A stretch of 64,000 bases of DNA from Polytrichum commune (taxonomy: Eukaryota; Streptophyta; Polytrichopsida; Polytrichales; Polytrichaceae): contig OX485803.1 of assembly GCA_950295325.1 (NCBI GenBank), positions 6,138,001 through 6,202,000 on the forward strand, in the 5' to 3' direction. The stretch's first letter is position 1, and every line of letters begins with the position of its first letter. The position numbers and the translations under genes are program-made. Shown piece by piece: positions 1-64,000 of the stretch. The notes under the pieces are model-generated. The model saw only the letters and a list, made by a program, of their open reading frames with translations. It ran no database searches and had not been told where the DNA came from.

Positions 1-2634
1 CATGTATTTATATGCTTGAAACCATTTAAGATCATAGACCACTTCAGGAGTATGTGCCTTATTCAATGATAAAATACTTTGATTCGATGACATGATGAAT
101 GTTTATGTGCAGCTTCCACTTTGGGCTAAACAACGCGCATTAGTGGTCCCAGGAGAGCTTGCACAGAAAGTGACATTTTGCTTAATCAGCCGGCAAATCC
201 ATTGAAATTAGTAATATTACCCACCGTAGCAGCGTTGATCAAGTAAAGCAACAAAGAGCCTATTATTCCTAAGGTAGATAGGTCTTAAAAGGTTACTTTT
301 TCCAACTAGCCCACTTCTCCTAGGATATGAAACACTCGATTAGTACTAGATGGTTAGCAATTCCAAATCGAGGCAATAACTGCTCTTCTCATAATTGTTG
401 AAGCTCATTTGATTATCTTTTACCCTATCAAAGTGAAGATTCTCATGCTCATTAAATGGTCATATATTCCCCCCCCCCCTCCCCAATTAAGTTTACTATT
501 GAATGTAGATATGATCATGGTGAGACGTCCCTCATTCATGATGACACTATAGGTTGGCGTCATCTCTCTCTCACCCGGAATGGGTATTCTATTTTGAACA
601 TGCCCTTTAATCTCTTTTAAACACATGTCTTTTTGGTATCTATTCTTGGCGTCACACCAAACCACATACGACTCAATTACAAGTGTCTTTATAAGAAAAG
701 CAATTGAATAAGGGTTGTCTACCTTACCTAACCAAGAATTTTGAAAATATGCAATCACGTTGTTTATTTCATCCTAAGCATTCATGAATCTTAGTCTAGA
801 GTTCTAAGGCAAGTCTTTCAACACCGCATGATACCAAATCTGATTGTTGGATCGTGGAGTTTGGAGGTCGCATCCTATTAGCTTTTCTGAATGAGGCAAA
901 TACCTAACGAGGAATTTGTGGTCAAAGTTTGTATGCACCTAGGATCTCTAGTCAAAGTGCAGATTCCATTATTTGTAAGGGGTACCATTTAGAGGTTCAC
1001 ATGTGCTTAGATTGAAACATTTGGGTACCTATTTGGGCATCATACAGCATCTAAAAGAAAAATCTACCACATTCAAACAAGCATGTCTTGTCTTTGAAAC
1101 TTTGCTTATGAATCACCTACCAGATATATGGATGTAGTTTCAAAGAAGTTACAAAACAAGACTCCATTGGGACTTTGTTCCTGCTTCAATTGGAAGTTGC
1201 TCCAACGTGGTTATGCTCATTCAATAAATGTTGGCAACAAGTTTCATAAATGGAAGTGGACGTGTGTGCAACTATGCTTAAAATGGTATGATCACTTTTA
1301 TCTACATACTATCAGAATGTAACCAATTTATGTGTACTTAAACTCCTATAACCTAAAACTAGCTACATATTAAGACAAGTGACCACTTAAATGCACACAT
1401 ACCTCACTCCATAAGCCATTTGCTAAGTTGATGTTATAGAAGTACTCATACAAATGTCAACTTTGTGGAAAAGCTACAAAGCAATCCAGAAGTGTCTCCT
1501 TGTACTGCATCTGCACTCTTTCAAGTTTAAGGTATGAAAGCCCTAATCACATTAATAATGCAAACACTAAAATTGAAGTGTTATTTGGCCAGGCTTGTGG
1601 TTAAGATTGGACACCAAAAAGACACTTGTTACAATGAGACTGGAGTATGTGCTCAAAATAGGGACACCGTTCCAATTTTAATAGTTAACACTATTTGGAG
1701 GGCCTCTGATATCACTTGAAGATAAAGACAAATTTTCACTTTGACCTCAAATTTTTCATCTCAACTACGACTTTTGACACTAGAACTGACAATCTTAATG
1801 ATATACAATTGGTAACTGGATGACACAATTTGCGATCCCATCCAAACAGCCAGAAGAGTATGTGGAGTTGGCAGTGCCTGTTACAGGCCCACATCACCTT
1901 ACAGTGCAATACCCTCATCAACAACTACTATAGTGCTCATTGTCCAAGTGTACACAATTTCTGAAAACTTGTTGCCGACATGCTGACCAAAGAATTTCAA
2001 GCTACTATCCTGGCCCATAGAAATTCTAGCAGACTGAATTGGCAAAAAACAATCTCACATCAAAACCTTGATAATCTGTCTTGATAAATAACACAAATAG
2101 GTGGGCCTACCACACTATCTTTTAACTACTAATTAACTACGGGTCCTATTTGTTAGCATAAAATCAGCTCAAAATTTCATGACCTATGTCTAGCTCTTGT
2201 GGTGAAAGTAACGCTCATTAAAAATAAAAACGAAGTGGAAACCTACTTCAAGAAACCTTAATGCTCTCAAATAAAGCCTACCACAATTATATTGGTGTCT
2301 AAGAATGTCTACTTCAGTCTCCATTGGATCATCACAAAGCCTGCACAGGACATAATCCAAGTGCTTAGCAGTAGATCCTGCACTGTGACATTGATATTGA
2401 ATCCAATGCTTCCCAACAAAATATTGTTGTATACCAGATACTTTAATACTAAGCATGAAGAATATACCTGCAAAAATGTGATAATGCCCCCAGAAATGTG
2501 AGCAGTCTTTTGCAAAAGAGTTGCCCTGCCTACAAAATTTTCTTGCAACCTGTGTATTCAGAACCAGATTAGCAAGCTCTCTAAGGATTGTCAACCCTTC
2601 CATCAGTTTCAAAGCGTTTATGTAATACAACATG
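1..2634. other. Downstream flank of the helicase gene, no gene recognised
   Basis: AT-rich sequence with only short open frames on both strands, none with recognisable domains or splice-supported extension. A C10 tract lies near 469-482. The last few hundred bases probably include the 3' untranslated region of the minus-strand helicase gene. I see no RNA gene or transposon termini here. Confidence 0.5.
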
Positions 2635-5600
2635 TCAATCTTTCCTTCTCTTCACATCCTTGGAGCCTTTTGACACCTCTTTCCTTCCCGTGCTATTCGC
2701 TGATTGAAACCGTGGCTTCTTCTTGAAGACTTGCGACGTACCAATAGGTTTTGGTTTTCGCGCACCTTTTTCTGCTTTTTGAGGTTGTTGCTTCTTTAAA
2801 CCATCAGATTTACCGATGGGTTTTGGTTTTCGAGAAGAAGATTTTGATTGCTGTGTCTTTTTGGGGTCATCAGATTGCAGTGAAACTTCATTGGGTTTAA
2901 AAGCTCTCTGTTTATGAACTTTCGGGAGATTCAGCATCCACGAAGGCACATCACATCCTGATGCAAAAATAACATGCGCAACAGAACGCAATAGAGGTAC
3001 ATCATCTTCCGTATAGAATGTTACTGCATGTCCGGACCTCCCTGCTCTTCCACTGCGGCCTGCCATCAAGGAGGGAAGCACTCAAAATAAATATTTGAAC
3101 ACGTGCAATCCTGAAAGTGCTAAAGGACCACATATTTTAAATGACTTTTTTTTGAGGCATTACAGTTATAACTCAACATGACTTTTGGAAGAACTCTGTT
3201 GTTTTGCATACAACACCTTCCGTGTTCTGTAAGTTTGCGTAGCATGCTTGGAGTTAGTGTGGAGAATTGAACAAAGAACATTCTATATCACTTCATTAAC
3301 AGTCAAACTCGTTTTGGCATGCCAAGAGGTGCTAAAATGAATTTGACCCTCAATGAACCAAAATAGGTTGCTATTTGTTCAAATTCAAACACTCCCTTCA
3401 AGCATGCACCACACATGGAAAGAAATTATTGATATTGTATGTAAATCAACCAATGGAAATTCATAGGGGACCAACCCCCGACGAAAAGGACAACTCTACT
3501 AGCATCCTACTACTGTTTCCTTCTAAAGAATAGGGACTAGCATTCTGCAAATTACCAACACGGACTGAACATCAAATGAAATTTTGCATTCACCATGATC
3601 TTCACTGTTAGAAAAGGAAGAGGTGTCTTCAAAAAAGGAATGATTCAATTACCAACACGATGTATGTAGGAAGAAATTGTAGGGGGGAAGTCATAGTTGA
3701 TGACGCAGTTCAGGCCTTTGAAATCCATGCCTCTCCCCATCAAGTCTGTGGCAATAAGCACCCAGGTCTTCCCCTCCCGGAACTTCTCGACAGCAGCATC
3801 TCTCTGAAATTTTCCAAGTCCTATTGATTTCAAATGCCCATCATATAGCCTCCACCTCACGTATGTGAAGGATACATTTGTAAGGACACACAAAAACCCC
3901 TAGCTCTGAGATTGATACCTCTCCACCCCTACGACCTAGGGTTCATCATCAATCAAACATAATCTTGCAAAAAGTCTAACTGGACCAAACACAGTCTGTC
4001 CAACAGCCTGACTGAAACTTGTGTGCAAATTCAGTATCCTAGCTTAAACGACAACAAATTCACAGAATCCTAAAAAAAAAATCTCAATGTTTTTAAACCT
4101 GAGCTTGAGTGCGATCAGCATGAATGCTATCAACATTGACATCATCAAATGCCAACTCCTTATGTAGCTCCTTTGCTCGCTCCTTGCTTTTCACAAATAC
4201 CAACACAGGAGGTTGCAAACTCTGCAATAACCAGGATAAGAGAGTTATCAATGAAATTTGGGATCAAACTCCGGGTAAGTTGGCTACAAGGTGAGTTTGA
4301 GAGAGTTTTGTGTAAAGTCACCCAAGTTTTGTCAAGGCTTAATTAAATTTAGTGCTGTCAGGCTATTAAAAAACAGCTTTCTAACTTGTCACACTAGGAT
4401 GGGTGGGCCAGGCTAGCCTTGCATAGGCCGATCTGGGACTTCAGGTGGTGTATCCCATGTGCAGACACTATATTAGATCCTAAAGTTCTCTCAAAGTTTC
4501 TAGGATTGCAAGAGGAAGTCCAAGGGGTTTTACCCAAGTTTCAAAATTAGGCTCCAATGCACAACAAGCTAATGAGCTCTTAAAAGAAAATTCTCTCAAA
4601 GATGGACCAAAATCCAAATTTCTTCCCTCTTTGAGTGACTTTACAGATAACTCTAATGTAGCACTAAAAGTTTGTTGATTGCAATTAGGGAGGGCTAAGA
4701 GAAGAACCTGTCATCTTCAGATGCTACAAATCTGATAGACAGAAGTAGCACATGTGTGTACTGGCATAGAAGCACCCTAATGTGATGTTGAAAAACAAGA
4801 GAATCACAGGCAACTAACCTCATTAAAGATTTGTCGTAGTGCAAGAAGCTTTCCCTCCTCACTCCCAACAAACACCAATTTTTGGTTCACTGTTTGTGCT
4901 GCAGAATTTCTGGACCAAAGCAACATGCACAAGCTGCGTAAGTCATCAAACAAGGGAGCCAATATTAAAGGAAACCTTTTGAAACTCTTGGTTCTTAATT
5001 CCAAAGTGTCTAGAAGGCCCAATCTGGGCCTCTCCATGCACAAAAACGTGTATTTGAGCTACATATTTCCATTTTTAGCTAATTGTGTCAAAACTTAACC
5101 TATATAAAATTTCACTCATTCTTCAAGTGGAGTCTGGAATTTTCACATTGGCTGAATACTTTAATGTTGTTCAAGATTTGGGTTCAACTACAAAGCATGG
5201 GGGCGCCGTTGATATACATACATAGTTAGTATTTGGATCATAAATGTCACAGGTGAGCACATTTTTATTTTCTTCTTGATTTAACATAGTGGTAGATATG
5301 GTTTTGTATCTTAATTAGATATGGTTACAAAACCCATGAATATAGGAACCAAAAAATTTGATTCTAAGATATGGTGAGGCTTGTAGAAATTGTCTATATA
5401 GGTTGTTTATTGAGCCTCTTAGTCCTTCAAGGGTTCACCATATGCGTTTCTTAATGAGACAATGATAGACCAGATCAAGTATACAGTTGCAAAGCTAGTC
5501 AATCCCAGAGTGTACTCAAATATGCAACTTTGACAATTAAAAGTTGAGTCCCAACAGTGGTATTGTAAGCACCTCTCCCCAATAGTGATGCGAACAGCAT

Positions 5601-8600
5601 CATGCATGATTGACCGGGCAAGCTCCTCCACAGAATCTGGTAATGTGGCACTAAATAGAGCTCGAGTTATGGTAGGTTTGGTGCAGGCGGCAACAACAGA
5701 ATCGATTTGCTCCACGAACCCCATCTCAAATAACTTATCTGATTCATCCAGAACTAAATACTCCACTCTGCATCCATATATGATTTCGATTTAAGACACA
5801 ACATTCTCATCGCCCAAAGGTAAAGTCATAGAAAAAGCATAAAGGAAGACATATTACAATGTCAGCATATTCACATAGTAGTCTTTTTGAAAGAGTCATA
5901 AATCATTAGCAGTTAAACATCGTGAGAAGCCTTCAAAATTTTGAGATGAAAATCATTTTATATAGCTGTCTTTTGCCAAAGCCAAGCGCCTCCCCTTCAT
6001 TTTACCAAAAATGCATGTTTTGGTACCACTTGAACACTTCTTAAACATTATAAGTTGTCAAAAGTGGGACAAAACTCCCTACTAAACCATGAGTTTTTGA
6101 GACACTTATTTGGATAACTCTAATAACACTGCAACTTTGACAGAAAAGGACAGAGTTCTTGTGACTTTTATTAAAGTAAGGATGCCATACTCGCTCAGGT
6201 TGATTTTTGACTCCTTCAGAAGAAAATCCAACCGCAACGGAGTGGAGACAAGAATATCACAGGGCACGTTCGAGAAGTCATTGCATGCGGCTAATGTCTT
6301 AGTCATCACCCTCACCCGAAACTTGGTACCAACCACAAGTTTTTTCAGCTCACGACTTGTTTGCATGGCAAGCTCTCGAGCAGGGCACAAAAAAACTGCA
6401 CGAACTCCTCCTTTACTCGGCAACTGCACTAAAAAATTCCAATGTTAAATTGCTGGTTACATGGATTTTGCAATATCAAAGTAGATACAGCTAGGAACAA
6501 CCATGCAACATTAAGACTAGCTTGCTTCCTGAAACCTGTAGATTCTGCAAAACTATGCAGATTTACAGTGATATACAGCTGTTACCATCAAGTTTCAAAT
6601 TTCCCAAAGACCCCCAAAAAAATGTTGATCGATAGTGTTATCCTTTAACTCATGAAGACTTTTGGTCAGGAGCTGATCGTTTTGCACATAACACCTTCCA
6701 TGCTCAGTAAGTTTTCAGTGCAGCTCACAGGTAACGTGGAGATTTGAACAAAGAACATTGTATATGCATTCATTGAGGGTCAAACTTATTTTTGCATGCC
6801 AAGAGTTGCCAGATTGAGTTTGGCCCTCACTGAACCAAAATAGGTTGCTCATTATTCAACTTCGAGCACTACCTCCAAGCTTGCACCACAAATGGAAGAA
6901 AATCTCAATTTTGTATGCAAAATAACCAATTGAAAATCATAGGGTACCAACCCCTCATGAAAAAGTCCCATTGAGTTAAAGGATAACCCTAATAAACCTC
7001 CAACTTGTGTACTGTGACTGCCCCTACCTAATGAAAACAAAACTAGGAAAATATTGACTGATACAATGAAGTCAACTGAAGGTTAAAAAAAGAGGCGGCA
7101 GAAATAACCTTCAGTTTCATAAGGATTGGCAGCGCAAAGGCTAGAGTCTTCCCAGAGCCTGTGGGTGCACATGCAAAACACTCTCGTCCCTGCATTGCAA
7201 TTCGCAGAGAGCATTCAGTTATGTACACCACTTGTCTATGCAATAATGGATAACTTTGATTAGCAAGTGATGGCCTTGGTAAACTTAGTACACCGCAATT
7301 CATATAAACTGCCTGAGGCAACAGTTTCAGAAATCAAAAATAAAAATCAACAAAAACAAAAGATCCAGAATGAAGAAACATCATTAACCTGTCCCAATCT
7401 GGAAACAGACTAGAAGGCTACTAAGAACTAGTGCACATGCATCAGAATTTTGATAACCTACAGCAAGCAAAGCGGTTATTGCTTGGCGTTGAATTGGTGT
7501 TGGTTCTGTATATCCAGCATCTGCAATGTTCTTCATCAAGTACTTTTTGCACCGATATCTGCCATCTGATGGAAGGGAAAAAACATGCAAGATTGAATTG
7601 TGACAAGTTCAGAATTTACCAGCGGCCAAACACATAAGACCTTAAGTACCAGTACTCTTTTAACAATAAGATTTCTTCCTTTCTCCATGAATACCTTCAA
7701 AAGAAAATGGATGCATACTCCATACTTGTGCCACATACTCAGTTGAAGGAAAATATAACTTATACACTTATACATTAGACTAATGTGGAAACTTCAACTA
7801 CCCTCTTCAGTAATTGGCATGCCAAGAAAACATAAATTGATTTTCCATGATATTTCAAAAAGGGCAGGATACTGTGTTCTCAATTGCTCGAATGAGAGAA
7901 GTGGGGCTGGAACATCTCGACCAGAGACATGAATCTGATATTTCTTCCTCCATGTGCCAATCACCTGCACCATATACAATCACATATGAAAGAAAAATCT
8001 ACACCAAAAAAACCAGCACAAGATGATGAATCAGACTATCTAAATATAGTAGGTCCTACACGCCAAACATTTGTTAGGCAGTACTTAAATTACAGGTGCC
8101 AGTTTGAGTCTAAAGTCAAAGGAACGGGATATTTCTCATCACCCAAGTGGATATGATAAGAATCTATGCTGCAAGAGTTCAAATCCACACAATATCCCAA
8201 GAAATATGCAAAGAGCAAAAGCATACCTCTGCCTCCGGGAGCAGCCCCTTCACTTTCACCTTTGGTTCAAAATCCTCATTGGTAATTTCAGGACTTTCAT
8301 CAGTTAACTTTATGGATTTGAAAGGATTGAAAGATTTCTCTATCCCTGCATGTTGACAAATAATTTTAGATATGTAAACCAGTGAGAGATCTATTGAGTT
8401 TGGCAAAAAGATGCAATTACCAGTAGTAGTAAGAAACAAAGATGTACAACTCTCCAGATTCAAAGAGAAGTGCTTGATTCTGACTTTCAACTACAGATTG
8501 ATCGTGATAAGTCCATGTTGGACTCCAGCAATTAAAAATTTCCAAGGAGATATACATTATGTTGTAAACTGCGATGAATAACACTATTATGCAATACCCA

Positions 8601-9525
8601 TCTTTTAGCCACAAATATGAATGAACAGTCTGCAAGCTGCTAACATATATTAAGCCTTACATTGAGGCACACAGATTTTGTTGGTAAAAAGCCAAGTTTA
8701 GTTACCCTTAGATGTACTCTAATCAAATGTTGGTCTACTCACATTCTAGGTCCTCAGTGAAATATTAGTTGAGGATACTCCTCAACACTTATTTCTTGCA
8801 CAGTGGAACTGCTCATGAGTTATTTCACAACCTAAAAACTTTATGACCTATTTCAGCAGCAAAGTTTTCCAAATTGAATAACCAATAATATCAATAGCAA
8901 CTTAGAAAATTAAGTGCACACATTGATCTTCAAAATATGCTCCCAAAACCATAAGTAACATTATTGTCACAATGAAAAATCTTTCAAGAAATAGCCAAAA
9001 TGGAAAAATTCCAACTATCTAATAGGTTAATAAAGACAAGAAATGTAGGTTTTTATTCATAAGCACATATAGGATGTACATGAGCCATAGGTTTGCAAAG
9101 GTCATATAAAGCAACACAGAAACGTACCACTCTCTTGCTCCAGTTGTCTCTTCCTTTTTTTCCTGTGACCGTTACTCTCCACATTATTCTCCAACGTAAC
9201 AGGTGCAGATATCACATTGGTCTTGCTACTATTAGTCTCATCCAAACTAGGATTGACTTTCTTCGGCTGCAAGACATGTTGAAAAACTTGAGAAGCAAAT
9301 TGCCGTGACAATGCTGTGCACATTTAAGACTATAAACGTATGATCTCGTATAAATTTATTATTGACGAAGAATTTCAAGCCCTAGGAAGAGTGAAGCAAT
9401 TTCTATTCAAATTAAATCTGAAAACCCTGTAGAAATGTGGCCACAAGTACCTGAAATCGATTGAAGTCGGAAGTAAACCTTTTCTTGTCCAACCGCACAC
9501 CCGCGAAAAGAAATGCCGGATCCAT
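2635..9525 (-). CDS. RH57: DEAD-box ATP-dependent RNA helicase, ROK1/DDX52/RH57 type (12 exons, 606 aa)
   Basis: Exons, reading along the minus strand: 9525-9451, 9266-9128, 8345-8227, 7964-7873, 7558-7462, 7189-7109, 6423-6191, 5767-5573, 4909-4819, 4221-4099, 3803-3653, 3059-2635. All introns are GT-AG and phases join without a break (1821 nt). Motifs in order: Q motif ([10 protein letters not shown], exon 5), Walker A APTGSGKT at about 182-189, PARELA 215-220, motif II as DESD 286-289 (typical of this subfamily rather than DEAD), SAT 318-320, motif V as [10 protein letters not shown], and motif VI HRVGRSGR 463-470. The short N-terminus (FLFAGV..DKKRF) and the CDVPSW motif after motif VI match plant RH57. 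A Lys-rich tail carries two RKPKPIG units. Family knowledge: the yeast homologue Rok1 unwinds snoRNA-pre-rRNA duplexes in 18S rRNA processing, so a nucleolar role is inferred. The ATG at 9525 is the first Met giving the conserved N-terminus. Confidence 0.93.
3178..3490. repeat. Dispersed repeat, copy 1, in helicase intron 11
   Basis: About 310 bp closely resembling 6656-6966 in the same orientation. Shared blocks include a segment beginning with an acaccttcc core, a run reading aaccaaaataggttgct, and a block near the end reading ccaaccccc. It lies entirely inside the intron between exons 11 and 12. No terminal repeats or target duplications are visible, so the class is unknown. Confidence 0.7.
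6656..6966. repeat. Dispersed repeat, copy 2, in helicase intron 6
   Basis: Second copy of the repeat at 3178-3490, direct orientation, inside the intron between exons 6 and 7. Divergence is moderate with several small indels, so the copies are not recent. Either one was duplicated locally or both inserted independently. Confidence 0.7.
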
Positions 9526-9559
9526 CTCCAACAGTCGGTTCACCAACAGCACACAATTC

Positions 9560-10580
9560 AGCTGCTCATTTTCTTCCTATAGAATGCCTCCAGCTTGGAC
9601 TGCACCAAAATTATTCAGCGTCCCTAAGAGCCTCTCAACCCTTCCAATTCTTCAGCAGCTCTTCCAACCTCGTCTGGAATGTAGTCGGATTCCTGAGACA
9701 AGAATGTTGGCGATTGAAATTTTGGAGGGCAAGCAAGTTCGGGAAGATGGATGTCTCTCCGACAAGCTCAAACAAAGGCTTCAACAAATGCTCCTTAAAC
9801 CCTAAAACCCTAACCCCTGCAATACCCTAGGCACCTAAGGTCTGGGACTTTCAACACAACTCTCACCCAGTGGATTTTTATCTGAAACCGAAAAACGTTG
9901 CCTCTCAATTGCCTCCCAGAATTTGCATTTGCAACAATAGCGCAAATCTCTCTTGCTTTCAGAACTTGTGCAGATTTTCGCCGAATTCCAGGGACATGAG
10001 TATCCCTTAAGCTTTTGTTACCTTGAACCCTGCAATACCTACTCACCTAAACTCTGGACTTCCAAACCAGCAATTCCCTAAAGGATTCCATTTATAACCA
10101 AATTGTGCGTTCAGTTCACTGAGAGGAAAACCAGATTGAGGAAGTGCAAAATTCCAGAGACACAGATGTTCCTTGACCCCTTAAACCCTAAACCCTGGGA
10201 CTTTCCCCAACACTTAGGTTCCGTCTCAAACAAGAATTTCTATTCATTTCCACGTGCACTTTACGAGAACAGAAAACCGGGAAAGTGTGAAAGTGGCGAT
10301 CAATACACCCAGAACTCTTCACAGCCCCAAAGTACATAGTCTAGAATGAAATGAAATGTGGATTGAGCCCTTACCTCCCAATTGCCTCTCACAGTTTGCA
10401 TCCCCAGCAATGCTGCAAATCTTCCTTGCTTTCAAACCTTTCCAGAATGCACGTAAGTAGTCGAATTTGTGATGCACAGGCGAGTGCGCTTGAAATCTGG
10501 ATGTCAAGCAAGTTCAGCAGCACGCATGCTACTCCGAGTGACAGTGTCGATGTAAACCTCCTTAAACCCTAAACCCTGAC
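9560..10580. promoter_or_regulatory. Upstream region of the helicase gene with repeated telo-box modules
   Basis: This region lies immediately upstream of the minus-strand helicase start. It contains AAACCCTAA-type telo-boxes at 9797-9830, 10181-10196 and 10562-10577. These are embedded in degenerate repeated modules: a block around 'attgcctc' recurs near 9903 and 10380, and a 'ccctgcaatacc' block recurs near 9815 and 10028. Telo-boxes are established promoter elements of plant ribosome-biogenesis and translation genes, which fits the RH57 assignment. The transcription start is not determined. Confidence 0.55.
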
Positions 10581-12864
10581 CATGGAGTCAACCTGTTGTC
10601 TTCCCTTGAGCATGGGTTCTCATTATGCAATTGTAAGGTGGAACTTAGGATGGGTTCACACTTAGGGTCCAACACCAAAAGACACCAACCAAATGTTGAG
10701 CAATTCTATTGGTCGCACCCGAAGAGTTTACACTTGGGTCTAGGTCCAAGGTATGAAAAAAATGAGGTGGCATTGATGTGGCATTACTTTTAGGTAAAAC
10801 TTTGGTGGTTTTCACTCAAGAAAACACTCTTCTTGGTTTCAGATAACTAGAGTTATTCCCAAAGTTTTTGAGAACACTCATGATTTGGTAAGGAGTTTTG
10901 GTCCATTGTTGATAATTTACAATGTTTAAGGAGTGTTAAAGTGTTGTTGGAACCCAAAAATTTGGTGAAACAAAAGGGAAGTGTTTGACCCTGGCTAAAA
11001 GATGGTTGTATGAAAATCACTTTGGCCAATTTTATCAAAGGAGGCACCAAAAATTAGTACTGGAATATATGGTATTCAACTCAAAGAAAATTCGAATAAA
11101 ACTATGGCTCATCAAAAATTGCTTGATTTGGCAAGCAACCATTATATGACGTTTTGTATTTGGCTCTTTGGAGTGAATATGTTGAATTAACTTCTTTGCA
11201 AGTGTTGGTTGGTTTTACATGTTGTGGCCAATTATCAATTGTTTAAGAATGATGGGTATTCCAGCCCATTATAACCAACCATTATAAGGATCAATTTCAG
11301 ATAGTTTAATTCCAAATAAAGGATGCTAGTGCTAACAAAAATGACAATTCTAGATGACATTTTAAGGTCAAAATTTGATGTTTTCCGCTACTTTAATCAT
11401 ATATCGTTGTCAATGGTACAAGATGGAGGATAGAGCCTTCAGTTTTAATATGCGTATTTCTAAAAAATATATGTAATATAAGCAAGGTGCCATGCACACA
11501 AGGCTTTGCCCATTGGATGAATTTATCTAAAAAACAATCTTAAATCCAATAATTTTATTCCCTTCGAGTTTATCTCAAATCACTTGAAAAGTGTATTAAT
11601 TGAAGTGTTTCTCAAATCAAATGAATTTGTCTCTCAAATTCAAAAACAATAAGAATTTTTTTATGTGAATTATAAACCAAATCTTAACATGAGGATTGTA
11701 ACAAAAAAAAACATGAAACTATATCTCTAAAGGATTCAATTTGCAAAGTGAAGTAAAGAGAGATTTTTGAAAATATTGGAAGTTGTATCAACATTGATTG
11801 ATTAAATTTTATCAACCTTAAGAAAGAAGCAACTCTTGTCAAACATATTTAGATCCACCGTAACAATATTCTAAACCATTTCATAAGTTGAGGAAAGTAA
11901 CTAAAAGTATGTAGCTACATCTCTCAAGTATTGCCAAGTGGAGTCAAGGTTCATAAGAAATCTTATACATAGTGCACATATTACAATACAAGAGTGCCTA
12001 GAAGATACCTACATATATCATATTGGGGTCAAACATGATTAAAACTTCTTAAACTCTTACCTGAAGCTTCCTTTCCCATGTGCAACTCACAAAGACCAAG
12101 TTTGTGTATTTATTCATGAGTGTAATTTAAAAAAAAAATTGGACTTTAATGAAGTCTATGGTTATTTCATCCAACACTAAACTTTAAAAGGGGAAATAGC
12201 CTATATGTACATCATCGCACTCATAATAAGGTCTTTGACAATGAACTAAGAGTAGTCTTTTTTCCACCAATGAAAAGACCAACCAACACTTTTAAAGTGA
12301 GGAGAAATGAGAACCTAGAAAGCTTAGCAATGATTGTAGGAAAGACACATGTTGTCCTTTCATACAATTTGCAACTAGTATGTCACCTTCCCTATTGCTT
12401 CCTCCATCTCCATAGCCCCAAAAATGATCTCAAACAAATCTTTACGTATCAAAAATTACACTTTTAGAGCCCATGCACCCCATCAAACTTTTGCTCATAT
12501 ATTTATTCTTCTATCTAATCTCAAAAACTTGAATTTGAGGGTCAAGGGTAGCTTAAAAAATGGATGCAACAAACATAAGAACCACAAACAACAAGTGCAT
12601 TGATGTACAACTTCAACTTGGAAGAAACTCAAGTTGGAAGATCTATAGCCCCCCCCCCCCCCCCAACATTTGGGAATTAACATAGGTTTTAGATAGCTCT
12701 ATCTAGTTTCTCACATGACTTTCTAATTATCTAAAGTTAACTTAGTTCCATCCACATTAGTCATAGAATTTCCACATTCATATGCATACATTCATTCAAG
12801 AACAAATTTATGGGAGGGAAAAAAAAACAAAAAAAAACAAAAAACAAAAAAAGAAGTGAGATTC
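10581..12864. other. Intergenic AT-rich stretch, no gene seen
   Basis: No convincing coding frame, RNA gene or transposon termini. Low-complexity tracts include a C16 run at 12649-12664 and A-rich sequence at 12822-12852. Confidence 0.5.
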
Positions 12865-13030
12865 GTGCTCTACATAACATTGTTAAGCAGTGTGTGTATG
12901 TGGACGCCGAGAATATAACCATGGATGCTGCAACTAACATCTGAATTTACACTAAATGCATCATCCATGGTTATATTCTCGGAGCTCACATGAACAAACA
13001 CACATTGCTTAATATTGTTACGTAGAGCAC
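12865..13030. mobile_element. Foldback MITE, about 166 bp with ~65-bp arms
   Basis: The left arm starts gtgctctac at 12865 and the right arm ends gtagagcac at 13030. The arms pair over about 65 bp, with a perfect block around the ccatggttatattctcg motif. A ~35-bp spacer separates them. No clear target duplication is visible. It lies about 680 bp upstream of the ACD11-like start codon. Confidence 0.8.
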
Positions 13031-13117
13031 AGCCAATATAATTATTTTTAAAAAACCTATTTTTGAATTATCTTCTACTCTACATTTTTATGAAAAAAAC
13101 ACTACGTCCAGGTAAAT

Positions 13118-13146
13118 GTCCCTTGGTCACGGCCCTTGGTCACGTG
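13118..13146 (+). promoter_or_regulatory. Duplicated CCTTGGTCAC motif ending in a G-box
   Basis: Two adjacent copies of a cccttggtcacg unit, the second completing a perfect CACGTG G-box at 13141-13146. This lies about 560 bp upstream of the ACD11-like ATG. G-boxes bind bZIP and bHLH factors in plants. A role in regulating this gene is inference from position only. Confidence 0.4.
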
Positions 13147-13707
13147 TGAACACGCCGGGCCAGCCTACGAAACAAGGGGCGACAGGGGTCTCATAGATAG
13201 AGCGCTACTAATGCATTCCCATGGCTCTTCTACCGAAAACAGACTTCCAAATATCTCCTCCAAACAGAAAGATCTTGAGCAATTTATCAGTACTTAGCGA
13301 CGAGCGTCAATCACCGTTGCGCATTGTCGGATTAGGAGAAGCGAGCGGATCAATAAAGTTAGCAGCTACGACTGTATAATTCGTAGCATTCTGGCAATTG
13401 ATAAAATAGACGGTTAACCACCTCATTCACATCATCAGTGTTTGAAGAAGGAGCTTTTGGGGCAGGCAACTTCCTTAGTTTCTCGGCTACTGATATTGCA
13501 GCCAAGGGAAACCATCTCAATCTCCTTGCACTTGGAGAATTGGATTCGGAGGTTGTGAAATTGAGCATTCGTGTGGTTCATGAAAAAGGGGTTAAGTGTA
13601 ACACCATACTTTCTTTTGAGAACGAGTTTCGGAGCAGTTCTGGGTCATTGGGGTGTTAGGGTTACTTGCCGGATTTAGTAGCGAGGAGGGTATTTTGCTC
13701 TGTGGCG

Positions 13708-15551
13708 ATGGAGAACGGTAACGACAGGCCGCTGTCTGCCATAGCGAAGGCGTTCAAGGAGCTGGAGGGCGAGCTGAACCAAGGGGAAGGTGCAGTCTTG
13801 AAGGTGGCGCCATTCGCTCATGCATGCTCTCTCATCTCCATCCTCTTTGGGTGCCTCGGTATTGCTTTCAAGTTCGCTGAAAAGGACTATGTTGGCAAGG
13901 TACGTAATTCGGGCTGCTATTGAGTGCATGGCGTGAATACGAGAATAGTCTGTTTCTGTGCTGCTTCCATCACATATGAACATAGTTGTGTCTGTAATCA
14001 GGCTATTGCAACTATGTGTGTCCATTTGAAAGTGTACAGATAGAATTTGGTAACATTGTCTTTTAGGAACTTAAGCAAAATGGGCATGGCTCGTATATGA
14101 TTGTCAGCTGAAGTTTTAGGTTTTAGCCATTCAGAATCAGTACTTTCTATACCTGGTATATATGCACTTTCCATCGCACATGGACAGAGCTGTGTCTGGA
14201 ATCAGGAAGTTGCAATTATGTCTATCTATTTGAGAGTGTGCAATGGGAATTTGGCAACATTGTTTTTTAGGACTTAAAGCAAAATGGGCATGGTTCGTAT
14301 ATAATTGTTACCCGAAGTTTAGGTTTCAGCCATGCAGAATCTTACTTCCTTTACCTTGACATATATCTGATACCCTACAGTTACAGCTGGTTTTAGTATC
14401 ACGTTAAACTTGAGAAGCTTATGTACTAACTAATGTGCTACTTTCTTTTATCGCAATGACGGAAAACAATACCATAACTTATGGAAGAGAGTGTCATGGT
14501 TTGCAGGTTAATGATCTGTCTGGAGCATCTAAAGAATTTGACACTTTACCAGCGATGGTAGACAAGGATATCAGGGATGATAAGGTTCGAGCGGGCGGCA
14601 GCCATACACGCAACCTGCTTCGTGTGCTACGAGGACTCAATATGGTTAGGATCCTTTTTCAGCAGATTCTTGTTACTGAGTAAGCTTTCTTTTCTCTAAT
14701 CTTTACCTCCGCGATTTGTTTAATGTAAGATTGTGAGAAACATTACTTCGTTTCAAGTTTTAACATCTATATATATTTTCTATAGCAACATAACATGTTG
14801 AATGATCAGCATATGACTAAACCTAGAGTTACCTTCTACAGAACTGGTGTTTTATGCTTTGAAGTGGCTGTGTTGGATTTCATTTCCCACTATGAATTGT
14901 AGGTTGTTGATCAATCAAGAGCCATGCAGGAAGTTGTCAATGGCTTGTGACGCTCAAGTGGACTGCATTAACATTGCAAATTCTTTCTTTTTGTTGTTGT
15001 CACATTTTTACTAAGGAGAGTTTTCCGTGGTGGCACGGTCTGTGCACAGAGGGAATTCCTTAAAGGAACCAGCAACAAAGGCATATGAACAAGTATTTGC
15101 ACCCCACCACAGCTGGACGATCCGTAAAGCAGTTGGTGCAGGCATGTTTTTGCTACCTTCAAAGTCCCAATTTCTTCAGAAACTCCATGAGGAAGGTGAG
15201 TTCAAGAGTGTGATATTAATTTCAGCATGATTATACATATATCATCATTTCCTACAACATGATTTGGGACCTGCTTTTATGGCACTTGATGTGTAGAAGA
15301 GTGTCTGTGTACCCAAGTGGAGATATTTTCTGAATGAAGAATCTTGGTAGGCACAGAAGTTTAAGTATTCCTGCAATCTGTTTTTGAAAAGTTTCAATTG
15401 GGTGTGGTGGAACTCATAATTTGTTTGCTTACATTTTTGAACAGAGGGTACTGCACGTGCACACATTGAAGGCTACGTCAAATCTTCAGGCCCAGTGGTG
15501 GACTATGTCACTGACATGTTCATCAAGAAAGATCTTGGAGTAGATTGGTAA
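13708..15551 (+). CDS. ACD11: ACD11-like glycolipid-transfer-fold protein, ceramide-1-phosphate transfer (4 exons, 205 aa)
   Basis: Exons 13708-13899, 14507-14679, 15050-15195 and 15445-15551. All introns are GT-AG, phases agree and the total is 618 nt. The protein is one GLTP domain of the length usual for ACD11 (about 206 aa). The lipid-headgroup residues known in Arabidopsis ACD11 are all recognisable: D60 and K64 in DYVGK, R99 and R103 in HTRNLLRVLRGL, and a His at 142 in APHHSW. The C-terminus ends in LGVDW, as in the family. Known role: intermembrane transfer of ceramide-1-phosphate, with loss causing accelerated cell death in Arabidopsis. The ATG at 13708 has a good context (gcgATGG), and no upstream in-frame ATG precedes it in this exon. 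Confidence 0.93.
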
Positions 15552-18421
15552 ACAAATGAGGTCCCAAGTATTTGTTCGGTACTCGAATCATTGATTCGAA
15601 GCTAGCATGGTTTCTACTTTTCGCAAACCCCTCGGGCACTTTTGAAGTCACTTTAACCAAAAGCTTCATTTTAGATCAAAAGTGTGGTGCATCTTGGAGA
15701 GGATATACGTTCATTTTTTCATCATGAGGGATATCCCTTCATAATGTATGAATATGCAATGCTGACCACCCTTACTTTAGTAAGCACAGGCTGCAAAGAG
15801 CAGAACTTGGGTGTTTGGTAGAGATTTCCTGCAACTTCACATGAACAACAGGAGGGCACTTCTTCTGAAACACTATTTTTTTTTTTGAAGTGACTGTTGA
15901 GGGCTTGCCAAGTATGATGCATTCATCTGTGAGGTATGTGAGCCTGGAATGGATTTTTTTCTTGAATGGTTACCAATGTACTACTTCTTTAGATTTTCAT
16001 TCTAGAAAGAACAGATGCTCTATATTTGGTGCCCGTTTCAGGCTCATCAACATTGTGGGGTTCACCAACCTAAGCCCAACAACTTGTGTACACATTTGCA
16101 ATTAAATTTACTCAACTATTGGTCATCCTCAGAAAGTACTGTGAGATTCAGGCCATGTCTTGCAGCCTCATATTCTGTGTACCCAAATACTAATTAGCCT
16201 TAACTCCTCAAGAATGCTGATATTGCACGTGGTGGCCAACAAGTATCAAGTGCCACAATCTCCAGCAGAGTGCTGGACCATCACGATTTTAAGGCACTTT
16301 TAGTTCTGTATTGATAGAAGGGTATTCACAAAATCTGTGAAACAGTTTGATATGCAAACTTTGAAGGTGTAAAGTATATTCCATCCAAGATCTGTCTCTT
16401 CTCCAAAAAGATCAATACAAACTAAGGTAGGCCAGGAGAAAACAAAAGAAGTGCTGCCACACTAAGTCCAAGTATAAACCTTCATATTTTGGAAGACCGC
16501 AGATGATGAGACATCGCTGAGGTTGGTGTGACAAATCTTTGTGAATAGGAGGCAAAGTAGGTTGTTGAATCAAACTTCAACTTTTGAACATGGTTGTGAT
16601 TGCTACAACAACATATCCTACCCCTTCAAAGTTAATGAAATAGTTATGATACACCAATCTTTAGTCCCCCTCAGCCTTATGCTCTTCTCAACATGCTCAA
16701 GACTACTGTGTAAGTCAAGGCTCAAGCAGCTGAACTTTGGAGTATCCAGGTTGGGAGATTTAAATGGTCAGGCCAATTGTTTTTGCTGATGTGTCTATTC
16801 TTGAATGAATAAGAGGAGCCACACTATCACCCATAATTGCTATTGTGGCTCAATAGGCTAGGAGGTCAAGGTAGAAGCGCCTATTGCAGACTATTTGAGC
16901 ACTACAATCCCTTACCCAACCCAAGCAAATTATTTAATAATTTAGTCAGAATTGCACTTTGCGCACAATGATATTGAGATATAAATTATAGCATTCTAAT
17001 TTATGTACAAACATTCAAAGTCATGAAATCTCATTTGACCCTTTTTAATGACAAAGGCCCCCAAAATGGATAGTGTTGATTGTTGACATGTTGTCTCTTT
17101 CAACCAATGAACTGAGTTTTTAATTTGTAAAACAATATACTTGGTGTTCAAGGTGATGTGCATACTACACTTATGATCGCAATTAGTGTGTGTTACTATT
17201 TGGAGTTACACAATGCTATAAGGTAGATGAGACTAATTGGGTTAGTTTCCTTAATTGGACATCTATTTTTGGCTCTTCATCAGAGGTATAATCACTCTAA
17301 TTTGGTGAGTGAGTAATACATTTTGATTTAGCTACTACCTTGATGGTATTTGGGTTACTTACCTTCGCAAAAATCAATCTACACCCACCATCCTTCATGA
17401 TGAGGAGTGCTATCCACCGAGCTATGACATGCTTGGCTTTTGTGCTTGAGGTGGGCAAATTAGGAGGCGGCATGTAGTTGTGAGAAGCCGACCAACTTGT
17501 ATTGTGAGTATTCTATAATGAAAAATAATTTGGCAACATTTTATCTTACATGTGACCACTTTAGAGACATGTCACAACCAATATTGGCAAATGTCCCATG
17601 TAGAATCTACTAATGATGTTTGTCTACTTACACAACATTGAACAATAAAAAAAGTTCCCTCCTATAACAGAGTGACATTGGGAAGTCTAGAACATTCCGC
17701 AGCCTAGAACAACACCTTCCTCGACTCCAATTTCAATGATTTCAAATTCTTTGATCCTAATTCACAATTGCTAACTTACTTAAACTTCTAATGCTCGAAT
17801 CCATCGGCTAAAAGATTCCACAAAACTAGAGGTATCCACATTAGCCTCATCTACCTTAACTATTCAATGAGATTGTAATGTTTTACCAAGAAAAATCATT
17901 TAAGTTCTAAAATGTCTAGACAACCTATTAAACTTTCATTAGTAAAAATTGAACTCCTAACTAAGACATAATTGCACTGCGTAACTTCCGAATAGTAACA
18001 AACACTAATTGGGATAATCAGTGTGCAGTTGCTTCCTTTGTGACAAAAAGACAGGTGTCGGAATTGGAGTCAATCACAGAATTGGGGGCTTCTACTTGAT
18101 GCACTGTGCATCCATTCCCTAGATCGTATAACTGGAATGTCAGCTCTTGTAGGTCTGTGTACAAGCAGCTCTCTATGAGCTCTCCCACACATATTGTCTC
18201 TGAAAATGCCAGCCCATAGAATTCTTTGGAAAAATTCTTGGCCATCAACTAATTATGCTGCGTTGGCCATGGCCAAGAATGATCAATCATGTCATGCACC
18301 AAAGCCATGGCCACAAATGCGGAACATTTGATGCAATCTCTTCTCTATCAAGCAGCAGAATCAGTAATATGGCTTGATATATCTGCCAATGTCGAGCATC
18401 ATGCTAAGTTAAAGTGGCGAT
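15552..18421. other. Intergenic, no gene recognised
   Basis: The first few hundred bases are probably the ACD11-like 3' untranslated region. Only short frames follow. A 76-codon minus-strand frame at 18018-18248 has protein-like composition but no family I recognise, and it abuts the lectin kinase remnant. Confidence 0.45.
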
Positions 18422-18925
18422 GTGGAGTATTATTTCGAGCCGAGTCCTCTGGTTCTTGCTAAGTTTGATCCATCCTCTTCCATCTGCGATGAGCTCAAGG
18501 TTGAGTTATTGGATGACATGAATGTGAAAGACGATGATCTGTGTGTTGAATGTCCTAATTGTTGTAGCCCCTGCAGCGAACCTGCGGAAGGAGTGGAGCG
18601 TGGTTTTGACATTGTTTGCGTGCAAGAATGTCCTTGCACAATTATGTACACAATTGTCGTGGGCCTGGCTTCGGATACAATTTAGTAGACATCGTCAGGA
18701 GATGTTGATGCACTCATCATCTTGTATTGCATCAGAGGCTTGCACGTTGGAAGTGCAGGCAATGCATCCAACTCATCACTTTGTAGCATTTGGTTCACAA
18801 TTTGCATTGATTGTCTGGCTTCTGGACTTGGCTGGCAACATAGCAAGCCTGAGTGGAGTAGGTACGTAGGTACCTCACAAACTTATCCTCTCCAACAGAG
18901 TTAGCTTCTAGTGACACCAGCTTCT
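18422..18925 (-). pseudogene. 5'-truncated lectin receptor kinase remnant (kinase C-lobe end plus Ser-rich tail)
   Basis: The minus strand matches the 3' part of the lectin receptor kinase at 33368-35875. The match starts at the segment encoding LEANSVGE. It continues through the last kinase helix and the LPAL..CKPL..Y block, and ends with the tail QQLGHSTHRSSS..SSN.S. Frameshifts and a stop (around 18685) break the frame, while the last 73 codons stay open. Homology stops abruptly at both ends and there is no lectin or kinase N-lobe nearby. It looks like a transposed or rearranged fragment of the gene family. Confidence 0.85.
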
Positions 18926-18948
18926 ACCTTTCCATATTTGAACTATAT

Positions 18949-19175
18949 GGCGGGACACCGGTGTCCCAAATAAATCGGAGCCTCCTTTAAGATCGGTTCT
19001 GTGGTTGTAAGTAAAAGAATTAAAAAGCAATTAAAAAGCAATTTCGAACATCAGAGCGTATACAAGATGTTGGGATAATCTCAAGGCCGCTTTGATCGCC
19101 TTCAATTGATTATTTTTAACGTCGACACGGACTTTAGGATTTAACCGGTGTATTATGGGGCATTGGTGTCTCGCC
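18949..19175. mobile_element. MITE with GGCGRGACACC terminal inverted repeats, 227 bp
   Basis: The left end reads ggcgggacaccggtgtccc and the right end, reverse-complemented, reads ggcgagacaccaatgcccc, so about 19 bp match with few differences. The interior is AT-rich and non-coding. No unambiguous target duplication is visible. It sits 24 bp from the end of the lectin kinase remnant. The superfamily is not assigned. Confidence 0.65.
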
Positions 19176-19199
19176 ATGAGGTTCATTTGTTTCCTATTT

Positions 19200-19376
19200 C
19201 TTTGTCACATGTTTGTTTTGGGGGATTTTTTTTACATGTGTCCCTTTTTCTTTGGGTTTTCTTTTTCAAAAAGAAAAGTTAAAGAGGCAAGAACAGTGGA
19301 GGGATGGTGAGGCGAGTCAATGACAACCTCACCACCATGACCACCACCAAGTCCTTCATTGTATATAAACTAGCTT
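19200..19376 (+). repeat. Direct repeat copy 1 with TATA-like core
   Basis: Resembles 19750-19893. Shared order: an acatgtttgttttg block, a T-rich stretch, an agacaagaacgg-like block, a gtgaggc...cctcaccacca block, and a TATA-like tatataaa near 19364. The spacing of about 550 bp could reflect two degenerate LTRs of a small element, but no primer-binding site or target duplication is evident. Confidence 0.45.
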
Positions 19377-19558
19377 GATGCATCCCGTCTCCGGCATGTT
19401 GCACCTGTGCATATGATTTAATATCCTAACAACCCAACCCCATAAACTCATGCAACCATATGCCCCCATGTCCGCACGTATCTATCATATGCATGTATGT
19501 CCATGCCCATGCTCAAAAGTCCTTAATGACCCGCCACCATGTCCCCGCCCACGGATTT

Positions 19559-19641
19559 GGGCGAACCAACCCATACACTTGTTCCTTGTTGGATGCCTAA
19601 ACCTTTGCCTCCAAGGAACCAGTGTACGGCTTGGTTCGCCC
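19559..19641. repeat. 83-nt foldback hairpin, copy A
   Basis: Near-complete inverted repeat: gggcgaaccaa at the left end pairs perfectly with the right end. A second paired block around gttccttg pairs with caaggaac. The same 83-nt unit recurs at 54500-54582 with exactly the same length. It could be a tiny foldback element or a hairpin RNA precursor. Confidence 0.75.
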
Positions 19642-19749
19642 GTGCCCACAGCTTGGTTCCAAGGCCACCACCTCCCTCACGTTTCCCTCAGGTCCATACC
19701 CACCTTTGCACTTGTAATCCTCCCACCTTGTCACAATTCTTTTCTCGTT

Positions 19750-19893
19750 CTTTTGTAACATGTTTGTTTTGAGAGGAATCTTTGGGATGTGACCCTTTTC
19801 TCTCTATATTTTTTAGACAAGAACGGTAGGAACGGTGAGGCAATGGCCTCACCACCACCACGTTGTCCACTATATAGATAGGAGCATCTATTG
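19750..19893 (+). repeat. Direct repeat copy 2 with TATA-like core
   Basis: Second copy of the unit at 19200-19376, same orientation. It includes the acatgtttgttttg block, a gtgaggcaatggcctcaccacc block and a ctatatagata TATA-like sequence near 19871. Confidence 0.45.
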
Positions 19894-20585
19894 GCACTAC
19901 TCATATTGGTCATGTCCCGCCTTTTGCATGGGATAACATTATTATTGAACAAGTAATAATGACCTTGTCTAAAACCTCATGATTATGAAAATGTGTGGTC
20001 GCAATGGATACGAGTCAATTGGTTCATATTGTAAAGTATATTTATTTATATACCTAGTTCATTAAACATATTACTCCTTTGCTTCTATGTAGTATATTGA
20101 AGCCACTTTCACTCCTTATTTGTATCTCAATGTGCTACATGGCGGACTTGCCATAAGAGCATTGTGCACATAAGTCATACCCTTTATGCCTCTACTTTAT
20201 TTTTGATTTTCGGGGAACAATGTACAATAGCCGTTCATATGTTTTTTGCCCATTGTACCCTTGATTCAAGGTGTCAATAATAGGTCGTGAACCGAAATAG
20301 ATACACCCACCTTACATGTGTTGTGACGCATGTGTGTAATATTATAAACATAAGAGACGTACGATGGGTTTACACTTAGTAGTATTTAGAAGTGACCATG
20401 CCTAAACAAGGCACAACCAATCTTCTTGATGACCGAACCAAAGTACTGAAGAGACCAATGCGTTTAAGTTAAGCAGGTACAACACAAACTGACAACTGCA
20501 CCATGTAAGGACTCCCAAAATTAACCAAAAAAATTGAAGGTTCTTCGCACAGGCCCGCAACTACACATGCCGAGAGCCCCATTTC

Positions 20586-21250
20586 CATGCACGGGGAGAA
20601 CTGGCCGCTACTTATAGAAGATGAACAGGTTGAAGTTCTAGACTTCAGTACGATCATCTACCCACCGTTTTAGAAGATTATAGAGAATACACCTCAAAAT
20701 CAGTAAAGAAACACCCGAAAGATGGTAACATGTACAGTCTAACCTCATTAATACGACGACACTCCTTTATACGACACCCTCAACATTATGATACATTTTT
20801 GCATCATTGTTGTCTAGTTTCTTATTAGAGAACTCTTTATATTTTGGTGTTAATGAAATGATTAGTTTTCAGAAGTTAGTATGGAATTTAGATAAGATGG
20901 TAGTTGTTAACTTGGGTAGGCAACACTAGAGATCTTTGAACTCCTATTTCAAGAGTTCTTGAGAATATTTGTATTTGTTTGGAGTTATAAGTTATTATTT
21001 TATGCCATCTGTATTGCTTAAACTCATTGTACATATATATTTAAGCTCATATTACTTATGTTTTCGTATTCCCTTGATAATACGACAACTTTACGCCATT
21101 TATCATATTAATGAGAAGATGACACCTCGATAATACGACTTTTTTGGTGTTTCCCCAACGTATCATACTAAAGAGGGAGAACAGTAACTGGATGGTCTTG
21201 GAAACACTAGGATCTCGACCGATTATGTCTGAAAACCTTCCCGGACATTA
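20586..21250 (+). mobile_element. Non-autonomous hAT element interrupted by a pogo-like element
   Basis: The outer parts (20586-20734 and 21185-21250) match the 226-bp hAT family seen intact at 41145-41370 and 55378-55603. Flanking 8-mers cccatttc (20578-20585) and cccatttt (21251-21258) form a 7/8 target duplication. The ends are slightly decayed versions of the family CARTG termini. Removing the 450-bp inner element and one TA restores a continuous family member of about 213 bp. Confidence 0.85.
20735..21184 (+). mobile_element. pogo/Emigrant-like MITE, 450 bp, TA target duplication
   Basis: The left end CAGTCTAACCTCATTAATACGA and the right end (reverse-complemented CTGTTCTCCCTCTTTAGTATGA) are imperfect inverted repeats. 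Both are flanked by TA (20733-20734 and 21185-21186). The CAGT..AACCTC terminus with a TA duplication is characteristic of plant Emigrant/Lemi and Tigger-like pogo elements. The interior is non-coding. A related truncated copy lies at 58360-58781. Confidence 0.85.
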
Positions 21251-23654
21251 CCCATTTTCAACTCAAAGGGTCATATTACTCAAGCAGTGTGTATGTTTGA
21301 CAAATTTCAGCTGACGTTCAACTTCAAATCCAAAGTGTCATGTGACGTTTTCAAAAACGAAAATGAATGGCAATCGACATTTACATTTTCTTTTGAAATG
21401 TCACCTCAATGTCACATGCCTAGTAGCACGTGTCGTTTCGGTTTCTAAAGTGGCAATTGACGTGTGGTTTTTTTCCTTTCACAAGTCACACTACATGTTA
21501 GAATCTGAATTATGCATGTCAATTGACATGTAGTTTCTTTTTGTGCAAGTTTTTGCGTGCCAAATGTCAAAAACTTGCAAGAACTTTGTCAAAAATACAC
21601 ACTGCACTCAAGGGTCCGAGAGAGAGAGAGAACCGGCCATAAGAACAGTCCAGCTTGAACACCGGTCTACAGTTTCTAAGGTACTCTTGACCGTTCTATT
21701 TTAGTTGACCATCCCACTTTGGTGATGCAATTCCCATGATGTCAAAACCTATTGAATATTGGCTTGCGTAGGCCCCCTTTGCATTATAGATAGAACGTGA
21801 GAGCTTGAATAGGTACTGTAGAAACCTCGGGCTTGCATACTATTTCAAGGTTGTATGTTGGATGAGCAAGAGGCATCATGTTTATTTGCGATAAACTCTA
21901 AAGGTCAACGTGGATGTTTTTGTCCCAACAATTCAAAAATACGCAGTGCACACGTTGTACATTATATGATCTTCTGATGTTAAACACGTGAACGGTCAAA
22001 TTTTAGACACGTGAACGTTCGACAAGGTTTCCATCTGTATGGTTAGATCTATCATAAAACATGTGTTGTTGTTTTTTGATGTTCTTCTACATTGGACTGA
22101 GATTTTTTAGGAGACTTTAAGAAGAGTTTGCTTCGGCCTCCTCTCTCTTTAATATTGAGAACATGGAAACAATGAGCTTGTGTTACTCACGCTTAGTCAA
22201 TCAAATCCACTTTACACTATAATTATCAACTTGAGAGCTTCAACCTTTTTATTATGTTTCCAATGTTTATATAATGATGCTTTGGTGGATCTTATGTGGA
22301 AGACTACAACAAACTCTCAGTCATTTTTGACGAGTTCTTGGTCAAAGTTTTGAACCTCATGAAGGTTGCTTATTAAGAATGTCAAGATCAAATCAAGGAC
22401 TCACTTTTGCGGGTCCCAACCCGATGGGCTCTCAACCATTTGTTGGTTAACTTTGCCATGAGTTAACCTTTGTTTTGTACCATCTTCCTCCCTTTATATC
22501 TCACTTTGAACATGCCATGCCCTTTACACTAGCTCAAATTGTTGAAACCTTGAGGATTGAACCTTAATAATCAAAGGAGATTAGACAACATGCTAAAATT
22601 TTCTAGACTCAATAGTAGTCAATGTGATTGAGGAGGGTAAAATCCAATTTTGTTTTATGGCTTTGACATATTTTACCATAAGATTTATCATATAAACCAC
22701 ATGAGACATCAAACAAGTTCTTTAGATTGTCACAAAAATCTTGTATCACATTTGCAGACCCAAGGACATTCCTAACTCTAAAATCCAAGTTGAGAATCAT
22801 GGCAAATCACAAAAACTGACCATTAACACGCGCTTACCTTCAGTTGACCACATTTAATTTCTATTGATATGACACTAGTAATCCACAACCCACCAAACTG
22901 TGGGTTTTCCACACCAAATTGCAAATACTCACATTATTAAACACCATAACTTGTCAAAAAGTGGTGTTTGGACTGCGCACAATGGCCTTTAAGTACAACC
23001 AGCTGTATGAAGTCAATTACAGATTATTCTAAGACGCAAGATTACATTCATGTTTATATATAAAATAGCATGTTGGCATGATTTTGATTCTAGCACTACA
23101 ATATGCTGATTAAGTTTGTTTGTTTGGGTGGGGGGGGGGAGTTTTAAGTTGGTAGATCCTCTTTTATCTTTGTAAGATTGCTGTTCGGATCCCTATGAGA
23201 ATTCAAAAATTAAAGGGAATTGTTGCAGACGAACATACCTCTCGTTCATTTATATAAAAAAATCTACCCCCCCAAATAGAATTGTGGTAAATTCATTTCA
23301 AAACTATGATCTCAATACACTGTTTATGGTATTAAGTGTCACATGTGCAATGGTGTCACTTATTTGTTTTGAGGCGTATGATAGGTTATACAAATGATGA
23401 ACAACTTCACCATTAGTGTCACCTCATGACACTTGGCTTTCAAGTGTGCTTACTAACATCTTGGCATCAGTATGTTTAATATTGTGATGAGGTGTATGCC
23501 TATGTTACATAATGATCTACAAGTGTACACAAATGATGTTTGGCATTGGTATGCTCGACAATATTATCTTCCTGTTGCATACTAAAATGTGAACACTTGA
23601 AGTGTGCTCAATAATGTCTTCCACTTGAAGGGTGCCTTAAACCCAAGGCCTTGA
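21251..23654. other. Intergenic, repeats of low complexity, no gene seen
   Basis: Contains a GA repeat near 21618-21631 and a G-run near 23131-23141. Only short unremarkable frames are present. Confidence 0.45.
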
Positions 23655-23751
23655 CCCGGATACCATGGGGACTCCGAGGTTAAGCCACCCAAGGTTGGAA
23701 TTAGTATTCGGATGGGTGGCCTTTGGGCTAGCACTTGATTTCCGGTGCACC
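23655..23751 (+). other. 5S-rRNA-like segment (5S-derived retroelement or pseudogene)
   Basis: The order of conserved 5S blocks is kept: cccggataccat, gactccgaggttaagcc (box A region, near 23671-23686), ttagtattcggatggg (intermediate element and start of box C, 23701-23716), gtggcct..ggg, and a final ggtgcacc. Plant 5S rRNA has the equivalents accggatcccat, aactccgcagttaagc, agtactaggatggg and gtgacct..ggg. The 5' part of 5S is missing and identity is partial, so this is not a functional 5S gene. Cassandra-type TRIM LTRs and 5S-derived SINEs are the likely sources. Confidence 0.6.
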
Positions 23752-25435
23752 ATACTGCCTATGATCCACCCAATCATAGTGGAGGGATCCAGATAAACCC
23801 GATATTTTCACCCAACCATGTGTGAACCTAGGGGCTTGCCCTTGGGGGAGATAAGTGCCGGTAGGCTTACTTGTGCCAGTTCAAGGTGTTCACCTTCGAA
23901 AGGAGGGCCTGGCAATAGTCTTTGGGAATCCTCTAGTTCTCATAATGTCCATTTTGGGATTACATATAGACTTAGACCGACTCGAAAATGAAGCAACACC
24001 ATACTTCACAACGGTGGCAACATCGGGGTCGTCTTTCAATTCTTTTCTTCCCCTTGCATGCTAAAATGCAAAACTATTATCTCAAGTATCCCAATGTGCT
24101 ACGCTAAATGTCATTTAGTGCGATCAATCTTGAGCTTCTAGTAGTTACTTATTTTGACAAATAATATCATGTTAACAATTATTGTACACGGGTCCACTTT
24201 AAGACCTCCAAACATCTAGTTTAAACTTTTCACCAATAGTGTGCGTGCATGCCACTAAATATCATAAACGGTGCGGACTAATTCGGGATCTTTGTATTCA
24301 CGGTGTCGAATTATCCTTAATTACCCTCTCAACGTACATCCTATATTAGGGCGTTCTTGTTGGATGAATGCGAGGTACATTTTGTAAACAATAATTCCCT
24401 CTCGCCCAGCAAGTCAAAGAGCAACTTAGCCTCCCGTAGACCTAAGCAATTGGCCTAGTGTTTGTCGAAGCCCATGGGGGGCTTGTAGGAACTTGTGACT
24501 CAAGCAGGGAGCTCGTCGCTGCTTTTGTGTTGATTTTTCTCGATCCTCCACCCATGACATCTGTGTGAATGAGTGAGGTCGGGGTCCACTACTCTCTGAT
24601 GGGTATGGACACAACTAGTCTGTGTCCTTTGTGAGCTTTTGGAGACCAGGTGCAGCTCAAGATAATGCAGGTGATCGAGGCAAGGAAAAAGCTTTTAGGA
24701 GCTGCGTGCAATGTCAAGGTTACGATGGTGCCAAATAAGTTGGGTTTTGGCGGGCGTGATGATTCCCTCGCATTTGTTGTAATGGAAGTGAATTAGAAAG
24801 AGTTTTTAGCCTGACAATATTGAGTGCTGATGAGAAGGATCCGGTGGAATAACTTGATATACACACAGATTGATTGTTACAAGTTGGCTCAACAGTAATC
24901 CTTGATGTTGAGCTGCTCATGTCAATCTGAGCTAGCTAGGTGTGGGGCTTGAGATGGAGGTGGTGCAAACCTTGTTAAGAATGTAGGCAACATCAAGACG
25001 TGCAGACATAAAACATTGGCTAGGTTTCAGTCGGTGATGGCTAGCAGTAGTTCACCCGGCATCACAAGTGAATCATCAAATGCATACTTGGGATGGTTTT
25101 TCCGCAAGTAGGCCAAGTTTGATTGTCATGGTCATGTGTCTGAGTAATATGCTTTCTGTGGGCGGCCTTGCCAGCTTCTTCTCGTCTTCACTGGAGGGCT
25201 GGTGGCTCCATAGAGAATAATTTAATGAGTTGTTCAGCTTATGAACTAGACTAGCTTCTCCGTCTCCTAGCCTAGTCCTGTTTGGCATCTGTCAAGCCAC
25301 AAACGCATAGACTTCTACTCTTAGTCTAGATCCTCAGCCGCCCTCAGGTACAAATCATGTCTCAGGCCACCATCATGATTTCTTCCTTAAACCTTGAGAA
25401 ACACAGATTCGGGAGTTATTAATGTCCTGACACCC
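23752..25435. other. Intergenic, upstream region of the first lectin receptor kinase
   Basis: No coding frame longer than about 70 codons and no recognised element. It may contain the body of whatever element carries the 5S-like segment. Confidence 0.4.
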
Positions 25436-25437
25436 AC

Positions 25438-25449
25438 TCATATATAAAG
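25438..25449 (+). promoter_or_regulatory. Probable TATA box of the lectin receptor kinase at 25570
   Basis: The sequence catatataaagt lies about 125 bp upstream of the start codon, a plausible distance for an intronless gene with a short 5' leader. This is inferred from sequence and position alone. Confidence 0.5.
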
Positions 25450-25569
25450 TCTGGCTGTCATGGGCGTCGAGGCCTGGAAACTGTAAAATTTGTGCAGATT
25501 TGCAAGTGAGCTGATGATGTTATATGTCCCATAGTCAGGACTTCGCTAGTAATTGCGCGGCTCACCTCC

Positions 25570-27972
25570 ATGATGAGCAACTTTGGGGAGGCTCGGATGG
25601 TACTAAACCTCGTACTGCGCTATTCCCAAATTGTGATTTTATTATGTGGGATGCTGCCCTATGGATCCTTAAGGGTCGCAAGCCAGAACACCAACTTCGC
25701 CTTCCCAATTTTCAACTCGTCTAATCAGTTCATTCTTGTGAATGATTCCTCGTTCCTTGTGGGTGACTCCTCATTCCTTCTCAACCCGGTGGGCTCCTTC
25801 CAATCAAAAGGCAGCTGCGGAAAACTGTATTACAAAGACAAAGTGCGGATGAAGGACTTGTTGCCAGGTGGTGCTGTGGCATCCTTCAGTACCTCCTTCT
25901 CCTTCTCTATCACAGGTCAAGATTCCTGGCATGACTCTACAGGTTGGCTCCATGGAGACGGATTTGCCTTTACCTTTGCAACGGACAACAGCACGGTAGG
26001 AAGCAGTGGGGGAAGTATGTGCCTCATCCCGGAGTTGAACAATGGGAATGGCGCTTCCAATCGATTATTTGCTGTTGAGTTCGACACCTACAGGAATCAT
26101 CGGTTCAACGACCCAAGTGACAGTCACATTGGTGTGGACATCAACAGTATGAACTCTACGGCAGGTACGTACAATTTATGTGGCGGAAACCACGTCAACT
26201 GCTCCTATCTTTGCAATGGCGGAAACTTCACAGCGTGGATTGACTACAATGCCACTGGGCAGACACTTGAAGTGAGGTTTGCGAATGGGTCATCTGTAGC
26301 AGGTGTTGCGAGACCAGCCGAGGCAGTGATTCGTGTTGCAAACCTTAATCTGAGTGGGGTGTTCAATGAGTACATGTATGTGGGGTTCAGTGCAAGCACT
26401 GGACAGTTTCCAGAGGTTCACGAGATCAAGTCCTGGAGCTTTGTGAGTAGTGGCATACCAGAAGCTCCCCCAGCTGCAGTACCATCTCCCTCACCGTCTC
26501 CTAACTCACCATCTCCTTCATCAATATCTCTGGAGGCTCTCCCGGGGGCTCATACTTCGAGCAAGGTGGCCCTCATTTCGGGTATTTGTGGGGGTTTTGG
26601 AGGTTTGTTACTTCTTGTTGCCTTTTGTTTCTGTCTATTTCGATGGAAAGTAAAGGAACCTGCCAAGAAACAACCTGGTAACCCAAGTAACATCAACCGT
26701 CCCGTGGGACCGCGGTTGTTCACATACAAAGAGCTCAAGAAGGCTACCAAAAACTTCAGTAACGATAGTCTCCTTGGTGCTGGGGGATTTGGAGCTGTGT
26801 ACAAGGGCACTTTGGAACCCTCGGGCGCTTTGATCGCTGTGAAACGCATCCGCCACGAGTCCAAGAGAGGCGAGGAAGGGTTTGTAGCAGTAGCGTCCAG
26901 CATCAGCCAGATTCGGCATCGGAATTTGGTACAATTGCAGGGATGGTGCCACGAGAATGGGCATTTGATGTTGGTTTACGACTTCATGCCCAACGGAAGT
27001 CTGGATCAATGGATCTTTCCAAGCGTAAAAGACCAAGAGAATCAATCGTACGAGCCTACGGTACTTTCTTGGAACTTAAGACATCACATCCTGGCGGGAG
27101 TGGCCTCAGCCGTAGCATATCTGCATGAGGAATGGCAGCAATGTGTTCTGCACAGGGACATCAAGTCTAGCAACGTCCTGTTGGATGCGGATTTCAATGC
27201 GCATCTCGCCGACTTTGGGCTAATGAGGTTGATAGACCATAAGAAGGTGGACAAGACCACCTTGATGGCAGGAACGCTAGGCTACATGGCGCCGGAAATG
27301 CCCTACACAGGCAAAGCCACAAAGGAATCTGATGTGTTTAGTTTTGGGGTCTTGATGCTTGAGGTTGTGTGTGGGAGACGACCGCTGGATGGAAGGTCAA
27401 CGCCCGAGAATCTGGTGCTGGTGGACAGCGTGTGGCGTGCACACGAATCTGGAGATTTGCTGAATGTAGCTGACCCGCAGCTAAAACCAGCTAGAGATTC
27501 AATTGACATTGTACGCGATAGGAACTTGAGGCAGTCGCAGTCTTCTGTTTCAGGTCTCTCGAATGCTTCTAAAGATTCGGAGTTCAACTCTGACTCGTCT
27601 ACGCTAATGCCACTAGAAGCCAACGCTTTTATTGCTGCTCTTCAGGGAGCAAGGGAAGAGAACAAGACTGTGGGTGATTTGCTCCACTTAGGCCTGCTAT
27701 GTTGTAATCCGAGTCCCGATGCCAGACCATCAATGCGAACTGTGAACCAATTGCTACAGAGTGAGGAGATGGAGACATTGCCTGCACTTCCCCCTTGCAA
27801 GCCTCTGGTGCAGTACCGGATGATCAGTGGATCAACATCTCCTGATGATTTCTCATTTGCATCAGAAGCCAGTCTTTCGACAATTGTGTACATTAATGCG
27901 CAAGGACATTCTCGTACCCAAATAGTGTCACAACCACGCTCTCCTTCACTATCATCACTGCAGAGGAGATAA
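25570..27972 (+). CDS. L-type lectin receptor kinase (intronless, 800 aa), altered alphaC glutamate
   Basis: Order: signal peptide (hydrophobic run about 11-37; Met10 is an alternative start), legume-lectin domain about 39-295, Pro/Ser linker, one membrane segment about 333-356, kinase about 372-760, C-terminal tail. Lectin metal-site residues are present (EFD 170-172, then DPSDSHIGVD). The domain carries a Cys-containing insert (NLCGG..NCSYLCNGG). Kinase landmarks: GAGGFGAVYKG loop, K425, HRD 528-530, DFG 548-550, APE. The alphaC glutamate is Val441 (GTA) where the paralogue at 33368 has Glu (GAA), so catalysis may be impaired. A ~55-residue Ser-rich insertion lies between VADP and the GLLCCNP helix. 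The frame ends at TAA 27970-27972, but a recognisable family tail continues in frame to TAG at 28075. It likely senses extracellular ligands at the plasma membrane. Confidence 0.92.
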   Translation: MMSNFGEARMVLNLVLRYSQIVILLCGMLPYGSLRVASQNTNFAFPIFNSSNQFILVNDSSFLVGDSSFLLNPVGSFQSKGSCGKLYYKDKVRMKDLLPGGAVASFSTSFSFSITGQDSWHDSTGWLHGDGFAFTFATDNSTVGSSGGSMCLIPELNNGNGASNRLFAVEFDTYRNHRFNDPSDSHIGVDINSMNSTAGTYNLCGGNHVNCSYLCNGGNFTAWIDYNATGQTLEVRFANGSSVAGVARPAEAVIRVANLNLSGVFNEYMYVGFSASTGQFPEVHEIKSWSFVSSGIPEAPPAAVPSPSPSPNSPSPSSISLEALPGAHTSSKVALISGICGGFGGLLLLVAFCFCLFRWKVKEPAKKQPGNPSNINRPVGPRLFTYKELKKATKNFSNDSLLGAGGFGAVYKGTLEPSGALIAVKRIRHESKRGEEGFVAVASSISQIRHRNLVQLQGWCHENGHLMLVYDFMPNGSLDQWIFPSVKDQENQSYEPTVLSWNLRHHILAGVASAVAYLHEEWQQCVLHRDIKSSNVLLDADFNAHLADFGLMRLIDHKKVDKTTLMAGTLGYMAPEMPYTGKATKESDVFSFGVLMLEVVCGRRPLDGRSTPENLVLVDSVWRAHESGDLLNVADPQLKPARDSIDIVRDRNLRQSQSSVSGLSNASKDSEFNSDSSTLMPLEANAFIAALQGAREENKTVGDLLHLGLLCCNPSPDARPSMRTVNQLLQSEEMETLPALPPCKPLVQYRMISGSTSPDDFSFASEASLSTIVYINAQGHSRTQIVSQPRSPSLSSLQRR

Positions 27973-28077
27973 AGGCAATCTACATTTGATTCGTCTTCCA
28001 CATTTATGACAGCGTCATCCAATTTCACGACGCGGAGCTCTTCGCAGATGGGATCGGCTCAGCAAGACCTAAAGTAG

Positions 28078-28777
28078 AGAGGTAGGGGCCGATCCATATT
28101 GCCACGACATGTTTAGAGTTTGAGCACGGTGAGCGTAGGTGCTACATTTGTAGCCATGGCCATGACACGTGTTCTGAATTGTAAATGCTGCATACGAAGG
28201 ATCGGACGACATGTTGTAGTAATAGGGCATTGTGTTATAATTTGACTCGGGCCATGGAAGAGCATATGTTTAGTTGATGGCCACAATCTGAAACTAAGCT
28301 TCGGAACACTTTTGGACTGGCACTTTTCTAAATCAGGATTGTGGCACACATAATAAAATTTGTCAGATAACCAGTGGGTGCTGACATTTAATCTACACAT
28401 GGGTTTGAATACATTCCCCACCAATGTCAATGCAACACACAACGTGTAATCTCTTGAAGGTTGTGGCTATTTGAATGTCACACCAGCTATTACACTGGAT
28501 GACATTCATTGTGAGATGGAGGATCAACCCTAGAACGGCTTGTTAGAAGTATGATTATTCAAAAGCCAGCGTTGTCTGGTAATTGAGAAAGAACTTAATC
28601 GCTTCTGGGAGTGCATGCGGTTGTGTGGAGACCCAATGTGTTTGGATGTGTGCTGTCAACATCCTCCACATGAAAATCATGCACCATTGGGGGTGATCTC
28701 CCACCAAATCTTCAATTCGCCCCTTTAATAGCCTTGGGCATTTGTTGTGGGGTAATCTGCCTTTGGACCATTTGGAT
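28078..28777. other. Downstream flank of the lectin receptor kinase, nothing recognised
   Basis: No gene or element termini seen. This probably includes the 3' untranslated region. Confidence 0.4.
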
Positions 28778-29001
28778 CAGTGTCTGGAGAGGTTTCTGGA
28801 CATAATCGGTCAAGATCCTAGTGTTTCCAAGTCCAGTCGGTTACAAGTTACATCTTTCGGATTTTCTTCATTAATTTGAGGTATGTCCCATAGATTGCTC
28901 TAAAATGATGGGTAATTTTCTTAAAGTCTTGAATTTGAACCAGTTATCTCACAACTCAACTGGTTCATCTGTAACGAGTGGTCGGTTCTATCCGTTCATT
29001 G
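28778..29001 (-). mobile_element. Non-autonomous hAT family member, reverse orientation, 224 bp
   Basis: The ends CAGTGTCTGGAGAGG and (reverse-complemented) CAATGAACGGATAG match the family termini. The interior carries the family landmarks (aatcggtc, cggttacaag, aactggttcatctgtaac) in inverse orientation to the copy at 41145. Flanking 8-mers atttggat and gtttgggt agree at 6 of 8 positions. Confidence 0.8.
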
Positions 29002-29994
29002 GTTTGGGTGTTTCACAACGATATTTTCTCTTAATCATATCCACTGCTTATTCATTGGCATCCTTGTTAACATGAGTCCCACAAGTGGAACCAACTTTAA
29101 ATTTGAGTGTGGCGGCAATGCTTGGAAACGTACCTTTCATGAATTTGAATACTCATTAGTGCGACGACCTTGTGTCTTTGAACACTTTGGCAAATAGTGG
29201 GGTGCGTGTGTTATTATCTGTAAGTTAGAGGGACATGTATCAAGGTCACCTTGTTTTTATAGCCCCCGGTCAATGAAAGTGTTCAAATTTTGAGGCTGTG
29301 CGGCACTTGGTGGCTGATGAACTAGGTGCTCACCATTTGTGCCTCGCAACCGTGCTATGAAATTGTTGTTGGCTCTTGCCATAGAGACATGTCGCCTTCT
29401 GTTCGTGGTTCTAAATTTTGGGTATTGGTTCCAATTTCTGAATTAGTCTACACCTGTCATCTGGTCTTTGTTTCGGTATTTTCTTCTGGCTTCTCTTCCA
29501 AGCCCGGCTCAGGATCGTTTCAGAAGTTATGTTGCCAAACTTGTATCATGCTTTCATCAATGAAAATAACCATTTGGTGCACCCCCATCCAAAAGTTAAA
29601 TACCTACCAGATAGGTAGACTCAAATCCCACATACTTAGGGAGACTTGTGAAGACATTCCACAGTTTGACTGTGCATAAGCATACATGCAACCTTGTTTC
29701 AGTGCTTTAAGAAGTCTCATTGAAGTCAAAGTATGCATGCAGTCATATCCACATCATGTATAACAGGCTGTTGAATGGCAAGTAGTAATAAAATAATGAG
29801 CTGCCTTTCATGTTACCTGCTTCAAAGTAGCCTACAGGCCGCTCCAAGCAAGCTGCAAAGGAAGAATATAGTCTTCATAGAGTCATGCCACGCAGCCGGG
29901 CCAGGCTACAGTGCAGTGGATTCAAGGAAGGTCGCAACTCCTAACATACACTGTAACCAGTTAAGTCAGCTGAGTCTAGAGAGGCAGTGGGAAC

Positions 29995-30760
29995 CAGTAC
30001 CCGGGAGGTTTTTGGGCGTATATAGTCGGTCAAGGTCCTAGTGATTCTAAAGGCCACTTCACACACAAGGCTGAAGGCCCCTGACCATGGGAATGTAAGA
30101 GCTCTCATTGGTCGAAAAGGTGGAGACCGTCCAAGTTCACTTCACACTAGGAGGTGAAGGCCTAAAGGTCCAAAGAAAAGTTTGTGGATGAAAAGTCTAC
30201 TCGGAGTCCTACATGACAGGTTGTGGATAAGGGTGCATGGTCTACCGGAATTTGCATCAAGCCCACCTCCAAGAAGTGGGCCTCACAAAAATTCTGGGAG
30301 ACCATGACAACAGATTTTAGGACAAATTTCAAAGCAGATTCCAGGACAGATTCCAAGACACACAAACACCGCCAAGTAATTCTCTTAAATTGATAAATTT
30401 TGAGACGTACTATATTAAACCAAATCCTCCCCTCTTTTCCCGCCAAAAAAATTTGTAATGGTCCCGCAACATGGTCCATTCTCACTTCACACTATGCTTG
30501 AGGGCCCGTGACTACATAAAACGGCTTTTCCAACACCCATGGTACGGCCTTTGGATGAGAGTGAAGGGTCCTCACCATTACAAGGTCACAGCTCTTGGCT
30601 CATATGTGAAGTGGCCCTAAATCCAACCGGTTACATGTTGACATCTTATGGTTTTGCTTTCATTCATTTGAGATATATTCTATAGATTCCTCTAAAATGA
30701 TCGGTAATCCTCCTGAAGTCTCCAACTCAACTGGTTCATCTGTAACTAACTGCCTGGGAA
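29995..30760 (-). mobile_element. Non-autonomous hAT family member split by a PIF-like insertion
   Basis: 29995-30050 matches one end of the family (cagtacccgggaggtttttggg, then agtcggtcaaggtcctagtg). 30618-30760 continues the same element (ccaaccggttacatg to ggttcatctgtaactaactg). The two halves are separated by the element at 30051-30617. The far terminus has decayed, so its end is approximate. Confidence 0.75.
30051..30617. mobile_element. PIF/Harbinger-like (Tourist-type) element, 567 bp, TAA target duplication
   Basis: The termini aggccacttcac and (reverse-complemented) gggccacttcac are inverted repeats flanked by TAA at 30048-30050 and 30618-30620. A TAA/TTA duplication with GGSC-type ends indicates PIF/Harbinger. 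It interrupts an hAT element whose sequence resumes immediately afterwards. No transposase is present. Its termini resemble those of the larger element at 39011-40398. Confidence 0.8.
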
Positions 30761-31267
30761 CAGAAGCTGAAGGATACAAGATGCTTTTCGGGCAATTCAT
30801 TCGCACCTGCCACACATGAGGAACAAGGAATTGGCTGTTACATGAGTGGGATTGGTGAGATGCATTTGATGTGGAGACAAGTGCTGTATACAAGGAACCC
30901 CATCCCTCTCTAAGGTGAGCGTCACCTTAATCAGGCCTATGAATTTGAGAGCAGAGGCTTTCAAAATGCGTTAACTATTTTAGAGGAGGAGGGGGGGGGG
31001 GGGGGGGATATATTATCATTGCAAAAGAAAGAGATTCTCCACTTCAATAATGAATAAGATATTCATACAAACTCCAAAATTCATGAGGAAAATGGCTACG
31101 GCAGCTCGACCTGGTTTTTAATCATCTCGTACTAATTACATGTTTGATCTTCCAGGAGAAATGTGGGTTCTAAGATAAAAGGGATTGGGGCTAGAGCTCA
31201 TGCCATTCTGGTGGGCCCTAGTCAGCCGAGTCATGACCCCAATGGGGGGGAAGGGGGTCTCAAGGTT

Positions 31268-32321
31268 GGGGCCTACAATCCGGCACCCAAGGTAGCCCCG
31301 CCAAATTTTTGTATATATATGATCCCAATCAATAGTTATTGCTCGCCTTGTTGGATTTTTTAGAAAAGAATCACCTTTCATTTTTGAAGGCCGCTTGTTC
31401 ACAAATCTAGATATTGAGTGCACTTCACCTTGAAGGTCCAAAATTCAATATATATGTTCACTTCCCCTTGGTGAATAAGTAATTGATTGGATTTTATTTC
31501 CGAAGTGGAACCGAAAGCATATAAATGAATGTCAATGAAGCATGTAATGAACTTGGAAGTTTAAAAAAAAAATTACAAAATCCTCATTAGCATTGAGGTT
31601 ATGTGTGTGACTTACTTTTTGAAAGGGCCTTTTGTCATTCTAAAATGAAACTTATATTTAGTTTGTTTAGTTTATAATAGATTAGTTAATGCCTTCTACA
31701 TTCACAAGTATTCATACATATTCAAACTAATTAAGCATGATTGAATTTAATAAATCATAATTAATTATAGTATGCATATTTTAAATATAATTTGGCATGA
31801 TACACATGATTACATTTATTCGCCTTAATTTGTTTGAATATGTATGAATACTCGTGAAAGTAAAAGACATTTACCAAAATATGATAAAATAAAAACTAAA
31901 ATAGCACACTAATAGAAGTCTCATTTTGGAATGCCAAAAGACCCTTTCAAATGGTAAGTCACATACATTATAACCTCATTGCTAAAGAGGACTTTGTACT
32001 ATTTTTTACTTCCAAGTTCATTCCATGCTTTATTGGCATGTATTTACATGCTTTCGGTTTCATTTCGGAAATGAAATCCCAGTCAATTGATTATTTACTG
32101 AAGGGCAGTAAACATTTGTTTATTTATTTATTTATTTATTTATATGAAAATTTGGACCTTCAAGGTGAAGTGCACTCAGTATGGGATTTGTGGTCAAGCA
32201 GCCTTCCAAGAATGCAAGGGCGATATTTTTTTTCAGGCGGGGCGGGCAGCAGTTGTTGATTGGGATCAAAATAAAATAAAAGTTTTGGTGGGCCTGCCCG
32301 GGGGTGTCGGATCGCGGGCCC
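31268..32321. mobile_element. Long foldback element, about 1.05 kb, arms of roughly 500 bp
   Basis: The left half pairs with the reverse complement of the right half along nearly the whole length. Outer ends: ggggcctacaatccggcaccc against ggggcccgcgatccgacaccc. Middle: tgagtgcacttcaccttgaaggtcc on the left is exactly complementary to 32156-32180. Inner: attcatacatattcaaac pairs with gtttgaatatgtatgaat near the centre. A TTTA microsatellite (32118-32143) lies in the right arm. No coding capacity. The target duplication is unclear. It is a long-TIR foldback or MULE-like MITE and a plausible siRNA source. Confidence 0.85.
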
Positions 32322-33367
32322 CGCTAATTGCTTAATATTGTTTATTGATTTGAGGCTGGGACAACTTGGTCGTCTCGTCGTCGCTAATGTCGTAGTGCAA
32401 CCTGCATCCAAGCGAAGAGCCTCTCTTAATTTCTGTGATTTGGGCTTGAACGTTCAGGCCCAAACTACAGTACGTAGCTGGAAGTAGTTCGCGGAGCTAT
32501 CCTGATCAGGTCAAGGTGCCAAACAACTTCCTGCAAGCCGCTACTCGGAGGGTACCGTATAGCTCCACACCAAGTTAGACGTCCTTGTGCAGCGACGAAG
32601 ATCTCGAGGCTCAGCTAGGGCAGACAAGTTAGAATCATGTGCACATTGTGAGAATTGATCCAATCATCCAAGGATTTTTATCCTTGCTGCTAGCTGCCTC
32701 CAAATCATGCAGAAATCGAGCAACTACCCCTGTGCAGATTCAGTTTGTCACCGCAAATTGCAGTATTCCTCGACAATTATGTATACTTCCTCGTTTCGTA
32801 CTCTTAGAGATGAGTTTCTGAGATACATACCCGATATTTCAAATTAGGTAGTCTAGTTTGATTCTGTCTGTACTATCCCCCATTCCGTCCTCAAGTACTA
32901 CAAGTTTTATTCCGTCACATGCGATGAAATGCAAACTTAGGTCCTCTTTTGAACATGTTAACTTTGTATTACCCAGTAGAATGCAAGTACCCTCCTGCTG
33001 CTGCTGTCGTCTGTGGGCTTTAGAAGGTTTACCCTCGGCATCCACAGAGTGTCTACCACCACCACCACCACCACCACCTTATTTTTCCACTGCCACGGCT
33101 TACCATGCAGCAAATGCTTACAGAGAGTTCAAAGAGTTCCAAAAGAGATCATCTCCGACAGGAGGCAGTAGCACTTGGTGCATAGCATAGCTCCACAAAT
33201 CCGTGTCTACATATGAGCCTAATTGATGGTCTAATCTTGAGGTGAAGCATCTCTCATTCACAACAAATCCTCGCACGCAGACATTTGAAGGTTTCATGCA
33301 TCAACACTTATTTTTACGGGTGGGTGTCTATTTGAAACAGAATAGATGATATACGTGTAGTGATTTA
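32322..33367. other. Upstream region of the second lectin receptor kinase
   Basis: No gene recognised. It contains a CCA repeat at about 33056-33077. The 110-codon open frame here encodes only low-complexity and unremarkable sequence. Confidence 0.4.
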
Positions 33368-35875
33368 ATGCATATATGCGTAGCCATGGGCAGATCTGGC
33401 CTACAGCAGGGTCCGTTACTGTTAACCCTCGGATGCAGGAGCAGCATCCAGCGAGTCCTAGTTTCACTGCTTGTCTACAGGCTACTTCTGCCCTCTGGAT
33501 CCTACTTGATTGCTACCCAGAACACCAATTTCTCCTTCCAGAGTTTCAACTCCACCGACCACTTCAACCTGGTGGGTGATGTCCAGCACAACACAGCGAA
33601 CTCCTCGATTCAGATCAACCTGGAAGGAGCGGCCAAATCCGAAGGTTCCTGCGGGAAGCTCCTGTGGAGGGAGAAAGTGAGGGTGGTGGACGTAGCATCA
33701 GGTAAGGTTGCCTCCTTCAGCACCTCCTTTTCCTTCGCCATCACAGGTCGGGACCTGTGGCCTTCCTCAACAGGCTACCAACATGGAGATGGGCTTGCAT
33801 TCACCTTTGCGACGGACAACAGCACTCTAGCGGGTGGGGGGTCATGCCTGTGCCTGCTGTGGCAGCAGTACAATGGGCTGCCTTCCAACCAAGTCTTTGC
33901 GGTGGAGTTTGACACCTGGAAAACGGACTGGTTCGACGATCCCAGTGACAGCCACATCGGTGTGGACGTCAACAGTATGAATTCCACGAAAACCTACAAT
34001 TTGTGTGGGGGTAGTCTTGTCAATTGCTCCTATCTTTGCAATGGGGGGGACTTCACAGCATGGGTGGATTACAATGCCACTGGGCAGACATTGGATGTGA
34101 GGTTTGCAAATGGTACCTCTGCAACAGGTGTTAGGAAACCGACCAACCCTGTGATTAGGGTTCAGAACTTGGATTTGAGCAGCGTGTTCAACGAGTACAT
34201 GTATGTGGGGTTTAGTGCAAGCACTGGGTCCTACACAGAGGTTCACGAGATCAAGTCTTGGAGCTTTTCGAGTATTGGTATGCCAGAAGTAGCTCTTGCA
34301 CCATCTCCGTCTCCTCTGTCGCTCTCACCCTCTCTGCTACCAACTGCGGCCCCAGCAGTAGGCCCCAAGAGCAAGGTGGCCCTCATTTCGGGTGTATGCG
34401 GAGCGGTTGGAGCTCTCTTGGTTCTGGGCGCCTTCTGCCTTTGTCTAATACGACGACGTAGGAGGGGCTCTAGGAAACCGCAAGCTGGTAATCCAAGTGA
34501 GATCCACCGCCTCCTAGTACCGCGGCTGTTCACCTACAAAGAGCTCAAGAAGGCTACCAGAGACTTCAGCGAGAGCAACCTGCTTGGCGCCGGCGGATTC
34601 GGCGCTGTGTACAAGGGCACTTTGCAGCCATCGGGTGCTTTGATCGCTGTGAAACGCATCCGCCAAGAGTCCAAGGAAGGTGAGGAAGGGTTTGTAGCAG
34701 AAGCGTCCAGCATCAGCCAGATTCGACATCGGAATTTGGTGCAGTTGAAGGGATGGTGCCACGAGAATGGGAATTTGATGTTAGTCTACGACTTCATGCC
34801 CTATGGAAGTCTGGACAAGTGGATCTTCACGAGCCAACAAAACCAAGAAAAGAATTTGTGGTTCGAGCCTATCGTACTTCCTTGGAAATCACGACATAGC
34901 ATCCTGGCGGGTGTGGCCTCAGCCGTAGCCTATCTGCATGAGGAATGGCAGCAATGTATTCTGCACAGAGACATCAAGTCCAGCAACGTCCTGCTGGATG
35001 CGGATTTCAACGCGCATCTCGCCGACTTTGGGCTGGCCAGGTTGATAGACCATAAGAAGGTGGACAAGACCACCTTGATGGCAGGCACGCTAGGCTACAT
35101 GGCGCCGGAGATGTCCCACACAGGCAAAGCCACAAAGGAATCGGATGTCTACAGCTTTGGGATCTTGATGCTGGAAGTTGTGTGTGGGAGACGACCGCTG
35201 GACTTTGATGCAGCCCGCGCCGAGGATGTGGTGCTGGTGGACAGCGTGTGGCGTGCGCACGAAGCTGGAGATTTGTTGAGTGTCGCTGACCCCAAGTTGA
35301 AACTAGCTGCAAATTCATCTGCCCTTCCGCATGATCGGAACTTGAGGGAGTCGCAGTCCCCTGTTCCAGGTGACTCAAACACGGCCAGGGATTCCACATT
35401 CAACTCTCCGGACTTGTCTGCGCCAGTGCCACTAGAAGCTAACTCTGTTGGAGAGGATGAGATTGTGAGGTACCTACTCCACTTAGGCTTGCTATGTTGC
35501 AATCCGAGTCCCGATGCCAGACCATCAATGCGAACTGTGAACCAAATGCTACAAAGTGGTGAGTTGGATGCATTGCCCGCACTTCCAGCGTGCAAGCCTC
35601 TGGTGCAGTACAGGATGTCGAGCGCATCATCATCTCCTGTTGATGTCTCCTTTGCATCCGAAGCCAGTCTCGCGACAATCGTGTACATAAATGCACAAGG
35701 ACGTTCTCGCACCCAAGCAATGTCAGAACCACGCTCCTCTTCTTCCACAGATTCGCTGCAGAGGCTACAACAATTAGGACATTCAACACACAGATCATCG
35801 TCTTCCACATTCGTGTCATCCAATTACTCAACCTCAAGCTCATCGCAGATGGGAGCGACATATCGAGACCCATGA
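33368..35875 (+). CDS. L-type lectin receptor kinase (intronless, 835 aa)
   Basis: Signal peptide (hydrophobic stretch about 27-45; Met7 at 33386 is an alternative start), legume-lectin domain about 50-305 with metal-site EFD 180-182 and DPSDSHIGVD, and the family Cys insert (NLCGG..NCSYLCNGG). A Pro/Ser linker follows, then one membrane segment about 337-361 with a basic stop-transfer (RRRRRG) and the kinase about 378-765. Key residues are all present: K429, alphaC E445, HRD 533-535, DFG 553-555, APE. This predicts an active Ser/Thr kinase. A ~55-residue Ser-rich insertion precedes the GLLCCNPSPDARPSMR helix, as in the paralogue at 25570. The tail ends in a Ser-rich block (STHRSSSSTF..SSSSQM) shared with the remnant at 18.4 kb. 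Likely a plasma-membrane receptor for defence or development; the ligand is unknown. Confidence 0.95.
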   Translation: MHICVAMGRSGLQQGPLLLTLGCRSSIQRVLVSLLVYRLLLPSGSYLIATQNTNFSFQSFNSTDHFNLVGDVQHNTANSSIQINLEGAAKSEGSCGKLLWREKVRVVDVASGKVASFSTSFSFAITGRDLWPSSTGYQHGDGLAFTFATDNSTLAGGGSCLCLLWQQYNGLPSNQVFAVEFDTWKTDWFDDPSDSHIGVDVNSMNSTKTYNLCGGSLVNCSYLCNGGDFTAWVDYNATGQTLDVRFANGTSATGVRKPTNPVIRVQNLDLSSVFNEYMYVGFSASTGSYTEVHEIKSWSFSSIGMPEVALAPSPSPLSLSPSLLPTAAPAVGPKSKVALISGVCGAVGALLVLGAFCLCLIRRRRRGSRKPQAGNPSEIHRLLVPRLFTYKELKKATRDFSESNLLGAGGFGAVYKGTLQPSGALIAVKRIRQESKEGEEGFVAEASSISQIRHRNLVQLKGWCHENGNLMLVYDFMPYGSLDKWIFTSQQNQEKNLWFEPIVLPWKSRHSILAGVASAVAYLHEEWQQCILHRDIKSSNVLLDADFNAHLADFGLARLIDHKKVDKTTLMAGTLGYMAPEMSHTGKATKESDVYSFGILMLEVVCGRRPLDFDAARAEDVVLVDSVWRAHEAGDLLSVADPKLKLAANSSALPHDRNLRESQSPVPGDSNTARDSTFNSPDLSAPVPLEANSVGEDEIVRYLLHLGLLCCNPSPDARPSMRTVNQMLQSGELDALPALPACKPLVQYRMSSASSSPVDVSFASEASLATIVYINAQGRSRTQAMSEPRSSSSTDSLQRLQQLGHSTHRSSSSTFVSSNYSTSSSSQMGATYRDP

Positions 35876-37120
35876 GAGACAGGGACTCGGAGGTTGACAT
35901 CCATATTCCCCCAGTTAATTACTCGTTGCATAAGTAGATGATGTGGAGAGTGGATGTTGGGAGTTCAATCTGAATATGAGGAACCGATCATACCAACCAA
36001 TTGTGACATCATTTGTCGGCATCTCCGACTGTAATTGTGTGAAAAGTGGTGGGCCAACATCTATTTCTCACCATAATCCCCAACAACTTCACAGCTGCAC
36101 CTGGACGGAAATTTTGATGTGATTGGGACATGAGTCTCCCTGCACAACTTTTCAAGCATCTCACTATTATATTATGAGGACCCAATCAACAAGAGTTGTA
36201 CACTTAGTAATGTTATAGGTGATCAGTTGTGGTAGCGGCGAGACATCCATCTACGCAAAGTTGTTTATGGGACATAACCGGTATGTTCATGGACACAAAT
36301 TGAAGGGTGTACATGGAATGTTCTCGATGTGGATAGAAAACATAGAAAACTTGTTGAATTGCTCTCCACTTGGATGGACGACTGGTTATAGACTAGATAA
36401 CCACACCACTCCCGCAGCTTATCAACCACCTACTCAAGCTAGTTATTGACCATGACTGAATCAACTCATGGACGATTTTGTGCCTCCATTAATGAAAATT
36501 GTGACGAGGTCTGAGATGAGCAATCCGTAATGTATCACAATGGATCAATTCACTGAAATGACACCTCTTGCTAGAACCTTTGGTTGGTGTCATGATCTCT
36601 CTTTCTCGAGCTCCAAATAATAACAATTCAAGCAATGACAAAGTCAGCAGTTGTTCCAAAGTTGTTCAAATGGCTATATGGACCTTAATCACACTAATTA
36701 GGTTTCTTGATCCTTGATAAGTCAATTGTTCATAAACTTTTGAGTGACCAAAACATGTCTAACAACTAGGCAACCATTTAGCCAATCATGATCGATATGA
36801 CATGTTGAGATGTTGGGTTGACTACCTAAGCTGGTAGGCAGTTGAGTGTTGCATTAGGAATAATATATGAGGGTCTTATTATCATATTGTGTAAAATGTA
36901 TGCAAATTCAATGTTGTATTATTTTAAATTTCTATTGCAAAAGTCTATAGTGATTAAATTTACAATATTAATCTAGAATTCAAATTTAAATTATTACCCA
37001 GGATATGCTTCTAGTACAACACTTCCCTAATTTAACATCAAGTACTATGCCTAGAATTACCTTAAGTGGATGCTGCAAAAGAGTATCAAAAGGTGGGACA
37101 CTCTATTTGATGCTCTTATC
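35876..37120. other. Intergenic, no gene seen
   Basis: AT-rich. A 76-codon frame near 36219 shows no family resemblance. No element termini recognised. Confidence 0.45.
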
Positions 37121-37122
37121 TA

Positions 37123-37232
37123 CTCCCTTTGTCCCAAAATGATTGTCCTACCCCCCAGAATTTTATGTGACAAACATTTTGGGATTAAAAAAAACTCCGG
37201 AGGGTAGGACAATCATTTTGGGACGGAGGGAT
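37123..37232. mobile_element. Stowaway-like MITE, 110 bp, TA target duplication
   Basis: The left end ctccctttgtcccaaaatga and the right end (reverse complement atccctccgtcccaaaatga) match the Stowaway consensus start CTCCCTCCGTCCC. The inverted repeats extend about 30 bp, to gtcctacc. TA flanks both sides (37121-37122, 37233-37234). Stowaway elements belong to Tc1/mariner. Confidence 0.92.
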
Positions 37233-37234
37233 TA

Positions 37235-39007
37235 TCAAAGTAGAGTTATGGATGAAGAATTGGCCTAGAGTATATTTAAGTCGTTCAAGTAGGTTCTTTC
37301 ACCATAATAGATTTTGACATTGATAAGGACACAAGTGACAAGAGATGGACAAGTGCAATAGAGATACCAAACTATAGTAGATGCCACTTTAAAATATCAT
37401 GTTTAAAGTCTATAAAGCGAAAGGGGGGAAGGCCAAAAAAAAATATCACACAAATAACTTGGACACTTCATTGACATATTAGCTATGCAAAGATGGTTGT
37501 TTGTTCGAATTTTTGAAATGTCAACCCCTAATTGCATACCCAAACTAGATTGCTTTCATATGTTTTCACCTTATACTTATAGTATCATGTCTTAATTTTG
37601 GGGACTGCTAAATCAACCACATGGTGGTTAAAACGACCATGGAGGTGGCACATACATAAGCATTGGCTGAGTTGTTTATGTCAATTAGTTGGCCAAGTTT
37701 ATCAATTCTAAGAAAAAACTAATACCTTACTCCTCTTCATGTGTGCGATGAAGTATCAAATTTTGACATATCATATGACTGCATAACGTGTCATTGTGGT
37801 TGTTTTAACAAATGACGTGGTTGATTTAACAATCTTCTCAATTTATATCAGTTTAAACTTGTGTTGTCTTTGTGCTATTAATTCAATCTATACTACTTCA
37901 ACCTATACTTTACATCCATTGAACAGAACGACGTTGGTACTCAGTGAACAAGCTAGCTAGAGTTGGCACTTTGGCTCGACCAATCAATGCATGTCCACTC
38001 TCATTAGCTCTATGCGTACAATCAAGAGTTGATACAATTAGAGGTTAGTAATCCTGAATCTGTGAATTCACAATTTGCGAAAGTTGTTGGGATGTGTTAT
38101 GATTGGACTTTCAGAAAGATTCAATTATAAAAAATCTTAGAAATATCCCAAGTTCAACAATTTAAAGTATGTTGGCAACACCACTTTAAATTTAGAATGC
38201 CCCTAAAAAGTGATGTCTCATAAAAAACACAGTCAACATAACCATGCCATGAAAAAAAAAGGTGACATGGTGTTGTGTCACCAACAACCGTCTGTTACAA
38301 TGTGTCCAAGTTTCCAAGTTCACTATAACTAATGAAAACCACAAAGTCATTCAATAACAAAATGACCGCCACATAAGTTGGGTTACATATTGGTTTGGAT
38401 GGTAGTGGACCATCAATTTTTTCCTAGTGATTAACATGATTTATGTGCTAATTATCTTGTTATCAAATTGTCTTTTCAAAATGGATTTGGAACCCATGCA
38501 ATATAGAATACACCTTAACCACATCCCAATTTCTTTTGTATTTGTATTCATCCGTACAAAATCCACATTATAAAACAACTGTTGTATTTTTTTATAGTGG
38601 TAATAAATATTCAAAATAAGATGAAATTTTTGATAATTTAGCGTGGGGCAACCTAACATATCAATGTAGGTTATGTCCCATTTTTGCATGAAACAATATG
38701 CTTCTTGATTAACGTAACCTATGATGACCTTGCCTACAACCTCATGATTGTGACAATATGCAACCACAAATGACACATTTCTTAACTAGATACATAAATC
38801 CTCCTAATTGTGGTCACTATTAAGTGTAGAATACTTGCAATTAATATTTAAAGACACAAGTCTGAATTTATCTTTTAAGCATGTAGATCTTTACAACGTT
38901 TGCTCTTTCATCCTCACCCAACCACATACCAATCAAATACAGGGGCCCGATTAAGAAAACGAATGAGCCACTTAAGACCCATCTACCTTAGTAAGTTAGA
39001 TGAATAT
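37235..39007. other. Intergenic, no gene seen
   Basis: AT-rich with short frames only. A segment near 38700-38770 resembles 19950-20010 (cctcatgattgtg...caatatgcaaccac), so a further dispersed repeat is present, but its limits are not clear. Confidence 0.4.
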
Positions 39008-39010
39008 TAA

Positions 39011-40398
39011 GGGCCACTTTATACTTGGGGCCGGATTGAGGGCCGGCCGGAACTCTCAAAATTTGAACCAATAGGATCGCTCGATTTCATCAAATCGGGC
39101 CCAAGGGCTTTATACTTGGGGCCGGCCCGAACACTCACCTATCCCATGTGGCGTCTTAGGTGGCACAATTTTGGCGCCAAACCATCGGGCCCCAGATGAG
39201 ATTTCGGGACAAGCTTTTCCTCGTCCCGAACTCCCATCTAGGGCCGGATGGGGCTCCTCCGTTGGATTGTTCCAATCTTGTCCGTCAATCAATAGGAGGG
39301 GTAAAAGCATTTCCTCTCCTCCTTACTACTCTCCCCTCCACCTTCCCCTTCTCACCTTCCACCTTCCCCTTAATTATTTTTTCATAGAATTAGTGTTAGA
39401 CATAAATGCGCCACCATCTTCCCTACTACCATGTCCCTTCTCTTTTTCTCATTGTTAATTTTTTTTCATATCCTTCCTAACACTAAATTCGTGCATGTAA
39501 CTTTCACATATTACCATGGATGATATTTAGTGTTTGATTTTACATTTAATGTTACTTACTTTCATAGGGTTAGTGATATTTAGTCTAGTGATCGTATTTA
39601 CAGTATCTCACACTAAATATCATGTTTAGTGTAGTGACTCCACAATTTTAACCATAACAAACACATTCCAAAAATAAGCCAAAGATAGTTTCCAAGTGGA
39701 ACCATGCTCAAAAGTTTACACGCACTTAGATCCAACAATAATGTAAACTTATACTATGGTTAGAATTATTATTTTTTAAATAAAATCTCTTATCTATAAA
39801 GAGAAAGTTAATTGAGGCTTTAGAAAGGTTGATTAAGTCTATAAATTTATGTAGCTTGAAAAATAAAAAGCACGACAACAATGTTGGCGCAATGCCTACT
39901 TACAATCAGTAACCCACACCAAAATATATGCTCAATGTCGTCATGTTCCCGAACGGAACGAAGCCAATTAATATCTACAAACATAGATTACTCTATAATG
40001 AATATTGTATCATTGCAACTCTGGTTTTTTTTTGTTACCGGGTACATCGGTTATTCCATTGTACATGGTAGGTGAATTTATATGAGCATTTTGACACCGG
40101 AATTAGATTCAAAGGGCTCGATATAGTCTAATGGGACCCAAGGTTGACCCCCTAACCATAAGCTTATAGGGATCATCCCCCATAGTAAAGCCATGTAACT
40201 AATGCTCAAGAGCACCGGGCATTGACCACGGTAAGTTCCATGAAACTTAACCCTCAAGACCATCGGGCCCTAGAATCGGGCCTCACCACTTTACATGCGA
40301 CAAGGTTGGGTCGGAAAAAAGTTCATAAAGTGCGTCCCGATTGAGGCCTCAATCGGGCCGGTGCTCCGGCCGGCCCCAGGCCGTGTATAAAGTGGCCC
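39011..40398. mobile_element. PIF/Harbinger-like element, 1388 bp, TAA target duplication
   Basis: Termini gggccactttatac at both ends in inverse orientation, flanked by TAA at 39008-39010 and 40399-40401. Subterminal GC-rich blocks (ggggccgg, gggccggccgg) recur as inverted and direct repeats. The terminal ttatacttggggccgg motif occurs twice at the left end (near 39019 and 39110). There is no transposase frame, so the element is non-autonomous. Confidence 0.88.
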
Positions 40399-41144
40399 TA
40401 AGTAGAGGTATTTGTCAACCTCCAGCTACCATTGTTGAAGTAATGAGCATAAGAAAGAAAAGAGTACTCCACGTCTTAGGCCCAAACCACACGGGAGGAA
40501 CGGCAATGAGTTGGATGAATAGCATTGGTTCAAATGAGCAAGTGGTTGCCACATGAGAGGAAGTATGGGGAGTGGCAACAATGACTTTTTAGCTTCGGAT
40601 CTTGCTTTGGATCTTGCTTCGGGATCTACTTGGCAATAAAGTAGAGTGACATGGCACAATAAATGTAGTTCGCAAGTACCGGGCACTAGTGCCCGGAAGT
40701 CCCACAATATAAGGAGAAAAATGAGGAAAAGGAGACTTTCCTTGGGCAAGGTGCCACGTTGGAGGAAGTTGTGAAACTTCCGGTGCCTCTCGTGTGGGAA
40801 GGGCCTTAAGCCTGAGTGAAAAGTCCAAACCAAGTGCCAGCTTGTGAATTGGGAATCGGCATATTGTGCAGGTTACCTTCGTTTGGGAAGTGACGGTATA
40901 AGTTATTTATTACATACTAATATATATAGTAACCAGCAAGTTCAGGCACGTCGTAGGTTAAGTGGGTCATAGCATCATCACTAGTCCTTCGGGATGATGA
41001 TCTAGTAAACCCAGTCAACACTCCGCAATGTGGTACTACTATGTCTGTATTCTCTTGCTATTTAATTTCTATACTTGTGATCAATGACTGGGGGAGAACC
41101 AACTACTACACTAAATATGGTAGTTAGTGTCATATGGTGGTGGT

Positions 41145-41370
41145 CAATGATAGGGGAGAACCGACAGTTCGTTACAAACGAACCGGTTGAGTTTGAGAAA
41201 TAACCGGTTAAAGTTCAAGATTGCAGGAAAATTACCGATCGTTCTAGAGGAATTTATAGAATATACCCCAATTTAATAGAGGAAAATTGGAGGATGTCAA
41301 CATGTAACTGGTTGGACTTGCAAACACTAGGATCTCAACCGATTATGCCCAAAAATCTCCCCGACCACTG
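41145..41370 (+). mobile_element. Non-autonomous hAT element, 226 bp, perfect 8-bp target duplication
   Basis: The ends CAATGATAGGGGAGA and (reverse complement) CAGTGGTCGGGGAGA form the terminal inverted repeats. The 8-mer gtggtggt flanks both sides (41137-41144, 41371-41378). The interior has repeated aaccggtt motifs. It inserted into another dispersed repeat whose relatives occur near 54010-54150 and 59500-59600. Reference copy for the family in this window. Confidence 0.93.
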
Positions 41371-41611
41371 GTGGTGGTTTCTGTCACTTTTCGGATGACC
41401 CATCTTATGAATAAGTTAACGAATATTGTCATGGTTGATGGCTGAGTTCATTCATTGGCCAAAACCCTACTTTCTCTTGTCAGCAACTTGTGATGAAATA
41501 TTGTCATGGAGGATTGAAATTTGGATGGAAAATCACTTGTACATGACAGTAATTGCGACACTTTCAATCTACAATCCCCCTAGAAATTTACGAGGGATGA
41601 CAAACAATTTA

Positions 41612-41826
41612 GTGTTGGGATATAATCAGTCAGAATCCTCGTGCTTCCATATTCAACCGGGTATATGTTGTGGTCTTTTGGTTTTTCTTTATTCATTCTA
41701 GGTCTAGTCTATAGATTCCTCTTAAATGATGGATAATTTTCCTGAAGTCTTGAACTTCAACCGGTGATTTCTCAAACTCAACCGGTTCGTCTGTAAGTTG
41801 CAGTCGCTGTTCCCCGTTCATTGGTG
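41612..41826 (-). mobile_element. Non-autonomous hAT family member, reverse orientation, one end decayed
   Basis: The interior follows the family in reverse (aatcagtcagaatcc, caaccgggtatatg, ctcaaccggttcgtctgtaa). The right end reads ccccgttcattg as expected. The left terminus is degraded and approximate. Confidence 0.75.
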
Positions 41827-42536
41827 AGGTTGACTCTTTTGCCCTCTGATTTTTGACTGTCAGAGAGTTTCAAAACTTCCAGCCTAAGTTAAGTACACTT
41901 CCCGTCGGTTCTGGACTTGGCCCAAAATGTTGACAGTTTTTAAGTAGTTGTACATGCTTGACTTTGGCAGCTCCAACAGGCTAACTGCAGTCTCGGCAAT
42001 GTGGAAGGCACGAGCAGCCTCAAAAAAACATGGGAATCCTCATATTTGATAAGTTAGATCCGAACTTCATCACCATGCATTGGTGATGTGCTGGACCTCC
42101 TCTGCTCAGCTCCTCTCATCATTAATGTCCTGATGACTAAATCGTAGCATGAGCATGAACCCACTGCTTTCATCACTATTTTGCAATTTTTGCACTCTAA
42201 CAGGTCACAGTTCAAGTTTTCTTGAATTGGGAGATTTTTGGATGTCTCACTTGCAGAATGAATTTTAATAATAAACTCTCATTTGTTATGCATGTCTGGC
42301 ACTGACGTTTATACCTTGACAGTTTGAAGTCTCTGGCCTTCTTCAAATGCATCTCAGTGTACATATACACAAGAAACTTCGCTCAAGGTAGCAGTTGCTA
42401 TCTTTTTGTAGGAAATCCTTGACTCTCTAGATTCTCTCAGTAACCCAGTTGAAAAGAAGAAGAAAATTTGTGGGTATCCTTGAAACACTCGAGCAGCTAC
42501 TAGTGCCCGTGGTATATTTGGATTGGTTCTGATTCA

Positions 42537-43760
42537 GTGGAGACACAAAAATCAGAGATAGTTCGATACCCGCCCGCCTCGCTCTTGCGTTCGTTAGCTC
42601 TGATTAACTTGCTCTGTGTGTCAGCCATGGCCTGGTCTAGGTACAAAGTAGTAACGGTTCTGATGCTTATGTTTGAATTACTTATCTCTAATTGCTTGGT
42701 TGACAGCCAGAATACCAACTTTAGCTTCCCAAACTTTAGGTCCAAGAATCGATTTATTGTGGTAGACGATGCCGAGTACTACAAAAGCCACTCTTCTTTC
42801 CGCATGAATGTCCTCAGTGATGCGAACAACACGAATACCAAGGGCCGAGTGATGTACGAAAAGCAGGTGAGGATGAAAGATCTGTCTGCCAACACCGTCA
42901 CTTCCTTTAGCACCTCCTTCACGTTCGAAATCTCGAGCCATAACAACCGTTCGAGGGATCCGGGTGGGACGCCACACCACGCAGACGGCTTCGCTTTCAT
43001 GTTCGCAACTGGTCGGAGCCCTGAGGGAAATGGAGGCTCGACCCTGGGTCTTTTGAACGATACAAACAACGGTGACGCGAGCAACCACGTATTTGCCGTG
43101 GAGTTCGACACGTATCAGAGTTTCATATACGATGACCCGAGTGACAACCACATTGGAGTGGACGTCAACAGCTTGAACTCGACGCACACTTACAACTTTT
43201 GCGGCGGCAAGCAGACCAACTGCTCGTATCTCTGCAACGGCGGGAACTTCACAGCTTGGATCGATTATAATGCCACACGAGAAACGCTCGAGGTGCGGTT
43301 CGCCAAGGGGTCGCAAGCGGCAGGTGTCAAGAGACCGAAAAAGTTTCTCATCCAAGTTCGCAAACTCGACCTAAGGCCGGTGCTCAAGGAGTATATGTAC
43401 ACGGGGTTTAGTGCAGCCACCGGGTTGTATACCGAGATTCACGAAATCAAATCATGGAGCTTCACGAGTACCGGAATGCCAAAAACCGCTTCAAGTCCAC
43501 CTGCTCCCCCTCCAGACCTTGTGCCACCAATTTCGAGTCCCGCACCATCGGCAGGCACATCTACGACATTGACGCCAACACCTAGTCTACAAGATCGAAG
43601 TAGGGCTGCTCCCCTGCATCGTGGTGTTGTTTCCAATGTGTTTGGAGTGTGCATTTGCTTTCATGCATGTTGGTATCTCTTCAGTCTTTTGGTAGATGAT
43701 GATGAAGAAGAGAAGAAGAAGAAGAAGAAGAACTCTGGTCTCCGAAGGAAGCCAAAGTGA
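42537..43760 (+). CDS. L-type lectin receptor-like protein lacking a kinase domain (407 aa)
   Basis: The legume-lectin domain (about 58-315) is clearly paralogous to those at 25570 and 33368, with EFD 189-191, the DPSDNHIGVD metal site and the Cys insert (NFCGG..NCSYLCNGG). Met31 (42627) directly precedes a typical signal peptide ending at DSQ and is the more likely start. The longer frame from 42537 adds 30 residues with another hydrophobic patch. After a Pro-rich linker there is a weak hydrophobic segment around 366-383. An acidic then Lys-rich run encoded by a GAA/AAG microsatellite (about 43700-43731) follows, then a stop. The position equals the juxtamembrane region of the kinases, and no kinase homology follows the stop. 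It may act as a membrane or secreted lectin co-receptor, or be a decaying truncated copy. The open frame argues for function. Confidence 0.85.
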   Translation: METQKSEIVRYPPASLLRSLALINLLCVSAMAWSRYKVVTVLMLMFELLISNCLVDSQNTNFSFPNFRSKNRFIVVDDAEYYKSHSSFRMNVLSDANNTNTKGRVMYEKQVRMKDLSANTVTSFSTSFTFEISSHNNRSRDPGGTPHHADGFAFMFATGRSPEGNGGSTLGLLNDTNNGDASNHVFAVEFDTYQSFIYDDPSDNHIGVDVNSLNSTHTYNFCGGKQTNCSYLCNGGNFTAWIDYNATRETLEVRFAKGSQAAGVKRPKKFLIQVRKLDLRPVLKEYMYTGFSAATGLYTEIHEIKSWSFTSTGMPKTASSPPAPPPDLVPPISSPAPSAGTSTTLTPTPSLQDRSRAAPLHRGVVSNVFGVCICFHACWYLFSLLVDDDEEEKKKKKKNSGLRRKPK

Positions 43761-44221
43761 ATAAGTGCATGTTCATAAAACACCATTGACCATGTCTTGA
43801 GGGGCAATGACGTTAGATGTGACACGAAATTACTCACCCTTTACAGGGACTAGACAATATGTTAGTAACGAGTGACCTTTGGTAGTGACCAATAACCAAT
43901 ACCTATTTAACAGTAGCCAGTAGCTTGTGGTAGTAGTTGGTGGGCATATTGTCCAGAGGACGTTATAAGCGTGAGTTTGTGGTAGTGAGTGGACACTAGG
44001 TCATTAGCTCCATGTTGGTTAGGAGTGGGTGTTTATTCCATATATCCCATCCAGGTTTGACAAATTTTTGATACATAAAAAGTTGATCTATAAATGTAGA
44101 CTAACAAGTTTTAGAATGTTAGTTTGTCATCGTCCACTTGATTACTAGATTCAAATTACTTTAGTTCATCAAAAGAATGTATTTGGAATATATTTAGCAA
44201 GCTTGTGTGGTCTAGCTAGCA

Positions 44222-44268
<47 letters not shown>
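44222..44268. repeat. (TTG)n microsatellite
   Basis: About 15 uninterrupted TTG units followed by a T-run. Confidence 0.95.
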
Positions 44269-45854
44269 TTTAATATAGGTTTACATTGGGTTTAGGTTTC
44301 TTACCAAAAAATAGGGGTTGACATTCTTGATGTAATCTTGATGGATTTGACATAGATACCCAAATTTTTATAGCACATGTCACATGATTGGCATGAAGAA
44401 AATTCATTCCAAATGTTTATACAAACAACTATTAATTTAAAGAAAATCAAGTTTCCATTTTTCATGTGTTTGGTGTTCAAGCCCATACTAGAATATAGCA
44501 TTTGCATTGTAGCTCATCAAAGTCTTCATTCTTAGTTTAGCTATGCAAGTTGTGGGGGTTCTAAAACACAATTAGGGAATCATCATGGGTTTCCTTATAG
44601 TTCCGATCTACAATCATTTTTTGGACCGACTAGATTTGGTGCAAACTTAAGTTGTAAGCTCGTCTTACCCACAACTAGGTATATCAAAAACCGTCATTGT
44701 CCATTAACTTATGACACTTTGTAAAGCACTTGGACAATTTAGATTGATATGTGAACTAGAGATGATTTGATTGGAGAGATGGTAAGGGGCCTCCCCAACT
44801 CAATATTGGTGTGCAATGTTGCTTAGATTTGGGACGCATGATGAACATGCATATTTGTTCATATTTTCTCGAAAAAATTGAAGTGTTGAAAAAAGTGTCC
44901 AAAGTGATTGTCATAAACTATTGTCAACAATGTTGAAACTCGCTTAAAGATGTATTGATTGAATTCTTCCCATTCCATTTTATTGGACATCATAACCCAT
45001 AAATAGGTATGCAAGTGGCACCATGATGGATCTACATGTATTAATTTTCAATGAAGTATAGAATGTAAATATTTTGACGTTCTTATGGTCTGGCTCCACA
45101 ACAAGTTTCGTTATGTGAAGAAATGTCTAACCAAATGATTCACCAAAACGTTCAAACCTCTCGTGGGATGCGCCCAATGATCACGAATGCACGATTCTCT
45201 CAATCCCTTTATTCTCTCAATTGCCATAAATGTTATGTGGATTTTTTTGGTAAGTTGAAACCAATGTTGACAAATAACTCATCACCAATTTGCAACTTGT
45301 GTAACTCCAATAAAACTCATACATGGCTTCGTCTACCTAAATGATCATATTGCTTCAATTTGCACTTAAATGATCTTCAAACTAACAGTCATAATCAAAT
45401 GATAATCAATGCACTTGCATCTAAGGTGCCCTCGAAGCCCGCCCATATACATGATGCTTCACACACCTCCACGGCATAACCGATGATAATGTTGGCCTTT
45501 GACCATTGATATTTTTAAAGGGAAGAGTATATGTTGTCGAAAACCAACACATATCAAAAATCTTCATTGCCCTTGAAAAGGTACTAAAAACTTGGAAGCA
45601 TGTGGCTTTGTTGGTTGGATGTAGCACGTAATAGGACATGTTACAATGTCCCCTAATGTAGTTCGCAATGACTAATTTGGCACACCCTAAGTTCTTTACT
45701 TAAATTATATTTTATATATATAATCTCAAAACATGATGATTACAATTTCATTACCAAAATATTATGTTGTAAAACTTAAAGCCGACATAAAGTGTGTTGC
45801 TTCAATATCATGTGAAGAGGATTCATTGCCAATCAAAATCCATATGAAGCTAAG

Positions 45855-45880
<26 letters not shown>
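45855..45880. repeat. (CT)n microsatellite
   Basis: About 13 uninterrupted CT units. Confidence 0.95.
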
Positions 45881-45885
<5 letters not shown>

Positions 45886-46029
45886 GTGGTCCAATCAAGC
45901 AATTTTGTTGATGCACATATTCTTGATTGGATGCGAGGAGGCATTTATCACCCATAATTGATGACCATGTCATGGTGTGACTACTATGTCTAGTAAAACA
46001 CGTGTCGCTCAACCATTGAATGTAGTAGG

Positions 46030-46330
46030 CACCCAATACTTACCTCATTGCTATTGTGGCTTGGTAGGTTGCGTGCCTACCACAACTCGTGCTAGGGCTT
46101 CTCGCATCCATTATTAAGTGCCTAGTTCATAAAATCATCATAAGATCCTTCGCCATAGAGACATTTGTTGAGACCAAAAAGGATAGCCCAACCCATCATC
46201 AAAGCCTTCAAAATGAATTGAATTAAGGTTTAAGCTCCTCCAAGCTCCTTAAACCCTAGTTATGCACTTGTGTCTCTTTCTCTAGCCACGGCTATTGAAA
46301 ACCTCTATAAACCTCATGCCTTCGTCTATG
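46030..46330 (+). repeat. Upstream duplicate of the APUM23 promoter segment
   Basis: Resembles 47100-47370 about 1.05 kb downstream, same orientation. Shared blocks include gttcgccatag-like sequence, gatagcccaaccca, and an exact ggtttaagctcctccaagctccttaaaccctag core. The copy is followed by no coding frame like APUM23 exon 1, so only the promoter/leader portion is duplicated. Confidence 0.8.
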
Positions 46331-47099
46331 ACTATGATGTTGTGACTTAGTATGTTGAGCATGTAAGGTCAAGGCATCCATAGTTGATCATGTCCATTTA
46401 CTGTTCACTAGGGTACTTGTAATGTCGACATGGATGATATCTACATGTTTTAGGTGAGAGTTAAGGTTTATAATAGAGGTGCTTATTCCCAATCAAGACC
46501 CCATCGGCAATCTATAGGTAACTGGAATTTCAATAAGGTTGGGATTGAATTTTGATCAAGCCAAAACCAATAGTGCCATGACACACGTCCTGGTTTTGAG
46601 TGCAAAAGTGAGGAGGAATGAGTGGTTACGGTAGACTCAAGACATTGGCAATATGTTTAGGCCAATTTTTTGGCTTCAACAATTCATAGAAATTCCAGTT
46701 TAAGAAATAAAATTACCAAAAAATTACAATCCTCACGATTTCTAGTATCTTCCTACATGGAAACATTTGCACGCCTTATACTTCTCTGGATTGAGCGCAA
46801 AATCTCTTAAGTGGTTGGTTATGGGTGCCTCTACTCCATGTGGTGGCGGCTTGTGATCACGCTTGTGATTAATTACCCCCGTAAGAGTTTTGACAATTGT
46901 TAGAGCCAAGGATTAGCATTTAGACGATTGGTTTTGAGTTAACCTACAGACTGATTATGTGTTCTAGTAACTTTACCACTTCAAAATTTGTACCAATTTT
47001 CATGTTCATGAAAAAAACTTTAAAAATAAATGCACTCTCCTAAGAATTTGTTTCTCTTCACAACAAAAAGTATCCCATGTTATAATACCTCCTTAACAA

Positions 47100-47370
47100 A
47101 CGCAAACTCTCTTATTTTATCGGTTATAATGACCTCAACCTTACTACAACTTGTGGCAAGGCTCCTCACATCCACTACCTAGTTTGTAGAATCTCAAAAT
47201 AGCGTTCGCCATAGGGCGACATTTGCCGAGACTGGGGGGATAGCCCAACCCACCATCGAAGTCTTTATATGTGGTTGAATTAGGGTTTAAGCTCCTCCAA
47301 GCTCCTTAAACCCTAGTTGTGAACTACTCTCTCTTGTCCTCTCTCTAAGGCATTGGCTATGGAGGAACAC
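47100..47370 (+). promoter_or_regulatory. APUM23-like gene promoter/leader with paired inverted telo-boxes
   Basis: Immediately upstream of the start codon at 47420. It contains TTAGGGTTTAAG at 47280-47291 and CTTAAACCCTAG at 47304-47315, so two telo-boxes face each other across a short spacer. A CT-rich stretch (ctctctcttgtcctctctct) follows. Telo-boxes are typical of plant ribosome-biogenesis promoters, which fits the downstream gene. Confidence 0.6.
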
Positions 47371-47419
47371 TGCGAACCTTAACCCTCATCATCGTGCACT
47401 TGACTCTGCAGCCATAGCC

Positions 47420-50400
47420 ATGGCGATGGAGCGAGGCCGGGGCGGGGGCCGGGGCCGGGGAGGCGGGAGGGGATCACGTACACCTACTAAGAATGCAGAC
47501 GGAGACAATTCTTCACAAGAACAATGGTCGAAAAATGCAAACACAGGAAGGGGGGGAAACCCTAAGAAGGTTGATGCAGAAAATCCAGAAGAAGAGTGGT
47601 TCACGACTCCGAATTCAGGGAGGGGGTTTAGTCACCGAGGTCAAGTGGATCCCGAAACGCAACAGTATTTCGGTGAGATTAATAACTTGGTTGGCGAGAA
47701 TGGCACCGTGGAAGACGAGGAGGAGAGGGCTATGGTAATTGCGAATGCACTCGATGAAGCTCGGGGCAAGGAGCTTCAACTGGCTTGTAATGCCTCATGT
47801 GGTCGAGTTTTGGAGACTCTTCTTCTCTCCAGCAGCACAGAACATGTCGCCCTGTTTCTTGAGCGATGCACTGAAGTTTTTGCAACTATGGCCTTGGACC
47901 CTGGTGGGTCTCATGTTGCAGAGGCCGCTTTGAAGTCCATTGCTTTTGCTGTGCAAGGAGGTAACGTGCGTAATCAAGAATGGTATCCTATCGTGGAGCG
48001 CTCTCTATCAAAAATATGTCAGGTAGGGAAAATGACACAGAATCTATTGCAAGGTGAATTGGTGAACGGGAACAAGTCCCAATTCTCGCAATAATAGCGA
48101 GAGCATGTCTTGAATGCAATTGAAATGCCACTGGACAATTCCTTGGAGGTTTTCTACATCATGAATTTACACTCACTTAAAATTACTTACCATGATGAAT
48201 TTAGGATTTTGTTTATAGTCTCACAACAAGATGTTTTGAATTCTTCTTCTTACGTTGCAGGCTATGGGAGAAGGAGAGAATGGATTTGATGTGATTAGTA
48301 GCAGATATATATACCTTAAAATTTATATTCACTTGAATTCATCTACCATGATGATTGTAGAGTTTATGGTTAAAGTGCCATAGTTGGATTATTTGAATTT
48401 GTCTCCTATGTTACAGGCTGTGGGAGAAGGAAAGAATGTGTCTGATATGATTAGTAGCAGATATGGATACCTTAAAATTTATATTCACTTGGCATTACCT
48501 ACCATAGTGAATGTGTTTTTTTTTTTTTTTTTTTTTCGTGTCATAATTGGATGATTTGAATTTGTATTTGTATTCTTATGTGGCAGGCTGTGGGAGAAGG
48601 AGAGAATGGTTCTGATGTGATTAGTAGCAGATATGGGTCTCATGTACTACGGCAGCTTCTCTCTCTTTGTAGTGGTGTTCCTCTTGAAACTGGATCTGGA
48701 GGAAAAGCACCAAACAGTCTCGCAGAACGTCTGGGGACAAAGGCCTCCAAATTCCGAGGGGCTGGAGCTCCACGTCCTCGAGGCCATCGTTTTCCTGATC
48801 AGCTACATCTCCTTGTGGAGAAGTTACTCGAGAGCTGTCAAGAAAACATCACGGAGTTGCGGGCTGGGTCAGCTGGGGGTCCAGCATTACAGGTGTGCAC
48901 TTAAAATGTCAAGCATATTACAACATCACAAGCCTAAGTTCTTATAAATTCACCGATTTCACATTGATTTAATCACAGCAATCCACAATATTGAACAATG
49001 CATATCAAACATAGGGTTGCAATCTTAGTCTTTTGTTTCTACATTTTATGGTTGCAAGACCTTAAAGGTTGATTTGATTTAATGTTCAATGTATCATTAG
49101 CTGAATGTTAAGTCTGCACAGAAAAGAGACTGAACCCTGAAGGGTGTGTACCAACATTGACTCAACATCAAATGCTGGTCACTTGCATTTTGAGATGGAT
49201 TGATATCAAGATTGAATGGTTCCTTTTTTCTGCCTGCCCATTGAATTGTAGATTTATCTGAATGTTCCTTCTGTTTACTTTTTTTTTGGGGGGGTGGGGT
49301 GGGGTTGATGCCGTTGAAACAAATAAAGTGAACAATAATTAACATAATGTTGTCTGTTTCTTCTCTCTGCAGTTCATGCTGCGAGCTCTTGAAGGAGATG
49401 AGGCAACTGTGACTCATGCAATAGCATTGATGCTCGAATGTCCACAAGAGTTGGAGGTCATTGAGGGGTCTGTATTGGAGAATGCTTCTGTTGAAAAAGT
49501 AGTGGAGATGATTCAAAACTCCAGTAGCAGCCATCTCATGGAGGTCAGTCCACTATACTGGGAGGAATCTGGGAGGGCTGAATTGTGAGTCTGAATTGTA
49601 GTGTTTGTATGAATGTAGAACTAAACAAAGTAAGTGTTTCAGTACTTGTAGAATTGACCATTCAGAGGATAGTTCAGATTGGTGCTTACTTTACAAGAGT
49701 TAGTTCTTTCAAATAGGGAGTTGGATTTCATCATGTGTGTCTATGTTGTTCATTGTGAGCTAATTTGCAATTGTAAATCGATATGATGGGAGAGAGGTTT
49801 CAGTTTTCTACATTGTCAATCCACATGCAGATCTGTAGATAGTATTCTTTGGAGCCTTACTATCAAGTCTACTATTTCTGATGATAGGGTGTGTTTTCAC
49901 CTGGTTATGGTAACAGGTGATGCTTCAAGTTGCTTCTGATTCTTTGTATCTTGAGATTTTTCAACGCTTCTTCAGACATCGGTTGCTTCAATTTTCTGTC
50001 CACCCTTCAGCCAACTTTGTGATACAGGCCCTCATTGCCTCTGCACGGCATCCGGGTCAGGTCCGCTTCCTCACTCTTTCATAGAAAGTGATTGGATTTT
50101 CTATCTTAGATTTAGCCCCTGCTTACAATTGCTCTTACTATTTGTAGAACCGTTTCCCATATACTTGGTGTGTTCCTAGCCAGCAAGATGACAAAGAGCT
50201 TACAAAGTGCAGGTGACTATGATGTTGGAAGAACTGGAGAACAGTTTCTCAGAAATTCTTGCAGAGCGCCGAGGTACTGTAGTTGGTGCCCTCCTGGCTG
50301 CTTGCTTGAGGTTCCGTATCAAACAACGTGAGGCAAGTAACTCTTTCACCCTTATATCTAGTGGAATGCTGAAATAAGTGCACTTTAAAGTTTATGAGAC

Positions 50401-53139
50401 AGGTTGTCTACATGTCTATAGTATGTTTGTCAAGATTTCTGGGTATGGCAATGAAGAACGATGATTGCTCCGTTAGGTGGCAATCTATTTTCCTTGAGGT
50501 GATGTTTTGCCCACTATGTCAATTTCAGGTGTGCAGAGCACTTACACGTGCCATCAATCCTGACACACCGTCGCCGAATTGCATTGTTCCACGCATGCTG
50601 TTCCTTGAGGGTTTGTTCGGAACTGGAAAATTTCCACAGGAGTGGAAGGCTCCCTTTGGCTCAAGAATGTCTGTACTTGGTTGTGCTATGCTACAAACGG
50701 CGTTCAGTTATCCTCAGGTTCATATACCCTCATTCTCCTCTAAAGTGATTGTGTTTATAGTTGTGGTGATAGTATGTTCCTTTGTAGTATTTGGTTCCTG
50801 GAAATGTAATAAGATATCCAGGATTTGATAATTGTATTGCTTTGGTTGTCTTGGTGTTATTTATCTGGCTGCAGGTGTTATGTTGCCATCTTCCTGTGTA
50901 CTCTTCTACTACACCACACATCTTTTTGTAGGAGATCACTGAATCAGAAGCTGTATTCAGTGTTATCTGATGAACATGAACCTTGCTTTTATGTAATCAA
51001 GTTATTCCTGAGTCTGCAGTTGTGTATCTATATTGAGGCTGAATATTACCTTTGTACAGGAGTGCTGCCAGCAATTTTGTGCGAGCATGGCAGCATTGGA
51101 ACCTAATGATATCTTAGAAGCAGTGAGAGATCCAGGTGGTAGTAGAGTAGTGGAAGCCTTTCTTACCACTGTAGCAGCCCCAATCAAACATAAGCATCGG
51201 TTGATTGCCAAGTAAGTTTCTTAGTCTGCTTGTCCAGGTACAAAGTAAAATTCGAAGGAAATTTATTTCTTTTTGATCACAACCAAATTTGTTTAGTTTC
51301 TGTAGCAATGAATATACATTCTCATGGATTGTCTAGTCTTAAAATCCAGGTAACCCAGATTGAAAGGCTTACATGTTTATTGAGTACAAAATTTCACTAG
51401 ATTTCTTTTGGTCAGAGTTTTTAACTCACACCTGTTATCTGAAATCATAAGATTCAAGTTTCTGGTAGATTTGTGGTAGTTCAAATGTCAACAAATGGCT
51501 AGATTCACCACACTGGTTGCGGATGATGAGGGACAAGTTTCACAGAAACATACTTTGAAATAAATGTAAAAGCAAGCATAAGATTGCATCAACCGATTTA
51601 TTTGAAGTCTAGGTGCTCGATTTTGTAGCTGTCTTGTCAGGATGCTCTAACATTAATCTTGTGCAGGTTAAAGGGGCAATTTGCAGAGCTGGCACTTTCT
51701 CCAATCTGCTCCTATACAGTGGAGAAGTGTTTTGCAACTGGCGATGTCAAGCTGAAGGAGATGATTGCTGCAGAGCTGGCTTTGTCGCAGCCTGAAATAT
51801 CAAAGACCCGACATGGTCCATACTTGCTGAAACGATGTGATATTGCCACGTATGGTTCTGATCTGCTATTCCTGGTTCCAATCCCTATAGTTTGTGGAAT
51901 TTGGCTGGTTCTTGTGATAGAAATGTGTAAATATGCACATCTGTAACAAAATAGGTCCCAATATTGTTCATTCTTTCTACTTCTCGCTTTTTTAGTTAAT
52001 CATCCTTCGCTTCCAATTGTCCACCTTGATTTAATCTGCAACTCCATGAAAGTTAGTTGCTCTTGGTGTCTTAGGTGCAATCTAAGATCCTTGGCATGAC
52101 TTGGCATGCTTTCTTCTTCACAAGTTTTCATGTTTGAATACTTGTTACTGCTGTCCACTGTCCGGGGAGAACTGTCAGTTAGTTACAGATGAACCGGTTG
52201 AGTTTGAGAAATAACCAGTTGAAGTTTGAGACTTCAGGAGAATTACCAATCTTTTTAGAGGAATATATAGAATATACCTCAAATGAATAAAGAAAAATCG
52301 GAAGATATCAACATGTAACCGGCTGGATTTATAATCAATAGGATCTTGACCGACTATCCCCAAAAACTTCCCGGGCACTGCTGCTGTCTGTATCCCAAGG
52401 AGGTTTTTAAGCAAGGTGGTCAGTCTCCAGCATGTAAAGCTCTGACTTTCTCATCTCTACAGATATTTGGTTCTTAAGTGTGGCCTAAACCATTTGATAG
52501 GCTTACCATTTGATTGTCTTGTTAATCTGCAGGTATGCAAAAGGTCCTGAGCAGTGGAGAATGCGTGAAAGCTCAAAACAAGGGACTCGGGCAGCTTATG
52601 CTGGCATTTTTCAAACTGAAGAAGAGGATCATTACCCTGCCCCTGAACCTGCAACCACTTCAACAGGAAGTGAAGGAAAGAAAAAGAGGAAAGCTGATGA
52701 AGATTCTCATCTTGATTTACCACCAGTAGTAAGGAGTGAACCTTCATCTATTAGTGCTCTGGAGTTGGATGGAACAATGGCCCAATTGGGTTTTCCTGTC
52801 AGTAAGTTTCCACATGGTAACAAAAAGACTAAAGTTGGTAAAATATCACAACCAGAGGCTTCCTCTTTTGAGCCCGAGGAAGGCCAAAGGGTGAAGAAGG
52901 ATGAGATTGATTCTTTGTTTAAGGAAAAGAAAGCAGACAAGAATGAGAAGCGGAAGAAAGACAAAAAGGAGAAGCACAAAGAGAGTGGTAAGACAGCCAT
53001 CATAAGTGAAATTGTAGGCAGTAGTACTGTAGATGATTCATTGAAAGCTGTAATGGGAGCGTTGGAGGGCGGCTTAAAAAAGAGTAAGAAGAAAAGGGAA
53101 GAGGGATCTGCAAAAAAGAAGCAAAAGGTGATGATTTGA
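47420..53139 (+). CDS. APUM23: Pumilio-repeat nucleolar protein, NOP9/APUM23 type (9 exons, 824 aa)
   Basis: Exons 47420-48022, 48587-48892, 49373-49543, 49917-50060, 50213-50332, 50529-50717, 51060-51211, 51667-51849 and 52533-53139. Phases agree throughout (2475 nt). Intron 5 uses a GC donor (GAG|gcaagt); the others are GT-AG. The N-terminus is RGG-rich (RGRGGGRGRGGGRG). Pumilio-type helical repeats follow, with motifs such as CGRVLETLLL, PGGSHVAEAAL, RYGSHVLRQLL, PSANFVIQALI, DPGGSRVVEAFL and HGPYLLKRCD. The C-terminus is Lys-rich, a likely nucleolar signal. Arabidopsis APUM23 (about 750 aa) binds pre-rRNA and is needed for rRNA processing; yeast Nop9 acts in the small-subunit processome. 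Substrate and location here are inferred from the family. Confidence 0.93.
48120..48586 (+). repeat. Tandem repeats in APUM23 intron 1 carrying decoy copies of the exon-2 start
   Basis: Units start at 48261, 48417 and 48587 (the true exon 2). Each begins after a CAG acceptor with gctrtgggagaagg and continues gattagtagcagatat. Between them lie repeated ccttaaaatttatattcact and taccat blocks. The two upstream copies run into intron-like sequence without a GT donor, so they are probably not spliced in. A T23 run at 48516-48538 separates the last copy. Confidence 0.85.
52156..52380 (+). mobile_element. Non-autonomous hAT element in APUM23 intron 8, perfect 8-bp duplication
   Basis: The termini CACTGTCCGGGGAGA and (reverse complement) CAGTGCCCGGGAAG match the family. 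ctgctgtc flanks both sides (52148-52155, 52381-52388). It lies within the intron 51850-52532, same strand sense as the copy at 41145. Confidence 0.92.
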
Positions 53140-54499
53140 GTTCATTATTGACTATACCAAACAATTTTGACCATTTTTTTAGAAATAGGATCTGCTGTAG
53201 AAGCGTGATTATCTTACCATGTAAAGCATCAAGTAAGCGAGCATGCTCGTTTGGCTCAAAGAAATTTCTAATACTTGTTCAGTATAGATTTTCCTCTGGC
53301 TTCAACAAAGAAGTCTGCTTGGTTGTAGAGAATTATGTAAATTATGGACTTTCATGGTTAAGGTTCAGCTACCTTAAACATGTTCAGCTGTCTTTAAGTT
53401 TCATTCTCGCACACTTCTTTGTAGCACGTGCAGCACCAAATATGAGTTCCAGTGAAGTGTCCTTTCAGCTTGATTGTAATTCTGTGATAGCCTGCATGAC
53501 CAATCCGGTATTTATGAATGAACAAGAATATTCAGAATATATAATCTGTAACAGCAGCTCTCAAGGTTCACATGGGGTTTAGATTCAAACCATAGTGGGG
53601 TATGGAGGGTTGTGGGATATTTGTGATTGATTGTGAGGTTTCATAATATGGTAGTGGGTCTAGAAGTAGCTCTAGGAGTTCTATTATTGTGCACCCGTTG
53701 CCTTTTTCTTGCCCTCTAGCAAGAGAAGAGAAAGTATGACCATAACTGCAATTTCTAAATGCTCAGATGTAGAGGGGAATTACCTTGGCCATGCTAAGAA
53801 CCAGAACGTGTACTCTCGTGGGGGACAGGTCTTTTAAGTTATACTCAACCTGGTAACTTGTGAGCAGACATGAGAGGATAGGCTGAAACATAGGATTGTC
53901 AAATTGGACAATATCTTCTATCTCCTTCCTGCCAATAAACCCATGTCATCTTATGAGGTTACTAATGAAAAGCATTTCTACATGACTTGCCAAATCCTTT
54001 TTACCAACTACACTAAATATGATATTTAGTGTTATATGGTATTTTATCATCACCATGGTAACTTTTTGGATGATATTTGTTATGAATAAGTGAACAAACA
54101 TTGTGATGGATGAGTTTATCCATTGTCCAAAACCCTATCTTCTTTTGTTGGCTACTTTTTTATTGGTTCTGCCTCCACCTGAAGGACTCCTTGTTTGCTT
54201 GAAAGTTTGCTCCATGTGATGCGGCTAAGCTTAGCAACAAGTAGGGTTTGCGCCAACATGTGAGTTGATGATTTGCCTCAAGGGTGGATTCGTTTTTGGA
54301 AACCTAAATGACTATGAAATAAAATCCCCTATATATGGGAAATTTAGTCCCAACTTGATTGACATTTTGGTACGCTATAGATTGCCAATAGGGTATTGAT
54401 TGGGAATATGTGCCTCTACTATACCTAGGAGTTGAAGCATTGGCACTTCAAAATCCTCTAGCCTTTAAGCTAACATACCATAGCAAGCAGACGGGACTT
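53140..54499. other. APUM23 3' flank and intergenic sequence
   Basis: The open frame of about 148 codons at 53136-53582 overlaps the end of the APUM23 frame and has no family resemblance; it is probably 3' untranslated sequence. A dispersed repeat near 54010-54150 is shared with 41100-41145/41380-41480 and 59500-59600. A segment at 54340-54420 matches the inverse of 46480-46560. Confidence 0.45.
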
Positions 54500-54582
54500 G
54501 GGCAAACCAACCCATATACTCGTTCCTTGTTGGATGCATGAACCCTTGCCCACAAGGAACGAGTGTACGGTTTGATTTGTCC
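54500..54582. repeat. 83-nt foldback hairpin, copy B
   Basis: Same 83-nt unit as 19559-19641. The internal stem actcgttccttgt pairs with acaaggaacgagt without mismatch. At the fifth position the G:C pair of copy A is replaced by A:T, one compensatory change. The outer stem has a few wobble pairs or mismatches. Confidence 0.78.
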
Positions 54583-55377
54583 TAGCTAAACAAATAGTCA
54601 TCATAGGTTGAATTTGTATAACTAAGGTAAGTGCGCCAATGACCGCACAATCAATCTTCAAATCCTTGTAAGTACAAATTTACAAGTTTAAATTGTTTCA
54701 AATTTTGAAGGATTGTTAATTGTGAAGTGAGGATTCTCTTACAAAAAAATAAAAATGAAAGATATTTTGATTTGTGAAAGCTATCACAAATTGAATCCAA
54801 ACATACACAGGTGGATCTCAAGAGCTTAGTGAGCCCTTCACCGCACAGTGTGCGGTACCTGTACATTCACGTTCTCTCCGAAATTCCATGAACGTTCCCG
54901 AAGTTCCCGCGAGAGTTCTCAAGATTGAAAACTGTGCGGTGGCTGTGCGGTCCGTGGGCCGCGTTCGGTCAATGGCGCACTTACCCTACCTTCATGTGGA
55001 GAGTTTTCAATTTCACTCTAAGAACCATCAAACATGACATTACTTGGTGGCAATACCTTGTTCTATGGGACCACTGCATCCTGCCACAAAGTTCAAGAAT
55101 AAACCCTTCAGATTCCAACACCTTTTCTCTCACACATTGAATCTGGAGCCATGGTCTAGTGCTACGTACCGGTTGCATCCCAAATATGCGACTTGTCATT
55201 GCCACCTATGATAGAATGAAGGTTGGAAGGAGACCGGCCCCATTGCTAAATAGAGCCCAAGTCATGCCAAAGACCCGGTGCAACATTGAGTTTAGGATCT
55301 ACATTAATGGTGGCCTAGATTTACTACCCAAATTCTCTTACTTATCTACTTGCTTGCGACCCAGGCAACACAACATG

Positions 55378-55603
55378 CAATGATCGGGGAGAACCGACAG
55401 TTAGTTACAAATGAACCGGTTGAGTTTGAGAAATAACCGGTTGAAGTTCGAGACTGCAGGAAAATTACCAATCATTTTAGAGGAATTTATAGAATATACC
55501 CCAATTTAATCAAGAAAAACCGGAGGATGTCAACATGTAACCGGTTAGACTTGCAAACACTCGGATCTCAACCGATTATGCCCAAAAATCTCCCCGATCA
55601 CTG
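55378..55603 (+). mobile_element. Non-autonomous hAT element, 226 bp
   Basis: The termini CAATGATCGGGGAGA and (reverse complement) CAGTGATCGGGGAGA are near-perfect inverted repeats. Flanking 8-mers acaacatg and acaccagg agree at 6 of 8 positions. The interior closely matches 41145-41370, with the same length. Confidence 0.88.
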
Positions 55604-57244
55604 ACACCAGGCAACCTAGTGGGCCTCACCCCAATTCATTCCTCGCAAGTCAACACACGTCATCCGATAAGTAATGTTATGGACTGTCCTCTCTCTATGT
55701 GTGTTGTAAGGGTTGGTTTACACCATGGACCATGAAGTGATCTCAACCACATATTGCATGAGTTTCCTAGCAGATTCTGAGCAGAGTATTGCAAGCGTAG
55801 AAGTTGTGCTTGATGCAAGTGAATGAGCTCAGCAATGGCAGAATGTGACACTCAAGTGCAATGAGAGGTCGGTATAATTAATATGAATTGTGCCTTGAGA
55901 GAGGAACATGCCTTGAACAATATGGGATTGAGCACAAACTGTACCACACTTTGTCTTGATTTTGGCCAATTATGTGAGTAATTGTAGGAGCACCATTATT
56001 TTGAAGTGGCGATTTGCCTTCTACGTAACCAAGCTCATCCATTTAGCCGAAGTGCACACACACTTCAATAAATAAATAAATAACCAACGTCAGGCAATCC
56101 AACGTGAATTTGAACCCGTTGGCCTTACCTTGCTCAAGATTCTTCTTAGTACAAGGTGGGTATATTGCCTACCTTGCGGTGGGTGGGCTCTTGGCTTCCT
56201 GCCTACCTAGCTAGTTTTTTCCGTCAAGTAGAGAGAAGATTTCATAACGGGAATCAAACTGCCAACCACTTCATTCGGAAATGGGTATCTCTCCACTATC
56301 ACCCAGTAGTTTAGGGTCATCTCGGACCTCACACATGGCTTTATCCATCCTGTCCCCACATGGCTTTATCAAATAACCAAAGTTGTTTTAGTTAAAAAAT
56401 AAAATAAAATAAGGTAATGCTCTCTCAGTTATGGCAGAGGCATTCGGTTGTTCCGGTGCACCTACAAGAACTTGCTCCGAAGATTTCAAGTAGGTTTTAG
56501 TTGAGTAGCTTTCGCACATATTCATAGTTTCGTCTACTGAGCAATGACATGTTGGATAGTTTTTGTCCCACCCCAAATGCCTCACCACTCATTTATCCTA
56601 TCATTGGATTTTTTTTATTAATGAAGCTCCTCACGCCCTCATAGCTAAGACTAAAAGTAACCAATCACAAGGGTTGGAGGCCACACTTATAAAGGTCCTA
56701 CATTCTTGCCCCATCTCTAGATACCGTGGGAGGGTCAATGCTTGAGGTTAAAACCTTCAATTCTAAACCATGCCACATCCTTTGTCAACTAGGCTTAGGA
56801 CTAGATAACACCAATGGTGTTGAGGCCGTGTTCTTAAAATGAACTTTTAGGCTTAGCTAAAGTTAGGTGTGAAGGGGGTATTAAACATGTTTATGAATAC
56901 CATCAAACACCTCACATACCTAATCCTCAACAAATACAAACTAGATAATAACCAAACTTTGATACTCCCCTTAAGGAGAATCAATACCCTACAGAGAACC
57001 CACCTTACTGCAAGGCAGGTTGTACATCCTATCATGTACCAAGGAGACCCTTGAACAAAACAAGGCCAAAGGACTCATATTCACATCAATATACAATGTA
57101 GATTGATGTTGGTTTTACTTCCTTTTTGTTTGTGGATAGAACAATACCTTACAGAGGAACCTTTTCAAAGTTATGGAGACCATCAAGACTCCATAAAAAA
57201 GAGTGTACATTGTGGGTTGCCTACCTGAAAATCCTTGTACATGG
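55604..57244. other. Intergenic, no gene seen
   Basis: Short frames only and no recognised element termini. A short (AATA)n run lies near 56066-56083. Confidence 0.45.
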
Positions 57245-57443
57245 CAATGAACGGAGAGAACCAACCGCTAGTTACAGATGAACCGGTTGAGTTTGAAAAA
57301 TAACTGGTTGAAGTTCAAGACATCAGGAAAATTACCAATCGTATTAGAGGAATCTATGGAATTGACCTCAAATTAATAAAGACAAACCGAAAGACCACAA
57401 CTTGTAACCGGTCGATTATGCCCAAAAATCTCCCTGGACATTG
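57245..57443 (+). mobile_element. Non-autonomous hAT element with internal deletion, 199 bp
   Basis: The termini CAATGAACGGAGAG and (reverse complement) CAATGTCCAGGGAG match the family. Flanking gtacatgg and gtacatgc agree at 7 of 8 positions. About 27 bp near the aaccggtt/aggatctcaacc part is missing relative to the 226-bp members. Confidence 0.88.
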
Positions 57444-58110
57444 GTACATGCCATCCTAAGTTGAAATCACGCATTTCGTGACCATGCACTCTGCCTCACA
57501 TGCTTCATTTTGCTCCTACCTACATGTAGTCGAAATCCAAGGATGGTCTCCAACAAGTTATGAGTGAGCAGGGCGAAGCCAAAGGGGGGGCTCAACCCCT
57601 CTTGACATTGAAGGAAAGCCCCCCCCCCCCCCCCCCTTGGCTTCGCTTATGTTGTCAAAGCTTTGGATATTATCGACATTATCAAAAAAAAATTATGAGG
57701 ATGTCAGCTTGACGAGTTCAAGTCTCTCAATAAATAATCAAATTCGACCACCTCTTGAAATTTTAGAATAAAATATACACTAAATATTTCCATATTATGA
57801 GGTCAGCTCCCCTAAGTCAAAATCTTGGCTTCACCCCATGCCTTATGACTCGATCACATGAAACATATTGATTTTCTGTTCTAGTTCTGGCAGGCTACTG
57901 GGGTAGCTAGGCTTGCTGTTTGCAATGTCCAAGAGACTTGCACACTTATGACTTATGAATAGACTACCGTAAATTCTCCTCAGAATTACCTTTGCAAACA
58001 ACACAGTATCACTCAGTGGCCTCACAAAATTTCCAAACATAGGAATTTTGGGCATTCACCACTTGATGTTATGACACATTTTTGTGCGACCAAAATTTTT
58101 AGTCCAAAAC

Positions 58111-58188
58111 TCCCTCTTTTGTACGACTACGACACCCTTGATAACGCGATATTTGGAATCTCCGTTTTGCCATATTAAAGAGGGAATT
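58111..58188. mobile_element. Short pogo-related remnant
   Basis: tccctcttttgtacgac at the left and tattaaagagggaat at the right form short inverted ends. The interior gacacccttgataacgcgat resembles the terminal parts of the pogo-like element at 20735-21184. Limits are approximate. Confidence 0.45.
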
Positions 58189-58359
58189 AATCCTAAAATT
58201 CCTTTCATCTCTGTCATGTACATCTAAAGTACATCCATTTTCACTTGGGAACTACTTGGGAACTTAACCTGTCATTGGGAACTTAGTGAGAACTAGGGTT
58301 ACTAGTGCCGAATGGACATGGCTAGAGTTAAAGTGGCCTCTTGCCTAGTATGTTGCTAA

Positions 58360-58598
58360 ACGTCATGCATCATTATTGTCTCATTTCTTATTAGAAAACT
58401 CTTTACATTTTGGTGTTAATAAAATTCTTAGTTTTCAAAAATTAGTAGGGAATTCAAATAAGATGACAGTTGCTAACTTGGGTAGGCAACACTAGAGATC
58501 TTTGGACTCCTATTTCAAGAGTTCTTGAGAATATTTATATTTGTTTGGAGGTATAAGTTATTATTTCATACCATCTATATTGCTTAAACTCATTGTAC

Positions 58599-58642
<44 letters not shown>

Positions 58643-58781
58643 GCTCATATTACTTATGTTTTTATATTCCCTCGATAATACGACTACTTTACGTCATTTG
58701 TCATATTAATGAGAAGACGACACCTTGCAATATGACTTTTTTTGTGTTTCCCAAACGTGTCATACTAAAGAGGGAGAACAG
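58360..58781 (+). mobile_element. Truncated pogo/Emigrant-like element
   Basis: Follows the interior and right end of 20735-21184 closely (shared gggtaggcaacactagagatc block; catactaaagagggagaacag end followed by TA at 58782-58783). It has expanded (AT)n and (AG)n microsatellites at 58599-58643. The left terminus is not recognisable. Confidence 0.78.
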
Positions 58782-60376
58782 TACTACAAGTTAGGTAGCT
58801 GGAGCTTGTAATTGGATGCTTTTTAGTGTAATTGGTCTTGCACTTTTCTTGACCCCACCTTGAAGAGAGATGAAGTTCATTAACGAATTCATCGGGAAGT
58901 CTTGCAATGGGCGTTATATATCTAGTTCAATACTTTGAGCGCCAAAACATGATTTCCATGCGGTATTATGTAGGGCCCAAACAATGTGGTGATGACTCAC
59001 TTATCCATATCCTAGTACATAAATGAGCATTGCAAGGTCATTGATTCTAGGGAAAAATGTGTCTCCTTGTATCCACTCACAAATAGACACATCAGCAAAA
59101 TTACCTAGCTTGACCACTATGCATTCCATTTTGGATCAAGTTTAGTGAACTTTGAGCATTAAAATTTGCATGGGCATGTTAGTGATATCCACAACAATCT
59201 CTAGAAGAGCACACCTTCACCCATAAGAATAAGAAACACTTTGGTTATTCTTGAATATTATCTTAAGGCCTTAAGGTAATATTAGATCTCCAGATTGAAG
59301 ATGGAGAACATTGAAAAATATCTAAGAATAACCAAAGCGATTCTTAATACTACCTCTAATTGTACCTTAAGGCCTTCTTGTTCAATAATGAAGCAATCTC
59401 CTTGAACTCTAGGATATCCACTACTAGGGGAGTGTTTGACTCTTTAACGCGGGCATTGTTCACCAACAATGGTTGGGTTAGGTCATACTAGAAAGTGAAA
59501 TAGGATGGTGCAACAAATATTTTATTTAGTGTCATACGGTAGTTTATGTCACTATGGTAGCTTTTCTTGTGAATAAGTTTACAAGTATTGTCATGGATGA
59601 TTGAAACTTGGATGAAATCTATGCCAGTTATCAAAACAAAGTTTGGTATATTGTGCATCCTCGCAACACTATAATGAAATACAATATTTTCATGAATGAT
59701 TGACATTCGAATGTAAAAATCACTTAGTAAGTGACAGTAGAATTTGCAGCATTGTAAATTTAGAATGCCCAAAAAAATTCCAAGTAATGACAAATAATGT
59801 CAGGTTTACATTTAGTGTTGGTGAAACTACACAGGCGGTTTACAATTAGTGTTGAGCAAGACAAATACAATTAGTGTTGAGCAAGACACTAGATACAATA
59901 TTGGGAGATCAATTACAAGCGGTCGACTTATTGGGAGACCAATTAATTAGTCGGGGCTGCAAGTCACAAGATTTCTGAATCATGGAAGCCAAAAACCAAA
60001 AAATAAAAATAAAAATAAAAACCACCTGAGTTCAGCTTAGAAGGAAACTTTATTATAAGCTAACTTAAAACAAAATGGCAGCGGCAGAGCCATCCAGCTT
60101 GTGGCCCGAGGACAAGGCCATGTGGGACCCAGCAGCGGGAGAAAGCTAAACTTTCAGCTCCTTGAGTACTTTTTCGTTTTTCTAACTAACGAAAATGTGC
60201 AAAAGCTCTACTGTTCTCCCTCTTGCGAGAAATCATAACGAGACTGAGCAGATACCTTAAACTAGCCTAGGAGTAGGCGGGGTTAGTAAGAGTACACTTA
60301 GGACCAACCTAGGCGTAGTTGCGTAAAAAGCGGAAATTACTAACCAAAAGAGAGTGGGACGCAGGCATGAGGTAAG
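58782..60376. other. Intergenic: palindrome and short tandem repeats, no gene
   Basis: Contains a 30-bp palindrome with one mismatched pair at 59254-59283 (centre ttaaggccttaa) and tandem copies of an acaattagtgttgagcaagac unit at about 59848-59890. A dispersed repeat lies near 59500-59600. GC content rises from about 60060, which may mark the 5' part of the retrotransposon to the right. A cctagg.gtag motif occurs twice near 60267 and 60312. Confidence 0.5.
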
Positions 60377-63300
60377 ATGACACCGGAGGAGATAGCACGG
60401 ATCGACCTTCGGGAGGGCGACTGGATGCCTAAGAATCGGGAATGGCGGGCCACGCACAGCCAAATTGGGCGGGCTATGCGATGGACAACAAAACCGGTAG
60501 TAAGAGATATGACAAATGATAACACGATCATTGCCGACTTCAAGATGAAGATGGCAATGATCTTACGGAATAATGAAAGCATCGAAGATTTACATTTTCG
60601 ACCGGCAACAATGATAAAGAATTTTGAACCGAAAACGTGGAAACGGTTTAAAGGTATAACTAAGGCCATATTTAAATATGGCCTTAAATAGTTGGCAAAG
60701 GTAGAAAGGGAAATGGATGCCATTAAGGGGGAGAAGGTAGATATGGTAGTACGGTGGGCCCTCAACCTAGCGGCAACTAGAATCTTCGGGACGGTAAAAC
60801 ACTGGCCGGCGACGTCGATGCGGGGGGTCCACGCGGAGGAGCCACGCGAAGACGAACGCCCCGCGAACGGATTACGCCGCGAAGGTAAGGCCGCATTGAA
60901 CCGAAGATACATTGGCTCAGTTCACAAGTTCCACCGTTGGATGTATGAAGGGGGGGCGAGTCGGGCCAATGTAGAGGCCACGACTGCGGAGTTATACGAC
61001 TTCGCCCGCCCCAGTTTTACGGGGGAAGTTGTAACGGCGGAGCAAGTCGCCCCGTTCCCGAGGGGCGACGAATATTTAAGAGCATCATGGCAAAATGAAG
61101 CTGCACCAAGGACCCCGTTCCGCATCGAACCGCTTGAAAACGACGTAAACGACCCGGTAATAAAGAAGCTGTGGCGGATTTTACGAGAGGGTGATGGTAA
61201 CCGGGGGCTGGGATACGATCAAATCACGTATCGGACTTTATGGCAATGCGAGAAGATGCCCCTAATAATGTGGCTAATCCACACGTTTAGCCTGCAAACT
61301 AAACTAGGTCTAATCTATCCAGCCTATAAGTTAGGATTCGTGTCCTATATCCCGAAGCCCGGAGCACCAAACACACAAGCTCCAAATTTACGGCCGGTAA
61401 CTTTATTACCGGTATTCTTTAAGATTTTCAGCAAGTATATCACTTTTGTGGCGTACGAGACGATGCGGGAAACGGTTCGGGGGGGCGTATATACATACGC
61501 CCTTTACTTTTCAGATGGGGGTAAATCCGGGAGTGGCAGGCTGTCGGGACGCGAACCTAAAACTTACGGCAGTTTTGGAGGATAGTAGGCATAGGAAAAA
61601 CAACCTATATTGCCTATTTACCGACTTTAAGGGAGCTTTTACCTTGCTACCCCTCGGTTTGATTGTAAAAACGATTGATATTTTACCCGTCTGCCCGATT
61701 CTACGGAACATGTGGAAAGAGACGGCATTGGGTAATCAAGTAAGATTAATCGTGAACGGCGAGGCATCAGAAACGATCACGATAACGAGGGGGGTAGCAC
61801 AAGGTAATACCATCAGTCCTTTGACCTTCGCGGTCGTTAAGGAAACGGTCGCGAAGTGGATCGAACGGGAGTGCCGCGGATATGCGATAGCGGGAATCGA
61901 GGTGAAGGAAATGGATTATATGGATGACGAAGTGCGCGTCGCCGATACGGAGGAGGAAATACGTAAAATGGCGACAATTCAAAGTGAGTTCGCTGAATGG
62001 TCGGGAATGCGCTTTGGCATCCATAAATGTGCATACTGGGGCCGGGAGTTCGTACGGGGGCGAGGGGAAGATGTGGAACTCGCCAACTTTAACCTTTGTG
62101 GCGAGGCAATCCCGCAGCTCGCGGATTACGAAGCCTTTAAGTATTTAGGTGAACATAAGGCCCCCGCATCCGCAAAGACCAATCAAAAGCCGTCGCTGCC
62201 GCGGGGCCCGGACGCCGAACGACAAGAGGCCCACAAAGGTAAGCGGGCCCTCGCCAAATTTAAGGCGAGGGTGGCTCAACTAGATATCCCGCGCATCCAG
62301 AAACTCCACTACGCGGGGAAATTAGATTCCCTATCTCAGGCAGCGCGGCCGTTGATAGAAATCCTTTGCCCGATGAACCCGCCGCCGAATTACATCATGG
62401 ATGAGGCAACCAGGATCCAACACGGCGCGGCGAGGCGGATTTTAGGATGGCCATCTCGAAGAGGGGGCAACCGGCAACTCGATATGAGTACGGATCATCT
62501 CGGGCTAAGGTTACCGAATTTCCGGACAATACGGGATTCAATGTTGGTAAATACGGCGTACGCGTTCGTAAATAATCTCGACCCGCAAATACAGATCCTA
62601 TTTCGGCATATGGTGGAAGAGGCACGCGTGGCGGCAGTAATCCCGCGGGCCCCGCAGGGGAAGATTTTCATGGATTGGGACTTGGCGTACGGTAACACCG
62701 TACGCGACAAGATATGAAGACTAAAAGTTTGGCGTATTGGGAGCCAACCCGGACGGACCCCAAGGCAAGGCGTAAAATCGGAACGCGAGGAAAGGTAAAG
62801 GCCGGACTTACGTGGCATTTTTATACCACGCATGTCAAGCCCTAAGGGTAAGAATCACGGCGGAGGGCCCATTTAAGGTGGACATCCGCAACGGGGAACT
62901 CGAAGGGCTTGAAAGGGTAAAAGTCATCGGCTTATTTAGCGACGTGACGGGTCCAAATGCGCAAAAGATGTTGGAAATGGTGAAGTTGGAACTGAAGGCG
63001 TATACGAAGGAGGCGGTACACCATCGAGACGGATTGGAAATTGTCGAGAATATCGCCTCGAAACAGTTTGCGCATAGCGGGGCCCACGCCGCGGGAAGTC
63101 GAAAGTGGATCCGAACCGCGAGCCTAAGCATGCCCGAATACAAAACGATGATTGCCGCGGCGTTCAATGTACTACCGGTAAAATCGGTAGTAACAACCTG
63201 GATGAGACGCGGTGAAATTTTCTGCGACAACTGCAGGGAACGGAAGAGAGAGACGGTCAAACACCTATTTTACAGGTGTAGATATCCGTTATATGAGGCA

Positions 63301-64000
63301 ATCCGCACCAAACGCCACGACAAGGTAGTTTGCGAATTTTACTGTTGGGTAAAATTACGAGCGGAGAAGGGTAAACTCGGGAGGCTCGACTCGTTCCAAA
63401 TTTGGATGGCCGACAATACGTGGGGCGTCCCAGCGGGAAACGCCCTAATATTCCCGGACATCTTGAATGATGCCCAAATCACAAATCGGAGGTCCGATCT
63501 GATATTTCAATATCAGCCCCCGGCGAGGCGAGGCGACGACGGGCAGATGATTCGACGAAACCATCAAATCGAGATATGGGAGGTCTCGGTTACGATGCAC
63601 AACGCAATCGCGTTGGCTAAACGGCAAAAAACGGATAAGTACAACGAGCTAGTCGATGTATTAAGCCGCAGGTTTCCGCATAGCGACGTGCGGTTCCGCG
63701 CGATGGTGGTTGGAGTAATGGGAACGATACCGGCCTCGATTAAACAAGTCCTACGCGAAATTCAACCGCAAGCGCAAACGTCCTGGGTGATCCATCAGAT
63801 CATCCAAGCGATAGGCAACCACAACCACAAGTTGTGGATAGTACGCGATCAGCTACACAATCGGCGTCGAAATTTCCCAAACGAAGCGGCGGGAACGTGG
63901 GTTCCGCATTGCCGATGGCTTCGAAGGGAGTATTTCAAATACTACGAGAACCTAAGGCAACGCGAAGAGTGGGAGGTCCAACCACGAGAAGCGACGATGG
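60377..64000 (+). mobile_element. R2-like non-LTR retrotransposon with restriction-like endonuclease, degenerate, runs off the window
   Basis: The reading frame runs 60377-60688, TAG at 60689, 60692 to about 61480, a +1 shift at a G7 run (61479-61485), then on to about 62710. Two further single-base shifts near 62710 and 62840 follow before the frame stays open to the window edge. Domains in order: an N-terminal region without visible zinc fingers, then reverse transcriptase. The RT has PKPG...NLRPVTLLPVFFKIFSKYI, FQMGVNPG, motif A LFTDFKGAF (Asp at 61623), motif B GVAQGNTISPLTF and motif C YMDD (61917-61928). A thumb region and a CX2CX9HX4C knuckle (63223-63279) follow. A restriction-like nuclease then shows RRSDLIF (Asp at 63496), IEIWEVSV (Glu at 63580) and KTDKYNEL. 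RT-knuckle-nuclease order is diagnostic of R2-type elements, not L1 or RTE. Local GC is far above the flanks. The 5' end is uncertain and no target site is visible. Confidence 0.85.
60661..60686. repeat. 26-bp perfect palindrome beside the in-frame stop of the retrotransposon
   Basis: A 13-bp half-site taaggccatattt followed by its exact reverse complement, with no spacer. It ends two bases before the in-frame TAG (60689-60691) and encodes TKAIFKYGLK in the element's frame. A chance duplication in inverse orientation or an RNA structural signal are both possible. Confidence 0.9.

What the first reader, a model, noticed from the sequence alone, without database searches (positions are those of the whole stretch)
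60377..64000. R2-type (restriction-like endonuclease) non-LTR retrotransposon in a plant genome
The element encodes RT motifs (LFTDFKGAF, GVAQGNTISPL, YMDD), then a CCHC knuckle, then a nuclease region with RRSDL...IEIWEVSV...K..KY, in that order. Established knowledge: this order defines R2/CRE/NeSL-type elements, whereas plant LINEs are overwhelmingly L1 and RTE with an upstream APE nuclease. No APE domain is seen. Motif details (SD instead of PD, Glu as second acidic residue, YMDD) suggest a divergent clade.
Basis: partly seen in the sequence, partly recalled or inferred. Interest (0 to 1): 0.82.

Follow-up and report, generated by a model that had tools for sequence, protein, structure and literature searches.

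The report
Plant retrotransposon targeting ribosomal RNA genes
The window ends in a decayed copy of a jumping gene whose relatives in the same plant genome carry pieces of the large ribosomal RNA gene at their ends, so its active home was most likely one fixed spot in that gene, a lifestyle well known from R2 elements of animals.

Summary
The reading holds and goes further. The window carries a broken copy (60222 to the window end, continuing 644 bp beyond it) of a non-LTR retrotransposon in a plant genome: RT, then a CCHC knuckle, then a PD-(D/E)xK-like nuclease, and no APE found. One search gives 54 matches at about 28 places, on all seven large contigs; subfamilies are saturated at synonymous sites but conserved in protein, so it is an old resident, not contamination.

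New result: sister copies outside rDNA begin with host 25S rDNA (GGATTG|TTCACCC..., GGATTG starting 104 nt upstream of the sarcin-ricin loop sequence), and 5 of 13 copies with a recognisable 3' terminus run on into the same rDNA at TTCACCC. The 5' rDNA piece is 54/54 identical in two subfamilies whose adjacent element sequence is 59.5% identical. Best explanation: masters sit in 25S rDNA, insert by target-primed reverse transcription with a 54 or 67 bp target duplication, and are co-transcribed with rRNA. The leader is antisense to the rDNA piece, perhaps a processing structure (inferred).

Not shown to be R2: other site, no N-terminal zinc finger, RT position unresolved. 'SD for PD' is a minority state. 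No insertion in an rDNA array was seen; no array was found in the assembly.

The parts
60222..64000 (+). Copy of the element; 5'-truncated, broken open reading frame; continues to G000:C1:6202644 (644 bp beyond the window)
   Evidence: 4.4-kb collinear match of L009:723-5145 to L010, L011, L012 at 93% identity
60377..61582 (+). N-terminal part of the single ORF up to the first RT motifs; broken by TAG at 60689-60691; no zinc finger or APE recognised
   Evidence: the sister piece L011:5117-6409:- is one open frame of 431 aa with no Pfam match and no cysteine in its first 200 aa
61482..62714 (+). Reverse transcriptase core (LFTDFKGAF, GVAQGNTISPL, YMDD) and thumb region
   Evidence: Pfam RVT_1 E 2.3e-14; PDB matches to R2 E 3.1e-8 and human LINE-1 E 2.9e-7
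63223..63279 (+). CCHC zinc knuckle (CX2CX9HX4C)
   Evidence: sequence; Pfam zf-RVT below cut-off, E 0.0031; aligned with the R2 knuckle by hhalign
63310..63330 (+). KRHDKVV, aligned with the R2 RHNKIV motif between knuckle and nuclease
   Evidence: hhalign alignment
63487..63642 (+). Restriction-like endonuclease core: RRSDL (RRPDL in 6 of 8 copies), Glu of IWEV at 63580-63582, KRQKTDKY
   Evidence: sequence
63643..64000 (+). C-terminal part of the ORF; its stop codon (64093-64095 on the same scale) and 549 bp of 3' untranslated region lie beyond the window
   Evidence: L009:3292-4593 is open to the C-terminus; 3' end by comparison; offsets

Best explanation
This is a decayed, off-target copy of a plant R-element: a non-LTR retrotransposon with a restriction-like endonuclease whose working copies live at one site in the 25S rRNA gene, GGATTG|TTCACCCACC, shortly upstream of the sarcin-ricin loop sequence. 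Shown: the domain order; purifying selection; 25S rDNA at the 5' end of sister copies and, in register, at the 3' end of several; the 5' rDNA piece far better conserved than the element beside it; an element segment antisense to that piece. Inferred: masters are co-transcribed with rRNA; the nuclease nicks the bottom strand at G|TTCACC and the RT copies the RNA from that 3' end (target-primed reverse transcription; no poly(A) at the recognised 3' ends); the top strand is cut 54 or 67 bp downstream, which gives a target duplication of that length; the RNA 5' end is made near GGATTG, probably by a structured, possibly self-cleaving leader in which rRNA pairs with the element. The window copy arose when such an RNA was inserted at a non-rDNA place with 5' truncation.
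For: RT and RLE. No APE: the leaders of L010, L011 and L012 have no open frame over 92 aa, and the N-terminal 431-aa piece has no Pfam match. Resident plant family. rDNA at the 5' end: Rfam LSU matches in L010 and L011, below the gathering score, and sequence; 7 of 10 examined copies start between 6 nt upstream of TTCACC and TTCACC itself, the other 3 start 18, 22 and 30 nt further in. rDNA at the 3' end: 19 copies examined, 13 with a recognisable terminus, 5 of these continue with TTCACCCACCAATAGG in register for 19-57 nt. Re-acquisition: 54/54 identical to 25S pieces of this genome in L010, L011 and L046, while the adjacent element part of L010 and L046 is 59.5% identical over 111 nt. Antisense leader: duplex energy below all 500 mononucleotide shuffles in 8 of 10 copies. 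Selection: between subfamilies pS about 0.7-0.95 (saturated), pN 0.10-0.32.
Against: No copy was seen inside an rDNA array. 8 of 13 recognised 3' ends have no such rDNA. The 5' start is not perfectly uniform: 3 of 10 copies start further in, and L046 shows rDNA-like letters (AGTGTTGGAT) further upstream. No target duplication was recognised by eye at off-rDNA copies. In the antisense test L047 (10/500) and L043 (38/500) are reached by shuffles. The nuclease half matches R2 weakly: an R2 HMM finds only the knuckle (domain E 0.0017; PD stretch 0.15), phmmer with the RLE piece finds no R2, and no fold could be predicted (mean pLDDT 37.1 and 36.5). The RT tree does not join the element to R2, and an RT profile scores human LINE-1 slightly above R2.
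Confidence: 0.82

Rival explanations
1. An RLE non-LTR element without rDNA specificity that once captured a piece of 25S rDNA into its 5' end and keeps it as a promoter or structural leader.
For: All copies looked at lie outside rDNA arrays; the leader pairs with the rDNA piece, so the piece has a possible structural role that could conserve it.
Against: The piece is 54/54 identical to 25S pieces of the genome in subfamilies whose synonymous sites are saturated. Five copies also carry in-register rDNA at the 3' end, for different lengths (19 to 57 nt), as read-through of an rDNA co-transcript would.
Confidence: 0.12
2. A lineage of plant L1 that lost its APE and gained an RLE.
For: 47 of the 102 RT matches in this genome, presumed L1 and not classified by any search, score 63-75 bits at 26-32% identity, against 36 bits for the best R2 in the PDB; a profile scores human LINE-1 slightly above R2; the best tree puts the element beside six of these host LINEs at 81/80.
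Against: The six host LINE rows form a 100/100 clade without the element, which sits on a branch of 1.32 changes per site; element+R2 is not rejected, p-AU 0.142; few reference clades, long branches.
Confidence: 0.12
3. Fragments of rDNA units carrying the element were moved into the chromosomes by segmental duplication, so that the rDNA flanks are remnants of larger pieces.
For: Many rearranged pieces of 25S rDNA are scattered in this genome; L046 has a few rDNA-like letters beyond GGATTG.
Against: Six copies at six places on five contigs begin 3-6 nt upstream of TTCACC and a seventh (L058) at it; beyond that the flanks look unrelated by eye. Random breakpoints would not coincide.
Confidence: 0.04

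Closest known systems
R2 retrotransposons of animals (R2Bm, R2Tg)
   Same: RT, CCHC knuckle and RLE in that order; RH motif before the nuclease; 28S/25S rDNA home (here inferred); no poly(A) tail; RNA 5' end in upstream rDNA, as in R2s whose ribozyme cuts up to 36 nt upstream of the junction (PMC3774820, abstract and passages seen).
   Different: Other target site in the same gene; long target duplication (R2 has none, recalled); no N-terminal zinc finger found; Glu as second acidic residue with a longer loop after PD; plant host.
R9 of bdelloid rotifers (Gladyshev and Arkhipova 2009)
   Same: [quoted passage not shown] 126 bp and the R2-superclade placement are recalled).
   Different: Host, and as far as recalled the duplication length; target position and protein could not be compared because no R9 sequence or full paper was available.
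Planarian LIN9, LIN24 and LIN26 elements (28S-specific; discussed with the NeSL-related elements in PMC4640811, passages seen)
   Same: Non-LTR elements with specificity for 28S rRNA genes outside classical R2.
   Different: Sites and sequences not available here.
Host LINEs of the same genome, presumed plant L1
   Same: RT 26-32% identical.
   Different: Separate clade; plant L1 has an APE (recalled), this element has an RLE-like region and no APE found.

Membership tests
RLE-type non-LTR retrotransposons (R2, R4, CRE, NeSL, Hero group) | RT followed by CCHC knuckle and PD-(D/E)xK nuclease in one ORF | tested here: met
   on sequence only; nuclease fold not confirmed
RLE-type non-LTR retrotransposons (R2, R4, CRE, NeSL, Hero group) | No upstream APE endonuclease | tested here: met
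   No Pfam match in the N-terminal 431-aa piece; no frame over 92 aa in the leaders of L010, L011, L012
R2 clade | Insertion at the CTCTTAAGG|TAGCC site of 28S (site recalled) | tested here: not met
   rDNA at the termini is GGATTG|TTCACCC; GGATTG starts 104 nt upstream of the sarcin-ricin loop sequence, and no R2 site lies in those two 25S pieces
R2 clade | N-terminal zinc finger(s) and Myb domain (recalled) | tested here: not met
   No Pfam match at E up to 10 and no cysteine in the first 200 aa of L011:5117-6409:-; a diverged Myb cannot be excluded
R2 clade | RT groups with R2 | tested here: inconclusive
   Element+R2 2.51 log units below the best tree, p-AU 0.142
R2 clade | HDV-like self-cleaving ribozyme at the 5' end | tested here: inconclusive
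   No Rfam ribozyme match at E up to 1 in six loci, of which L010-L012 hold the leader; CAATC[CT] complementary to GGATTG in 10 of 10 copies (the motif was also used to find the stretch), hairpin arm of 3 or more pairs after it in 7 of 10
R-elements (rDNA-specific retrotransposons) | Terminal junctions with rDNA at one fixed site | tested here: met
   5' and 3' rDNA in off-target copies
R-elements (rDNA-specific retrotransposons) | Insertions present in rDNA arrays | not testable with these tools
   No array found in the assembly
Plant L1 | RT inside the plant L1 clade | tested here: not met
   Six presumed host L1 rows 100/100 without the element; L1 identity of those rows is presumed
Dualen/RandI | Both APE and RLE | tested here: not met
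   No APE found
R9 | 126-bp duplication at its 28S site (recalled) | not testable with these tools
   No R9 sequence available; duplication here 54 or 67 bp

The most novel reading that the evidence does not exclude
A deep plant lineage of RLE retrotransposons, distinct from R2, lives in 25S rDNA and carries about 22 nt antisense to the rRNA segment inside its own target duplication. The rRNA-element hybrid fold in the co-transcript releases the RNA 5' end (a new self-cleaving or processing fold built half from host rRNA), or the antisense stretch helps to align RNA and cDNA with the target.
Probability: 0.3. Interest if true: 0.9.

Novelty: new variant of a known kind. Interest (0 to 1): 0.76.

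Why it matters
R2 is described as an animal element in the papers seen (start of the abstract of PMC12203849; title and passages of PMC13188248 and PMC5035012), and plant LINEs are known as L1 and RTE (recalled). An rDNA-resident RLE element in a plant would extend this lifestyle to plants, at another site in a highly conserved part of the large-subunit gene. It would also give a plant enzyme whose inferred target is known to the base, of use for all-RNA gene insertion, and another case in which an element builds its RNA 5' structure out of host rRNA. It bears on whether RLE elements were present in the common ancestor of plants and animals or reached plants later.

Tried and rejected
Contamination: rejected. 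Nuclease fold by AlphaFold: two jobs, both unusable (mean pLDDT 37.1 and 36.5), so no fold search was run. Relatives in IMG/VR with the RLE piece: none. Genome contigs (bacteria, archaea) and metagenomes were not scanned. Rfam at E up to 1 on six loci gave three weak LSU matches and no ribozyme; its SCARNA8 match (L013) and weak mir-425 match (L012) lie outside the stretch aligned to the element. A second ribozyme reading with cleavage before GGGTTTAG was considered and dropped because 7 of 10 copies start about 28 nt or more upstream of it. A P2 helix (AGTGG:CCACT) fits some subfamilies by eye but not all, so I do not claim the full HDV-like double pseudoknot. A first 93-row alignment was misaligned at its N-terminus and not used; one misaligned row (L014:1471-2077) was dropped before A3. 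R2-like elements in plants were sought in print (open-licence PMC only; long lists were shown in part, for example 20 of 484); none was seen in the listings. Papers opened as passages: PMC5348765, PMC5035012, PMC13188248, PMC4640811, PMC3774820, PMC3636483, PMC7943196; others only as listings with the start of the abstract.
Full report
What is there. The window is C1:6138001-6202000 of a 408-Mb genome with seven large contigs of 42-78 Mb. Its last 3.8 kb match sister copies on other contigs without a break: L010 (C7), L011 and L012 (C5) at 93% identity over 4.4 kb, L013 (C6) at 76%, L014-L017 at about 70-74% over shorter or split stretches. The shared stretch starts at window 60222 and ends 644 bp beyond the window. 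The RT domain is certain (RVT_1 E 2.3e-14), and a knuckle and a nuclease-like region follow it. The window copy is dead: stops at 60689 and 62715, frame shifts, about 0.84 kb of leader missing compared with L010, and the last 13 nt of the 3' end missing.

Host and age. The genome holds 58 matches to the chlorophyll a/b-binding family and 28 exon matches, at about 14 places, to the NAC domain, which none of 14 control genomes has. NAC genes are a land-plant hallmark (recalled), so a land plant is likely; which one I do not know. The RLE query gives 54 matches, by my hand count about 28 places, on all seven large contigs and on C50. RT matches number 102 of a capped list; 47 of them are host LINEs at 26-32% identity, presumed L1. 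Between subfamilies synonymous sites are saturated (pS about 0.7-0.95) while pN is 0.10-0.32: old, long-selected, resident lineages. Within the youngest group, copies differ by 5-7%.

The nuclease. Letters of three solved R2 proteins were pulled from the PDB. The plant profile (17 rows) aligns with theirs from the knuckle through KRHDKVV (R2Bm RHNKIV) to RRPDLIF (R2 KPDLIF): score 34.4, E 8e-5, probability 61%, 0 of 200 column shuffles as high. This local match ends just after PD; the second acidic residue (Glu of IWE) and K..KY follow at a longer distance and are matched only in a forced global alignment and by eye. The nuclease part alone scores 23.7 (probability 12%, E 0.002) against a shuffle maximum of 21.4. 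An R2 HMM finds only the knuckle (domain E 0.0017; PD stretch 0.15), phmmer with the RLE piece found no R2, and both structure predictions failed. I therefore call it an RLE on sequence grounds only. SD is shared by the window copy and L042; PD stands in 6 of 8 copies.

RT position. In a 15-row tree the element rows form one clade (100/100) on a long branch, the host LINEs another (100/100). The best tree places them side by side at 81/80, while element+R2 is not rejected (p-AU 0.142). Human LINE-1 and R2Bm are long branches. A profile scores human LINE-1 (E 5.9e-13) slightly above R2 (4.3e-12). With these references the clade cannot be named.

rDNA at the 5' end. L010 has a leader of 999 nt before the ORF. 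Leaders have tandem units of about 93-101 bp with inverted repeats in L010 and L011, and they begin with host 25S rDNA. Ten 5' ends were examined. Six begin 3-6 nt upstream of TTCACC (L010 and L011 GATTG, L046 GGATCG, L043 ATTG, L047 TTG, L060 GATAG), one (L058) at TTCACC, and three (L044, L012, L059) 18, 22 and 30 nt further in. Flanks beyond look unrelated, except that L046 has AGTGTTGGAT there, as 25S has. The rDNA piece runs to ...CCCTACT in one group and to ...GGTTA in the other, 67 and 54 nt from TTCACC. Over the 54 nt it is identical to 25S pieces of this genome (L020, L025-L028) in L010, L011 and L046 (54/54), L044 (36/36) and L012 (32/32), and 90.7-94.4% in L047, L043, L060, L058 and L059; the adjacent element sequence of L010 and L046 is 59.5% identical. 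A piece that keeps step with the host gene while its neighbour diverges is best explained by renewed pick-up from rDNA at each transposition.

rDNA at the 3' end. Of 19 copies scanned, 13 have a recognisable terminus (CCCCGACTATG or a variant). Five of these (L011, L013, L015, L046, L042) continue with TTCACCCACCAATAGG and match 25S for 28, 57, 19, 25 and 39 nt with 0-3 mismatches; eight do not. No poly(A) follows. Both ends thus name the same site, with the 3' junction at G|TTCACC and the 5' junction 54 or 67 bp further along the gene, which is a target duplication if read at face value. In L065 and L066 GGATTG starts 104 nt upstream of AGTACGAGAGGAACC, the sarcin-ricin loop sequence, and no R2 site lies in those pieces. 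No rDNA array was found in the assembly, so a resident copy could not be shown.

The leader RNA. Just after the rDNA piece the element carries a stretch antisense to it (TTTAGACCGTCGTGAGACAGGTTA against CTAGCCTGTCTCCGCGGTCTAAA in L010). Duplex energy beats all 500 mononucleotide shuffles in 8 of 10 copies; L047 (10/500) and L043 (38/500) are weaker. Further on, CAATC[CT] complements GGATTG in 10 of 10 copies (the motif also served to find the stretch), with 9 nt in L010, L011, L012 and L060. It is followed by a hairpin arm of 3 or more pairs in 7 of 10 copies, 3.9 on average against 2.1 with arms swapped between copies. Arms differ yet pair (GGCTTA/TAAGCC in L060, GGCCCCT/GGGGGCC in L044), but L011's best arm is in another register and L010, L047 and L059 have 1-2 pairs by that count. 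R2 ribozymes likewise use 28S sequence for P1 and cut up to 36 nt upstream of the junction (PMC3774820, abstract and passages). I judge a self-cleaving leader plausible (about 0.35) but unproven; Rfam finds none.

Mechanism, shown and inferred. Shown: RT and RLE-like region in order, selection, rDNA at the ends in register, near-coincident 5' starts, antisense leader. Inferred: co-transcription with rRNA, RNA 5' end near GGATTG, bottom-strand nick at G|TTCACC, target-primed reverse transcription, top-strand cut 54 or 67 bp downstream, and occasional insertion elsewhere, of which the window copy is one.

What is new. Papers seen describe R2 as an animal element (start of the abstract of PMC12203849; the word 'plant' occurs 0 times in the main text of PMC5035012 and of PMC13188248). 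Searches showed no plant rDNA-specific RLE element in what they listed; the library is open-licence PMC only and long lists were shown in part. I rate it a new variant of a known kind.

Noticed in passing
L059 (C2:22127500-22128200, minus strand): An element 5' end is fused to the last 19 nt of an element 3' end (CCCCCGGACCCCGACTTTG) followed by rDNA TTTAGACC: a tandem or template-jump junction. A 22-nt stretch of the flank before it is the reverse complement of the flank after the 3' end at C2:22105251 in L061.
   Followed up: partly
L020, L023, L025-L028, L032, L033: Scattered, partly tandem pieces of 25S rDNA in which the stretch after CCCTACTGATG (or CATG) leads into CAACGAGAACAGAAATCT or a variant, an upstream 25S stretch as far as I recall: rDNA-derived repeats.
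   Followed up: no
L010:6563-6955 and L011:6645-6823: 5' leader of the element holds tandem units of about 93-101 bp with a palindrome (CTCATTCCTCCC..GGGAGGAATGAG); copy number differs between copies.
   Followed up: no
G000:C5:1751760-1846160: Fourteen chlorophyll a/b-binding matches with the same score clustered in about 95 kb.
   Followed up: no
whole genome G000: Only 28 exon matches (about 14 places) to the NAC domain, few for a flowering plant as far as I recall; the host may be a non-flowering land plant, or the search saw only part.
   Followed up: no
L009:5671-6051 (G000:C1:6203170-6203550): Five tandem copies of a 76-bp unit, 95% matches, about 0.5 kb downstream of the window element.
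   Followed up: no
window 57619-57637 and 58598-58642: Poly(C) tract, and adjoining (TA)n and (GA)n microsatellites, upstream of the element.
   Followed up: no
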